This document shows positions 1 to 64,000 of a stretch of DNA of 64,000 bases, piece after piece. The DNA is from Alkalispirillum mobile (GTDB taxonomy: Bacteria > Pseudomonadota > Gammaproteobacteria > Nitrococcales > Halorhodospiraceae): assembly GCF_003664325.1 (NCBI RefSeq), contig NZ_RCDA01000006.1, positions 1 through 64,000 on the forward strand. Reading direction: 5' to 3'. A program made the position numbers and the translations under genes. The stretch's first letter is position 1. Each line of letters opens with the position of its first letter. Below the pieces are notes generated by a model. It saw only the letters and a list, made by a program, of their open reading frames with translations, searched no databases and was not told the DNA's origin.

Positions 1-192
1 GCCCACCCGATGCCCTGGCAGGCGCTGCTGGGCGACCGGGGCCGGGTGATCGGCATGGAGACCTTCGGCGAGTCGGCCCCGGGGCCGGCGCTCTACGAGC
101 ACTTCGGTTTCACGCCGGAGGCAGTGGTGGCCTGGGCGGAAACCCTGCAACCGGCACCCGGCACGGCCTCACTTGCGCCGGGGCGCCGGTAA
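1..192 (+). CDS. tkt: Transketolase, C-terminal fragment
   Basis: The window opens inside this gene; only the last 63 codons are present, ending in TAA. The peptide has the transketolase C-terminal signature ([10 protein letters not shown], then [15 protein letters not shown]), which in E. coli TktA reads GMTTFGESAP...FEEFGFT. Transketolase moves two-carbon units in the pentose phosphate and Calvin cycles using thiamine diphosphate. The ThDP-binding parts lie outside the window. pgk follows 61 bp later on the same strand, consistent with a carbon-metabolism operon. The tail after the conserved end is a short Pro/Ala-rich extension. Confidence 0.93.
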
Positions 193-253
193 CGGGACAC
201 TTGCGCTCCAGCGAACCCGGTACCTGAACGACTCAACATCGAAGGGAGACACC

Positions 254-1432
254 ATGGCCGTCATCAAGATGACCGACCTCGACCTCAAGGGTAAGCGCGT
301 CCTCATCCGCGAGGACCTCAACGTTCCCCTGAAGGAGGGCCAGGTCGCCGACGACACCCGCATCCGCGCCTCGCTGCCCACCATCCGCCACGCGCTGGAG
401 GCCGGCGCCCGGGTGATCCTGCTCTCGCACCTGGGCCGCCCCAAGGAGGGCGAACCGGACCCCGCCGCCTCCCTGCAACCGGTAGCCGACCACCTGAGCG
501 GGCTGCTGGGCCAGGATGTGCCCCTGGTGCAGGACTGGCTGGACGGCGTCGAGGTGGACGATGGGCGGGCGGTGCTCTGCGAGAACGTCCGCTTCAACGT
601 CGGCGAGAAGAAGAACGACGAGGCGCTGTCCCGGCGCATGGCGGCCCTGTGCGATGTCTACGTGATGGACGCCTTCGGCACCGCCCACCGCGCCCAGGCC
701 TCCACCCACGGCGTGGGTCAGTATGCCCCGGTGGCCTGTGCCGGCCCACTGCTGGCGGCCGAGCTGGAGGCCCTGGGCCAGGCGCTGGAGGCCCCGCAGC
801 GGCCGATGACCGCCATCGTCGGCGGCTCCAAGGTCTCCACCAAGCTGGAGGTGCTGGAAACCCTGTCCGGCAAGGTGGATCAGCTGATCGTGGGCGGCGG
901 CATCGCCAACACCTTCATCGCGGCTGCTGGCCACCCGGTGGGCAAATCGCTGTACGAGGCCGACCTGGTGGACAAGGCCCGGGAGCTGATGGCCGCCGCC
1001 CGGGCCAACGGTGGCGAGATCCCCGTGCCCACCGACGTGGTGGTCGGGCGCGAGTTCAGCGCCGACACCCAGGCGGTGGTCAAGCGCGTCGAGGAGGTGG
1101 ACGCCGAGGACATGATCTTCGACATCGGCCCGGACACCGCGCAGCGCTACGCCGAAATGATGCGCCAGGCCGGCACCATCGTCTGGAACGGCCCGGTGGG
1201 CGTGTTCGAGTTCGACCAGTTCGGCGAGGGCACCCGCAAGCTGGGTGAGGCCATCGCCGGCAGCGACGGCTTCTCCATTGCCGGCGGGGGCGACACCGTG
1301 GCCGCCGTGGAGAAATACGGCCTTGCCGACCGCATCTCCTACATCTCCACCGGCGGCGGCGCCTTCCTGGAGTTCCTGGAGGGCAAGACCCTGCCCGCCG
1401 TGGCCATGCTGGAGGCCCGCGCCCAGCGGTGA
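254..1432 (+). CDS. pgk: Phosphoglycerate kinase
   Basis: Predicted 392 aa, close to the usual 387-400. It interconverts 1,3-bisphosphoglycerate + ADP and 3-phosphoglycerate + ATP in the cytosol, serving glycolysis and the Calvin cycle. Family signatures seen: [12 protein letters not shown] near the N-terminus, [29 protein letters not shown] and the C-terminal GGGDTVAA nucleotide-binding loop. ATG 254 is chosen because a purine-rich GAAGGGAGAC lies just upstream and [11 protein letters not shown] fits the family start; the frame is open further upstream but without homology. Its TGA overlaps a possible GTG start of pyk, so the two are probably translationally coupled. Confidence 0.97.
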
Positions 1433-1437
1433 ATGCC

Positions 1438-2907
1438 ATGCCGACACCTCGTCGCACCAAGATCATCGCCACCCTGGGGCCGGCCTCCGACGGCCCCAAC
1501 ATGGCTGCCCGCCTGGTCGCCGCCGGGGTGGACCTGGTCCGGATCAATTTCTCCCACGGCACGGTGGCGGACCACCGCCGCCGGGTGGAAACCGTCCGCC
1601 AGGCCGCCCGCGAGGCCGGCCGCCAGGTGGGCGTGCTGGCCGACCTGCAGGGGCCCAAGATCCGCATCGAGGGTTTTCGCGACGGCGCGGTGGACCTGGA
1701 GGAAGGCGCGCCCTTCACCCTGGACACCACCCTGGACAAGGATGCCGGCGATCAGGAGCGGGTGGGCGTGGCCTACCCCGAGTTGGTCAGGGACGTCCAC
1801 GCCGGCGACACCCTACTGCTCGACGACGGCCGGGTGCTGTTGACGGTGGAGGCCGTCACCGACACGGCGATCCGCTGCCGGGTGGCCACCGGGGGCCGGC
1901 TGTCCAACCGCAAGGGGCTGAACCGCCTGGGGGGCGGACTGTCCGCCGAGGCGCTCACCGATAAGGACGAGGCCGATATCCGCACGGCCGTTTCACTGGA
2001 GGCCGACTATCTCGCCGTCTCGTTTGTCCGTGAGCCGGCAGACGTGCACCGTGCCCGGGAGCTGCTGCACGCGGCCGGCGGCAACGCCGGCATCGTGGCC
2101 AAGATGGAGCGGGCGGAGGCGATGGACGGTGCCGTGGACATCATCGAGGCCGCCGATGCCATCATGGTGGCCCGCGGTGACCTGGGGGTGGAGATCGGCG
2201 ATGCCGCCCTGCCCCAGGTGCAGAAACGGCTGATTCAGCAGGCGCGCGACCTCAACCGGGTGGTGATCACCGCCACCCAGATGATGGAGTCCATGATCGA
2301 CAGCCCGCTGCCCACCCGGGCGGAGGTCTTTGACGTGGCCAACGCGGTGCTGGATGGCACCGACGCGGTGATGCTCTCGGCGGAGACCGCGGCCGGCCAG
2401 TACCCGGACGGCGCGGTAGCGGCGATGGACCGGGTATGCCGCGAAGCAGAGAAGAGCCGCGCCGCCACCGAGTCCGGCCACCGCCTGGAGTGCCGCTTCG
2501 GTAGCGCCGAGGAGGCGGTGGCCATGGCCGCCATGTACACGGCCAACCACCTGCCGGTGAAGGCGATCATCGCGCTGACGGAGTCCGGCACCACCGCCCT
2601 TTGGATGTCGCGCATCCGCTCGGGCATTCCCATCTACGCTCTCACCCGCCATCCGGCCACCCAGGGGCGGGTCACCCTCTACCGCGGGGTTTACCCCATC
2701 GCCTTCGACCCCACCCATGGCGACGCCGACAGCGTCCGGCAGCGCCTGGTCAAGACGCTGCTGGAGAAGCAGCTAGTCACCGAGGACGATCACCTGGTGC
2801 TGACCTTCGGCAGCCACATGGGCGTGGCTGGCGGCACGGACACCATGAAAGTGGTGAAGGTAGGGGATCTGCTGGAAGGCCCGGAAAGGGCCTCCCCATC
2901 TGACTGA
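1438..2907 (+). CDS. pyk: Pyruvate kinase
   Basis: About 489 aa. It transfers phosphate from phosphoenolpyruvate to ADP. Seen: RRTKIIATLGPAS at the N-terminus, RINFSHG, the substrate/metal segment MVARGDLGVEIG, and ITATQMMESMI, the classic active-site block. The C-terminal alpha/beta domain follows from about residue 350 (ALTESGTTALWMSR). The start is either ATG 1438 or GTG 1429, which overlaps the pgk stop; ATG 1438 fits the alignment with E. coli PykA (MSRRLRRTKIV). A hairpin follows the stop at 2911-2935. Overall more like the E. coli PykA type than PykF, judged by eye. Confidence 0.96.
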   Translation: MPTPRRTKIIATLGPASDGPNMAARLVAAGVDLVRINFSHGTVADHRRRVETVRQAAREAGRQVGVLADLQGPKIRIEGFRDGAVDLEEGAPFTLDTTLDKDAGDQERVGVAYPELVRDVHAGDTLLLDDGRVLLTVEAVTDTAIRCRVATGGRLSNRKGLNRLGGGLSAEALTDKDEADIRTAVSLEADYLAVSFVREPADVHRARELLHAAGGNAGIVAKMERAEAMDGAVDIIEAADAIMVARGDLGVEIGDAALPQVQKRLIQQARDLNRVVITATQMMESMIDSPLPTRAEVFDVANAVLDGTDAVMLSAETAAGQYPDGAVAAMDRVCREAEKSRAATESGHRLECRFGSAEEAVAMAAMYTANHLPVKAIIALTESGTTALWMSRIRSGIPIYALTRHPATQGRVTLYRGVYPIAFDPTHGDADSVRQRLVKTLLEKQLVTEDDHLVLTFGSHMGVAGGTDTMKVVKVGDLLEGPERASPSD

Positions 2908-2910
2908 TAA

Positions 2911-2940
2911 CGCCCGTCCCCTACCGGGACGGGCGCGATT
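2911..2940 (+). terminator. Hairpin between pyk and fba
   Basis: A perfect 10-bp stem, CGCCCGTCCC (2911-2920) with GGGACGGGCG (2926-2935), has a 5-nt loop and starts 3 bp after the pyk stop. Only a weak T run (cgattt) follows, so it may be a partial terminator or an mRNA-stabilising processing site that sets fba expression apart from pyk. Confidence 0.6.
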
Positions 2941-2994
2941 TCCGGTATTCCGGCCTGCGTGTCAGGCCCGACTTTTCGGCAACGGAGGAAAACC

Positions 2995-4059
2995 ATGGCG
3001 CTCATCACGCTGCGACAACTGCTGGACCATGCCGCCGAGCACGGCTACGGCATGCCCGCATTCAACGCCAATAACATGGAGCAGTTCCACGCCATCATGG
3101 AGGCGGCCCGGGAGACCGACAGCCCGGTGATCCTGCAGAGCTCCGCTGGCGCCCGCAAGTACGCCGGCGAGCCCTTCTTCCGCCACATGATGCATGCGGC
3201 CGTAGAGCAGTACCCCGAGGTGCCGCTGTGCATCCACCAGGACCACGGCGCCTCGCCGGCGGTCTGCCTGCGCTCGATCCAGAGCGGCTTCACCTCGGTA
3301 ATGATGGACGGCTCGCTGCGCGAGGACATGAAGACGCCGGCTGACTACGACTACAACGCACGGGTGACCCGCACGGTCTGCGAGATGGCCCATGCCGGCG
3401 GTGTCTCGGTGGAGGGCGAGCTGGGCTGCCTGGGCTCGCTGGAGACGGGCGAGGCCGGCGAGGAGGACGGTTCCGGCGCCGAAGGCAAGCTGTCCAAGGA
3501 GATGCTGCTGACCGACCCGGAAGAGGCCGCCCAGTTTGTCCGCGAGACCCACGTGGACGCGCTGGCCATCGCCATCGGTACCAGCCACGGGGCGTACAAG
3601 TTCACCCGCCCGCCGACCGGGGATATCCTGGCCATTGACCGGATCAAGGCGATCCACGCCCGCATCCCGGATACGCACCTGGTGATGCACGGCTCCTCGT
3701 CGGTGCCGCAGGAGTGGCTGGAGATCATCAACCAGTACGGCGGCGAAATGCCGGAGACCTACGGGGTGCCAGTGGAGGAGATCCAGGAGGGGATCCGCCA
3801 CGGGGTGCGCAAGGTGAACGTCGACACCGACCTGCGCCTGGCCGCCACCGGTGCGGTACGCCGCCACCTGGCGGAGAACCCGTCCAACTTCGACCCGCGC
3901 AAGTTCCTGAAGGCGGCCACGGCGGCCATGAAGGACATCTGCAAGGCACGCTACGAGGCCTTTGGCAGCGCCGGGCAGGGCTCGAAGATCAAGCCCATCG
4001 GGCTGATGGACATGGTGGATCGCTACGCGAGCGGGGAGCTGGACCCGAAGGTGTCCTGA
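2995..4059 (+). CDS. fba: Fructose-bisphosphate aldolase, class II (Calvin-cycle subtype)
   Basis: Predicted 354 aa. It condenses dihydroxyacetone phosphate and glyceraldehyde 3-phosphate (or erythrose 4-phosphate) with a divalent metal. Zinc-ligand and catalytic regions seen: [44 protein letters not shown] and [11 protein letters not shown]. Length and the insert after [10 protein letters not shown] match the CbbA-like branch found next to pgk and tkt in autotrophs. ATG 2995 is chosen for the strong AACGGAGGAAAACC ribosome site; the frame is open upstream without homology. A good terminator lies 42 bp after the stop. Calvin-cycle use is inferred from subtype and neighbours; no RuBisCO is in the window. 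Confidence 0.96.
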
Positions 4060-4100
4060 AGCAGCACGCGTTGATCAGGGGGAGTTCCCCCTGCTTTGTG

Positions 4101-4140
4101 GCCCCGGTTCGCTGCATGGCGGGCCGGGGTTTTTGTTGTT
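4101..4140 (+). terminator. Rho-independent terminator after fba
   Basis: CCCCGG (4102-4107) pairs with CCGGGG (4124-4129), with an inner CGC/GCG pairing, and is followed directly by TTTTTGTTGTT. A smaller 7-bp hairpin, CAGGGGG/CCCCCTG (4076-4093), precedes it. Together they close the tkt-pgk-pyk-fba unit. Confidence 0.85.
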
Positions 4141-4176
4141 GGGTGAGCGGTAGCGATGGGGGCAGGCTGCGGCTGG

Positions 4177-4296
4177 GTCGTCTTGCGGGGCGGCTATTGC
4201 CCCTCAGGGGACGCCGTGAACCCATCCCTGGGGGCTTGTAGGCAGCATCCCTGCTGCCTACACCCCTGAGGGGCAATAGCCGCCCCACAAGACGAC
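4177..4296. repeat. 120-bp nested palindromic element
   Basis: Two 34-nt arms, 4177-4210 and 4263-4296, are inverted repeats with one mismatch (the pair 4186/4287). Between them lies a second perfect 9-bp inverted repeat, GTAGGCAGC (4238-4246) with GCTGCCTAC (4253-4261). Each arm can also fold on itself (GGGGC...GCCCC). The element sits between the convergent genes fba and algC and has no coding potential. It resembles intergenic palindromic units or short MITE-like elements. No second copy was noticed in this window. Confidence 0.8.
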
Positions 4297-4348
4297 ACGA
4301 CACCTGGTTAGGCTGAGACTTCGACGAGCTTGTCACCGAAGCTGGTGA

Positions 4349-5758
4349 TCAGAAGGGCAGTTCCAGCCCCTCCTGCACGCTGTTCAGCAGGGCCCGGAAC
4401 GCCGCCTTGATCCGCTCCAGTGCCGCCTCGTCGTCGGCCTCGAACCGCAGCACCAGGCTCGGCGTGGTGTTGGAGCTGCGGATCAGGCCCCAGCCGTCCG
4501 GGAATTCCACCCGCAGCCCGTCAATGGTATGCAACGTGGCGTCGGTGAAACGCTCGCGACCGGCGGTCAGCAGGCGCTCCATCAGCGGGGTGGGTTCACC
4601 CTCCTGCAGGTTTACCCGCAGCTCTGGCGTACTCACCGCATCGGGAATGGCGGCGAAGACCTCCGCACTGCTGCCTCCGCGTGCGGCCAGGATCTCCAGC
4701 AGGCGGGCACCGGTGTAGAGCGCGTCGTCAAAGCCATACCAGCGCTCCTCGAAGAAGATATGCCCGCTCATCTCCCCCGCCAGCGGCGCACCGGTCTCCT
4801 TTAGCTTGGACTTGATGAGCGAGTGCCCCGTCTTCCACATGCAGGGTTCCCCGCCGGCCTCGCGGATCACGTTAGCCAGGTCCGCCGAGCACTTCACGTC
4901 GAAGATCACCGGTTCTCCCGGGCGGCGCGAGAGCACGTCCTGGGCGTAGAGCATCAGCTGCCGGTCCGGCCAGATCACCCCTCCCTCGCTGTCCACCACG
5001 CCGAGCCGATCGCCGTCACCGTCAAAGGCCAGGCCCACGTCGGCCCCGCTGGCCTGCACGCGTTCGATCAACTCCGCCAGGTTGTCGGGGTCCGCCGGGT
5101 CCGGGTGGTGGTTGGGGAAGCGGCCGTCCACCTCGCAGTAGAGCGCCTCCACCTGGCAGCCCAGCCCCTCGAACAACTGCGGTGCCACCGCACCTGCCAC
5201 GCCATTGCCGGCATCCAGCACCACCCGCAGCGGCCGCGCCAGCTTCACGTCGCCGGTGATGCGGGCCAGGTAGTCGGGGACGATGTCGTGGGCCTGGCGA
5301 CCACCGGGCCTGGCCGCCGCCACGTAGTCCCCCTCGTGGACCCGGCGACGCAGGTCCTGGATGTCATCGCCGGAGAGCGTCCGGCCACCGGCCATGATCT
5401 TCATGCCGTTGTATTCCGGCGGGTTATGGCTGCCGGTAACCATCACGCCGGCGCCGGTGTCCAGGTGATGGGTGGCGAAGTACATCAGGGGGGTAGGCAC
5501 GCAGCCCAGGTCGATCACGTCGCGGCCGGCCTGCTGCAGCCCCTCCGTCAATCCGGCGACCAGCTCCGGACTGGACAGCCGGCCGTCGCGGGCCACCACC
5601 ACCTGCTGCTGGCCATGGTCCGCCGCCTCGCTGCCGATAGCCCGCCCCAGTAGGCGCGCCACGTCCGCATCGAAGCCCTCGGTGACGATGCCGCGGATGT
5701 CATAGGTGCGGAAGATGCTGTCGGGCAGGCCTGGCGCCTGATCCTGCTTCTCGGTCAT
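4349..5758 (-). CDS. algC: Phosphomannomutase / phosphoglucomutase (AlgC family)
   Basis: Predicted 469 aa, like Pseudomonas AlgC (463). It interconverts hexose 1- and 6-phosphates (mannose, glucose) for exopolysaccharide, LPS and nucleotide-sugar synthesis. Four-domain layout visible: N-terminal IFRTYDIRG, phosphoserine loop VMVTGSHNPPEYNG, metal loop FDGDGDRLGVV, substrate loop GEMSGH, and C-terminal phosphate-binding RSSNTTPSLVLRFEA. ATG 5758 gives MTEKQDQAPGLPDSIF, matching the family start; the open frame extends 28 codons further without homology. It is last in the coaBC-dut-algC order, as in Pseudomonas, 106 bp after dut. Confidence 0.95.
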   Translation of the reverse strand: MTEKQDQAPGLPDSIFRTYDIRGIVTEGFDADVARLLGRAIGSEAADHGQQQVVVARDGRLSSPELVAGLTEGLQQAGRDVIDLGCVPTPLMYFATHHLDTGAGVMVTGSHNPPEYNGMKIMAGGRTLSGDDIQDLRRRVHEGDYVAAARPGGRQAHDIVPDYLARITGDVKLARPLRVVLDAGNGVAGAVAPQLFEGLGCQVEALYCEVDGRFPNHHPDPADPDNLAELIERVQASGADVGLAFDGDGDRLGVVDSEGGVIWPDRQLMLYAQDVLSRRPGEPVIFDVKCSADLANVIREAGGEPCMWKTGHSLIKSKLKETGAPLAGEMSGHIFFEERWYGFDDALYTGARLLEILAARGGSSAEVFAAIPDAVSTPELRVNLQEGEPTPLMERLLTAGRERFTDATLHTIDGLRVEFPDGWGLIRSSNTTPSLVLRFEADDEAALERIKAAFRALLNSVQEGLELPF

Positions 5759-5864
5759 GGTACGTCCGGTCCTCTGGTTCTGGTTTTTCCTGCGTTGCTC
5801 GGCGCGCAAAGTCGGCCTGAAGGAATGACCCACCCTCGACACCAGCTCCCCACCGGGGCCGGTT

Positions 5865-6323
5865 TCAATGCCGTCCGGTGTGCCCGAAACCGCCGTCCCC
5901 CCGCTCGCTGGGGGTAAATTCGTCCACCACCTGGAATGCCGGACGCAACACTGGCACGAAAACCAGTTGCGCCACCCGCTCGCCGGGCTCCACCACGAAG
6001 GGCTGGTCGCTACGATTCCAGCAAGAGATGAAGATCTGCCCCTGGTAGTCGGAATCGATCAGGCCCACCAGGTTGCCCAGCACGATGCCGTGCTTGTGCC
6101 CCAGCCCGGAGCGCGGCAGCACCGTGGCGGCCATGTTGGCATCAGCCATGTGAACCGCGATACCGCTGGGCAGCAGCTCGGTCTGGCCGGGCGCCAGGGT
6201 CAGCGGGGCGTCCAGGCAGGCCCGCAGGTCCACCCCGGCGGAGCCGTCGGTGGCGTAGGCGGGCATCGGCCAGTCGTTGCCAAGGCGGGGGTCAAGGATT
6301 TTCAGTTCCACGGCTTCGGGCAT
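5865..6323 (-). CDS. dut: dUTP diphosphatase (dUTPase)
   Basis: A 152-aa trimeric dUTPase that hydrolyses dUTP to dUMP and PPi, keeping uracil out of DNA and supplying dUMP. The five motifs are present in order: AGVDLRA (1), [10 protein letters not shown] (2), [13 protein letters not shown] (3), [12 protein letters not shown] (4) and the C-terminal [12 protein letters not shown] (5). Motif 5 covers the active site and is intact. The 5' end overlaps the 3' end of coaBC by 32 nt, so translation is probably coupled. Confidence 0.97.
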
Positions 6324-7527
6324 GGTAGTGCTCAGCGATCAATTGGATGAGTTGACGGGCCAGGGCCGGCTTGTCGGCGCGGGCCAGGCTGGCGTGTCCG
6401 TCCCCGGGCCAGTAGACCTCCAGGGCGTTGTCGTCGGCGTGAAAACCGCGGTCGGCCCCCACCCAGTTGGCGGCGATCATGTCCAGGCGCTTGCGGTCCA
6501 GCTTGTCCCGCGCATGCCGCGCCAGGTCGTCCGTCTCGGCGGCAAAGCCGACGGTAAAGGGGCGGCCCTCGCCCAGCGCGGCCACCTCACGCAGGATGTC
6601 CGGGTTCGGCACCAGGCGCAGCGCGGTGTCGCTATCCGATTTCTTGATCTTGCGCCCGGCGCTCTGCTCCGGCCGGTAGTCGGCTACCGCGGCAGCGCCG
6701 ATGAAAAGGTCCATCTCGCCCACCCGCGCCATAACCTCACGGTGCATATCGCGCGCGCTCTCCACGGCGACGGCCTCCACGCCGGCCGGCGCCGACAGGC
6801 GGCTGGGCCCGCTGACCAGCACCACCCGGGCACCGGCGTCACGTGCCGCCTCGGCCAGGGCGTGGCCCATCTTCCCCGAGCTGTGATTGGTCAGGTAGCG
6901 CACCGGGTCGAGCGCCTCGCGGGTGGGGCCGGAGGTGATCAGCACCGTCCGGCCGGCGAGGGGGCCCGCGGTGGCCGTTTCGGTCGGCCCGTCCAACAGG
7001 GCGGCCACCAGGTCCAGCGGTTCCAGCATGCGCCCGGAGCCGCTCTCGCCGCAGGCCTGGTCGCCCTCACCAGGGCCCAGGAAGCGGACCCCCCGCTCGG
7101 CCAGCAGCTCGCAGTTGGCGCGGGTGGCCGGCGCCTGCCACATCACCCGATTCATGGCCGGGGCCACCGCGATCGGTGCCTCGGTGGCCAGGCAGAGGGT
7201 GGTCAGCAGATCATCGGCGAAGCCGTGGGCCAGGCGGGCGAGGCAATCGGCGCTGGCCGGGGCAATCAGCACCTGATCGGCCCAGCGCGCCAGTTCGATA
7301 TGCCCCATGGCCGCCTCCGCCTCGGCGTCCAGCAGGTCGGTGGCCACCCTTTCGGCGGAGACCGCCTGCAGCGTGAGCGGGGTGATGAACGCCTGCGCGC
7401 CCTGCGTCATCACCACCCGCACCGCCACACCCCGCTCGCGCAGGCGGCGGACCAGGTCCGGTGTCTTGTAGGCGGCGATCCCGCCGGTGATCCCGAGCAG
7501 GATGCGTTTCACGACTGGCGTACTCAT
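6292..7527 (-). CDS. coaBC: Bifunctional phosphopantothenoylcysteine decarboxylase / phosphopantothenate-cysteine ligase
   Basis: Predicted 411 aa. It performs two coenzyme A steps: CTP-dependent joining of cysteine to 4'-phosphopantothenate (CoaB, C-terminal) and FMN-dependent decarboxylation (CoaC, N-terminal). CoaC marks: [13 protein letters not shown], the active-site His region [10 protein letters not shown], and [13 protein letters not shown]; substrate-clamp Cys in [11 protein letters not shown]. CoaB marks: [27 protein letters not shown] and KIKKSD. ATG 7527 gives [12 protein letters not shown], the natural family start. It is followed by dut with a 32-nt overlap and then algC. Confidence 0.96.
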
Positions 7528-7600
7528 GCTGACGGCCCGGTTGCAATGTGCCGCAAGCTTAACGCATTCACCAGCCTCTCGGCACGCCGGGGCGCCCCCG

Positions 7601-8986
7601 TCAGAAGACACCCAGGGCGTTCAGGAACACCAGGGCGATGGCCAGCGGTACCAGCCAGCGAATCAGCATCAACCAGGCGTTGAACACCGGGTGGCTGAGC
7701 TGGAGCTCCGCCTCAGCCACCCGGCGCGGCAGCACCCAGCCCACATAGAGCGCCACCAGCAGCCCGCCCAGCGGCAGCATCACAGCGAAGGTCAGGAACT
7801 CCATCAGGTCCATGAAGCCCATCCCGGCCACGGTGAGCCCGCTCATCACGTTCAGTGACAGCGCCGAGAGGATACCCATGGCCCAGGCCGCCAGCGCGAC
7901 CACCGCCGCCCCACGGCGACGGCTCCAACCCCGGTTCTCCACCAGGTAGGCCGTGGCCGGCTCCATGATGGAGATGGCGGAGGTCCAGGCAGCGAAGCTG
8001 AGCAGCACGAAGAACAGCGTGCCGAACAGGGCTCCGGCGGGCATCTGGCCGAACCCGGCCGACAGGGTGATGAACACCAGGCCGGCGCCGGAGTCGGGCT
8101 CCAGGCCCACGGCGAAGACGATGGGGAAGACGGCCAGGCCGGCGATCAGGGCGATCGCGGTGTCGGAGCCGGCGATAATCACGGAGTTCTGCGGGATGGA
8201 GGAGCGGGAGGACAGATAGGAGCCGTACACCATGATGGCCCCCATGCCCAGGCTGAGCGTGAAGAAGGCCTGGCCCACGGCCCCCAGCATCAGTGCGCCC
8301 AGCGAGCCCGCCTCGCCCCCGGCAAGCAATTCCCGCAGGCTAGGCACGAACAGGTAGTGCAGCGATTCGGCAAACGCCCCGGCCCCCATGCCGTAACCGA
8401 CCAGCAGGATCAGGAGCAGGAACAACGCCGGCATCAGGAAACGCACCGCCTTCTCCAGCCCGCTGCGCACGCCGCGGGAGACCACCGCAAAGCACATGGC
8501 CATGAACACGCTGTGCCAGAGCAGCAACTCCAGGGGGCGGTCGAGCAACCCCTGGAAGATCTCCCCCACCCGCTCGGCACTAGCGTCCACAAACGCCCCA
8601 CCGGCGGTCATGGGCACGTAAGCGAGCGACCAGCCCGCCACGACGCTGTAGAAGGACAGGATGATGAACCCGGCCAATACGCCGAGCCAGCCCAGCAGGG
8701 TCCACAACCGGTGGGTACCGTAGTCCACGCAGAGGGACTTCAGGGTATTGATAGGACTCTGCCGCCCATGCCGGCCGAGCAGGATCTCACCCATCATCAC
8801 CGGGATACCGATGGCGAGCACGAACAGCTGGTAGACCAGCACGAAGGCACCACCACCGCTCTCACCCACCACGTAGGGAAAGCGCCAGATATTACCCAGC
8901 CCGACAGCCGAGCCGGTGGCCGCCAGGATGAAGGCCCAGCGGGAGCCCCACTGCCCGTGGATGGAAGTGCGCTGATTCAGTGCCAT
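7601..8986 (-). CDS. Sodium:neurotransmitter symporter (SNF) family transporter
   Basis: Predicted 461 aa, highly hydrophobic, about 11-12 membrane helices in the inner membrane. The SNF/LeuT signature is clear: WGSRWAFILAATGSAVGLGNIWRFPYVVGESGGGAFVLVYQ with an unwound TM1 GSAVGLGN sodium site, and GIPVMMGEILLGR in TM2. The family couples sodium entry to uptake of amino acids or similar amines; the substrate cannot be told. ATG 8986 follows a strong AGAGGGGGGAA ribosome site. It lies 73 bp upstream of coaBC on the same strand but is functionally unrelated. Confidence 0.92.
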   Translation of the reverse strand: MALNQRTSIHGQWGSRWAFILAATGSAVGLGNIWRFPYVVGESGGGAFVLVYQLFVLAIGIPVMMGEILLGRHGRQSPINTLKSLCVDYGTHRLWTLLGWLGVLAGFIILSFYSVVAGWSLAYVPMTAGGAFVDASAERVGEIFQGLLDRPLELLLWHSVFMAMCFAVVSRGVRSGLEKAVRFLMPALFLLLILLVGYGMGAGAFAESLHYLFVPSLRELLAGGEAGSLGALMLGAVGQAFFTLSLGMGAIMVYGSYLSSRSSIPQNSVIIAGSDTAIALIAGLAVFPIVFAVGLEPDSGAGLVFITLSAGFGQMPAGALFGTLFFVLLSFAAWTSAISIMEPATAYLVENRGWSRRRGAAVVALAAWAMGILSALSLNVMSGLTVAGMGFMDLMEFLTFAVMLPLGGLLVALYVGWVLPRRVAEAELQLSHPVFNAWLMLIRWLVPLAIALVFLNALGVF

Positions 8987-9095
8987 GTTCCCCCCTCTGG
9001 GCCGGGGCAAGGCCCACGGCCCGATCATTGTGATCCATCGCCCACAAACCCCCGGCAGCATAGTACAGCCCACGCTGCGGCGGGAACCGCCGGCA

Positions 9096-9926
9096 TCAGC
9101 CGATCAGCTGCACCCCGTCCGGCAAGGCCACATCCATGGTGATCGGCAGGTGATCGGACAGCGGATAGTCGAGCACCCGGACATGGCTGACGTCCAGGGA
9201 CTCGGAGAGCAGGATGTGGTCGATATTCCGGTGCGGTTTCCAGGACGGAAACGTATGCAGATCGTGCACCGGCTCCAGCAGTTCGGTGCAGCTGACCATC
9301 CGGGCAAACTCCGGGCTGCGCGAATGGCAGTTGAAGTCCCCCATCACGATGACGTGGCGGTGGTCGTTGATCAGGTCGGTCAGGTAGCCCAGCTGGGTCA
9401 TGCGCGCCCGCCGCGACAGGGCCAGGTGCACAATGATCACGTTCAGTGCTTCGCCCGGACCACCGAAGCGCATGTGCAGGGCGCCCCGGCCGGGCACCCG
9501 CCCCGGCAGGGCGTGTTCATCGATGGAGGCGGGACGGAACCGGGTCAGCAGGCCATTGCTGTGCTGGGCGATGCGGCCCAGATTGCGGTTGGTCTGGTAG
9601 TACCAGTAGGGGAAGGTGCCCCGGCGGGCCAGGTACTCCACCTGGTTGACGTAGCCAGTGCGGAAACTGCCCGCATCCACCTCCTGCAGCCCCACCAGAT
9701 CGTAGTCGTGGAGCATGTGGCTCATGCGGTCCAGGTTGCCCTCGCGGCTGGGCGAGGGCCAGAAGTGCCGCCAGCCGCGGGTGAAGTAGTGGTGGTAACG
9801 GCTGGTTTCCAGACCACTCTGGATGTTGTAACTCATCACCCGCAACACCCGCGGCGGGTCGCGTTCGATCACTGGATCCAACGCCGTGAAGGCGCCCTCC
9901 GGAGTGCGATGCGAGAGTACGGTCAT
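9096..9926 (-). CDS. Endonuclease/exonuclease/phosphatase family protein
   Basis: Predicted 276 aa. EEP-fold metal hydrolase: VLRVMSYNIQSGLE (Asn), LVGLQEVDAG (metal Glu), HLALSRRAR, VIVMGDFNCHSRSPEF (Asp/Asn), NIDHILLS and the terminal YPLSDHLPI (Asp-His pair). All catalytic positions are present, so an active phosphodiesterase or phosphatase is likely; substrate unknown. No signal peptide is apparent. The gene starts 7 bp after the dsbA stop with a GGAGTAGGAGG ribosome site, so it is cotranscribed with dsbA. The same pair occurs in Pseudomonas next to cytochrome c4, engB and polA. Confidence 0.9.
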   Translation of the reverse strand: MTVLSHRTPEGAFTALDPVIERDPPRVLRVMSYNIQSGLETSRYHHYFTRGWRHFWPSPSREGNLDRMSHMLHDYDLVGLQEVDAGSFRTGYVNQVEYLARRGTFPYWYYQTNRNLGRIAQHSNGLLTRFRPASIDEHALPGRVPGRGALHMRFGGPGEALNVIIVHLALSRRARMTQLGYLTDLINDHRHVIVMGDFNCHSRSPEFARMVSCTELLEPVHDLHTFPSWKPHRNIDHILLSESLDVSHVRVLDYPLSDHLPITMDVALPDGVQLIG

Positions 9927-9933
9927 CGGCCTC

Positions 9934-10566
9934 CTACTCCGCCGAGCGCTCCTCCTGACGCCGCTCGGCAAGCTGCTCAATGAGCTCGATCATCTGCTCA
10001 CGGGATCCGGCCTGACCGCCGGCCGTGAGGTAGCGCCCATCCACCGCCACGGTGGGTGTGCTGCGCACACCGTAGTCCTGTGCCGTGGCCATGGCCCTCC
10101 GGGTGCGGGTCTGCACCACGCGGGAGTCCCAGGCTTGGTCAAAGTCCTGGGCGTCCACGCCGCGCTCCTGGAAGAAGTCGCGGAACTGCGCCTGGTTCTG
10201 CAATGGCCTACCGTCGTCGTGCAGCGCCGTGTAGATGTCGTCGTGCACCTCTTCCACCACGCCGAGCGCCTCGGCGGTGAAATAGGCCTGCACGTGGGCC
10301 TGGTCCTGCGCCCTCAGCGGGATCGGCACCCGGACCAGCTTCACGTCCAGGTCCGTCTGTTCGTACCACTCATGTAAGGGACCGTTGAACGCTCGGCAGG
10401 CCGGGCAGCTGTAGGCGAAGAACTCGGTGATCTCCACCTGGTCACCGCTGGTCGTCCGACGCGGTTCCTCGAACACCCGGTAGTCGCGGCCCGCCTCGAA
10501 CGCCCCTGCCAGGCCGGGCAGGGCCAGCAGGGCGAACATCAGTATAAACAGTCGCTTTGGGCTCAT
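9934..10566 (-). CDS. dsbA: Thiol:disulfide interchange protein DsbA
   Basis: Predicted 210 aa periplasmic oxidase that introduces disulfides into exported proteins and is re-oxidised by DsbB. It has an N-terminal signal (LFILMFALLALPGLAGA), then the thioredoxin-like active site FFAYSCPACRAF (Cys54-X-X-Cys57) with an inserted helical domain, and the cis-Pro loop STPTVAVDG. The dipeptide between the cysteines is Pro-Ala rather than the Pro-His of E. coli. ATG 10566 (MSPKRLF) starts 4 bp after the ccsA stop; an in-frame ATG at 10581 overlapping ccsA is the alternative. dsbB lies 9 kb away in this window. Confidence 0.95.
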   Translation of the reverse strand: MSPKRLFILMFALLALPGLAGAFEAGRDYRVFEEPRRTTSGDQVEITEFFAYSCPACRAFNGPLHEWYEQTDLDVKLVRVPIPLRAQDQAHVQAYFTAEALGVVEEVHDDIYTALHDDGRPLQNQAQFRDFFQERGVDAQDFDQAWDSRVVQTRTRRAMATAQDYGVRSTPTVAVDGRYLTAGGQAGSREQMIELIEQLAERRQEERSAE

Positions 10567-10570
10567 CGGT

Positions 10571-11758
10571 TTACAGCTCACCGTAAGAATGCAGGCCGGA
10601 GAGGAAGATGTTAACCCCGAGGAAGCAGAAGGTGGTCACCAGCAGCCCCAGGATGGACCACCAGGCCATCGGCGTACCCCGCCAGCCCTTGGTGAATCGC
10701 ATGTGCAGCCAGGCAGCGTAGTTGAGCCAGACGATCAGCGACCAGGTCTCCTTCGGGTCCCAGCTCCAGTAACCGCCCCAGGCTTCGGCCGCCCAGAGGG
10801 CACCGAGAATGGTGGCGATGGTGAAGAAGGCGAAGCCCAGCGCGATGCACTTGTACATCAGATCGTCCATCTGATCGAAGCTGGGCAGGCGCTGCGCCGC
10901 CTTGCTCTCCGGATGGGACCGGGCCCGCACCAGGTAGGCCACCCCGACCATGGCCGCCACACCGAAAGCGCCGTAGGCGACAAAGTTGGTGGGCACGTGC
11001 ACTTTCATCCACCAGCTCTGCAGGGCGGGGATGAGCGGCTCGATATGGTGGGCCTCCTGACCGAAGTGGTACCAGAGCAGGAAGCCGATGCTGGCCGAGA
11101 CCACCAGCATCACGAAACCACCCAGGGCGCGGGTCCGGAACCGACCCTCGTAATACAGGTAGATCAACGCCGTGGTGAAGGCCAGCAGGACGAACACCTC
11201 GTAGAGGTTGCTGACCGGGAAGTAGCCCATGCCCGGGCCGTGCAGGTGGGTCTCCCACCAGCGCACCAGCAAACCCAGCAGGCCCGCGCCGGAGCCCAGC
11301 CAGGTGAAGGCGGTGGCCACTTTGCCAAGGAAGGCGTCGCGATCACCGCCGCTCAGCACCAGGTCCGCGAAGTACAGGACCGTGGCGCCCAGGAAGAAGA
11401 CGCACATCCACATGATGGCCGACTGGCTGGAGAGCAGGTAGTTGAGCAGGAAGCTCTCCTGCGCCGCGCCCAGATCGGGGTAGATACTCACCGCGAGCAC
11501 CGACAGGGCACCCACGATCAGCGTGAAGGGGCGGGCCGCCTTCCAGTGCCAGCCTTGGGGGATCAGCCAGGCCACCGTCAGTGCCAGGATGATCTCCTCG
11601 TAATAGGCCATGTATTCGCCGTAGAGGAGGTAGGCACTCAACCCGCCGCCGATGCAGGCCAGCGCCCAGATCCAGTCGAACGCGGAGAGCCGCCGGAAGT
11701 ACGCACCACGCTCGTGGTCTTTCAGCTCATTAGCCAGTTTTTCCTGGGTGGTAGACAT
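10571..11758 (-). CDS. ccsA: System II cytochrome c biogenesis protein CcsA/ResC
   Basis: 395 aa multi-spanning inner-membrane protein. With CcsB it exports heme and attaches it to CXXCH motifs of apocytochromes c in the periplasm. The tryptophan-rich heme-handling WWD segment is seen near residues 327-345 (WGGYWSWDPKETWSLIVW). Conserved His residues occur in WWETHLHGPGMGYF and WWMKVHVPTNF. Start codon and the ccsB stop overlap by one base (TGATG), so the two are coupled. A final HSYGEL tail matches the ResC family. The thiol-reducing partners CcsX and CcdA are not in this window. Confidence 0.94.
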   Translation of the reverse strand: MSTTQEKLANELKDHERGAYFRRLSAFDWIWALACIGGGLSAYLLYGEYMAYYEEIILALTVAWLIPQGWHWKAARPFTLIVGALSVLAVSIYPDLGAAQESFLLNYLLSSQSAIMWMCVFFLGATVLYFADLVLSGGDRDAFLGKVATAFTWLGSGAGLLGLLVRWWETHLHGPGMGYFPVSNLYEVFVLLAFTTALIYLYYEGRFRTRALGGFVMLVVSASIGFLLWYHFGQEAHHIEPLIPALQSWWMKVHVPTNFVAYGAFGVAAMVGVAYLVRARSHPESKAAQRLPSFDQMDDLMYKCIALGFAFFTIATILGALWAAEAWGGYWSWDPKETWSLIVWLNYAAWLHMRFTKGWRGTPMAWWSILGLLVTTFCFLGVNIFLSGLHSYGEL

Positions 11759-13863
11759 CAGGTCTTAACCTCCTCGCCGCCCTTCGACTCCGCCAGTCGG
11801 AGACGCAGGTCCAGTTCCTGCGCCACCCTCTCAAATTCCTTGCCAAAGGCCTTGGGGTCACGCTGCCCCACCCCGGCCAGCAGGATTCGGGTCCGGCCTG
11901 CGGACTCGTCCTGTTCCACCAGCGCCCAGAGGCGGCGGTGGGGTACGTAAAACATGAGGAACAGCCCCAAGACGAGCATCGCACTCCCAAAATAGACGAT
12001 GCCGGCACCCGGTGCGCGGGCGATCATCAGCCCAGTGGATTGGACCTGCTCAAACCCGGTCAGTTCCAGGAAAATGGGTGAGGTGTAGCCCGGAAGGGCG
12101 GAGAGCGCTGCCAATGCCTCCTCGTAGAAGAGCCGATCATCCTCGGTCAGTCCGCCCATATCACTGACCGACTGCACCCCGGCCTCCTCGGCCACGGCGT
12201 TGTGGTAGGCGTTGGTGAGGGTGCGCTCGAGCAGCATGTGGGAGAAGTCCCTCAGCAGGGCCTGCTGTTCCGGGTCGTTGGCCCCGGCCTGTACCCGTGC
12301 CTCAACGCCCTCGCTGACCGCCTCAAACCCCTCCTGGAGCAGCTGCTGGATCATCTGCTCGGCGGACAGCGCCATCTGACCCGACAGCTGCCGCGCCTGC
12401 TCCTGGTCCTCGACCATCCCCAGCTCGAGCAGGACGTAACGCGCGGCCGAGCGCGCCGCCTCCCGCCGGGGCTCGGTCTGGCGAAGGTTGTCCAGGAAGG
12501 TCATGAAGCGATCGAGACTGCGGTCCGGCCCGGCCGGGATATGCAGGTACCGGAAGGGCTGGTCCGGCGAGGGCCGCACGCCGCTCAGGTAATAGTCGCG
12601 GCCGTCGATCCGGATGGGCAGCATGTAGTTCTCGAACTCCAGCACGCGCCCATCGCGCATCCGCATGCTGTAATTGAAGGTCGGCCCCACATTCCGGTGC
12701 CGGGTTCCCCCTTCCATCAATTCGTCGGGGCGGACGTTGGCGAGCTCGAAGTCCTCGATCGAGAGGGTGTAGCGCTGGCCACCGATGTTCACCTCCGCCT
12801 GGGAGAACACCTTGGCCTCCAACTGCTCCACGCCCTCGGTCCCGCCACGCAGGGGCCAGATACGCAGGTCGAGGTTGGAGCCCCCGTCACCAAAACTGGC
12901 CTGGTAAATCGAGTGGCCGCGGTAGGTCAGCGGTTCGTTGACCCGGATGGTCTGGGTGAACTCCTTGTCATACTCCTGGTCGATGATCCGCAGGTCACTC
13001 TCGTAAGAACGTGGCTGGCCATCGGGGTAGTGCTGAATCCGGAAATCCTCCACCAGGATGGTGAAGGGCAGTTCCTGCACCACGTAGCCGTCGCGCAGGG
13101 GCAGGAAGGTAACATTGGCTGCCCGCCCCTCGGGGATGTTGGTGGTGCCGCGGAAGGATCCGGGCCGCACCGGCAGCTTCCTGCTGTCGTCGATCTGGGA
13201 GACCGGTATATCGTCCCGGGTTTCGACCTGTAGGTTGCCCCGCCACTCGTTCCACTTGAGCAACAGGTCGCCATCGATCAGCCCCCCGACACAGATCACG
13301 ACGATCGCAGCGTGGGTGAAGATGTAGCCCAGCCGGTTACTCCGCCCCTTCATGCCGGCGTAAAGCACCTGCCCGTTCTTCCGGGACTTGTCGCGGAAGC
13401 GAAAGCCCTTGTTGCGGAAGGTCTGCTGTGTGGCCTCACGCGCCTGCTCCGGTACCAGGCCCATGGTCCACTCGCGCTGGTTACTCAGCGCCCGCAGGGA
13501 GGTCGCCTGGTAGTGATCGCGGTAGCGGGTCATCTCCTTGAGGACGGTGGGCGTGTAGCGGTACATGCACACGCTGGTGGAGATGACCAGGAAGGTAAGG
13601 ATGGCCAGGTACCAGCTGGCGGAATAGACATCGTAGAGCCCCAGCCGGCGGAACACCTCGAACCAGAAGGGCCCGAAGTCGATCATGTGCTCGGACCAGG
13701 TCCGCTCCTGGACGAGCACGGTCCCAATGATAGACCCGATCCCCAGCGCCACCAGCAGCGTGATGGCCAGGTTCATGGACCCGAGAAATTCGATCAGGAT
13801 CGCGGAGGTGGTGCGCCCTTTGCGGGGCGTCTGCCTGGCGGCAGCGGGGCTTTCACTGGACAT
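11758..13863 (-). CDS. ccsB: System II cytochrome c biogenesis protein CcsB/ResB
   Basis: 701 aa. ResB-family partner of CcsA: three N-terminal membrane segments (LIEFLGSMNLAITLLVALGIGSIIG; SWYLAILTFLVISTSVCMYRY; LGYIFTHAAIVVICVGGLIDG), a large periplasmic domain of about 400 residues, and a last membrane segment near residue 625 (GAGIVYFGSAMLVLGLFLMFYVPHRRLW) followed by a short cytoplasmic tail. The domain carries ResB motifs such as YRGHSIYQASFGDGG. It presents heme or apocytochrome to CcsA. ATG 13863 is taken as the start; it lies 116 bp downstream of cytochrome c4, with a GC hairpin at 13920-13940 between. Confidence 0.93.
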   Translation of the reverse strand: MSSESPAAARQTPRKGRTTSAILIEFLGSMNLAITLLVALGIGSIIGTVLVQERTWSEHMIDFGPFWFEVFRRLGLYDVYSASWYLAILTFLVISTSVCMYRYTPTVLKEMTRYRDHYQATSLRALSNQREWTMGLVPEQAREATQQTFRNKGFRFRDKSRKNGQVLYAGMKGRSNRLGYIFTHAAIVVICVGGLIDGDLLLKWNEWRGNLQVETRDDIPVSQIDDSRKLPVRPGSFRGTTNIPEGRAANVTFLPLRDGYVVQELPFTILVEDFRIQHYPDGQPRSYESDLRIIDQEYDKEFTQTIRVNEPLTYRGHSIYQASFGDGGSNLDLRIWPLRGGTEGVEQLEAKVFSQAEVNIGGQRYTLSIEDFELANVRPDELMEGGTRHRNVGPTFNYSMRMRDGRVLEFENYMLPIRIDGRDYYLSGVRPSPDQPFRYLHIPAGPDRSLDRFMTFLDNLRQTEPRREAARSAARYVLLELGMVEDQEQARQLSGQMALSAEQMIQQLLQEGFEAVSEGVEARVQAGANDPEQQALLRDFSHMLLERTLTNAYHNAVAEEAGVQSVSDMGGLTEDDRLFYEEALAALSALPGYTSPIFLELTGFEQVQSTGLMIARAPGAGIVYFGSAMLVLGLFLMFYVPHRRLWALVEQDESAGRTRILLAGVGQRDPKAFGKEFERVAQELDLRLRLAESKGGEEVKT

Positions 13864-13979
13864 GCTTGGTTCGGACCTCGGCGCTGAGGCTGACCGGCCG
13901 CGGTCCCTGCGGAGTCATACCGCCCCGGTGGTCGGGGCGGCGTTTCGCTGATGCGGGCGCATGGACGTCTGCCCGGAAA

Positions 13980-14597
13980 TCAGCGGTGAAGACCGGTCAT
14001 GTATTCGGTAACGGCTTCGATATCTTCGTCGCTCATCCGCGAAGCGATATCGCGCATCATGCGGTTCGGGTCGGAATCACGCTCACCGTCACGGTATTCG
14101 CGCAGTGCCTTGCGCATGTACTCCGCATGCTGACCACCGACGCGGGGGTACTTGGCGCCTTTGATGCCTTCACCAGCCGGGCCGTGGCAGGCAATACAGG
14201 CAGCGACACCCTCATTCGGCAAACCACCCCGGTAGATCAGCTTGCCCCGCTCGGCCAGTTCCTCGTCGGCCTCGTGGTGCTTGGCCTCCTGGGCCTCGTA
14301 GTAGACGGCCAGATCACGAATGTCCTCGTCGGAGAGCGGGGCGGCCTGGCTGCTCATGAGCGGGTCTTCGCGACCGCCGTCACGGAACAGCTTGAGCTGG
14401 TGGACCGTGTACTCGGCGGGCTGACCGGCCAGGGAGGGCCATTCGGGATTGGTGCTGTTGCCTTGGGCACCGTGACAGGCGATGCAGGTTGACGCCTTCT
14501 GCTCGCCGGCTTCGATGTCACCATCAACGGCAAGGGCCGGCAGACTGGCGCCAGCCAGGAAGAGGCCGGCAGCGGCTGCAATAAACCGGTTGTTCAT
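13980..14597 (-). CDS. Diheme cytochrome c4
   Basis: Predicted 205 aa with a Sec signal peptide (AAAAGLFLAGASLPALA). Two heme-binding motifs, CIACH at residues 38-42 and CIACH at 134-138, sit in two similar class I cytochrome domains with the family sequences HGAQGNSTNPEWPSLAGQ and HGPAGEGIKGAKYPRVGGQHAEY. Distal Met ligands are likely in the DPLMSS and DPNRMM segments. Cytochrome c4 carries electrons in the periplasm to cbb3 or other terminal oxidases. ATG 14597 follows CAGAGGTGAT. The gene is directly upstream of ccsB-ccsA, which would mature it. Confidence 0.94.
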   Translation of the reverse strand: MNNRFIAAAAGLFLAGASLPALAVDGDIEAGEQKASTCIACHGAQGNSTNPEWPSLAGQPAEYTVHQLKLFRDGGREDPLMSSQAAPLSDEDIRDLAVYYEAQEAKHHEADEELAERGKLIYRGGLPNEGVAACIACHGPAGEGIKGAKYPRVGGQHAEYMRKALREYRDGERDSDPNRMMRDIASRMSDEDIEAVTEYMTGLHR

Positions 14598-14718
14598 GGA
14601 TCCGATCACCTCTGGATGCCTCCGGGCTGGTACGCGCTCACACATTGATCAGGCGCTGACTCAACCTGGTGTTTGGTTTTGATGATTCTAGCGTGAAGGC
14701 CGGTGGCCGACGGATAAA

Positions 14719-14740
14719 CGGCTGATAGTTATATCAGCCG
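14719..14740. promoter_or_regulatory. Perfect 9-bp inverted repeat upstream of cytochrome c4
   Basis: CGGCTGATA (14719-14727) and TATCAGCCG (14732-14740) are separated by GTTA, about 122 bp upstream of the cytochrome c4 start and just after the peroxidase terminator. It could be an operator for the cytochrome gene or a second terminator hairpin (TTTATCC follows on the minus strand). Confidence 0.45.
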
Positions 14741-14770
14741 CCCGGTAGGCGGTCAATCTGGGGCGTGTGG

Positions 14771-14801
14771 AAAAACGCCGCGCCCGGGGCCGGGCGCGGC
14801 G
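14771..14801 (-). terminator. Rho-independent terminator of cytochrome c peroxidase
   Basis: A GC-rich 12-bp self-complementary stem (14776-14787 with 14790-14801, a very tight hairpin) begins 8 bp after the peroxidase stop and is followed on the minus strand by TTTTT (14771-14775). Confidence 0.85.
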
Positions 14802-14809
14802 CACAGGCC

Positions 14810-15817
14810 TTACGGCAGGGCCGGGACCTGGAAGTCCGGCATCTCACCGGTCATGGATTCCATGAAGGCCACCAGCTCGGCGACGGTCTCGTCGTCGAAC
14901 TCGCGGTTCAGCATCTCACGCCCCATGACCTGGGTGGCTTCCTCCAGGGTCTCCACCCCACCGTTGTTGAAGTAGGGGTAGGTCACCGCCACGTTGCGCA
15001 GCGTCGGGGTGCGGAAGGCGTACTTGTCCGCCTCATCCCCGGTAATCAGATAGCGGCCCTTGTCGGTGGAGCCCGGCACCTGAATGCTGTGGAACTGGCT
15101 GTCGGTCAGCGCCGGCCCGCGGTGGCAGGCGATGCAGCCATTGTCCACGAAGGCGGCCATGCCGCGCTTCTGCTTGTCGGTCAGCGCGTCCAGATCACCC
15201 CTCAGATAGCGGTCGAAAGGCGAGTTCGGGGTGTTGAGGGTGCGCTGGAAGGTGGCCAGGGCCTTGGCCACGTTGTCGGCGGTGATCGGCGCATCCTCAC
15301 CCGGGTAAGCCGCGGAGAAGGCATCTTGATACTCGTCGAACGCCTCGAGGCGATCGAGGGCATCGTCCAGATCCATGGCCATCTCGATGTCATCCTCGAT
15401 CGGGCCCAGGGCCTGGCCCTCCAGATCGGGCTCGCGGCCGTCCCAGAACTGCGACTCCAGGAAACCGGAGTTCAGAACGGTGGGAGTGTTGCGCTCACCG
15501 ACCTGGCCCTCATGCCCGACGGCACGCGGGATGCGGTCTGCCCAACCCAGCGCGGGGTTGTGACAGGTGGCACAGCTGATGACGCCGCTGGAGGAGATCC
15601 GCGGCTCGAAAAAGAGCATCTTGCCCAGCTCGATCTTCTCCTTGGTCAGGGAGTTGTCGGCGGGGATCGGCGGCAGGGCGGGCAGCGGCTCGAAACGATC
15701 GGCATACTGGTCGTAGAAACCGTCGTCGGCAGCAGCGTTCCCGGCGGTGAAGGCCATGACGGCACCGACACCGAGGGCGGGAATAACCTTGCGCAGGTTG
15801 GAACCCAGGCTGAACAT
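14810..15817 (-). CDS. Cytochrome c peroxidase (diheme, CCP/MauG family)
   Basis: Predicted 335 aa periplasmic enzyme reducing hydrogen peroxide to water with electrons from c-type cytochromes. It has a signal peptide (ALGVGAVMAFTAGNAAA) then two heme motifs: SCATCH (Cys82, Cys85, His86; peroxidatic domain) and CIACH (Cys228, Cys231, His232; electron-transfer domain). Family blocks LGKMLFFEPRIS, NTPTVLNSGF, FWDGRE and RTPTLRNVAVTYPYFNNGG are present. ATG 15817 has a strong AAGGAGGCGC ribosome site; the frame is open 53 codons upstream without homology. Cytochrome c4 next door is a plausible electron donor. Divergent from msrPQ, with two dyads between. Confidence 0.94.
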   Translation of the reverse strand: MFSLGSNLRKVIPALGVGAVMAFTAGNAAADDGFYDQYADRFEPLPALPPIPADNSLTKEKIELGKMLFFEPRISSSGVISCATCHNPALGWADRIPRAVGHEGQVGERNTPTVLNSGFLESQFWDGREPDLEGQALGPIEDDIEMAMDLDDALDRLEAFDEYQDAFSAAYPGEDAPITADNVAKALATFQRTLNTPNSPFDRYLRGDLDALTDKQKRGMAAFVDNGCIACHRGPALTDSQFHSIQVPGSTDKGRYLITGDEADKYAFRTPTLRNVAVTYPYFNNGGVETLEEATQVMGREMLNREFDDETVAELVAFMESMTGEMPDFQVPALP

Positions 15818-15862
15818 AGTGCGCCTCCTTGAAATTTGACGCTGGCGAGGTGAACCCCTTTG

Positions 15863-15886
15863 CAGAGCATCAATCCAATTGCTCTG
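15863..15886. promoter_or_regulatory. Inverted repeat in the peroxidase-msrP intergenic region
   Basis: CAGAGCA (15863-15869) and TGCTCTG (15880-15886) form a 7-bp dyad with a 10-bp spacer, 46 bp upstream of the peroxidase start. Spacing suits a dimeric regulator or a leader hairpin of the peroxidase mRNA. Confidence 0.4.
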
Positions 15887-15913
15887 TAACTGTTCCAAAA
15901 TGAAGGTACGGCA

Positions 15914-15933
15914 GGTTGTAACCCTATACAACC
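15914..15933. promoter_or_regulatory. Perfect dyad GGTTGTA-N6-TACAACC
   Basis: A perfect 7-bp inverted repeat (15914-15920 and 15927-15933) with a 6-bp spacer, near the centre of the divergent region between the peroxidase and msrP. It overlaps TATACA (15925-15930), a possible -10 element for msrP. It does not match the Fnr, Fur or OxyR consensus. A dimeric repressor or activator of both genes is likely; identity unknown. Confidence 0.55.
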
Positions 15934-15994
15934 AAGTGAAATACTCGGTTTTGCTGCGGATCAAGTTTTTGCTCACTTTCCTGGAGGACTCGTC

Positions 15995-16942
15995 ATGGCC
16001 CGATACCGCTACCCGAAGATCCCCGAATCAGAGGTAACCCCGGAGCCCCTTTACCGGGCCCGGCGCAAGTTCCTCCGTCAAAGCGCGGGGCTGGCCGTGG
16101 CCGCCGCCGCCCCGGGCCTGCTCATCAAGCCCGCCGCCGCCTGGCAAGGGGGCCTGGACGCTGTACCGGAGAGCGATCTCTCGACGGACGAGTCACTGAC
16201 AAGTCTTGACGACATCACCTCCTACAACAACTTCTACGAACTGGGCACCCGCAAGCGGGACCCCTCGGACTGGGCCCACCAACTGCAGACGGACCCCTGG
16301 ACACTCAGTATAGAAGGCGAAGTGAATAAACCCGGGAAACTCGACCTCGATGATGTGATCCGCCCCGATGAGCTGGAAGAGCGCATCTACCGGCTGCGTT
16401 GCGTGGAGGCCTGGTCCATGGTCATTCCCTGGGTCGGCTTCGAGCTGCGCAAGCTGCTGGAGCGGCACGAGCCCACGTCCCGTGCCAAGTACGTCGTCTT
16501 CGAATCCATCTACGACCCGGACAACCTGCGCGGCCAGCGCCGGGACATCATCGACTGGCCCTACCGGGAGGGGCTGCGCATGGACGAGGCCATGCACCCG
16601 TTGACGCTGCTGGCCGTGGGCCTCTATGGCAAGCCGATGCCCAACCAGAACGGCGCCCCGATCCGCCTGGTGGTACCGTGGAAATACGGTTTCAAGAGCA
16701 TCAAGTCCATCGTGCGGATCCGGCTGCAGGAGGAGCAGCCGATGAGCGCGTGGGAAGAGAAGTCACCGGAGGAATACGGCTTCTACGCCAACGTGAACCC
16801 CCACGTGGACCATCCGCGCTGGTCGCAGGCCCGGGAGCGACGCATCGGCGAATCAGGCCGACGGGAGACGTTGATGTTCAACGGCTACGAGGACGAAGTG
16901 GCCCACCTGTACGAGGGCATGGACCTGGAAAAATACTTTTAA
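15995..16942 (+). CDS. msrP: Protein-methionine-sulfoxide reductase catalytic subunit MsrP (YedY)
   Basis: 315 aa molybdopterin enzyme that repairs oxidised methionine in periplasmic proteins. It has a Tat signal: RRKFLRQ (twin Arg at 23-24), a hydrophobic stretch, and cleavage near AAAW. The Mo-ligand Cys136 lies in [12 protein letters not shown]. Other family blocks: [62 protein letters not shown], and the terminal [25 protein letters not shown] 15995 follows CTGGAGGACT. msrQ begins one base after its stop. Confidence 0.97.
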
Positions 16943-16943
16943 T

Positions 16944-17546
16944 ATGTTTAACAAGAAAACGGCGATTAATGCATTTCGATTATTGGTTCTGGTGGCCTGC
17001 GCCGGCCCGGCCCTGTGGCTGGGCTGGGCCTGGACCCAGGCGGAACTGGGGGCCAACCCGGCGGAGGCGGTGGTCCACTTCACCGGCCGTTTCGGCCTGG
17101 GGCTGCTGCTCGCCACCATCGCGCTTGGTCCGGCCTTCCGGCTCACCGGATGGGTCGGGTTCATGGCCGCACGCAGGCAGATGGGCCTATGGGCGTTCGT
17201 ATGGCTGTGCGGCCACGCCCTGGCCTGGATGGGGCTGGACCAGTACTGGGACTGGCCCTGGATCTGGCAGGACCTGTGGGGGTTGGAGTACGTCCGCTAC
17301 GGCGTCGCTGGGCTGTTGCTGCTGGTGCCGTTGGTGCTCACCTCGTTCCGCGCGGCGCAGCAGGCCATGGGCAAGGTCGCCTGGCAGTGGCTGCACCGCC
17401 TGGTGTACATCTCCGCCACGCTGGGGGTGGTGCACTTCTGGATCCTCACCCGGGCCGATTACCGGGACGTGACCCTTTTCGCCATCGTGCTGGCCGCGCT
17501 GGTCGCCTTCCGCCTGGGCTGCGTAGTGGTCGACCGGCGCTGGTAA
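16944..17546 (+). CDS. msrQ: Heme-binding membrane subunit MsrQ (YedZ)
   Basis: 200 aa, about six membrane helices, ferric-reductase-like heme b protein that passes electrons from the quinone pool or a flavin reductase to MsrP. Seen: [44 protein letters not shown], and [26 protein letters not shown] with candidate heme His residues. Begins one base after the msrP stop, so coupled. The first few codons are AT-rich compared with the rest. Confidence 0.95.
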
Positions 17547-17592
17547 GCGCCCGCTGCTTGGCCGCCGGCGCCCGCTAGGGGACAATGGCGGC

Positions 17593-18207
17593 ATGAACCC
17601 TATCTACTTCCAGGCCCGTTTTCTAACCAGCGCCCCGGACCTGCGCCGCATGCCGCAGGACCTGGGGCGCGAGGTGGCCTTTGCCGGCCGCTCCAATGTC
17701 GGCAAGTCGAGCGCCATCAACACCCTGACCAACCAGAAATCCCTGGCCCGCACCAGCAAGACCCCCGGACGCACCCAGCTCATCAATGTCTTCCCGGTCA
17801 CCGAGAACGCCGCACTGGTGGACCTGCCCGGATACGGCTATGCCAAGGTCCCAGCCGCGGTGCGCCGACGTTGGGACCAGGTGCTGCCGGAGTACCTGGC
17901 CGGGCGCGACGCCCTCCGTGGCGTGGTCCTGGTGATGGACCTGCGCCATCCGCTCACCGAATTCGATCGCCAGATGCTGGACTGGTGCACCCACATTGGC
18001 GTGCCGGTGCATGTGCTGCTGACGAAGGCCGACAAGTTTAAGCAGGGGGCGGCGCGCAACCGGGGTCAGAACGTGGGCCGCCAGCTGCAGGCGGAGTGGC
18101 CCGGGGTGACCTGGCAGATCTTCTCTGCCAGCAAGCGGATGGGCGTGGACGAGGCCCACGCCCGGCTGGACGAGTGGCTGGGGCTGGGGCCGGTCGAGGG
18201 CGACTGA
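17593..18207 (+). CDS. engB: Ribosome biogenesis GTPase EngB (YihA/YsxC)
   Basis: 204 aa essential small GTPase for assembly of the 50S subunit. G1 GRSNVGKSS (residues 32-40), G2 [13 protein letters not shown]3 [11 protein letters not shown]4 LTKADK and G5 FSASKRMG are all intact. The neighbourhood polA...engB with dsbA nearby is conserved with E. coli (dsbA-yihF-yihG-polA-spf-engB) and Pseudomonas. Convergent with the beta-barrel gene 19 bp away; a 7-bp hairpin, GGGCGAC/GTCGCCC (18198-18214), straddles its stop. Confidence 0.97.
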
Positions 18208-18226
18208 GTCGCCCGGCCCCGGCGGA

Positions 18227-18883
18227 CTAGAACCGGTAGTTCAGCGAGATGGAGATGACCGGGTAGTACTTAACGCTGTCCAGATCATCCTCCAGGCTGC
18301 GTTCCTCCTCGCGTAGGTCATCACGGAATTGGTCATCCACGTTCGCGTCGCCCGTGGTGCCATCCACGCTGACGCTGGGTGAGCCAGTGAACAGCACACC
18401 GATGTCCGAGGTCAGCGTCAGCCGCCCGCCAGCCACCGCATTGCCCCAACCGATACCCAGGTAGGGGGCGAAGCTGCGCCAGTCCACCTCGGCGTCCAGG
18501 CGCGCATCGTCGTAGGTGTTGTCCCCGACATCCAGTTCACCGCGGGCCGACCCGCTGAACTCGTTGCCGTTGTAAAACCCACCCGCACTCAGGCGAAAGC
18601 GCCCCCCGAAGGGGTACCAGTCGGCGAGCAGCCCGGCACTGCGCAGTTTCAGGGTGCCGTCGTACTCGATGTCGTCCTCTTCCAGGTCGGTGCTGTAATC
18701 GAACCCGGTGACCGTGGCCCGCAGGTTAACCCGGTCGGTCATGCCCAGCGTGCCCTCCACGCCGAGACCGGTGGTCCCTGCCTTCACACCCAGTGCAAAC
18801 GGGCCGGCGGCCTGCGCCGTCCCGGTACCCAGCATCAGCGCCAATGCCAGCGCGCTCCCCCCGACCCAATACCTCTGCTTCAT
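18227..18883 (-). CDS. Predicted outer-membrane beta-barrel protein
   Basis: Predicted 218 aa. Signal peptide SALALALMLGTGTAQA, then alternating polar/hydrophobic strands rich in Gly and Asp (GVKAGTTGLGVEGTLG, VNLRATVTGFDYS, FRLSAGGFYNGNEFSG, FAPYLGIGWGNAV, RLTLTSDIGVLFTG) and the C-terminal ISLNYRF, whose final Phe is the usual barrel-assembly signal. The strand count suggests an 8-10 stranded barrel of OmpW/OmpA-like size, but no named family is claimed. ATG 18883 has AAAAGGAC upstream; an open frame upstream lacks homology. It lies downstream of the candidate small RNA on the same strand. Confidence 0.75.
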   Translation of the reverse strand: MKQRYWVGGSALALALMLGTGTAQAAGPFALGVKAGTTGLGVEGTLGMTDRVNLRATVTGFDYSTDLEEDDIEYDGTLKLRSAGLLADWYPFGGRFRLSAGGFYNGNEFSGSARGELDVGDNTYDDARLDAEVDWRSFAPYLGIGWGNAVAGGRLTLTSDIGVLFTGSPSVSVDGTTGDANVDDQFRDDLREEERSLEDDLDSVKYYPVISISLNYRF

Positions 18884-18977
18884 GCTTGTTGTCCTTTTGC
18901 TCATCCTGCGAAGCCAGGATAATACCCACATCACCCATAAGAGATCTAGCCCGACGGAAGGGGGTGCACGGATGCCG

Positions 18978-19104
18978 GAAAGAAAAGGACCCCGGTCCCT
19001 GGGGGGAGGGAACCGGGGCCAAGCTGTAACCCGGCCTTGGGGCGAGCCGGGTGCAGAAGCCCGCTAGAAGAGGAGGGAAGCGGGCGGCGCCAGCGTCGGC
19101 GCTC
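18978..19104 (-). ncRNA. Candidate small RNA at the spf/ErsA locus (four stem-loops)
   Basis: In minus-strand order: SL1 GCGCC/GGCGC (19098-19102 with 19087-19091); SL2 GCCCGCT/AGCGGGC (19079-19085 with 19059-19065) with a 13-nt pyrimidine loop (19066-19078) that contains CCUCCU; SL3 ACCCGGC/GCCGGGT (19046-19052 with 19029-19035); SL4 a terminator, 19007-19018 with 18990-19000, followed by TCCTTTTCTTTCC. Length is about 125 nt from a predicted start near 19104. It has no coding frame of note. The position between polA and engB is that of Spot 42 (E. coli) and ErsA (Pseudomonas). The sequence is not claimed as homologous to either. It could instead be an attenuated leader of the barrel gene 95 bp downstream. 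Confidence 0.62.
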
Positions 19105-19110
19105 ATTGGG

Positions 19111-19138
19111 TAAGACTAGCGTCGCTGGAAAAAGTTTC
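19111..19138 (-). promoter_or_regulatory. SigmaE/AlgU-like promoter of the candidate small RNA
   Basis: On the minus strand GAAACTT (19138-19132) is followed after 16 nt by TCTTA (19115-19111). The sigmaE consensus is GAACTT-N16-TCTGA, so -35 matches 5 of 6 and -10 matches 4 of 5 with the expected spacing. A start near 19104 would place the first stem-loop at the RNA 5' end. No good sigma70 promoter was seen here. Confidence 0.5.
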
Positions 19139-19178
19139 TGCATCGATCGAAAAAATTTCGCCGATTTACGGTTTGCCC

Positions 19179-19667
19179 TTACGTCCGGCGCACCAGCACC
19201 GCGTACAACCCTACACCCCCAAGGGCGATATAACCCGCCAGCGTCCAGGCCGGCAGGGGCAGCCCCAGCACCGCGTCCACCTGGGTGCAGTCGGTGGTGC
19301 CGGAAAGGATCTCCAGCAACACCTCCCACCAAGGCAGGAACTGCACCAACACCTCGGGGGACATGCCGCAACTCACCGCATCCGGGTTGCTCTGGATATA
19401 GAGGTGGCGCAGCGCGATCGCGCTGCCTCCCACTGCCGTCAGGCCCATGGCCGATGCCAGCGGCCAGCGGCCCCAGCCCCGGGGGAAGCGGATCAGCCCG
19501 GCCAGGGCCACCAGCCCCATCAGGCCGAACACCCCGCGCTGGACCCAGCAGAGCGGGCAGGGCGGCATGTCCGCCAGGTGCTCCAGGGCGAAGGCCCCCA
19601 GGTTCAGTAACACGGTGGCGGCCAGCACCAGGCCCAGGCCCCGCCGGTGGATCAGCCAATCGCTCAT
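19179..19667 (-). CDS. dsbB: Disulfide bond formation protein DsbB
   Basis: Predicted 162 aa, four membrane helices. It re-oxidises DsbA and passes electrons to quinone. First cysteine pair CPLCWVQR (C-X-X-C, quinone side) and a second, periplasmic loop pair in DAVSCGMSPEV and GTTDCTQVDAVLG are present. ATG 19667 gives MSDWLIHRRGL. It lies 72 bp downstream of polA with a GC hairpin (19713-19739) overlapping the polA stop. Insertion of dsbB at this locus places both Dsb partners within 10 kb. Confidence 0.94.
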   Translation of the reverse strand: MSDWLIHRRGLGLVLAATVLLNLGAFALEHLADMPPCPLCWVQRGVFGLMGLVALAGLIRFPRGWGRWPLASAMGLTAVGGSAIALRHLYIQSNPDAVSCGMSPEVLVQFLPWWEVLLEILSGTTDCTQVDAVLGLPLPAWTLAGYIALGGVGLYAVLVRRT

Positions 19668-19739
19668 TTTCTGCGTCGTACCTATGTCAGTTGGGAACGC
19701 ACCAGCCATTGCCCCTGCCCCGATACGGTGCGGGCAGGG

Positions 19740-22457
19740 TCAATGGGCGCCCTCCCAGTCATCGGCCACGCCCACGTCCACATCCAGGGGCACGGCCAGC
19801 TCACCGGCCGACTGCATGCGCTCGCGCACCCCGGCCTCGACCGCCTCCAGGTCCCGCTCGGGCACCTCCAGGACCAGTTCATCGTGCACCTGCATCACCA
19901 TGCGGGTGTCGGGGTAGGCCTCCGCCAGCCAGGCATCCACCGCCACCATCGCCCGCTTGATCAGGTCCGCGGCCGTACCCTGCATGGGCGCGTTGATGGC
20001 GGTGCGCTCGGCGTACTCCCGGCGCTGGCGGTTGCGGCTGTTGATATCCGGCAGGTAGAGCCGGCGACCAAAGAGGGTCTCCACGTAACCCCGGTCGTGG
20101 GCCTCGGCGCGGGTACGGTCCATGTATGCCTTCACCCCGGGGTAGCGCTGAAAGTAGCGGTCCACGTACGCCTGGGCCTCGCCCCGGTCGATGCCCAGTT
20201 GCCGGGCCAGACCGAAGGCGGACATGCCGTAGATCAGCCCGAAATTGATGGCCTTGGCGGCACGCCGCTGCTCGCCCGCCACCCGGTCAGCGGCCAGGCC
20301 GAAGACCTCGGCCGCGGTCGCGCTGTGGATGTCGGCCCCCTCGGCGAAGGCCTGGCACAGCCCCTCGTCGCCGGAAAGGTGGGCCATGATGCGCAATTCC
20401 ACCTGGGAGTAGTCCGCCGCCATCAGGCGGCAGCCGGGCTCGGCCACGAAGGCCTTGCGGATGCGCCGGCCCGCCGGCGTGCGCACCGGGATGTTCTGCA
20501 GGTTGGGGTCGGAGCTGGAGAGCCGGCCGGTGGCGGCCACCGCCTGGTGGTAGCTGGTGTGCACCCGCCCGGTCTGCGGGTGGATCAGCCGGGGCAGCTT
20601 GTCGGTGTAGGTGGACTTGAGCTTGGCCAGGCTGCGGTAGTCCAGGATCAGGCGCGGCAGCTCGTAGCCCCGGGCGGCCAGCTCCTCCAGCACCGACTCG
20701 GCGGTGGAGGGGGCGCCCTTGGGCGTCTTCTGCAGCACCGGCAGCTCCATGCGGTCGAACAGGATCTCCTGGATCTGCTTGGGGCTGGAGAGGTTGAACG
20801 CGCCCTCGGCCGCCTCGTGGGCCTGCTGCTCCACGCTCGCCATGCCCTCGGCCAGTTCCGCGCTCTGCTCGTCCAGCAGGCGCCGGTCCACCTTCACGCC
20901 ATGCCGCTCCATACGCGAGAGCACCGGCAGCAGCGGCATCTCGATCTGGTGGAAGACCTCCGGCAGGCGCCCCTCCCCCTGCAGCCGCGGGTAGATCGCC
21001 TGGTGCAGGCGCAGAGTGATGTCGGCATCCTCACCGGCGTAGTGGGTGGCGGTGTCCACCGGGACCTGGGAGAAGGGGATCTGCTTGGCCCCCTTGCCGC
21101 AGACATCCTCGTACTTGGTGGTGCCCCGCCCCAAGTACTTCAGCGCGAGGGAGTCCATGTCGTGGCGGCTGGCGGTTGAATCCAGCACGTAGGACTCCAG
21201 CATGGTGTCGTAGGCCACCCCGCGCAGCCGGATGTCGTACCGCGCCAGCACGCTCATGTCGTACTTGAGGTTCTGCCCTACCTTCGGGCGGTCCGGGTCC
21301 TCCAGCAGCGGCTTCAGGGCCGCGAGCACCGTGTCGCGGTCCAGCTGCTCGGGTGCATCGGGGCCATCGTGGGCCACCGGGATGTAGGCCGCCTCACCGG
21401 CCTCCACCGCCAGCGCGATGCCGACGATTTCCGCGTCCATGTAGTTGAGGCTGCTGGTCTCCAGGTCAAAGGCGAACAGCTCTGCCGCCTCCAGCCGCTG
21501 CCGCCACGCGGCGAACGCCTCCGGGTCGCTGACGGTGTGGTACTCGCCTTCGGCGGGCACCTCGTCGTCGTCCTCCGGGCCCTCACCCCCCTCCTCACCG
21601 CCGTTACCCAATTCCCGCAGCAGGCGGCGGAACTCGAAGCGCTGGTAGTACTCGCGCAACGCTTCAGTATCCGGCGTCCCGGGGAGCAGCGCTTCCGGGC
21701 GCTGCTCCAGCTCGAGGTCGCAGCGGATGGTGGCCAGGTCCTGGCTCAGGGCCAACGCCTCCAGGTGATCGCGCAGGCTCTCGCCCACCTTGCCCTTGAT
21801 CTCGTCGGCACGCGCCTTGATGGCCTCCAGCGATCCGAACTGGTTGAGCCACTTGGCGGCGGTCTTGGGCCCGACCTTGGGCACACCGGGAATGTTGTCG
21901 GAGGTGTCGCCCACCAGGGCCAGGTAATCGATGATCCGCTCCGGTGGCACGCCGAATTTCTCCAACACGCCATCCACGTCCAGGCGGCTGTCGTTCATGG
22001 TGTTGAGCAGCGTGACCCGCTCGTCCACCAGCTGCGCCATGTCCTTGTCACCGGTGGAGATCACCACCCGCTGCCCGGCGTCGGCCGCCTGCCGGGCCAG
22101 GGTGCCGATCACGTCGTCCGCCTCCACCCCGGGCACCTCCAGCAGCGGCAGGCCCATGGCGCGGATGATGTCCTTCAGCGGCTGAATCTGTGCCCGCAGT
22201 TCATCGGGCATGGGCGGCCGGTGGGCCTTGTACTGGTCAAACAGCTCATCCCGGAAGGTCTTGCCCGGCGCATCGAAGACCACCGCCATGTGCTCCGGCT
22301 GGTACTCGTCCACCAGCTTGCGGACCATGTTGAGCACGCCGTAGATGGCCCCGGTGGGTTCGCCATCCTTGTTGGTGAGTGCCGGCATGGCGTGGAAGGC
22401 CCGGTACAGGTAGCTGGATCCATCCACCAGTATCAGGGGCTTGCGGCTGTCGGGCAT
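19740..22457 (-). CDS. polA: DNA polymerase I
   Basis: 905 aa (E. coli 928). Three parts: 5'-3' exonuclease ([47 protein letters not shown]), 3'-5' proofreading domain with the carboxylates in place ([33 protein letters not shown]), and the polymerase domain ([41 protein letters not shown]). It fills gaps after excision repair and Okazaki primer removal. ATG 22457 gives [15 protein letters not shown]. Divergent from the LOG gene. Confidence 0.98.
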
Positions 22458-22603
22458 CGTGTTCTCCTGGCGAAGGGTTCGACAACGTAGCCCGCAATGC
22501 TACCACCTTGACCGGCGCCAGGGACCGCCGGCCCGGCACTTCCCCCACAGAGGGCCGGCAGTGCGGTTATGATAGGGGGACACGCACAGGGCGCGGAGCA
22601 GCC

Positions 22604-23329
22604 ATGGATCAGAACGAGCTCTTCGGCAACGGCAGTATCACCCCCCTCAACGACTCCCTGATGAGCCGTGAGTCCTGGAAGATCTTCCAGATCATGGCCG
22701 AGTTCGTGGAGGGCTTTGAACGGCTTTCACAGATCAAACCCTCGGTGAGCGTCTTCGGCTCGGCGCGCACCCCGCCGGACCACCCCTACTACCAGCTGGC
22801 CGAGGATCTCTCCCGCGCCCTGTCGGACGCCGGCTTCTCGGTGGTCAGTGGCGGTGGGCCGGGGATCATGGAGGCGGCCAACAAGGGCGCCCACGGCGGC
22901 AAGTCACCCAGCATCGGACTGAACATCCAGTTGCCCCACGAGCAGTCGGGCAATCCGTACCAGGATATCAGCCTGAACTTCCGGCACTTTTTCAGCCGCA
23001 AGGTGATGTTCGTCAAGTACGCCTCGGCCTACGTGGTACTGCCCGGCGGTTTCGGTACCCTGGATGAGCTCGCGGAGATCCTGACCCTGGTGCAGACGGG
23101 CAAGACGCGCCGCATCCCGATCATCCTGGTGCACACGCCCTACTGGGACGGGCTGGTCAAGTGGTTCCGGGAGGTGCTGGTGGCCGAGGGGGCGATCAAC
23201 GAGGAGGACATGGACCTCTTCAAACTGCTGGACGAGCCGGACGAGGTGGTGGACGCCATCTTCGCCCACTACGAGGACCGCGGTTTCGAGCCCTCCCGCC
23301 GGGAACGCGAGATGCTGCTGGACCTTTAA
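22604..23329 (+). CDS. LOG family protein (TIGR00730-type)
   Basis: Predicted 241 aa, Rossmann-like. It carries the LOG signatures SGGGPGIMEAANKGAH and PGGFGTLDELAEILT. Members named cytokinin riboside 5'-monophosphate phosphoribohydrolases hydrolyse nucleotide monophosphates (AMP to adenine and ribose 5-phosphate); older annotation as lysine decarboxylase is misleading. The physiological role here is unknown. ATG 22604 gives MDQNELFGNG; a candidate -10 TATGAT sits at 22568-22573 without an obvious -35. Followed 12 bp later by the DUF2782 gene, probably one operon. Confidence 0.9.
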   Translation: MDQNELFGNGSITPLNDSLMSRESWKIFQIMAEFVEGFERLSQIKPSVSVFGSARTPPDHPYYQLAEDLSRALSDAGFSVVSGGGPGIMEAANKGAHGGKSPSIGLNIQLPHEQSGNPYQDISLNFRHFFSRKVMFVKYASAYVVLPGGFGTLDELAEILTLVQTGKTRRIPIILVHTPYWDGLVKWFREVLVAEGAINEEDMDLFKLLDEPDEVVDAIFAHYEDRGFEPSRREREMLLDL

Positions 23330-23341
23330 AAGGAGCTGGAC

Positions 23342-23710
23342 ATGACCACGACGCCACGTCGCCCCGACCTCCGCCGCGGACTCCTACCGGCAGCGCTCGT
23401 GCTCGGGCTGGGGCTGTCCGCGCCGGTGGCGGCCGAGCAGGAAGGCCCCATCGTCACGCCACCCCCCGCCCCCGAGGAGCTCACCGAGGGCGAGGAGATT
23501 GAGCCGACCGTGCGGATCCTCCGCCGCGAGTGGGCCACCATCGAGGAGTTCTCCATCGACGGACAGATCTACGCGGTGCGGATCACGCCGGTGGTGGGCC
23601 CACCCTACTACCTGATCGACACCGACGGTGACGGGGTGCTGAACGAGCGCGCCGACTACGACCCGCACAAGGCACCGAAGATCCACCGCTGGGAACTGCT
23701 GCGCTGGTGA
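23342..23710 (+). CDS. DUF2782 family small exported protein
   Basis: 122 aa. Signal peptide-like N-terminus (LLPAALVLGLGLSAPVAA), a Pro/Glu-rich linker, then the DUF2782 core: VRILRREWATIEEFSIDGQIYAVRITPVVGPPYYLIDTDGDGVL followed by PHKAPKIHRWELLRW. Function is unknown; in Pseudomonas the homologue is also next to polA. The start has a AAAGGAGCTGG ribosome site. Predicted periplasmic. Convergent with uvrD, 18 bp away. Confidence 0.88.
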   Translation: MTTTPRRPDLRRGLLPAALVLGLGLSAPVAAEQEGPIVTPPPAPEELTEGEEIEPTVRILRREWATIEEFSIDGQIYAVRITPVVGPPYYLIDTDGDGVLNERADYDPHKAPKIHRWELLRW

Positions 23711-23728
23711 CCACCGCGGCCGTCCGGC

Positions 23729-25918
23729 TCACCCCACCAGGGTGAGGTTGGCGTAGGCGGCCACCAGCCACTTGGCCCCGGCGCGGGCGAACTGTACCTG
23801 GATGCGGGCGGATGGCCCCTGCCCCTCCAGGCGCAGCACCACGCCCTCGCCGAAGCGCTCGTGGCGCACCCGGCTGCCCAGGGTGATGCCGTCCACGGGC
23901 TCCGACTGCATGGCGGCCGCGGTGGCCCCGGGGCGGGTCACCTTCATCCGCGCCCGCACCTCCTCGATGTAATCGGCCGGAATCTCCTGGATGAAGCGGG
24001 AGGGCATGCCGTAATTGTCCATGCCGTGCAGGCGGCGTTTCTCCGCATACGCCAGGTAGAGCCGCTCCCGCGCCCGGGTGATGCCCACGTAGGCCAGCCG
24101 CCGCTCCTCCTCCATGCGCCCCGGCTCTTCGGTGGACATGCGGTGGGGAAACAGCCCCTCCTCCAGCCCGACCAGGAAGACCACCGGGAACTCCAGCCCC
24201 TTCGCCGAGTGCAGCGTCATCAGCTGGATACAGGCCTCGCCCTCCTCGCCCTGGGCCTCGCCGGCCTCCAGCGCGGCATGGGTGAGAAAGGCGGTGAGGG
24301 GGGTGAGGCCCTCGTCCTTCTCGTACTGCTGTTCGAAGTTGCGCGCAGCGGTGACCAACTCGTCGAGGTTCTCCCGCCGGGCCTCGCCCCGGTCACTGCT
24401 GTCCGCCTCCGCCTCCTTGCGCAGCCCGCTGCCGATGATCACCCGGTCCATCTGCTCGTGCAGGGCCAGGGTGGCAGTCTCCTCCTCCAGTCGGTCGAGC
24501 AGCTGCAGGAAGCCCTGCACCGCGTTACCGGCCCGGGCGCTGATGGCCCCGGCGCGCACGATACGGCAGGCCGCCTCCCACAGGCTGACACCGGCCTCCC
24601 GGGAACCCTGACGGATCTGGTCGAGGGTGCGGTTACCGATACCGCGGCGGGGGGTGTTGATGACCCGCTCGAAAGCGGCGTCATCGTGGCGGTTCATCAG
24701 CAGCCGCAGATAGGCCAGGGCATCGCGGATCTCGGCCCGGTCAAAGAAGCGCTGGCCGCCGTAGACCCGGTAAGGCAGCCCACGCGCCAGCAGGCTCTCC
24801 TCGAATGCGCGGGACTGGGCGTTGGAGCGGTAGAGGATGGCGAAGTCGTTGCGCGCATAGCCCTCATCCAGCAGCGTGGCGATGCGGTCCACCACGTAGC
24901 GCGCCTCGTCGGTCTCGTTGAAGGCGGCGTAGAGCTGGATGGGATCACCCCGGTTGCCCTCGGTCCAGAGGTTCTTGCCCATGCGCCCGCCGTTGTGGCT
25001 GATCAGGGCGTTGGCGGCACTCAGGATGGTCTCGGTAGAGCGGTAGTTCTGTTCCAGCCGGGTGACCGCGACCTCGCCGAACTCGCGGGTGTAGCGGCGG
25101 ATGTTCTCCACCCGGGCACCGCGCCAGCCGTAAATGGACTGGTCATCGTCACCCACCACGAAGACGTCGCTGTCATCCCCGGCCAGCTGCTGCAGCCAGC
25201 GGTACTGCAGCTGGTTGGTGTCCTGGAACTCGTCCACCAGCAGGTGGCGGAACCGGGCCCGGTAGTGGGCGAGCAGCTCGGGGCGATCGCGCAGCAGCTC
25301 GAAGCTGCGCAGGAGCAGCTCGGCGAAATCCACCAGCCCGGCGCGGCGGCAGGCCTCCTCGTAGGTCTGGTAGACCTGCCAGACTGCAAACCGAAAGGGC
25401 TCGCTGGTGTCGGTCTCGATATCCGCCGGCCGCAGGCCCTCCTCCTTCCAGCCGTTCAGCACGCCGCGGACCTGGCGCGGCGGGTACCGCTTCTCATCCA
25501 GCTCCATGCCGCGCATCACCCGTTTGATCAGGCGCAGCTGGTCATCGCTGTCCAGGATCTGGAAGGTCTCGGGCAGCCCGGCATCGGCGGCGTGCATGCG
25601 CAGCAGACGGTGGGACAGGCCGTGGAAGGTGCCCACCCACATCCCGGCGGTACGGATGCCCAGCAGGTCGCCGATGCGGTGGCGCATCTCGGCGGCGGCC
25701 TTGTTGGTGAAGGTCACGGCCATGATGCCGAAGGGCGAAGCCCCTTCCACCCGGACCAGCCAGGCAGCACGCCGCGTCAACACCCGGGTCTTGCCGCTGC
25801 CGGCCCCCGCCAGCACCAGGGAACGGCCCAGCCGGGCGCAGACGGCTTCACGTTGGGCATCGTTGAGATCGGCGATCAGGTCGGAGACGTCGGCTTCCAT
25901 GGTGTCGGCGTGGTGCAT
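23729..25918 (-). CDS. uvrD: DNA helicase II (UvrD)
   Basis: About 729 aa. SF1A 3'-5' helicase for nucleotide excision and mismatch repair. Motifs: Q-motif LNDAQREAV, I AGAGSGKTRVLT, Ia VTFTNKAAAEM, II LVDEFQDTN, III VGDDDQSIYGWRGA, IV QNYRS, V TLHSAKGLEF and VI VGITRARERL. The C-terminal Tudor-like RNA-polymerase-binding part is present (GSRVRHERFGEGVV). The start is uncertain: ATG 25918, ATG 25900 (which fits E. coli MDVSYLLDSLN best) or TTG 25933; none has a clear ribosome site. Upstream gene oxyR is 71 bp away on the same strand. Confidence 0.95.
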   Translation of the reverse strand: MHHADTMEADVSDLIADLNDAQREAVCARLGRSLVLAGAGSGKTRVLTRRAAWLVRVEGASPFGIMAVTFTNKAAAEMRHRIGDLLGIRTAGMWVGTFHGLSHRLLRMHAADAGLPETFQILDSDDQLRLIKRVMRGMELDEKRYPPRQVRGVLNGWKEEGLRPADIETDTSEPFRFAVWQVYQTYEEACRRAGLVDFAELLLRSFELLRDRPELLAHYRARFRHLLVDEFQDTNQLQYRWLQQLAGDDSDVFVVGDDDQSIYGWRGARVENIRRYTREFGEVAVTRLEQNYRSTETILSAANALISHNGGRMGKNLWTEGNRGDPIQLYAAFNETDEARYVVDRIATLLDEGYARNDFAILYRSNAQSRAFEESLLARGLPYRVYGGQRFFDRAEIRDALAYLRLLMNRHDDAAFERVINTPRRGIGNRTLDQIRQGSREAGVSLWEAACRIVRAGAISARAGNAVQGFLQLLDRLEEETATLALHEQMDRVIIGSGLRKEAEADSSDRGEARRENLDELVTAARNFEQQYEKDEGLTPLTAFLTHAALEAGEAQGEEGEACIQLMTLHSAKGLEFPVVFLVGLEEGLFPHRMSTEEPGRMEEERRLAYVGITRARERLYLAYAEKRRLHGMDNYGMPSRFIQEIPADYIEEVRARMKVTRPGATAAAMQSEPVDGITLGSRVRHERFGEGVVLRLEGQGPSARIQVQFARAGAKWLVAAYANLTLVG

Positions 25919-25989
25919 CGGTGTGCTGGTCAAGGATGGCGGTGGGTGGCTCGGCCGGCGGTGCCCGCCCGCGACGGGGCCGCCTGCCT

Positions 25990-26931
25990 TCAGCTGACCG
26001 GGCCGGGCGCACAGGGCCGGGTGTTCGCCTGGACCACCGGGAGATCACGGATGGTCTCGGCAATGGCCTCCAGCGTACTGGCCCGGGCAGCGCCCTTGCG
26101 CCAGTAAAGCCCGATGGTCCGGGCCGGCGCCGGTTCCGGGAAGGGTAACAGTTTTACCGCCGACGCGCCGGGCAGGTCAGCGGCCACCTGCCCGGCGAGC
26201 CGTGGCAGCAGGGTCATGCCCACCCCGGCGGCAACCATCTGGCGCAGGGTCTCCAGGCTGGTGGCGCGGAAACAGGTGCTACCGGCGCTTTCGGTAGCGA
26301 GCTGGCAGACCTCCAGCGCCTGGTCCCGCAGGCAGTGCCCCTCTTCCAGGAGCAGGAGTTCCTCGTCGGGCAGGGCACCGGGGCCGGGGGCGCTGTCCCT
26401 GTCCGCCAGTGGGTGCTGCGCCGGCAGGGCCAGCAGAAAGGGCTCCTCGAAGACCGGCACCGCGGCCAGGTCATCACCGTCCACCGGCATCGCCATCAAG
26501 GCGCCGTCCAGTTCCCCTTTGCGCAGGCGGTCCACCAGCAGCTCGGTGCGCTCCTCGTAGAGCAGCAAGCGCAGACGCGGCCAGGCCTCGGTGGCCTGGG
26601 CCACCAGGTGGGGCAACAGGTAGGGGGCCAGGGTGGGGATGGCGCCCAGCCGCAGGTCGCCGGTCATCGGCTCGGCCGCCGCCCGGCAGAGTTCGACGAT
26701 ATCGTCCACCTGGTTGAGCACGGACCGCGCCCGCGCCACCACCTCCTCGCCGGTGGCGGTGAGCAGCACTTGGCGGGTGCCGCGCTCCACCAATTGCACC
26801 CCGAGGTATTCCTCCAGCTTTTCCACCTGGGCGCTCAGGGTGGGCTGACTGACAAAGCATGCCCTGGCGGCGCGCCCGAAATGGCGGTGGTCGCCCACCG
26901 CCACCAGGTACCGTAAATCCCTTAGATTCAA
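25990..26931 (-). CDS. oxyR: Hydrogen peroxide sensor regulator OxyR
   Basis: 313 aa LysR-type regulator. N-terminal winged HTH (MNLRDLRYLVAVGDHRHFGRAARACFVSQPTLSAQV) and a C-terminal sensor domain. The peroxide-reactive cysteine pair of OxyR is present: EEGHCLRDQALEVC, Cys200 and Cys209, matching E. coli Cys199 and Cys208, followed by the conserved FRATSLETLRQMVAAGVGMTLLP. This residue match separates it from CysB/CynR-type relatives. It begins 2 bp after the glmS stop, so it is expressed at least partly from the glmS mRNA. Targets could include the peroxidase in this window, though no OxyR box was recognised there. Confidence 0.94.
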   Translation of the reverse strand: MNLRDLRYLVAVGDHRHFGRAARACFVSQPTLSAQVEKLEEYLGVQLVERGTRQVLLTATGEEVVARARSVLNQVDDIVELCRAAAEPMTGDLRLGAIPTLAPYLLPHLVAQATEAWPRLRLLLYEERTELLVDRLRKGELDGALMAMPVDGDDLAAVPVFEEPFLLALPAQHPLADRDSAPGPGALPDEELLLLEEGHCLRDQALEVCQLATESAGSTCFRATSLETLRQMVAAGVGMTLLPRLAGQVAADLPGASAVKLLPFPEPAPARTIGLYWRKGAARASTLEAIAETIRDLPVVQANTRPCAPGPVS

Positions 26932-26933
26932 CG

Positions 26934-28766
<1,833 letters not shown>

Positions 28767-28829
28767 GGCGGTCTCCGCTACCGAGTCACGGGTCAGGGGC
28801 TCGACAGGACAAAAGGGGTTACCGCGCCA

Positions 28830-28859
28830 CCCCGGCGGTCAGGCTGTGACCCACCGGGG
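28830..28859 (-). promoter_or_regulatory. Hairpin in the USP-glmS intergenic region
   Basis: CCCCGG (28830-28835) with CCGGGG (28854-28859), plus an inner GTCA/TGAC (28838-28841 with 28847-28850), forms a strong interrupted stem after the stress gene and 63 bp before glmS. No T-tract follows directly, so it may be a leader or processing structure rather than a terminator. Confidence 0.45.
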
Positions 28860-28887
28860 CTCAGGCGGAAAGGGGCGGGGAATCCCC

Positions 28888-29718
28888 TCAGCGGGTCCAG
28901 ACCGGGGCACTGCCCGGTACCACCAGCACGGAGCTGGCCACGTTGCGGCAGATCTCCTGAGCGGTCTCGCCGAGCATCAATTCCTTGTGCGGGGCGTTAC
29001 CCCGTTTGCCGAGGACCACCAGGCTGGCGTGCTCCTCCTTGGCCACCCGACTGATCACGCGGTCGGCATCGCCCTCCTCGCTGCGCACGGCTACGTCGAC
29101 ACCCTTGGCGCGCGCCTTGTCGGCCAGCTCGCGCAGACGGTCGGCCGCATCGGCGGGGACGTCCGATTCGCTGGCCTGCAGCAGGGTGAGCTTGCGGTTA
29201 CCACCGCGGCCGGCAAGTTCCAGCGCGTGGGCCTCGGCGCCCTCGGCACGCTTGGACCCGTCGGTGGCCAGGAGAATATGGGAGAACAGGTCGCTGATCG
29301 GCGTGTCGTCCTTCGGGTCAAGCCGCTCAATGAGGGTCGGAATCGAGGTGCGGCGGACCAGCTCCAGCACGGTGCTGCCGTGGAAGAACTCGCGCCAAAG
29401 GCCCTCACCGCGGGAGGCCAACAGGATCAGGTCGGCCTTGACCCCCATCGCCACCTTGACCAGCTCCTGCGCCGGGTGGCCCACGGGCTGCTCGATATGG
29501 ACCTCGAAGCCATCCTTCTGCAGGTCCTCCTGTTTCTGCTCAAGGCGACGCCGCGCCTCGGCCTTGTGCGCCTCACTGAGGTCCTTGGGCTCGTCCACAC
29601 GCAGGACGTCGACCAGGGTGAACTCTTTGGCCCCCATCTCCCGCAGCTCGGACAAACTCTCCAGCAGCGGTTTGTAGGAGGACGAGAAATGGACGGCGAC
29701 GACGGTATGCTCAAACAT
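28888..29718 (-). CDS. Tandem universal stress protein (UspA family)
   Basis: 276 aa with two Usp domains. First: residues 1-130 (HTVVAVHFSSSYKPL ... LILLASRG ... SIPTLIERL). Second: from about 144 (HILLATDGSKRAEGAEAHALELA ... LVVLGKRGNAPHKELMLGETAQEICRNVASSVLVVPG). The second domain keeps the ATP-binding pattern G-X2-G-X9-G; the first is degenerate. Tandem Usp proteins respond to starvation, redox or envelope stress; the specific role is unknown. The start has a GGAGAGTCC ribosome site. It lies between glmU and glmS on the same strand, 75 bp after glmU. Confidence 0.9.
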   Translation of the reverse strand: MFEHTVVAVHFSSSYKPLLESLSELREMGAKEFTLVDVLRVDEPKDLSEAHKAEARRRLEQKQEDLQKDGFEVHIEQPVGHPAQELVKVAMGVKADLILLASRGEGLWREFFHGSTVLELVRRTSIPTLIERLDPKDDTPISDLFSHILLATDGSKRAEGAEAHALELAGRGGNRKLTLLQASESDVPADAADRLRELADKARAKGVDVAVRSEEGDADRVISRVAKEEHASLVVLGKRGNAPHKELMLGETAQEICRNVASSVLVVPGSAPVWTR

Positions 29719-29793
29719 GCGGACTCTCCTTCAAGGCTGTCTCGGTGTTGCCACCGGCTCTGTCTTTATCTTTGACGGGGGTCACGGCGGCCG

Positions 29794-31182
29794 TCAAGCA
29801 TCGCCGCGGTCACTGTCGCTCTGCTCGCCGGGACGGCGCCAACCGCTAATCGATCGCTGGCGGCTGCGGGCGACGGTCAGGGCATCATCCGGGGTATCCC
29901 GGGTGACCGTGGAACCGGCACCGATGGTGGCTCCACTGCCGACGCGGACAGGCGCCACCAATTGCGTCCCGGAGCCGATGAAGGCGCCGTCACCGATCTC
30001 GGTGCGGTGTTTACGGTGGCCGTCGTAATTGCAGGTGATCGTGCCGGCACCCACATTGACCCCGCGGCCCAGCTCCGCGTCCCCGACATAGCTCAGGTGA
30101 TTGACCTTGCTGCCGGGGCCAACGCGCGCCGCCTTGGTCTCCACGAAGTTCCCCACCTTGGCCCCGTCGGCCAACTCGGTACCGGGGCGGAGGCGTGCAA
30201 ACGGGCCGATCCGGCAATCGGCCGCAGCCGCGACCCCGTCCAGAACACTGTGCGCCTCCACCCGGGTACCGTCACCCAGCACCACATCGCGGAGGACGCA
30301 GTTGGGGCCCACGTAGACATCGTTGCCCAGCGTCACCTCGCCCTCGAGCACCACCCCGACGTCCAGGGTGCAGTCCTGACCCGCGCGAAGGGTGCCCCGC
30401 AGATCGAATCGAGCCGGGTCCAGTATAGTCAGTCCGGCCTGCATCCACTCGATGGCTTGGCGCCGCTGCCAGACCCGTTCCGCGGCGGCCAGTTGCACCT
30501 TGTCGTTGATGCCCTGGACTTCGTCGGCGTCGCTCACGGTGTGAGCCACAACGCGTTCACCGTCCGCGACCGCCATCGCGATGATATCGGTAAGGTAGTA
30601 CTCCCCCTGGGCATTGTCGTTACCCAGGCGCGTCAGCCACGCCTTGAGACGCCCGGCCGGCGCAGTCAAAAGGCCGGTATTGCACTCCGTGACGCGCCGT
30701 TGGGCCGGGCTGGCATCCTTGTGCTCCACGACGCCGGTCACGCGCCGGTCTTCACCGCGCAGCACACGGCCGTACCCGGTCGGATCCGGAAAATCCACGC
30801 TCAGCAGGCCGAGCCCGCCGGCGGCCTGGTCCAGCAGCGCCTTCAGGGTGGCCCCTCGGACCAGCGGCACGTCGCCGTAGAGCACCAGGACCTGGTGGTC
30901 GTCGGGTATCCCGGGCACGGCCTGCTGAACCGCGTGGCCGGTACCCAGCTGCGGCTCCTGCAACGCCCACTGCACGGGCCTTTCGCCGTGCGCGGCCTGG
31001 ACGGCCTCCGCACCATGGCCATGCACCACGTGAACCGCCGCGGGGTCGAGGGCAAAGGCGGTGTCGAGGACGTGCGCGAGCATGGAACGGCCACCCACGC
31101 GGTGCAGGAGCTTGGGGAGACGGGAGCGCATGCGGGTACCCTTACCCGCGGCGAGGACGATGATACTCAGCGGCTTCTGCAT
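29794..31182 (-). CDS. glmU: Bifunctional UDP-GlcNAc pyrophosphorylase / glucosamine-1-phosphate acetyltransferase
   Basis: 462 aa. It acetylates GlcN-1-P with acetyl-CoA (C-terminal half) and then forms UDP-GlcNAc from UTP (N-terminal half). N-terminal motif IIVLAAGKGTRMRSRLPKLLH, UTP/metal sites QLGTGHAVQQA, LYGDVPL and ECNTGL, then a left-handed beta-helix of hexapeptide repeats from about residue 250, with acetyl-CoA site residues in NFVETK, VNHLSYVGDAELG and GAGTITCNYDGHRKHRTEIGD. It follows the atp operon, separated by a terminator. Peptidoglycan and LPS precursor supply. Confidence 0.97.
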   Translation of the reverse strand: MQKPLSIIVLAAGKGTRMRSRLPKLLHRVGGRSMLAHVLDTAFALDPAAVHVVHGHGAEAVQAAHGERPVQWALQEPQLGTGHAVQQAVPGIPDDHQVLVLYGDVPLVRGATLKALLDQAAGGLGLLSVDFPDPTGYGRVLRGEDRRVTGVVEHKDASPAQRRVTECNTGLLTAPAGRLKAWLTRLGNDNAQGEYYLTDIIAMAVADGERVVAHTVSDADEVQGINDKVQLAAAERVWQRRQAIEWMQAGLTILDPARFDLRGTLRAGQDCTLDVGVVLEGEVTLGNDVYVGPNCVLRDVVLGDGTRVEAHSVLDGVAAAADCRIGPFARLRPGTELADGAKVGNFVETKAARVGPGSKVNHLSYVGDAELGRGVNVGAGTITCNYDGHRKHRTEIGDGAFIGSGTQLVAPVRVGSGATIGAGSTVTRDTPDDALTVARSRQRSISGWRRPGEQSDSDRGDA

Positions 31183-31210
31183 GCTGTGTGACTTCTGCTC
31201 GTCGGATACA

Positions 31211-31240
31211 GAAAGCCCCGGCCTTGAGCCGGGGCTTCAT
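31211..31240 (-). terminator. Terminator after the atp operon
   Basis: AAGCCCCGGC (31213-31222) pairs perfectly with GCCGGGGCTT (31228-31237) around CTTGA. On the minus strand the stem ends in CTTTCTGT. It lies between atpC and glmU. Confidence 0.75.
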
Positions 31241-31262
31241 GAAACACGAGGTAGGCCGTTGC

Positions 31263-31685
31263 TTACCGCTTGGCCCGGCGACGCAGCCGTTCCAGGGTCT
31301 GCAGCTGGGCCATGGCCTCGGCCAACTCCGCCTGGACGTGGCTGTAGTCCTCGCCCGCCGCACGGTTGGCCAACGCCTCCTCGGCACGGCGCTTGGCCTC
31401 CTGGGCGGCCGCCTCGTCCAGGTCCCGGGCCCGGGCCGCGGTGTCGGCCAGCACGGTGACCTTGTGCGGCTGGACCTCGATGATCCCGCCGGAGACGTAG
31501 AAGAAGCGCTCCTCGCCGCTCTCCTCCTCGACCCGCACTTCGCCCGGGCGCAGCCGGGTGAGCAGCGGGGCGTGGCGAGGGCTGATACCCACATCACCCT
31601 CGCGGGCAGGCGCCACCAGCATCTTGGCCTCGCCGGAGTGGATCGCCTGCTCTGCGCTGACGATGTCCACGTGCATTGTACTCAT
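31263..31685 (-). CDS. atpC: ATP synthase F1 epsilon subunit
   Basis: 140 aa. Rotor-stalk subunit that couples and inhibits F1. N-terminal beta-sandwich (MHVDIVSAEQAIHSGEAKMLVAPAREGDVGISPRHAPLLTRLRPG) and C-terminal helical hairpin (LDEAAAQEAKRRAEEALA ... TLERLRRR). Last gene of the operon, 27 bp after atpD. Confidence 0.97.
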   Translation of the reverse strand: MSTMHVDIVSAEQAIHSGEAKMLVAPAREGDVGISPRHAPLLTRLRPGEVRVEEESGEERFFYVSGGIIEVQPHKVTVLADTAARARDLDEAAAQEAKRRAEEALANRAAGEDYSHVQAELAEAMAQLQTLERLRRRAKR

Positions 31686-31712
31686 GGGCGGTACCCCGCT
31701 TGTGCCGGTGGA

Positions 31713-33113
<1,401 letters not shown>

Positions 33114-33180
33114 TCACCAGCGACTGCGCGTTGGCAACCCTGGGTCTGTATTACTAAGAAACCTGTTAGGCACCTGGCGG

Positions 33181-34044
33181 TCAGACCGCGTTTGCGCCAG
33201 CCACGATCTCGGACAGTTCCTGCGTGATTGCGGCCTGGCGGGCCTTGTTGTAGATCAACTGCAGGTTGTCGATGATCTCGCCGGCGTTGTCGGTAGCGCT
33301 CTTCATGGCAACCATGCGAGCGGCCATCTCACAAGCGACGTTCTCCACCACACCCTGGTAGACCTGGGACTCGATATACCGCATCAACACATCGTCGAGC
33401 AGCTCTGAGGCGCTGGGCTCGTAGATGTAGTCCCAGTGCTCCAGCATCTCCTCTTCGGCCACCGGCTCCACCGGGAGCAGTTGGCGCGTCGCCGCTTCTT
33501 GGCTCATGGTGTTGATGAAGTCGTTGTGCACCAGGTACAGCCGGTCGATCTTGCCCTCGGTGTAGGCATCCAGCATCACCTTGATCGGACCGATCATGTC
33601 CTCCAGGTGCGGGCTGTCCCCCAGGCCTCGGGTTTCGGCCAGGGTGGACGCGCCCAGACGCCCGAAGAAGGAGGCTGCCTTGGCGCCAAAGGTGCAGAAG
33701 TCCACGCCAACGCCCTGCTTGTCCCACTCGCGCAGCTGTTTGAGGACGGACTTGAACAGGTTGACGTTCAAGCCGCCGCAAAGGCCGCGGTCAGTGGAGA
33801 CGACGACCAGGCCAACCCGCTCCACCTTCTCCCGCTCCTCGAGGAACGGGTGGCGGTAGTCCGGGTTGGCACCGGCCAGGTGGCCGATCACCTGCCGCAT
33901 CTTCTGCGCATAGGGGCGGGTCGCCTCCATGCGCTCCTGGGCACGGCGCATCTTGGAGGCCGCGACCATCTCCATGGCCTTGGTGATCTTCTGAGTGTTC
34001 TGGACACTCTTGATTTTGGTGCGTACTTCTTTTGCGCCGGACAT
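33181..34044 (-). CDS. atpG: ATP synthase F1 gamma subunit
   Basis: 287 aa central shaft. Two long helices at the ends: [31 protein letters not shown] at the N-terminus and [40 protein letters not shown] at the C-terminus, both diagnostic. 30 bp after atpA. Confidence 0.97.
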
Positions 34045-34074
34045 GCGCTCACCTACTCGGGCTGACGGTGGAGG

Positions 34075-35616
<1,542 letters not shown>

Positions 35617-35628
35617 CTTGCTACCTCG

Positions 35629-36168
35629 TCAATGAGCCATCGCGCTGGAAAGGCGAGCGAGTTTGCCGCGAACGGAACCGTCAATGGTGAGGTCCCCGGC
35701 CTGGATCAGCGCGCCGCCGATCAGGCTCTCGTCGGTACGGCAGTGGAGACGGACCTTGCGGCCCAGCCGCTTTTTCAGCGCGCCCGCGATCTGGTCCTGC
35801 TGCTCCTTGGTGAGTTTGTCGGCGGACGTCACGTCGACATCCACCACACCCTCGGCCTCCGCGCGCAGGTGTTCGTATAGCGCGGCGATTTCCGGAAGCA
35901 GGCCAAGCCGACCGTTATCGGCCAGCAACTGCACCAGGTTTTTGCCTTCCTGGCCCAGGGTGTCCTCACCGACTGCCTCCAGGAAAAGCCCGATGAGCTG
36001 CTCGCGGGAAACCCGCGGGTTGCCCACCAAGGCCGCCACCTGGTTATCAGCGGCGACCGTGCCCAGGGCCTTGAGGCGCTTGGACCAGGTGTTACGGGTC
36101 TTGGCGTCCTTGGTCAGTTCGAAAACCGCCTTGGCGTAAGGTCTTGCCAGTGTGGTCTGCTCGGCCAT
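35629..36168 (-). CDS. atpH: ATP synthase delta subunit (OSCP)
   Basis: 179 aa peripheral-stalk subunit linking F1 alpha to the b subunits. N-terminal helical bundle ([17 protein letters not shown]) and the conserved C-terminal [36 protein letters not shown]. 12 bp after atpF. Confidence 0.96.
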
Positions 36169-36180
36169 GCTGACTCCGCT

Positions 36181-36651
36181 TTAAAGCTGCTTCACCAGAT
36201 CGTCGATGAGGTCCTTGTGGGCCTTGGCGTCGATCTCACGCTTGAGGATCCGGCTGCTGCCAGCCACGGCCAAGGTCGCCACTTCCTTGCGGAGGGCGTC
36301 GCGGGCCTGCGAGATCTCGGTGTCGATCTCGCTACGTGCCTGGGCCAGCACCCGCTCGGCCTCGTGACGGGCCTCCTCGCGGGCCTGCTCGACAAGTTCG
36401 CTCTGGCGCTTGTTCGCCTGAGCAACAACCTGGCTGGCCTGCTCGCGGGCCTCGCGGAGCATCTTGTCGACCTCGGCCTTGGCCTGATCGAGCTCCTTTT
36501 TGCCGCGCTCACCGGCCGCAAGCCCATCAGCGATCTGCTTCTGGCGGTCGGCCATGGCCGTCTGGATCGGCGGCCATACAAATTTCATCGTGAACCAGAC
36601 GAACAGTGCGAAACTGATCATCGGGCCCCAGAAAGTGGCACCAAAGTTCAC
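36181..36651 (-). CDS. atpF: ATP synthase Fo subunit b
   Basis: 156 aa, the E. coli length. One N-terminal membrane helix ([27 protein letters not shown]), then a long amphipathic coiled coil rich in Ala, Glu, Lys and Arg forming the peripheral stalk. Single b gene, no b' paralogue, so a homodimer as in non-photosynthetic-type enzymes. Confidence 0.97.
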
Positions 36652-36702
36652 GCTGTCACCTCCTCCGTTTTGGGCGTCAGAAGCAGGATTGCGGGGGTCG
36701 CG

Positions 36703-37023
<321 letters not shown>

Positions 37024-37097
37024 TTAAAGGTTGTCTTTGGGCACCCCGCGGGACTCAGCACGGGATACCCCTGACTCGGTCGATCGAGGCCGCGGCC

Positions 37098-38302
<1,205 letters not shown>

Positions 38303-38360
38303 CGGACCGTACCCACCGGATTGCCTTCGAAAAGCAGACCTGATTTGCCAGGGTGGGCGG

Positions 38361-38389
38361 AGTATATAGGCGCGCCCCCCTGGGGTCAA
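38361..38389 (-). promoter_or_regulatory. Sigma70 promoter of the atp operon
   Basis: On the minus strand TTGACC (38389-38384) and TATACT (38366-38361) are separated by exactly 17 nt, 59 bp upstream of atpI. 5 of 6 and 5 of 6 consensus matches with optimal spacing. The strongest promoter seen in the window. Confidence 0.8.
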
Positions 38390-38404
38390 ACAATGGCGCG
38401 GGCA

Positions 38405-39277
38405 TTAGCGGATCCGCTCGAGTATCCCGTCCAGTTCGTCCAGGCTGGCATACTGGATAACGACCTTCCCGCGGCCCCGAGCACCCTGTTGGATGCGGAC
38501 CTGGGCACCCAGACGGCGGCTCAGGTCGTCCTGCAGCCGGACCACGTCCGGGTCTTCCCGCTTCGGAGGGGTATCGGCCTCCTCTTCCTCCTGCAGCCTC
38601 CGGACCAGGGCTTCGGTCTGGCGGACCGAGAGGCCGCGCTCGGCCACCTGGCGCGCGGCGCGGGTCTGCAAATCGCCCTTCAGGGCGGCCAGGGCACGGG
38701 CGTGCCCCATCTCCAGCTGACCCTCGCCGATCAACGCCTTGACCGGTTCATTCAATTCGAGCAGCCGGAGAAGATTGCTGACGGCGGCGCGAGAGCGGCC
38801 CACGGCATCGGCGACGGCCTGGTGGGTCATACCGAACTCGTGAACCAGGCGCTGCAGCGCGGTGGCCGCCTCCAGCGGGTTGAGGTCCTCGCGCTGCAGG
38901 TTTTCAATGAGCGCGACGGCGACGGCGGTCTCGTCAGGAATGTCGCGAATGATGGCCGGCACCGCGTTCAGTCCGGCCAGCTGGGCGGCGCGCCATCGGC
39001 GCTCGCCAGCGATGATCTCCCAGCGGTTGTCACCCAAGGGTCGGACCACGAGCGGCTGCACAACCCCCTGGGACTGGATGGAGTCCGCCAGTTCCTGCAG
39101 CGCGCCCGGGTCAAAGGCGGTACGCGGCTGGTACCGGCCCCGCTCCAGGCAATCAACCGGGAGGTCGCGGAGTTCCGCGGCTGCAGCGGCGTCGCCCCCA
39201 TCGGTGGTTGCGCCCTCCTCGGGCAGGCCCAGCAGGGCGTCCAACCCCCGCCCCAATCCTCGTTTTTTGGCTGCCAT
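38405..39277 (-). CDS. parB: Chromosome partitioning protein ParB
   Basis: 290 aa CTP-dependent clamp that loads at parS and spreads. N-terminal ParA-interaction peptide AAKKRGLGRGLDALLG, CTP-binding GERRWRAAQLAG and ENLQREDLNPLEAA, HTH FGMTHQAVADAVGRSRAAVSNLLRLLEL, and C-terminal dimerisation domain after an acidic linker. Two perfect parS sites lie in recF, about 11 kb away. Confidence 0.96.
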   Translation of the reverse strand: MAAKKRGLGRGLDALLGLPEEGATTDGGDAAAAAELRDLPVDCLERGRYQPRTAFDPGALQELADSIQSQGVVQPLVVRPLGDNRWEIIAGERRWRAAQLAGLNAVPAIIRDIPDETAVAVALIENLQREDLNPLEAATALQRLVHEFGMTHQAVADAVGRSRAAVSNLLRLLELNEPVKALIGEGQLEMGHARALAALKGDLQTRAARQVAERGLSVRQTEALVRRLQEEEEADTPPKREDPDVVRLQDDLSRRLGAQVRIQQGARGRGKVVIQYASLDELDGILERIR

Positions 39278-39302
39278 GGTGTTTTTTTACGTCTTCCGGT
39301 GG

Positions 39303-40091
39303 TCAGGTAGCGGCGAGTTCGCCGGTGGCGCGGTGGCGGCGCACCATCTCGCTGGCCAGGGCCATGTAGGCCAGGGCACCGCGCGAGGAGCGATCATACT
39401 GCAAGGCGGGCAGCCCGTGGGAGGGGGCCTCGGCCAGCCGGACGTTGCGCGGGATCAGCGTCCGGTAAACCTGGTCGTTGAAATGGCTGCGCAGTTGCGC
39501 GCCGACCTGGTTGGCCAGGTTGTTGCGCGGATCGAACATGGTGCGCAGGAGCCCCTCGATGGTCAGGGCGCGATTGGCCGAGGCCTGGATGCGACGGATG
39601 GTATCCAGCAGCGCGGTCAGGCCCTCCAGCGCGTAGTACTCGCACTGGATCGGAATCAGCACGCCGTGGGCGGCTACCAGGGCGTTCACCGTCAGGATAT
39701 TCAGCGAGGGCGGGCAATCGATCAGGATGTAATCGTAGGCATCGGCGACTTCATCCAGGCTACGGCGCAGGTGTTGCTCCCGCTGGTCCGATTCCATCAG
39801 GGCCACCTCGGCCGCGGTGAGGTCGCCGTTGCCGGGCAGGAGATCAAAGGCCGGTTCGTCCACGCGGAGACGGCATTCGGTCACCGGCCGTTCGCCCAGC
39901 AGGGCGTCATAACCGCGGCCGCCCTCGGTGTTCTTGTCCACCCCGCAGCCGACCGTCGCGTTCCCCTGGGGATCGAGATCGACCAGCAGCACCCGCTGCT
40001 TGTTGGCGGCCAGCGAGGCCGCGAGGTTGACGCAGGTGGTGGTCTTGCCGACGCCGCCTTTCTGGTTGGCTACCGCGATGATACGTGTCAT
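39303..40091 (-). CDS. parA: Chromosome partitioning ATPase ParA (Soj)
   Basis: 262 aa deviant Walker A ATPase. KGGVGKTTTCVNLAA (deviant P-loop), DLDPQGNAT, and LIDCPPSLNILTVNAL (Walker B). No N-terminal HTH, so the small chromosomal type. Its start overlaps the rsmG stop by 4 nt and it precedes parB by 25 bp. Confidence 0.97.
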   Translation of the reverse strand: MTRIIAVANQKGGVGKTTTCVNLAASLAANKQRVLLVDLDPQGNATVGCGVDKNTEGGRGYDALLGERPVTECRLRVDEPAFDLLPGNGDLTAAEVALMESDQREQHLRRSLDEVADAYDYILIDCPPSLNILTVNALVAAHGVLIPIQCEYYALEGLTALLDTIRRIQASANRALTIEGLLRTMFDPRNNLANQVGAQLRSHFNDQVYRTLIPRNVRLAEAPSHGLPALQYDRSSRGALAYMALASEMVRRHRATGELAAT

Positions 40092-40750
40092 GGATTCGCT
40101 TCCTCAGTGGCTGACACCGCCGGGGCGGTCCAGGCGAGCAGGTGGCGCTGGGCATCGACACCGGGGACGTGCAGCGCAATCCGGTCGCATTGGCGCAGGC
40201 CATGGGGCAATGCGACCAGTTCGTCCTCCGGCAGCCGGCCTTTCATGGCAAGCACACGGCCGCCAGGGCGACACAGACGCAGGGCATCGGGAACGTAATC
40301 GCCCAGCGCGGCGAAGGCGCGGCTGACCACGGTGTCGAAGGTGTACCCAGGCTGGTAGCGGTCGAGCCGCGCCTGGGCAAAGCGCAACCGGGACAGGCCA
40401 AGCTCCAGGGCCACCTGGCGGGTGAACCGTTGTTTCTTCCCGTTGCTGTCGAGCAGGGTCACGGTGAGTCCGGGCCGCGCCAGGGCCAGCGGGATGCCCG
40501 GTAGCCCGGCACCGCTACCCACATCCAGCAAAGTATCGCCTTCAACGTACGGCAGGATACTCAGGCTGTCCAGCAGGTGGCGCTGCAGCATCTCCTCCGG
40601 ATCGCGGATGGCGGAGAGGTTGTAGGCGCGGTTCCAGCGCTCCAGCAGGCGCAGATAGGCGAGCATGGCCTCCAGGAGTGGCCCCGGCAGCGCCAGGTCC
40701 AACGCGGCTACCCCTTCCCGGAGCCTGCCCAGCAATGGGTCGGCGGCCAT
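40088..40750 (-). CDS. rsmG: 16S rRNA (guanine527-N7)-methyltransferase
   Basis: 220 aa SAM-dependent enzyme. SAM motif LLDVGSGAGLPGIPLALARP, then TLLDSNGKKQRF and VVSRAFAAL. Modifies G527 in the 530 loop of 16S rRNA; loss gives low-level streptomycin resistance in other bacteria. Start abuts the mnmG stop. Confidence 0.96.
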   Translation of the reverse strand: MAADPLLGRLREGVAALDLALPGPLLEAMLAYLRLLERWNRAYNLSAIRDPEEMLQRHLLDSLSILPYVEGDTLLDVGSGAGLPGIPLALARPGLTVTLLDSNGKKQRFTRQVALELGLSRLRFAQARLDRYQPGYTFDTVVSRAFAALGDYVPDALRLCRPGGRVLAMKGRLPEDELVALPHGLRQCDRIALHVPGVDAQRHLLAWTAPAVSATEEANP

Positions 40751-42640
40751 CTAGGCGCTCTCCTTGAGCAGGCCCTGGCGGCGGAGGTGGACCAGCAGCA
40801 GGGAGACAGCGGCCGGGGTGATGCCGGGAAGACGTGCAGCCTGGCCGATGGTGGCCGGGCGGTGCGCGATCAGTTTCTCGCGGACCTCGCTGGAGAGGCC
40901 GGCAACCTGATCGAAGGCCATGTCGGCCGGCAGCGGCAGTTGCTCATGGCGCCGAGTGCGGGCCACCTCGTCCCGTTGCCGCTCCAGGTAACCGGCGTAG
41001 CGCGCCTGGATCTCCAACTGCTCCACCACCGCCGGATCGGACTCGGGGTCGCCCGCCCCCGGCAGCTGCATCAGCCGCGCGTAGGTGACCTCCGGGCGAC
41101 GGAGCAGTTCGTCGAGTCGCTGCTCCTTGCGCAACGGCCCGCCCAGCACCTCGCTGGCCACCGCCTCCGGCACCTCGCCCGGGCGAATCAGGGTATCCGC
41201 CAGGCGGGCCTGCTCCCGCTCCAGCCGCTCGCGCTTGTCACTGAACCGCGCCCAGCGGTCATCAGCCACCAGCCCCAGCGAGCGGCCCACCGGTGTGAGA
41301 CGCAGGTCGGCGTTGTCCTCGCGGAGCATCAGGCGGTATTCCGCTCGGCTGGTGAACATGCGGTAAGGCTCACGGGTGCCGCGGGTGATCAGGTCGTCCA
41401 CCAGCACCCCCAGGTAGGCCTCGTCGCGGCGGGGGTACCAGGGATCGCGCTGTTGTACCCGCAGTGCCGCGTTGAGGCCGGCGAGCAGCCCCTGCGCAGC
41501 CGCCTCCTCGTAACCGGTTGTGCCATTAATCTGGCCGGCAAACCACAGCCCCTCCAGGTGGCGCGTCTCCAGGGTCGGGTGAAGACCGCGGGGGTCGAAG
41601 AAATCGTACTCGATGGCGTAGCCCGGCCGCACGATGCGGGCCTGCTCAAGTCCGGGCACCGACCGGACCAGGGCGTACTGCACGTCGAAGGGCAGGCTGG
41701 TGGAAATGCCGTTGGGATAGACCTCGTGGGTGTCCAGCCCCTCCGGTTCCAGGAAGATTTGGTGGCTGTCCTTGTCGGCGAAGCGCACCACCTTGTCCTC
41801 GATGGAGGGGCAGTAGCGCGGGCCCACCCCCTCGATGGTGCCGGAGTACATCGGCGAGCGGTCCAGCGCACCACGGATGATCTCGTGGGTCTCGGGCCGG
41901 GTGTGGGCGATATGGCAGGGCACCTGCGCCGGGTGCTCGTCGCGTGAGCCCAGGAACGAGAAGACCGGGGCCGGATCGTCCCCGGGCTGTTCGGTCAGCC
42001 GCTCCCAGTCGATGGTGCGCCCGTCCAGCCGCGGTGGCGTGCCGGTCTTCAGTCGATCCACGTGGAACGGCAGCTCGCGCAGCCTCGCCGCCAGGGCGTT
42101 GGCCGGCTGGTCACCGGCCCGACCGCCGCCGTAATTGCGCTCGCCGATGTGGATCCGCCCGCCTAGGAAGGTGCCGACGGTCAGCACGACGGTGTGGGCA
42201 CGAAAACGCAGGCCCATGCCGGTCACCACCCCGGTGACCCGGCCGCCCTCGACGATCAGGTCATCCACCGCCTGCTGGAACAGCGAAAGATTCGGCTGGT
42301 GCTCCACGGCGTACCGGATGGCTTGCCGGTAAAGCTGCCGGTCGGCCTGGGCGCGGGTAGCGCGCACGGCGGGCCCCTTGCGGCTGTTCAGGGTGCGGAA
42401 CTGGATGCCGCCCCGGTCCGCTGCCCGGGCCATGATGCCGCCCAGGGCGTCAATCTCGCGCACCAGGTGCCCCTTGCCGATACCGCCAATGGCCGGGTTA
42501 CAGCTCATCTGGCCCACGGTCTCGATACTGTGGGTAAGCAGCAGGGTGCGGACGCCCATTCGGGCGGCTGCCAGGGCCGCCTCGGTGCCGGCGTGGCCGC
42601 CACCAACGACGATGACATCAAAGCGATCAGGGTGATCCAT
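40751..42640 (-). CDS. mnmG: tRNA uridine-34 carboxymethylaminomethyl-modifying FAD enzyme MnmG (GidA)
   Basis: Predicted 629 aa, the same length as E. coli. With MnmE it installs cmnm5/nm5 groups at wobble U34. FAD motif [42 protein letters not shown], active-site region [11 protein letters not shown] and [20 protein letters not shown] 42640 (MDHPDRFDV) is chosen over an upstream in-frame start for lack of homology there. A parS-like sequence, one mismatch, lies inside at 42055-42068. Confidence 0.97.
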
Positions 42641-42737
42641 AGGGAATTCTGGGCGTGGTCGGGTACGGGGGCCAATTATCACGCCGGCGGTCGCCCGGGT
42701 TCAACCGCACGGGCCGGGGTGGCACCGGTGGCGTGCG

Positions 42738-44072
42738 TTACTTCCCGATGCAGAAGCTGCTGAAGATCTCCCCGAGCAGGTCCTCGCTGGTGAACTCACC
42801 GGTGATCTCACCCAGGTGGTGCTGGACCAGGCGAAGTTCCTCGGCGGCGATCTCACCGGCCATCTCTTCTTCCAGCGCCCGCCGGGCCAACGCCAGGTGC
42901 TCCGCCGAGCGTGCCAGGGCATCCAGGTGGCGGCGGCGAGCCGAGAAGTGGCTCCCCACCGCCTGGTAGCCCATGGCCGTCTTCAGGTGATCGCGCAACT
43001 CGGCCAGGCCGTCACCGGTCCGGGCGCTTACCGCAATAACGGCCTCGCGCCCCTCCTCCTGCAACCCGGACACGTGTCCGGTGAGGTCGATCTTGTTCAA
43101 CACGCGGGTGAGCGGAATATCGCACGGCAGATCAAGCCGCCCCGGGTCGACAGGCGGTTCCCGGACATCCTGGACCAGCAACACCCGGTCCGCACCGGCC
43201 ATCGCCGAACGGGCCCGCCGGATGCCTTCGGCCTCGATTTGATCCGCATTCTCCCGCAGCCCGGCGGTATCGATGATATGCAGCGGCATGCCGTCGATGT
43301 GCAGGTGCTCGCGAAGCAGATCGCGCGTGGTGCCGGGGATGTCGGTGACAATGGCGGTATCGGTTTCAGTCAAGGCGTTGAGGAGGCTGGACTTCCCGGC
43401 ATTGGGCGGCCCGGCCAGCACCACCTGCATGCCGTCACGCAACACCCTGCCCTGCCCGGCCTGGGCCCGCAGGGCGGCAAGCTGGTCGATCAGGTCCCGC
43501 AGCTGGATGGCCACGGCCTCATCGGCGAGGAAGTCGATCTCCTCGTCGCTGAAATCGATAGCCGCCTCGACGTGGACCCGGAGCCGGATGACCCCGTCGA
43601 CCAGGGCGCGGACCGCGTCACCGAAGGCCCCTTCCAGACTGCGCAACGCCGCCCGGGCGCCCGCCTCGCTGTCGGCGGCAATCAGGTCGGCGATGGCCTC
43701 GGCCTGGGTCAGGTCCATGCGGCCGTTGAGAAAGGCACGCTCCGAGAACTCCCCGGGGCGGGCCGGCCGAGCCCCCAGCGCATGCAGGCGGCGCAGGAGG
43801 CGGTCGACCACCACCTCGCCGCCATGGCCCAGCAACTCGAGCACCGGCTCGCCGGTAAAACTGTTGGGCGCCGGGAAATAGAGCAGCAGGCCCTCGTCCA
43901 GCACACCACCCTCGGCGTCGCGGAAACGGGCCAGGGTGGCCCGACGCGGCTCGGGCAGCCGGCCGGCGACGGCCTGCGCCAGCTCCGGCACCGCTGGACC
44001 GGAGACCCGGATAACGGCCACGCCACCGCGACCCGGTGGCGTGGCCAGTGCGCAGATGGTCTCCTGCGCCAT
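42738..44072 (-). CDS. mnmE: tRNA modification GTPase MnmE (TrmE)
   Basis: Predicted 444 aa. N-terminal tetrahydrofolate-binding domain (ICALATPPGRGGVAVIRVSG), helical domain, and inserted G domain: GPPNAGKSSLLNAL, DIPGTTRD, DTAGLREN, NKID. The C-terminus is the catalytic CIGK. ATG 44072 lies 4 bp after the yidC stop. Partner of MnmG next door. Confidence 0.97.
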   Translation of the reverse strand: MAQETICALATPPGRGGVAVIRVSGPAVPELAQAVAGRLPEPRRATLARFRDAEGGVLDEGLLLYFPAPNSFTGEPVLELLGHGGEVVVDRLLRRLHALGARPARPGEFSERAFLNGRMDLTQAEAIADLIAADSEAGARAALRSLEGAFGDAVRALVDGVIRLRVHVEAAIDFSDEEIDFLADEAVAIQLRDLIDQLAALRAQAGQGRVLRDGMQVVLAGPPNAGKSSLLNALTETDTAIVTDIPGTTRDLLREHLHIDGMPLHIIDTAGLRENADQIEAEGIRRARSAMAGADRVLLVQDVREPPVDPGRLDLPCDIPLTRVLNKIDLTGHVSGLQEEGREAVIAVSARTGDGLAELRDHLKTAMGYQAVGSHFSARRRHLDALARSAEHLALARRALEEEMAGEIAAEELRLVQHHLGEITGEFTSEDLLGEIFSSFCIGK

Positions 44073-44076
44073 CGGC

Positions 44077-45768
44077 CTAATCGTTCTTCTTGTCGCCCTT
44101 GTCCGACTTACCGGACTTGGCGCCCTTGCCGCCCGCCTCCTCGGTCTCGAGGTTTCGCATGATGTACCACTGCTGGGCAATGGAAAGGGCGTTGTTGACC
44201 AGCCAGTAGAGCACCAGGCCGGCCGGGAACAGCATGAAGAAGCCGGTGAACACGATGGGCAGTGCCATCATGATCCGCTGCTGGATCGGGTCCAGCGGCG
44301 CCGGGTTCAGCTTCTGCTGCAGGAACATCGTGGCCCCCATGAGGAGCGGCAACACGAAGTAGGGGTCCCGGGTGGACAGGTCCTGGATCCACAGCATGAA
44401 GGGCGCGTGGCGCAATTCCACCGACTCGAGCAGCACCCAGTACAGGGCGATGAACACCGGGATCTGGACCAAGATCGGCAGGCAGCCGCCCAGCGGGTTG
44501 ATCTTCTCCTTCTTGTACAGCTCCATCATGGCCTGGTTCAGGGCCTGCTTGTCGTCGCCGTGGCGCTCCTTGAGCTGCTGCATCCGCGGCTGCACACGGC
44601 GCATCTTGGCCATGGAGCGGTAGCTGGTGGCGGACAGCTTGTAGAAGGCCAGCTTGATCAACAGGGTGACGAGGATGATCGCCACGCCCCAGTTGCCAAC
44701 GATGTTCTGGATGTTGTCCAGCAGCCAGAACAGCGGCTTGGCCAGGATGGTGAGGAAGCCGTAATCAACGCTCAGCGTGAGGCTGTCGTGGAGCTCGCGA
44801 AGACGATCCTGCTCCTTGGGCCCGACGAACAGGCGGCTGGCGAACTCGGTCTCGTCGCCAGGCGCGACGGTCTGGCGACCGGAACTCATGCCGAGGACGT
44901 ACTCGTTGCCGGCCTGCGCCTGGGTGTAGAACCGGAGGGCCTGGCTCTCCGGCGGGATCCACGCCCCGAGGAAGTAGTGCTGGATCATGGCCGCCCACCC
45001 GTCACGGATGTCCCGCGACAGGTTCTCGTCGTCCATGTCGTCGAAGCTGATCTTCTCGAAGCGGTCGTCCGGACTGTAGATGGAGCCGCCGGTGAAGGTG
45101 TAGATGTACCAGGGCGTGGTGCCGGGCGGATCGGGGTTGCGGCGGAGCTGGAAGTAGCTGTAGCCGCTCCAGTCCTCCTCGCCCTGGTTGCGCACCTGGT
45201 GGCGCACATCGATGACGTAGCTGTCGCGCTCGAACGTGTAGACGCGGGCCAGCTCAATGCCGCGATCGGCGTCGGACCAGGTCAGCCGGACCGTGATCTC
45301 GTCCTCACCCTCTTCCAGGCGGTACTCGTCGTTCTCAGCGGTGAACAGCGCCCGGTGGTCGGGGCGGTTGTCACTGCCATCGATCAGGCCGGTCTGAGCG
45401 ATGAACAGCGGGTCGCGATCATCCGCCATCAACCGGAAGGGGGTGTCATCGGTGGCGGTCGTGCCGTGCTGCAGCAGGTCCACCCGGCGGATATCGCCGC
45501 CCCGGGTGGAAATCTCCAGGTCCATCAGGTCGGTGACGACCCGCACCCGGCGCTCATCCTCGGCTTCGGCCTGCTCCCGCGCCGGGGTGTCCTCGGCCGC
45601 CCGGTCCGGCGCATCGTCCGGGGTGTCCTCGGCCGGTGCCGGCACATCCTCTTCCTCGACGGCCTCCTCGGTGGCCACCGGCGCACTGGTGTCCCGCTCC
45701 CAGCTGGTCCAGAGCAGCAGACCGATGATCGAAAGGGCCAGAAAGAGGAATATACGCTGGTTTTCCAT
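44077..45768 (-). CDS. yidC: Membrane protein insertase YidC
   Basis: 563 aa inner-membrane insertase. N-terminal membrane anchor ([19 protein letters not shown]), an acidic Ala/Pro/Glu linker, a large periplasmic domain of about 300 residues, then the conserved five-helix core from about 355 ([71 protein letters not shown]) and a Lys-rich tail. It inserts Fo a/c subunits among others. yidD, often between rnpA and yidC, is absent; only 61 bp separate them. Confidence 0.97.
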
Positions 45769-45829
45769 GACCGCTCACCAGGGAGTTGGGTATAGGGGAC
45801 ACCCTCGGGCGTCTGTATCGCGGCGGGCG

Positions 45830-46222
45830 CTAACTCGTCCCGTTCTTCTGATTACCTGCCGGCGGGCCGGCCAACCGGTCAAAGTGCCGCTCCAGGCTGC
45901 GTCGCAACCTGGCCTTGTCGGCATCCCGGGCTGCGGCGCGGGCCAGGATGACGTAGTCCCGGTCCCCCAACCCGCTTTGCCGGTGGCGGAACACCTCGCG
46001 GGCCATCCGCTTGATCCGGTTCCGATCGACGGCGCGGGGGGCCGCCCGGCGGGAAATCGCCAGGCCCAGCCGGGGTCCGGCCCGATCGTTGTCCCGGGCC
46101 AGTACGGTGAAGTAGCGATCGGCGGCCTTGCGGGCGCCGGAAAAGACGCGTCGGTAGTCCTGGGGACGCGTCAGCCGGCGGCTGCGCGGGAAGGCACAGC
46201 TACCGGTGGCTCGCTCTACCAC
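45830..46222 (-). CDS. rnpA: Ribonuclease P protein component
   Basis: About 130 aa if started at GTG 46222, 4 bp after the rpmH stop. This gives VVERATGSCAFPRSRRLTRPQDYRRVF, matching E. coli MVKLAFPRELRLLTPSQF. The signature RNR motif is seen in APRAVDRNRIKRMAREVFR. It binds the RNase P RNA for tRNA 5' processing. The frame is open further upstream across rpmH, but that part has no homology. Confidence 0.93.
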   Translation of the reverse strand: MVERATGSCAFPRSRRLTRPQDYRRVFSGARKAADRYFTVLARDNDRAGPRLGLAISRRAAPRAVDRNRIKRMAREVFRHRQSGLGDRDYVILARAAARDADKARLRRSLERHFDRLAGPPAGNQKNGTS

Positions 46223-46226
46223 CCGA

Positions 46227-46361
46227 TCAGGGGCAGAGGCGATGACGACCCTTCGCGCGACGGCGTGCCAGCACGGCACGGCCGTTCTTGGTGGCCATGC
46301 GGGCCCGGAAACCGTGGGTGCGCTTGCGCTTGGTAACGCTGGGCTGATAAGTGCGCTTCAT
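46227..46361 (-). CDS. rpmH: 50S ribosomal protein L34
   Basis: 44 aa, short and very basic: starts [20 protein letters not shown], contains [19 protein letters not shown], ends RHRLCP. Matches E. coli L34 (46 aa) nearly throughout. Sits between the origin and rnpA as in most bacteria. A good sigma70 promoter lies upstream. Confidence 0.97.
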
Positions 46362-46408
46362 GATGATGATTCCTAGCCGTTGTCTGTGCGGGAAAAACTA
46401 AGCCGGCA

Positions 46409-46437
46409 AATCTACTGCGCGCGCGGTCCAGTGTCAA
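46409..46437 (-). promoter_or_regulatory. Sigma70 promoter of rpmH-rnpA
   Basis: Minus strand TTGACA (46437-46432), 17-nt spacer, TAGATT (46414-46409), 48 bp before the rpmH start. Perfect -35, 4 of 6 at -10. Confidence 0.75.
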
Positions 46438-46467
46438 TTACCCCAGGCCCGCCGGCATTGAACAAGC

Positions 46468-46476
46468 TGTGGATAA
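46468..46476 (-). promoter_or_regulatory. DnaA box upstream of dnaA
   Basis: TGTGGATAA on the plus strand is the complement of the perfect box TTATCCACA. It lies 76 bp upstream of dnaA, consistent with DnaA autoregulation. Confidence 0.8.
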
Positions 46477-46551
46477 CCTCGGTTGCCGCCGGTACACTCT
46501 GGGCACACTCACCCGCTGACGGAATCCCGTTTCGAGGTACCCCGCTGAGCT

Positions 46552-47907
46552 ATGGAGAATTCCCTCTGGAAACAATGCCTGCGCCGATTGGAGCAGGAGA
46601 TCCCCGACCAGCAGCTGAACACCTGGATCCGCCCCCTGCAAGCCCAGGAGGAGGATGGCCGGCTGCGCCTGCTGGCACCGAACCGGTTCGTTCTGGACTG
46701 GGTGAAGTCCCACTTCGCGGACCGGATCACCGAGTTGCTGACCGCACAACGGCCGGATGATCCACCGGCGCTGGAGTTGCAGATTGGCAGCAGCGCGGTA
46801 GTGGCCCCGCCCAAGCGGCGCCAGGTTTCGGTGACAACGCCCGCCCCTTCGGCGAGTGCCGAACAGGAACCGGCCAGTCGCTCCGCGGCAAGCAATCTGA
46901 ACAGCAACTTCACCTTCGACACCTTCGTCGAGGGCAAATCCAACCAGCTCGCCCGGGCAGCGAGCATGCAGGTGGTGGAGAACCCCGGTACCGCTTACAA
47001 CCCGCTGTTTCTGTACGGCGGGGTCGGGCTTGGCAAGACCCACCTGATGCACGCGGTAGGGAACGCCATGCTCCGTCGGCGTCCTGAGGCGCGGGTGCTC
47101 TATCTGCACTCCGAGCGGTTTGTGGCTGACATGGTCAAGGCGTTGCAGCACAACGCCATCAACGAGTTCAAGCGCCACTACCGCATGGTGGACGCGCTGC
47201 TCATCGACGATATCCAGTTCTTCGCGCGCAAGGAGCGGTCCCAGGAGGAGTTCTTCCACACCTTCAACGCCCTGCTCGAGGGTGAACAGCAGGTCATCAT
47301 GACCTGCGACCGCTACCCCAAGGAGGTCAACGGGCTGGAGGAGCGCCTGAAGTCGCGTTTTGGCTGGGGGCTCACGGTCGCCATCGAGCCGCCGGAACTG
47401 GAGACGCGTGTCGCCATCCTGATGAGCAAGGCCATGCAGGAAGGGGTGGACCTGCCTCACGAGGTGGCGTTCTTCATCGCCAAGCGCATCCGGTCGAACA
47501 TCCGCGAGCTGGAGGGTGCGTTACGGCGGGTGGTCGCCAACGCCCAGTTCACCGGTCAGGAAATCACGGTGGATTTCACCAAGGAGGCGCTGCGGGACCT
47601 CCTGGCCCTGCAGGACAAGCTCGTCACCATCGACAACATCCAGAAGACCGTGGCGGAGTACTACAAGATCCGGGTAAGCGACCTGTTGTCGAAGCGGCGG
47701 AGCCGGTCGATCACCCGCCCCCGGCAGGTGGCCATGGCTTTGGCCAAGGAGCTCACCAGCCACTCGCTGCCGGAGATCGGTGATGCCTTCGGCGGCAGGG
47801 ATCACACCACGGTGCTGCACGCCTGTCGCAAGGTGGAGGCGTTGCGCGCCGAAGACAGCCGAATTGAGGAAGACTACAGCAACCTGTTAAGAACCCTCAG
47901 CACATGA
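46552..47907 (+). CDS. dnaA: Chromosomal replication initiator DnaA
   Basis: 451 aa. Domain I ([26 protein letters not shown]), a variable Ser/Pro linker (residues 80-115), domain III AAA+ ([48 protein letters not shown]), and domain IV DNA binding ([52 protein letters not shown]). Binds boxes upstream (46468) and downstream (47908-48061) of itself. Confidence 0.98.
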
Positions 47908-48120
47908 TGTGGATAAACACTGGACAGTTAAGTGTTGCAGAAAAGGGTGAAAGTTATCCACACACTACTCCACAGTAGTCCCCAGGCCGCCAACCAGGCT
48001 GTACAGCAGCAGAACGCCATGTAACTATCTGTAACTAAAAGGGAAGAGAAACTTATCCACAATTGGGTGTGGACCCAGTAATAACAACAGTCTTTATTTA
48101 TCTACATATTTATTATTAGG
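47908..48120. other. Replication origin oriC (dnaA-dnaN intergenic)
   Basis: About 220 non-coding bases. Three perfect DnaA boxes: TGTGGATAA at 47908-47916, TTATCCACA at 47954-47962 and 48053-48061. A direct repeat TGTAACTA occurs at 48020-48027 and 48030-48037, exactly 10 bp apart. An inverted repeat ACTACT-CCAC-AGTAGT lies at 47964-47979. An AT-rich stretch, 48079-48120, follows the last box and is the likely unwinding element. Gene orientation switches around this region. Confidence 0.85.
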
Positions 48121-48127
48121 GATCAGC

Positions 48128-49228
48128 ATGCGCATCGACATCCAACGTGAAGACCTGCTCAAGCCGTTACAGGCCATCATCGGGGTGGTCGAAAGGCGAC
48201 AGACCCTTCCGGTCCTCGCCAATGTTCGCCTCGAGTTGGGCGAAGGATTGGCACGGTTGACCGCCACCGACCTTGAGGTGGAACTGGTGGCGAGCATTCC
48301 CTGCCAGGTGGAAGAAACGGGTGAAATTACCCTGCCTGCACGGAAACTGCTGGATATCTGTCGCAATCTCCCGGATCAAAGTCGCCTCCAGTTACAGGTG
48401 GATGGGGAGCGGGCCAGCCTCCGGGCCGGGCGCAGTCGTTTCACACTGGCGACGCTTCCAGCAGACGATTACCCGAGCGTCGAAGATATCGGCGCTCGGG
48501 AAACCGTCCGCTTACCCCAGGGGGAGCTGCGCAAACTCATCGAGCGGACGCATTTCTCCATGGCGGTGCAGGACGTGCGTTACTACCTGAACGGGCTGAT
48601 GGTGGAGTTGGAGCCGGCAATGGCCCGTATGGTGGCTACCGACGGCCACCGCCTGGCGCTCGCCGAGAAAGGCATCGAGACCGGCGTAGACGCGCCCCGG
48701 CAGGTGATCGTGCCGCGCAAGGGGGTGCAAGAGTTGCTGCGCCTTCTTGGTGATTCGGATGAGGGTGCGGACCTGGAACTGGGGGAGAACCACATCCGTG
48801 TCCGCCTGGGCGACGTGCGGTTTACCTCCAAGCTGATCGACGGACGGTTCCCCGACTACCGGCGGGTGGTGCCCGAACCGACGGAAACACCGGCGGTGGT
48901 CAACCGGGAGGATCTCCGCCATGCGCTCCTCCGTGTCTCCATCCTGTCCAACGAGAAATACCGTGGGGTTCGCTTTCTCCTGGAAGGGGGTGTGCTTAAG
49001 GTCGCCTCCCATAACCCGGAACAGGAGGAGGCCGAAGAAGAGGTCTCGGTGGACTATGCCGGCGAGGCGTTGGAAGTCGGTTTCAACGCCGGGTACGTAT
49101 TGGATGCGCTCGGTGCCCTCGAGGATGAGGACGTGAAACTGACGCTAAGGGACAGTGCCAGCAGCGGACTCATTCAAGGGGTGGACGATCAGACCTCCCG
49201 GTACGTTGTCATGCCGATGCGCCTGTAA
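48128..49228 (+). CDS. dnaN: DNA polymerase III beta sliding clamp
   Basis: 366 aa, the E. coli length. Three repeated clamp domains; starts MRIDIQREDLLKPLQAIIGVVERRQTLPVLANVRLE and ends GVDDQTSRYVVMPMRL, both family hallmarks. Processivity ring for replicase and docking site for Hda and polymerases. Start lies directly after the AT-rich oriC region. Confidence 0.98.
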   Translation: MRIDIQREDLLKPLQAIIGVVERRQTLPVLANVRLELGEGLARLTATDLEVELVASIPCQVEETGEITLPARKLLDICRNLPDQSRLQLQVDGERASLRAGRSRFTLATLPADDYPSVEDIGARETVRLPQGELRKLIERTHFSMAVQDVRYYLNGLMVELEPAMARMVATDGHRLALAEKGIETGVDAPRQVIVPRKGVQELLRLLGDSDEGADLELGENHIRVRLGDVRFTSKLIDGRFPDYRRVVPEPTETPAVVNREDLRHALLRVSILSNEKYRGVRFLLEGGVLKVASHNPEQEEAEEEVSVDYAGEALEVGFNAGYVLDALGALEDEDVKLTLRDSASSGLIQGVDDQTSRYVVMPMRL

Positions 49229-49301
49229 TGGAACAGGCGTGGATCCAGTGCCGGGTTCGAGGGCTGCTGCGGCTTCGGCCAGTGCGGACGGAGTTCGGCT
49301 G

Positions 49302-50354
49302 ATGGGGATCACGCGGCTGGCTGCGGAGGGAGTGAGAAATCTGGAGCGTTTCGAGATCGATCCCGGCGACGGCATCAATGTCGTTTTCGGCGAGAACGCG
49401 GCGGGTAAGACCAGCCTGCTAGAAGCGATCTACTTTGTCTCCAGGACTCGCTCTTTTCGGACCGCACTACCCCGGCATATGATCGCTGCAGGCCGGGAGG
49501 GGCTCTGGGTCCGCGCCGAGCGAGAAGGCCACGTGGTCGGGGTCGCCCGCGATGCCGAGGGGACGAAGGTCCGGCTGGATGGGCAGGATGGGGGGAGCCT
49601 GTCGGAGATCGCGCGACGGTTTCCGGTACAGGTTATTAATAACGAGCACCAGCGGCTGTTGCTCGATGGCCCGGAGGTCCGACGGAGTTTCCTTAACTGG
49701 GCAGTGTTCCACGTGGAACCTGATTTCCAGGAGGCTTGGGGCCGTTACCTGAAGGCTCTGCGCCAGCGCAACGCCGCCCTTCGTGACCAGCAGCCGAAGA
49801 CGGCCTGGGCGTACGACGAGGGCTTGGTGGCGGCCGCCCAGGCAGTGGACGCTTTGCGTCGCCAGCTGGTGGAACTCCTCGTCCCCTACTGGCTGCGGCT
49901 GGTGAAGACTTGGTTGCCGGACACGGATCTGGAGCTCAGTTACCGGCCGGGTTGGCGTTCCGAGAGCACCCTGGCGGAACGGCTCGAAGCGCAACGGACC
50001 TTGGACCTCCAGCGCGGGTTCACCAACAGCGGTCCCCATCGTGCCGATCTGGCATTCCGCTGTGGGGGTCTGGACGCGCAGCACAGGTTGTCCCGCGGTC
50101 AACAGAAACTGCTGGTTATTGCTCTCCTCCTGGCCCAAGCCCAGGCCACCAAGGAGCGGGTCGGGCGGGACCTTACGCTCCTGGTGGACGACCTCGCAGC
50201 GGAACTCGACCGCCGCCGTCGGCAGCAAGTCCTCGAGGAGATAGCCGGCTTTGGGGGCCAGGCCTTCCTGACTGCACTTACTCCCACGGAGCTGGAACCC
50301 GCCGGCGGCGGTCGATGGTTCCACGTGGAACAGGGCCGGTTACGCCCCGCATGA
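49302..50354 (+). CDS. recF: DNA replication and repair protein RecF
   Basis: Predicted 350 aa SMC-like ATPase that helps load RecA at gaps. Walker A FGENAAGKTSLLEAIYFV, signature RLSRGQQKLLVIALLLAQ (ABC motif) and Walker B TLLVDDLAAELDRRRR. ATG 49302 gives MGITRLAAEGVRNLERF, as in E. coli MSLTRLLIRDFRNIE. Two perfect parS palindromes are embedded in its coding sequence. Confidence 0.96.
   Translation: MGITRLAAEGVRNLERFEIDPGDGINVVFGENAAGKTSLLEAIYFVSRTRSFRTALPRHMIAAGREGLWVRAEREGHVVGVARDAEGTKVRLDGQDGGSLSEIARRFPVQVINNEHQRLLLDGPEVRRSFLNWAVFHVEPDFQEAWGRYLKALRQRNAALRDQQPKTAWAYDEGLVAAAQAVDALRRQLVELLVPYWLRLVKTWLPDTDLELSYRPGWRSESTLAERLEAQRTLDLQRGFTNSGPHRADLAFRCGGLDAQHRLSRGQQKLLVIALLLAQAQATKERVGRDLTLLVDDLAAELDRRRRQQVLEEIAGFGGQAFLTALTPTELEPAGGGRWFHVEQGRLRPA
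49705..49720. promoter_or_regulatory. parS: parS centromere site 1 (inside recF)
   Basis: TGTTCCACGTGGAACC, containing the perfect 14-bp palindrome GTTCCACGTGGAAC (49706-49719) that is the Pseudomonas-type ParB site. Lies about 1.7 kb from oriC. Confidence 0.88.
50317..50332. promoter_or_regulatory. parS: parS centromere site 2 (3' end of recF)
   Basis: GGTTCCACGTGGAACA, containing the same perfect 14-bp palindrome (50318-50331), 612 bp from site 1 and 23 bp before the recF stop codon. Confidence 0.88.
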
Positions 50355-50393
50355 CGACCCTCTCCTGCAACACTTGGAGCGTCCGCCGGATGG

Positions 50394-50399
50394 TATACT
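50394..50399 (+). promoter_or_regulatory. Candidate -10 element for gyrB
   Basis: TATACT, 29 bp before gyrB in the 73-bp recF-gyrB gap. No convincing -35 at normal spacing, as often found for supercoiling-sensitive gyr promoters. The link to supercoiling control is inference. Confidence 0.4.
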
Positions 50400-50409
50400 C
50401 GTACCTTAA

Positions 50410-52848
<2,439 letters not shown>

Positions 52849-52861
52849 AGCCGTTTCCTCA

Positions 52862-52900
52862 CGTGCTATCACCCGGCCGCCCAGGTCGGGTGATAGCACG
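52862..52900. terminator. 14-bp perfect inverted repeat after gyrB
   Basis: Arms 52862-52875 and 52887-52900 are exact reverse complements, with an 11-nt loop, starting 14 bp after the gyrB stop. A pyrimidine-rich CTATCCTTC follows rather than a clean T run. Likely terminates gyrB. The rest of the 216-bp gap to plsC (52901-53064) shows no gene or other clear structure. Confidence 0.65.
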
Positions 52901-53064
52901 CTATCCTTCGTGGCCTTCCGCCACTCCCCCGCCCTTTCCTTGGTGCAGCATTTCGCTGATGGGGCTTTTCCTTCGCGCAGCATAAGAGGGCGCAAGGCCC
53001 TTTCGCGGGCCCCGGCTTGGGCTGTGAGGCAGGCGTCTTGAGGCGGTCGCCGTAGGAGGAGGGG

Positions 53065-53826
53065 TTATTTCCGGAAGGATTTGGTGTACGGCGTGCCGGG
53101 GTATGCCTGAGCGCTGATTTCGGCCATCTGGTCTTCGATCCAGCCTTCTACCTCCGCGAGCACTTCACCGACCGGGCGGCCCTCAGTCGCCACGGGCGCC
53201 CCAATGCGGACCAGGATTACGCCGGGCTGCTTGATGATCGAGCCCCGCGGCCAGATCTCCCCCGCATTGTGTGCGACCGGGAGTATCGGCACTCCGGCCT
53301 CGCAGGCGAGGATCGCGCCACCGGCGCGATACCGGCCCTTGTGACCGGCCGGTACCCGCGTCCCCTCTGGGAAGATGACCACCCAACGGCCCGCCCGGAG
53401 TCTGGCCACCCCTTGCTCCACCACCTGGCGGCGCGCCCGCGCCCCCGACCCACGGTCGATGGCAATCGGTTGCAGCAGGGCCAGCCCCCAGCCGAAGATG
53501 GGAATGCGCATCAACTCGCGTTTCAACACCCAGGTTTGCGGCCGGAACCAGCGCAGCAGGCCCAGGGTCTCCCAGGCAGACTGGTGCTTGGCCATCACCA
53601 CGCAGGGCTGATCAGGCCGGTGCTCCAGTCCCTCCACCCGGATCCGGACGCCGCAAAGCCGCTCCAGGGTCCAGAGCTGGAAATGGCCCCAGCTCGTGAT
53701 CAGCCGGTAGCGGAGCGCGTACGGAAATGGCACCGTAAGCAGCGACAGTACGCCCCAGACAGGCAGGCTCAACACCAGGATGGCCTGGTGAAGCACACTT
53801 CCAACCAGCGTTCTTAGGCGTTTCAT
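53065..53826 (-). CDS. plsC: 1-acyl-sn-glycerol-3-phosphate acyltransferase family protein
   Basis: Predicted 253 aa, N-terminal membrane segment (AILVLSLPVWGVLSLLTVPF). Acyltransferase blocks: I VVMAKHQSAWETL, II LQPIAIDRG, III VIFPEGTRVPAGHKGRYRAG, IV GVPILPVAHNAGE. Block I has His-X4-Glu instead of the usual His-X4-Asp, as in the LptA-type enzymes next to gyrB in Pseudomonas. Makes phosphatidic acid or remodels phospholipids. ATG 53826 overlaps the gmhB stop (ATGA). Confidence 0.9.
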   Translation of the reverse strand: MKRLRTLVGSVLHQAILVLSLPVWGVLSLLTVPFPYALRYRLITSWGHFQLWTLERLCGVRIRVEGLEHRPDQPCVVMAKHQSAWETLGLLRWFRPQTWVLKRELMRIPIFGWGLALLQPIAIDRGSGARARRQVVEQGVARLRAGRWVVIFPEGTRVPAGHKGRYRAGGAILACEAGVPILPVAHNAGEIWPRGSIIKQPGVILVRIGAPVATEGRPVGEVLAEVEGWIEDQMAEISAQAYPGTPYTKSFRK

Positions 53827-54401
53827 ACCGAGTGCTCCCAAGCGGCCAGTAGCGCGGCGACGGCCCCCCGGAGGTCATCATAGGTGGCCACGGGCCAGGG
53901 TAACCCCTGTTCCAGGGTTCGCCGCCCCTTCCCGGTCCGTACCAGGACCGGCAGCGCGCCCACCACCCGGGCGGCCTGCAGGTCCCGCAGGCTGTCGCCC
54001 ACCACGGGCACCCCGTCCAGGGGCACCCGGAAATGGTCCGCGGCCTGTTCCAGCAATCCGGGCCGGGGCTTGCGGCAGCGGCAGCCGGCCTCAGGTGCGT
54101 GGGGGCAGTGGAAAACGGCATCAAGGTGGGCACCCGCTTCCGCGAGAACCGCGCACATCCGCTGGGTGATGGCCTGGTAGGTGGGCTCGTCGTACAGCCC
54201 GCGCCCGATGCCGCTCTGGTTGGTACAGACGGCGACCGGTATACCGCCCGCATTGAGCCGGGCGATCGCCTCCGCCGCCCCCGGGATGACCCGCCACTCC
54301 TCCGGTGACTTGATGTAGTCATCCGAGTCGTGGTTGATCACCCCGTCCCGGTCGAGGATGACCAGCCGCGGGCGCTCAGCGGGCAGGCAGGCGGGAGACA
54401 T
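53823..54401 (-). CDS. gmhB: D-glycero-D-manno-heptose-1,7-bisphosphate 7-phosphatase
   Basis: 192 aa HAD-superfamily phosphatase in ADP-heptose (LPS core) synthesis. Nucleophile motif VILDRDGVINHDSDDYIKSPEEW, motif II VCTNQSGIGRGLY, the zinc-binding loop CPHAPEAGCRCRKPRPG, and motif IV VVGDSLRDLQAA. It overlaps glyS by 26 nt and plsC by 4 nt, so tightly coupled. Confidence 0.94.
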   Translation of the reverse strand: MSPACLPAERPRLVILDRDGVINHDSDDYIKSPEEWRVIPGAAEAIARLNAGGIPVAVCTNQSGIGRGLYDEPTYQAITQRMCAVLAEAGAHLDAVFHCPHAPEAGCRCRKPRPGLLEQAADHFRVPLDGVPVVGDSLRDLQAARVVGALPVLVRTGKGRRTLEQGLPWPVATYDDLRGAVAALLAAWEHSV

Positions 54402-56457
54402 CGGCGATCTCCAGGAACAGCCCCTGAATGGTCTTGAGCAGGGCGAGCCGGTTGCGCCGAACGGCCGGGTCCTCCGCCATCACCAGGATCTCGTCGAAGT
54501 ACCGGTCCACTGGATCGCGCAGACCCGCCAGGGCCTCCAGTGCCCCGGCGTAGTCCGCCTCGGCCAGGCGGGGCTCCAGTTTGCCCCGGGTCTCCGTCAG
54601 CGCCGCGCCCAGGGCCTCTTCGGCCGGCTCTTTCAGCAATGTCTGGTCGACACGCTCCGGTACCGGCTCTTCCGTCTTGCGCAGGATGTTGCCAATCCGC
54701 TTGTTTGCCGCCGCCAGGGCCTCCGCTTCAGGCACTCCGGCGAAGCGTCGACAAGCGAGCAGCCGGCGATGGAAATCAAGCGGGCAGCGGGGCCGTACCG
54801 CCAGCACGGCGTCGAACAGCTCTGCGCCGATGCCTTGCTCCTGGTAGTAGCCGCGCAGCCGTTCCAGGCAGAAGTCGTAGACCTCTTCCGCCACGCTGCG
54901 CCCGGCGATCCCTTCCGGCAGCAGGACCGCCGCGCGCCCGAGGAGCCCCTCCAGGTCCAGCGGCATCTCCCCCTCGATGAGCGTGCGCATCAACCCCAGC
55001 GCAGCCCGCCTCAGCGCGAAGGGGTCCTTGTCCCCGGTAGGCACCAGCCCGATGGCGAAGATCCCGGCCAGGGTGTCGGCCCGTTCGGCAATCGCCAGCA
55101 GCCGGCCTTCCCGGGTCGCGGGGATGGACTCGCCGGCGTACCGGGGCCGGTAGTGCTCCAGAATGGCGTCGGCGACCGCCTTGGGTTCACCGTCATGCCG
55201 CGCGTAGTAGCGTCCCATGATGCCCTGGAGCTCCGGGAATTCGCCGACCATTTCGGTGCCCAGGTCGCAACGGGCGAGCCAGGCGGCCCGGGCCACCGGC
55301 TCCGGATCCTGACCCATCTCCACGGCCAGCTGCTCCGCCAGGTGTGCCACTCGCCGGGTCTTGTCGTGGAGGGTGCCCAGCTTTTTCTGGAAGATGACGC
55401 CCTTCAGGTCTGACAGCCGGTCAGCCAGTGGCCGTTTCCGGTCCTGCTGCCAGAAGAAGTCCGCATCGGCCAGTCGGGGCCGGATCACCCGCTCATTGCC
55501 CGCCCGAACCTGCTCGGGATCCCGGCTGTCGATGTTCGCGACCGTGATGAACAGGGGCAGGAGTCGGCCGTCCGCGCCTCGCACAGGGAAGTACTTCTGG
55601 TGGCCCTGCATGCTGGAGATGAGGGCCTCTTCCGGCACCTCCAGAAAGCCCGGGTCAAAGCTCCCCAGCATCGGCACCGGCCACTCCACCAGGGCGGTGA
55701 CCTCATCCAGCAGCTCAGGATCGACCAGCGCCTCGCCCTCTTCTTCCCGGGCCAGGCGCAAAACGCCGTCATGGATGCGTTCCCGGCGCGCCGCGAAGCT
55801 CGCCTCGACCCGGCCCTGTTCGCGCAGGGCCTGCGCATAATCGTCGGCGTGGGCCAGTTCGATGGCCTCGGGGGCGTGGAAGCGGTGTCCCCGGGTGCTC
55901 CGGCCGGCCGGGATATCCATCAGCGTCGCCGGGACCAGTTCGTCACCCAGCAGGAAAACCACCCAGTGGACCGGACGCACGAAGGTCGCCTGGCCACTCC
56001 CCCAGCGCATCCGCTTCGGGATCGGCAGGCGGTTGAGGCTCCCGGCGACGATATCAGGCAGCAACTCCACCGCCGGCTTGCCCTCCTGCGTCCCGCGCCA
56101 GGCTAGCCAGGCGCCCTTGGGGGTTTCCAGGCGTTCCAGGGTATCCACTGTGGTGCCACAGGAGCGGGCGAAGCCCTCGGCCGCTTTCGTGGGGTTCCCG
56201 TCGTCGTCAAAGGCAACCTTGACCGCCGGACCGCGCCGTTCAATGGCCTTGTCCGCTTGCCGGGTCTGCAGCCCCTCGACCTGCACCGCCAACCGGCGGG
56301 GCGCGGCGAAGCTGCGTACCTCGCCATGGCTCAGTTCCGCCTGTTCCAGGCCCTGCAAGATGCCGTCGCGGAACGCCGCCTCCAGTCGCGGCAGGGCCAC
56401 CGGCGGTAATTCCTCCGTGCCGATCTCTATGAGCAGCGTGCGGGTGGACTCAGCCAT
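54376..56457 (-). CDS. glyS: Glycyl-tRNA synthetase beta subunit
   Basis: 693 aa (E. coli 689). Part of the alpha2-beta2 bacterial enzyme; the beta chain recognises tRNA-Gly. Starts [21 protein letters not shown], has [19 protein letters not shown] and [11 protein letters not shown], and a C-terminal anticodon-binding domain ending [17 protein letters not shown]. Overlaps glyQ by 8 nt and gmhB by 26 nt. Confidence 0.97.
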
Positions 56458-57415
56458 TCGCGTTCTCCTTTTGCGGCTCGCGGCAGAGGGGGAACCCCAG
56501 CGCCTCGCGGCGGTTGTAGTAAGCCTGGGCCACTGCCCGGGCCATGGTCCGCACCCGCAAGATATAGCCCTGGCGCTCGGTCACGGAAATGGCGTGCCGG
56601 GCATCCAGCAGGTTGAAGGTGTGCGAGGCCTTCAGGGTCATCTCGTAGGCCGGCAGCGGCAGGTCCGCCTCAATCAGCCGTTGGCATTCGTGCTCGTGGG
56701 TCTCGAAGGCGCGGAACAGCGCCTCTACCGGCGCCTCCTCGAAGTTGTAGGCCGACATCTCCTTCTCGTTCTGCAGGAAGACATCGCCGTAGGTGACCGG
56801 ACCCTCGGGGCTGTCCGCCCACAACAGGTCGTAAACGCTCTCGACACCCTGCAGGTACATGGCGATGCGCTCCAACCCGTAGGTGATCTCGCCCATCACC
56901 GGGTGGCAATCCAGCCCGCCGACCTGCTGGAAGTAGGTAAATTGGGTGATCTCCATCCCGTTCAGCCACACCTCCCAACCCAGTCCCCAGGCGCCCAGTG
57001 TCGGGGACTCCCAGTTGTCCTCCACGAAGCGGATGTCGTGGGTCAGGGGGTCAATGCCCAGATAGCGCAGCGAATCGAGGTACTGCTCCTGGATATCCGC
57101 CGGCGAGGGCTTGAGCACCACCTGGAACTGATAATAGTGCTGCAGGCGGTTGGGGTTTTCGCCGTAACGCCCGTCAGTGGGGCGACGGGAGGGCTGCACA
57201 TAGGCCGAATGCCAGGGCTCGGGCCCGATGGCGCGCAGGAAGGTGGCCGGGTGGAAGGTGCCGGCGCCCACTTCCTGGTCCAGCGGCTGTAGCACCACGC
57301 AGCCGCGCTCGGCCCAGAACTCCTGCAGGGCCAGGATCAGGCCCTGAAAGGTGCGCACCTGTTCTGCCGTGCTGCCCGCGTTGTTATTCGCACTCAGGGA
57401 CAAGGTAACCCCCAA
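56450..57415 (-). CDS. glyQ: Glycyl-tRNA synthetase alpha subunit
   Basis: Up to 321 aa. Catalytic chain that activates glycine. Core from [36 protein letters not shown] through [34 protein letters not shown] and [34 protein letters not shown]. No ATG exists in the conserved start region: candidates are TTG 57415, TTG 57403 (with GGGGG 5 nt upstream, best spacing) or GTG 57358. Divergent from glnA. Confidence 0.95.
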
Positions 57416-57559
57416 TCGATTGGCTTGCCTCGGATAAGTCGGTCAGTATACCGGCTTCGCCGTGATCCTTGCAGGCGCCGGTGAGGATGTCACCCGTTGG
57501 TGCGCTCTGCTTCAATAAGGGGCCCGGGCGGCGTGGCGCGGGGCAGGCGTCACTGCAAA

Positions 57560-57576
57560 TGCACTGATTTAGTGCG
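57560..57576. promoter_or_regulatory. NtrC binding site 1 upstream of glnA
   Basis: TGCACTGATTTAGTGCG follows the NtrC consensus TGCAC-N7-GTGCA in all but the last base. Centre about 131 bp upstream of the predicted sigma54 start. Confidence 0.75.
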
Positions 57577-57591
57577 TTTCGGGGTTGCAGA

Positions 57592-57608
57592 CGCATCAAT
57601 GTGGTGCG
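57592..57608. promoter_or_regulatory. NtrC binding site 2 upstream of glnA
   Basis: CGCATCAATGTGGTGCG matches 12 of 17 positions of TGCACCAAAATGGTGCA. It is 32 bp (three helical turns) from site 1 and abuts a TATACT (57611-57616) that may be a sigma70 -10. The E. coli glnA enhancer pair has the same 32-bp spacing. Confidence 0.65.
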
Positions 57609-57672
57609 TTTATACTGCGGGGCCAAAGGGCGCAGGTACCCTGACCCGCTCTAGAACGCGGTTTTTAAGAAC

Positions 57673-57688
57673 TGGCATGCAACCTGCT
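57673..57688 (+). promoter_or_regulatory. Sigma54 promoter of glnA
   Basis: TGGCATGCAACCTGCT: GG at 57674-57675 and GC at 57686-57687 with the required 10-nt spacing (consensus TGGCACG-N4-TTGCW). Predicted start near 57699, 41 bp before ATG. With two NtrC sites upstream this reproduces glnAp2 architecture. Confidence 0.8.
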
Positions 57689-57739
57689 TGCACTGGGCTG
57701 CATCGAACATTCCGAGCTGATCATACCCGGAGGTACATA

Positions 57740-59155
57740 ATGGCTCGCACCGCTGCTGACGTACTCAAGATGGTCCAGGACGAGGACGTGAAGTTCATCG
57801 ACCTGCGCTTCACCGACACCCGCGGCAAGGAGCAGCACGTCACCATCCCCGCCCACGAGCTCGACGAGGACATGTTCGAAGACGGGAAGATGTTCGACGG
57901 CTCCTCAATCGCCGGCTGGAAGGGCATCAACGAGTCCGACATGATCATGATGCCGGACCCGGAGACCGCGACCCTGGATCCCTTCTTCGATGACCCGACC
58001 CTGAACCTGACCTGCGACATCATCGAGCCCAGCACCATGCAGGGCTACGAGAAGGACCCCCGGTCCGTGGCCCGCCGCGCCGAGGCGTATCTGCAGTCTA
58101 CCGGCCTGGGTGACTCCGCGCTGTTCGGGCCGGAGAACGAGTTCTTCGTGTTCGACGACGTGCGTTGGGGTGCCGACATGAGCGGCTCCTTCTACAAGAT
58201 CGACTCGGAAGAGGCCGGCTGGAACTCCGAGCGCGTCTACGGCGACGGCAACATGGGCCACCGCCCGAAGGTCAAAGGCGGCTACTTCCCGGTCCCGCCG
58301 GTGGACTCCCTGCACGACCTGCGCGCCGCCATGTGTGAGGCGCTGGGCGACCTGGGCCTGACCGTCGAGGTGCACCACCACGAGGTGGCCACCGCCGGTC
58401 AGTGTGAGATCGGTGTCGGCCCCAACACCCTGGTGAAGAAGGCCGACGAGATTCAGAAACTGAAGTACGCGGTCCACAACGTGGCCCACGCCTACGGCAA
58501 GAGCGCCACCTTCATGCCCAAGCCCCTGGTGGGTGATAACGGCAGCGGCATGCACGTTCACCAGTCGGTCATGAAGGAGGGCAACAACCTGTTCGGTGGC
58601 GACAGCTACGGTGGCCTCTCCGAGTTCGCCCTGTATTACGTCGGCGGCATCATCAAGCACGCCCGCGCCATCAATGCCTTCGCCAACGCCAGCACCAACA
58701 GCTACAAGCGTCTGGTCAAGGGCTTCGAGGCGCCGGTGCTGCTGGCCTACTCCGCCCGTAACCGGTCCGCCTCCATCCGCGTGCCCTACGTGCCCAACCC
58801 CAAGGCCCGCCGGATCGAGGTGCGCTTCCCCGACTCCACTGCCAACCCCTACTTCGCGTTTGCTGCCATGCTGATGGCCGGCCTGGACGGGGTGCAGAAC
58901 AAGATCCACCCGGGTGAGGCGATGGACAAGGACCTGTACGACCTGCCGCCGGAGGAGGAGCGCGATATCCCCAAGGTTGCCCTCTCCCTCGAGGAGGCGC
59001 TGGATGCCCTCGACAAGGACCGCGAGTTCCTGAAGCAGGGCGGTGTGTTCACCGACGAGACCATCGACTCCTACATCGAGCTGAAGCTCGAAGAGGTGCA
59101 GCGTCTGAACATGACCACCCACCCGGTGGAGTTCGACCTGTACTACAGCGTCTGA
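57740..59155 (+). CDS. glnA: Glutamine synthetase, type I (GSI-beta)
   Basis: Predicted 471 aa (E. coli 469). It makes glutamine from glutamate, ammonia and ATP. Seen: [18 protein letters not shown] (latch/Asp50 region), [12 protein letters not shown] metal Glu, [23 protein letters not shown], and the adenylylation site [10 protein letters not shown] with Tyr400. So activity is probably controlled by GlnE adenylylation. ATG 57740 has ACCCGGAGGTAC upstream; the longer open frame upstream covers the promoter and is not coding. Confidence 0.98.
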
Positions 59156-59182
59156 TCCGGAACTGATCCGACCGCAGTATCA

Positions 59183-59206
59183 GGGGGGCTTCGGCCCCCC
59201 TTTTTT
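59183..59206 (+). terminator. Rho-independent terminator of glnA
   Basis: GGGGGGC (59183-59189), loop TTCG, GCCCCCC (59194-59200), then TTTTTT (59201-59206). Textbook form with a stable UUCG tetraloop. Confidence 0.95.
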
Positions 59207-59208
59207 GT

Positions 59209-59397
59209 GTCGGTGCACCGGAAAACGACGTGGATGAGCCCGAATTTTCCGGCTACGAGGCCTTGATTGTCGCCAGCCCCGGGGACCAGGCAGCGGCCCG
59301 CAATAACCTCGGCAACGTCGAGGTGGAGGTTCAGGTGGAGCCGGAGCAGCAGCAGGGGATCAGTGCCTGCTGGCCCTGCCGACGCGCTATGCACTAA
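59209..59397 (+). pseudogene. Probable remnant of a DUF4124-family gene
   Basis: The frame encodes EPEFSGYEALIVASPG, then DQAAARNNLGNVEVEVQVEP, which resembles the region after the DUF4124 domain in small exported proteins found between glnA and ntrB in other Gammaproteobacteria (pattern YxxLxIxxPxxxxAxRxNxGNVxVxVxxEP). The N-terminal signal and DUF4124 domain are missing, directly replaced by the glnA terminator, and after QQQG the match seems to continue in another frame (CLLALP). No good start codon or ribosome site. Read from memory of the family, so moderate confidence. Confidence 0.45.
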
Positions 59398-59414
59398 AAT
59401 AGTGCATAGCGCGT
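59382..59414. promoter_or_regulatory. NtrC operator of ntrBC (15-bp perfect palindrome)
   Basis: Arms 59382-59396 and 59400-59414 are exact reverse complements around AAA. The core TGCACTAAAATAGTGCA (59390-59406) fits the NtrC consensus fully. TAAAAT (59395-59400), a good -10, lies in the centre, which would allow NtrC to repress ntrBC, as at E. coli glnLp. 95 bp before ntrB. Confidence 0.82.
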
Positions 59415-59508
59415 CATCCCTCAGCCCGACCGGGGCCCGCCGGCCCGCTAAAAGCCTGCCTTTCCGGTTCATGGTCTGTCATGGCGCAGCTCTTGCAGGG
59501 CTAGCACC

Positions 59509-60561
59509 ATGGATAAGCACACGGACCCAAAGTTCGAACTGTTGGAGCACATCACGACCGCCGTTGTGATGATGGACCGGGATACCCGGGTGCTCTATTT
59601 GAACCCGGCAGCGGAGATGCTCTTCCGTGTCAGCCTGCGCCAGGTCTCCGGTCAGCGGCTGCTGAATTTCGCCCCCGCCGCCGAGTTGTTAGACACCCTG
59701 GTCCGCGACGTGGTCCACACCGGTCGCACCTACACCCAGCGCGAGCGCCGCCTGCCCGTCAGCAACAATCACCTCATCACCGTCGACTGTACGGTCACGC
59801 CCCTGCCCAGGGAGCGGGTCTTGTTGGAACTGGCCGAGATTGATCGCCATTTACGGATTACCCGGGAGCACCACTTGGTGGCCCAGAACCGGGCGATCCG
59901 GGAACTGATCCGCGGCCTGGCCCATGAGATCAAGAATCCGCTGGGCGGGCTACGTGGGGCGGCACAGTTGCTGGAGCGCGAACTGGAAGCCGAGGACCTG
60001 CACGAATACACCCAGGTCATCATCGACGAGGCCGACCGCCTGCAGGACCTGGTGGATAGCCTGCTCGGCCCCAATGCGGTGCCCCGGCGAGAATCGGTCA
60101 ACATCCATCAGGTCCTGGAGCGGGTGCGTCAGCTGGCGGTGGCGGAGGCGCCATCGGGCGTGCGGCTGGTGCGGGACTACGACCCCAGTATCCCGCCGGT
60201 AACCGCCCAGTTCGACCACCTGGTGCAGGCTTGCCTGAACCTGGTGCGCAATGCCCTGCAGGCGCTTGGCAATGCGGGCGAGATCATCCTGCGGACCCGG
60301 ACCCAGCGCCAGTTCACCATCGCCGGCCGGAACCACAAGCTGGTGGTGCGCATTGACGTGATGGATACCGGTCCTGGCATACCCCCTGAGCAACTGGAAC
60401 AGATCTTCTATCCCATGGTGACCACCCGGCCGGAGGGCTCCGGACTGGGCCTGCCCATCGCTCAGACCCTGATCAATCAGCATGGCGGGCTCATCGAATG
60501 CAGCTCGGAGGTCGGGCAGACCGTGTTCACCATCTGGTTACCCCTGGAGTCGGAATCATGA
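59509..60561 (+). CDS. glnL: Nitrogen regulation sensor kinase NtrB
   Basis: 350 aa cytosolic kinase/phosphatase controlled by PII. N-terminal PAS domain (FELLEHITTAVVMMDRDTRVLYLNPAAEMLF), phosphoacceptor His139 in RGLAHEIKNPLGGLRGAAQLL, N box LNLVRNALQAL, G1 DVMDTGPGIPPEQLEQIFYPMVTTRPEGSGLGLPIAQ. No membrane segments. Overlaps ntrC by 4 nt (ATGA). Also called ntrB. Confidence 0.97.
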   Translation: MDKHTDPKFELLEHITTAVVMMDRDTRVLYLNPAAEMLFRVSLRQVSGQRLLNFAPAAELLDTLVRDVVHTGRTYTQRERRLPVSNNHLITVDCTVTPLPRERVLLELAEIDRHLRITREHHLVAQNRAIRELIRGLAHEIKNPLGGLRGAAQLLERELEAEDLHEYTQVIIDEADRLQDLVDSLLGPNAVPRRESVNIHQVLERVRQLAVAEAPSGVRLVRDYDPSIPPVTAQFDHLVQACLNLVRNALQALGNAGEIILRTRTQRQFTIAGRNHKLVVRIDVMDTGPGIPPEQLEQIFYPMVTTRPEGSGLGLPIAQTLINQHGGLIECSSEVGQTVFTIWLPLESES

Positions 60562-61964
60562 AGGAACAGGCATCGGTTTGGGTGGTGGACGACGACCGTT
60601 CCATCCGCTGGGTGTTGCAGAAGGCCCTGGAGCGGGCCGGGTTCGAAGTGACTTGTTTTGATTGCGCGGAGCGCGTGCTGCGTGGCCTGTCCCGCAACCA
60701 GCCCGACGTGCTGTTGACCGACATCCGGATGCCGGGCGTCAGTGGGCTGGACCTGCTGGCCGAGGTCGGCGAGCGGTGGCCGGGGATGCCGGTGATCGTC
60801 ATGACCGCACACTCGGATCTGGATGCCGCCGTTGCCTCCTACGAGGGCGGGGCCTTCGAATACCTCCCTAAGCCCTTTGACGTGGACGCCGCGGTGGAAC
60901 TGGTCACCCGTGCCCGCGAGAGCACCCGGGTGGCGGAGGGGGGCGAGTCGCCGGAGCCGGATGGCGGCCATCCGGAGATTCTGGGTGAGGCGCCGGCGAT
61001 GCAGGAGGTCTTCCGGGCCATCGGTCGGCTATCCCGCTCCTCGGTCACGGTGCTCATCAACGGTGAGTCCGGCACCGGGAAGGAGCTGGTGGCGCGTGCC
61101 CTGCACCGCCACAGCCCGCGCTCGGACGGCCCGTTCATCGCCCTGAACATGGCGGCCATCCCGAAGGACCTGATGGAGTCGGAGCTCTTCGGTCACGAAA
61201 AGGGGGCTTTCACCGGGGCGCAGGCCACCCGGCGGGGCCGTTTCGAACAGGCCGATGGGGGCACCCTGTTCCTGGACGAGATAGGCGATATGCCGTCGGA
61301 GTTGCAGACCCGGCTGTTGCGGGTGCTTGCCGACGGCGAATTCTACCGGGTTGGCGCCCATACGCCGATGCGCGTGGACGTGCGCATTATCGCGGCTACT
61401 CACCAGAACCTCGAACAGCGGGTGGCGGACGGGCAGTTCCGCGAGGACCTGTTCCACCGGTTGAACGTGATCCGCGTCCACCTGCCGGCCCTGCGCGAGC
61501 GGCGCGAGGACGTTCCGGTGCTTGCCCGCCATTTCCTGGCCGGGGCGGCCTGCGAACTCAACGTGGACCCGAAGACCCTGCGCCCGGAGGTGGAGCGCTA
61601 CTTCATGGGGCTGGATTGGCCGGGCAACGTGCGTCAGCTGGAGAACACCTGCCGCTGGTTGACGGTCATGGCCAGTGGGCAGGAGGTTCTGCTGGAGGAC
61701 CTGCCGCCGGAGCTGCGCGAGGAGGCGGAGACCGGCCGGCCGGGTGGTGGCAACTGGGAGACGGCCCTCAGTCGCTGGGTGGACCAGGCACTGGCCCGGG
61801 GAGAGGAGGGGCTGTTGAACGACCTGCAACCGCGCTTCGAGGTGATCATGATCCGGGCGGCGCTGCAGCGTACCGGCGGCCGGCGTCAGGATGCCGCTCG
61901 GCTGCTGGGGTGGGGGCGGAACACCCTGACCCGCAAGATCAAGGAGCTGGGGATGGAGCTGTAG
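60558..61964 (+). CDS. glnG: Nitrogen regulation response regulator NtrC
   Basis: Predicted 468 aa. Receiver domain with phosphoacceptor Asp55 ([10 protein letters not shown]) and [14 protein letters not shown]; sigma54-activating AAA+ domain with [28 protein letters not shown] (GAFTGA loop intact) and [14 protein letters not shown]-terminal Fis-type HTH ([31 protein letters not shown]). Its sites and a sigma54 promoter are present at glnA in this window. Convergent with queE, 9 bp apart. Also called ntrC. Confidence 0.97.
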
Positions 61965-61973
61965 CGGGCCGGT

Positions 61974-62603
61974 TCAGGGGATACCCAAAAGCTTGTGGGT
62001 CTGCAGGCTCAGCCGCCACTGCGGGTGCGCCAGGCAGTAGCTGACGCAGGCCTGGGTGTTCGCCTCCTGCTCCGGGCTGTCCATGGGCTGCAGGTAGAAG
62101 TGACGAAAGGCCAGGTGCTGGAAGCGCTCCGGTTCGGCACCGGGCTGGGGGTGGACCAGCTTCAGCTCGTCGCCGCATATCAGCACCAGGGGCGCTCCCG
62201 CCTTGGGACTGACGCAGATCCAATCCAGCCCCTGCGGCGCCGGACGCGTGCCGTTGGTCTCTACCGCCACCTCGAAGCCCCGGGCCTGCAGGGCCTTGAT
62301 CAGCGGTTCGTCCAGTTGCAGTAACGGCTCGCCGCCGGTGCAGACGACCAGTGGTCTGCCGCCCCCGGGCCAGTAGCCGGCGATGGTTTCCGCCAGCGCC
62401 TCCGGGCTGCGGAAGCGACCACCGCCCGGGCCGTCGGTGCCTACAAACTCGGTATCGCAGAACCGGCAAATCGCCGAGGCCCGGTGGGCCTCCCGGCCGC
62501 TCCAGAGGTTGCAGCCGGTGAAACGGCAGAAGACCGCCGGGCGTCCCGCCTGGGCCCCCTCCCCCTGCAACGTGTAGTGGATCTCATGAACGCTATAGGT
62601 CAT
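61974..62603 (-). CDS. queE: 7-carboxy-7-deazaguanine synthase QueE
   Basis: Predicted 209 aa radical SAM enzyme making CDG from CPH4 in the queuosine/preQ0 pathway. The cluster motif is the QueE variant C-X14-C-X2-C: TGCNLW...AICRFCD. Also VCTGGEPLLQLDEPLIKAL and VAVETNGTRPAPQGLDWICVSPKAGAPL. ATG 62603 (MTYSVHEIHYTLQGEG) has GGGAGAGCGG upstream. It overlaps the hydrolase gene by 11 nt. Other que genes are not in the window. Confidence 0.95.
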   Translation of the reverse strand: MTYSVHEIHYTLQGEGAQAGRPAVFCRFTGCNLWSGREAHRASAICRFCDTEFVGTDGPGGGRFRSPEALAETIAGYWPGGGRPLVVCTGGEPLLQLDEPLIKALQARGFEVAVETNGTRPAPQGLDWICVSPKAGAPLVLICGDELKLVHPQPGAEPERFQHLAFRHFYLQPMDSPEQEANTQACVSYCLAHPQWRLSLQTHKLLGIP

Positions 62604-63744
62604 CCCGCTCTCCCGGTGCGGGGGGATCATCCCGCAGGACCAGCAATCGGTTCACCGCCCGGAGCAGCCGCCAGGCATCCAGCAGGCCCGGGTCCACGTC
62701 CACGTGGGTCAGCCCGGTGACCAGCCGCAGTTCCGCGCCGCTCGCCGGCGCCGCTTCCAATAGGGCCTGGCTCTGGGTCCAGGGGATGACGTCGTCGTCC
62801 CGGCCATGGACCAGTAACAGGTAGGCCTGCAGATCGGACAGGTCGCGCCTGGCCAGGTTCAACGCCTCAATCTCGTCGCGCACCGGCTCCGGCAGGTCGG
62901 CGAGCAATTCCGGGACCCGTTCCGGGTCCCGGTTGGTGAGCAGGTCGTACACCGCCCGTCCGGACGGGGTCAGGTCTTCGGCCTTGTCCTCGGTGTCTGT
63001 CCCGGGGTCGTCCAGGTGGCGGTAGGCGATACGCTCCAGCAGCTCCCGATCGTCGTCATCGGGGACCCGGTCCAGCTGTGTCAGCAGCACCACCCAGCGC
63101 CCCTCCACCCGCGGTTCCAGGAACACCTCGCGGCCGTCTTCGGTGTAGTAGCCGGTGGTGACGTAGGTCAGGGAGTCTACCAGATCGTAATAGCCGCCGA
63201 CGCCCACCACCCATCCGATGTGGGGCTGCCCTTCCGGCTCCATGGCGGCCAGCACCGCCGTGGCCACGGAGAAACTGAGCGCGGCCACGCCCACCCCGTC
63301 ACCATCGCCGTGCTCGTCCAGCCAGCGGCTGGCGTCCACCACGTCCTGCACGTTCTCCGGGGAGACGTCCATGCGGGTGAGGGTCTCCACCTCCGGGGCG
63401 AGGATGCGGAAGCCGGCGCGCGCCAGGGTTTCGGCAAACTGGATCAAGCGGGGGTCGCGGCGGCCGTCTTCGGTGAAGCCGTGCACCAGCACCAGGTCGG
63501 CCTTGATCTCACCGCCCGGGGTGTAGAGGTCGGCCACGCGGGCCTCGCCGGTGACACCGGTGTAGTTCACAGTCTCCCGTTCGGGGGCCGGCCGGGTCCG
63601 CTTCAGCCGGCTGTCTTCCTCCCCGGCCCGGATGTCACCGAGAATCAGCCCGGCCTCGTAGTGCCGTTGCACCGGCCCGCAGGCCGGCAGGCTGAGCAGC
63701 CCGGCCAACAGGACGATCAGCAGTATCCAGTAGATCCGTTTCAT
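62593..63744 (-). CDS. Predicted alpha/beta hydrolase lipoprotein
   Basis: 383 aa. N-terminal membrane segment IYWILLIVLLAGLLSLPACG with a lipobox-like LPAC, so possibly lipid-anchored. An alpha/beta hydrolase fold is suggested by ADLVLVHGFTEDGRRD (oxyanion region), VGVAALSFSVATAVLA (nucleophile Ser in a non-canonical ALSFS elbow), LLVHGRDDDVIPW (acid Asp) and GLTHVDVDPG (His). Substrate unknown. The elbow departs from G-X-S-X-G, so activity is uncertain. Overlaps queE by 11 nt. Confidence 0.75.
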   Translation of the reverse strand: MKRIYWILLIVLLAGLLSLPACGPVQRHYEAGLILGDIRAGEEDSRLKRTRPAPERETVNYTGVTGEARVADLYTPGGEIKADLVLVHGFTEDGRRDPRLIQFAETLARAGFRILAPEVETLTRMDVSPENVQDVVDASRWLDEHGDGDGVGVAALSFSVATAVLAAMEPEGQPHIGWVVGVGGYYDLVDSLTYVTTGYYTEDGREVFLEPRVEGRWVVLLTQLDRVPDDDDRELLERIAYRHLDDPGTDTEDKAEDLTPSGRAVYDLLTNRDPERVPELLADLPEPVRDEIEALNLARRDLSDLQAYLLLVHGRDDDVIPWTQSQALLEAAPASGAELRLVTGLTHVDVDPGLLDAWRLLRAVNRLLVLRDDPPAPGERDDL

Positions 63745-63803
63745 GGCCTTTATGATCTCATAACTGCCCGTACCTCAAAGTAGTCGTTCCCCGGTCCGGG
63801 CAC

Positions 63804-63837
63804 AAAAAAACCCGCCGACGGCAGTGCCGTCGACGGG
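63804..63837 (-). terminator. Rho-independent terminator of groEL
   Basis: Stem CCCG-C-CGACGGCA with TGCCGTCG-A-CGGG (63811-63837, one mismatch), followed on the minus strand by TTTTTTT (63810-63804). It lies 33 bp after the groEL stop. Confidence 0.92.
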
Positions 63838-63869
63838 TCCGGTCGGATCGGCCGGTCAGGCCGGGCGGC

Positions 63870-64000
63870 TTACATCATGCCGCCCATGCCCCCCATGCCG
63901 CCCATACCACCCATGTCGCCCATGCCGGCGCCGGCACCACCGGCGTCCTCGTCCTTGGGCAGATCGGCGACCATCACCTCGGTGGTGATCATCAGCGCGG
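63870..64000 (-). CDS. groL: Chaperonin GroEL, C-terminal fragment
   Basis: Only the last 43 residues plus a partial codon are in the window. The sequence [19 protein letters not shown] is followed by a Gly/Met-rich tail ending [10 protein letters not shown], the diagnostic GroEL C-terminus that projects into the folding cavity. Stop TAA at 63872-63870. groES is expected upstream, beyond the window. Confidence 0.95.

Follow-up and report, generated by a model that had tools for sequence, protein, structure and literature searches.

A conserved structured RNA gene beside polA, with a sigmaE-type promoter motif, and its probable kinship with sX13 and ErsA

Introduction

The small RNA ErsA lies between polA and engB, is sigma22-dependent and, with Hfq, represses algC at its ribosome site, as set out in the available parts of two reports (PMC8575079, PMC6321483). 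For another RNA, sX13, the part of the original report at hand gives exclusivity to the Xanthomonadaceae, repression that requires both C-rich loops in the RNA and G-rich motifs near start codons, and dispensability of Hfq, and its authors asked about polA-linked sRNAs in other bacteria (PMC3771888). Do the two have anything to do with each other? Among openly licensed PubMed Central papers, none joining sX13 and ErsA was found.

Here a locus is described that bears on that question. It quite likely encodes a free-standing, trans-acting envelope-stress sRNA of a family that spans the Gammaproteobacteria and usually resides beside polA or engB, with ErsA and sX13 as divergent branches and with C/U-rich loops that would block G-rich ribosome sites.

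The RNA gene and its fold

The window, by which is meant the whole stretch of 64,000 nucleotides that was analysed, has between engB (17593-18207, plus strand) and polA (19740-22457, minus strand) a small RNA gene of about 125 nt at 18979-19104 on the minus strand. Its predicted 5′ end is near 19104 and its predicted 3′ end, taken from a T run, near 18979; the covariance models introduced below delimit it as 18982-19104 (R1) and 18981-19104 (R2). It has the same strand as polA and is downstream of it, with dsbB between, and the engB-polA interval also holds, between engB and the RNA gene, an ORF (18227-18934, minus strand, true start uncertain) which the initial annotation called a barrel gene. 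That annotation had further proposed a free-standing sRNA gene at the position of Spot 42 and ErsA, with a sigmaE-like promoter and loops of anti-Shine-Dalgarno character, and the sequence supports this.

Folding of 18970-19110 (minus strand) reproduced the four stem-loops noticed earlier, at -64.9 kcal/mol with a z of -3.41, one of 200 shuffles being equally good. Hairpin 1 (19087-19102), which begins about 2 nt past the predicted 5′ end, has the form GCGCC-AGUGCCC-GGCGC in many relatives. The stem of hairpin 2 (19059-19085) covaries, and its loop falls exactly where it had been annotated, at 19066-19078; it reads UCCCUCCUCUUCU and includes CCUCCU, of anti-Shine-Dalgarno character. Hairpin 3 (19029-19052), with weak outer pairs to 19024 and 19056, carries the loop CGCCCCAA at 19037-19044, and hairpin 4 (18988-19020), the terminator stem, has a CCCCCC loop at 19001-19006 and is followed by a T-rich run at 18979-18987. 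The U tail after this last stem-loop, CUUUUCUUU, is interrupted. Upstream on the same strand are a -35-like element of sigmaE type, GAAACTT (19132-19138), and a -10-like element, TCTTA (19111-19115), with 16 bases between them, just as first read, and they would put the RNA start near 19104.

On sequence evidence the observation of a structured RNA gene at 18979-19104 is confirmed as real. It is more than chance because there are homologues in the order, because the stems covary and because a promoter motif that is absent from the model recurs upstream.

Homologues and covariation

Among 59 genomes searched with blastn, 13 have similar DNA, that of the window being one of them, and of the 13 loci outside the window's genome 10 are beside engB; this link between the window and its relatives is independent of the training of either model. 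R1 is a covariance model from 19 sequences, those of the window and of 18 members of family f5, and contains no promoter, ErsA or sX13; it was confined to these since hairpin 2 came out misplaced when families were aligned together with MAFFT, and other sequences were aligned through it. R2 is an iterated model from alignment A5, in which 87 matches from across the class are fitted to the model. The window scores 69.8 bits with R1 and 75.8 bits with R2, being in both training sets.

The covariance search beyond the window that the initial annotation had proposed gave R1 matches in 47 of the 54 genomes of the order sample and in 80 of the 274 of the class sample, which was drawn evenly from Gammaproteobacteria. 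R2 matched 138 of the 274, or about half, its training including hits from some of these same genomes and neighbours being checked for R1 loci only. Two R1-negative genomes of the order (G005, G006) carry the RNA gene as judged by blastn and reading, and four others (G009, G023, G033, G049) have no convincing engB in their assemblies. Convincing engB genes are present in 49 of the 54, and a scanner for C-loop hairpins, together with direct reading, located the RNA gene in 46 of these 49, within the flank fetched for engB. By the same means it was not seen in three fetched engB flanks (L016, L019, L038), and in the genomes of the first two it adjoins polA instead (L318, L314). At the third (L038, genome G045) the aligned ends of polA and engB are just 18 bases apart (1482-1501), and neither scanner nor R1 found the RNA gene there, an apparent loss. 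Extra copies with no close polA or engB occur in two genomes of the order, G020 (L314:1606-1719, L315) and G025 (L316, L317). Across a phylum sample R2 matched 24 of 299 genomes, four of them outside the class. One of those four hits (L246:1501-1618, minus strand) coincides with a near-threshold match to ar14 (44.2 of 58.8 bits), and an ar35 match lies elsewhere on the same stretch.

Compensatory changes in the stems are seen in two alignments. In A4, the 19 sequences of R1 not fitted to structure, standard pairs fill 93.9% of pair cells, and double changes are seen at 13 of the 34 pairs, against 7.4 in shuffled alignments. In A5, where fitting to the structure has to be borne in mind, 93.3% of cells are paired and all 34 pairs show double changes; the covariation score is 0.557, compared with 0.168 when shuffled and at most 0.096 when slid. 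The loops behave otherwise. C makes up 52% of loop 2 and U 33% (85% C+U, 86 sequences), and C makes up 56% of loop 3 and 75% of loop 4. Of 87 sequences, 64 carry CCC or CCUCC in every one of loops 2-4, 22 in two of these loops and a single sequence in one. Part of this richness is built in, since the model that collected the hits had C-rich loops in its training. A C-rich loop has been lost in L027 and L033, and hairpin 2 in L008. As the stems vary while the loops stay C, the loops point to being the working parts of the RNA.

Judged from its sequence, then, the RNA gene is a conserved gene. The window's copy has each of the traits by which a polA/engB C-loop sRNA family can be delimited, namely a match to the four-hairpin model, C-rich loops 2-4, a sigmaE-like promoter and linkage to polA and engB.

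The promoter motif

The upstream motif was scored on GAACTT plus the T, C and A of TCNNA, for a maximum of 9, with a spacer of 15-18 and within 100 bases upstream; the window's own site scores 8. Of the 87 matches 86 were scored, the 5′-clipped L017 being left out, and 70 of them have a motif of at least 8 of 9, where first-order shuffles lead to an expectation of 1.9; for the same 86 hits the reverse strands gave 0 and the region 140-250 bases upstream gave 5. In the class, 82 loci from 80 genomes were taken, with one G223 region entered twice (L071, L313) and tandem loci represented by their best-scoring copy. Sufficient upstream sequence was there for 81, and 63 of these reach at least 8 of 9 against 2.7 expected, counts that are not independent events since related genomes share descent. 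The 18 below 8 of 9 include one of two sX13 loci.

For the sigma factor itself, an RpoE-type match was found in 54 of 54 order genomes, in 52 of them above cut-off. Upstream of rpoE itself the window's genome has GAACTA-N16-TCTAC, and GAACTH-N15-17-TC, a pattern picked after that site had been seen, precedes rpoE at 24 of the 26 order loci that could be scored (another 4, of 30 in all, being clipped), and at 0 on the reverse strand. The exact form GAACTT-N15-17-TCNNA has 12 sites in the window's genome against 14 for a backward control, and by itself the motif is therefore no predictor of promoters; the 12 do not include the site of the window, which has AAACTT. The same genome has a GAACTT-N15-TCTGA some 550 bases upstream of hfq (G000:C1:1181284-1181309, minus strand; L153); sites of this kind do not outnumber the backward control. 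With its recurrence upstream of homologues and a like motif upstream of rpoE, the motif makes sigmaE control of the RNA gene a prediction well founded on sequence.

One family or convergence

What is the window RNA akin to? At its gene in the window no Rfam family reaches cut-off. There are 13 weak matches round the site, including 6C (28.1 bits), sX13 (22, for a gathering threshold of 50), ar14 (21.2, for 58.8) and Pseudomon-1, i.e., ErsA (20.2, for 50), and as 6C and ar14 score about as well as ErsA and sX13, C-rich hairpins alone attract models. The converse searches are more telling. R1 recovers, with R1 scores of 43.6 and 47.3 bits, both sX13 loci tried, the two that Rfam's own sX13 model scores above its cut-off; a quicker whole-genome R1 search listed one of the two. 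Of 80 named loci fetched 19 were scanned with Rfam, and 9 proved to be ErsA and 7 Spot 42. R1 found 8 of the 9 Rfam-confirmed Pseudomonas ErsA loci, at E values of 5e-4 to 0.014 in 565 kb, and of the 7 confirmed Spot 42 loci none was recovered by R1 or R2; 19 of the 21 R1 matches listed in that search are at most 1.7 kb downstream of engB. The initial annotation had held the RNA to be probably unrelated in sequence to ErsA, a view that recovery of 8 of 9 ErsA loci by a model containing no ErsA speaks against.

Could ErsA, sX13 and the window RNA nonetheless have arisen independently, at the same locus and under the same promoter logic, with C-rich hairpins and a terminator that merely cross-react? 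The weak matches of the window to 6C and ar14 would fit such convergence, as would the four R2 hits outside the class, none of which has polA or engB as a neighbour and one of which is ar14-like, and as would the lack of the promoter motif from sX13. The Rfam sX13 model, too, has 12 matches in the class, 2 of them above cut-off, and 4 of the 12 are neither at R1 loci nor at true sX13. Against this, 6 more of the 12, beyond the 2 true sX13, are at R1 loci, and so are 7 of the 10 class matches of the Rfam ErsA model, of which one is above cut-off. The R1 class hits are moreover concentrated: at 69 of 82 loci the fetched flank contains polA and/or engB, the 13 with neither including several on short contigs, and the strand is consistent, the RNA gene having the same strand as polA in 49 of 52 cases and the opposite one to engB in 56 of 59. 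Promoter motif, position and strand are also common to ErsA. Independent origins are accordingly judged unlikely, and window RNA, ErsA and sX13 probably form one class-wide family, of which the models suggest that ErsA and sX13 are branches.

On how that family came about, opinion can tilt only a little beyond even towards the following history. A sigmaE-controlled sRNA targeting ribosome sites would have been established between polA and engB early in Gammaproteobacteria. ErsA would be derived from it with a new single-stranded seed and sX13 without the stress promoter, Spot 42 would have the position instead in Vibrio and the enterobacterial lineages, and amplification in several lineages would have led to tandem arrays with as many as four copies.

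With one family behind sX13 and ErsA, and with a conserved stress-type promoter, it becomes feasible to ask which of the targets go back to the ancestor, and how targeting by loops gives way in an sRNA to targeting by a single strand. Many genomes gain a predicted sigmaE regulon member as well, among them that of the window, whose RNA Rfam does not cover above cut-off.

A proposed mode of action

As we picture it, an envelope-stress sigma factor of RpoE/AlgU type would transcribe the free-standing gene, whose own terminator would end the transcript, so that envelope stress, acting through RpoE, would induce the RNA. The covarying stems would be a scaffold presenting short C/U-rich loops, and these would block the translation of a set of mRNAs by pairing with their G-rich ribosome-binding regions, as for sX13, perhaps with a need for Hfq.

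Which mRNAs might be involved? Loop complementarity at 50 crude gene starts in the window, the calling of which is unreliable, showed no excess over gene interiors, the longest run at starts being 6 (5 genes), where two sets of interiors gave 6 (7 genes) and 7 (4 genes), and target prediction with the loop, an earlier suggestion, thus gave a null result within the window and supported no particular target. The algC homologue had been put forward as one. With its start taken at 5758 it has the ribosome site AGAGGA, for which a duplex with loop 2 comes to -11.2 kcal/mol. When genes were crudely ranked by duplex, each with several candidate starts, the algC start region came at an unremarkable 8 of 51, so it was dropped as a favoured target. 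GGGG is present in 16 of 30 roughly placed hfq start regions; for comparison, random 54-base stretches have it in a fraction of 0.17, and the regions upstream of rpoE in 9 of 26 cases. This makes hfq, which is repressed by sX13, a weak lead and nothing firmer.

The C-rich loops might instead bind a protein, for instance Hfq or a ribosomal protein, or titrate another RNA. The null pairing result in the window would sit well with that, as would the resemblance of loop 2 to the 16S anti-Shine-Dalgarno and the finding of Hfq in 52 of 54 order genomes. sX13, however, works by pairing of loops to G-rich motifs and does so without Hfq, as far as the consulted portion of its description goes (PMC3771888), and we regard binding or titration as rather improbable beside mRNA pairing.

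Orientation, tandem copies and the downstream ORF

A further alternative, raised in the initial annotation, was a terminated leader, i.e., an attenuator, of the ORF called a barrel gene. That ORF is on the same strand just past the terminator, with first ATG candidates about 75-95 bases beyond 18979, and its 221 scanned amino acids had no Pfam match. By tblastn it was not found in the other order loci examined. The RNA gene, moreover, flips relative to polA and engB with its own promoter motif and terminator retained: it is reversed against the usual sense in Halorhodospira (8 of 8, relative to engB), in genus g3 (2 of 2) and in family f2 (12 of 12), e.g., at L029, L002 and L039, while the usual sense is kept in the window and in family f5. 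The window's organism is presumably of another genus than Halorhodospira within the same family. Tandem copies, among those read, also carry their own promoter-like motifs. A leader is therefore rejected as very improbable.

The tandem copies are of some interest in themselves. Genome G223 has four in about 750 bases beside polA (L313:2649-3401, minus strand), each with a promoter-like motif, the scores being 7, 8, 8 and 8 of 9, and two copies are present at each of several other loci (L024, L084, L094, L264, L282, L301 and L303), G013 being among the genomes with two.

A short protein-coding gene in place of the RNA gene (ORF 18726-19106, minus strand) is scarcely credible, for although an open frame begins at hairpin 1 in the window and at least one frame is open through the RNA in 74 of 87 family members, as GC-rich DNA would lead one to expect, the other 13 have none, the alignments have one- and two-base gaps and the stems covary.

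Comparison with known systems

The more distant resemblances are to alphaproteobacterial ar14 (RF02344) and ar7, which share C-rich hairpin loops with the window RNA and belong to a different class; ar7 is said, in the available part of the sX13 report, to adjoin polA (PMC3771888). In sX13 (Rfam RF02232, Xanthomonadaceae), which like the window RNA is downstream of polA, three stems with apical C-rich loops correspond to window hairpins 2-4. It differs in having, as the seen part of its description has it, an unstructured 5′ region where the window has hairpin 1 (PMC3771888), and no sigmaE-like motif was found upstream at either of its two loci, the best score being 6 of 9. ErsA (Pseudomon-1, Rfam RF01719) shares with the window RNA the polA-engB interval, the strand, C-rich loops in its last two hairpins and a promoter motif, in ErsA of the GAACTT-N17-TCAGA or TCATA type. 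It is unlike it in that a U-rich single-stranded target-binding region is found in the place of hairpin 2, and for several targets it is Hfq-dependent, both on the part of the literature consulted (PMC8575079).

Spot 42 (Rfam RF00021) has the polA-engB interval in common with the window RNA, and its model has no match in the window at gathering nor at E≤10. Its control is by CRP, unlike the sigmaE-like promoter here. RybB and MicA, enterobacterial sigmaE-dependent sRNAs, have the envelope-stress control and the repression at ribosome sites that are proposed for the window RNA, and differ in their single-stranded 5′ seeds and in their loci. Going by the models, the better reading is that the window RNA is related to ErsA and, more clearly, to sX13.
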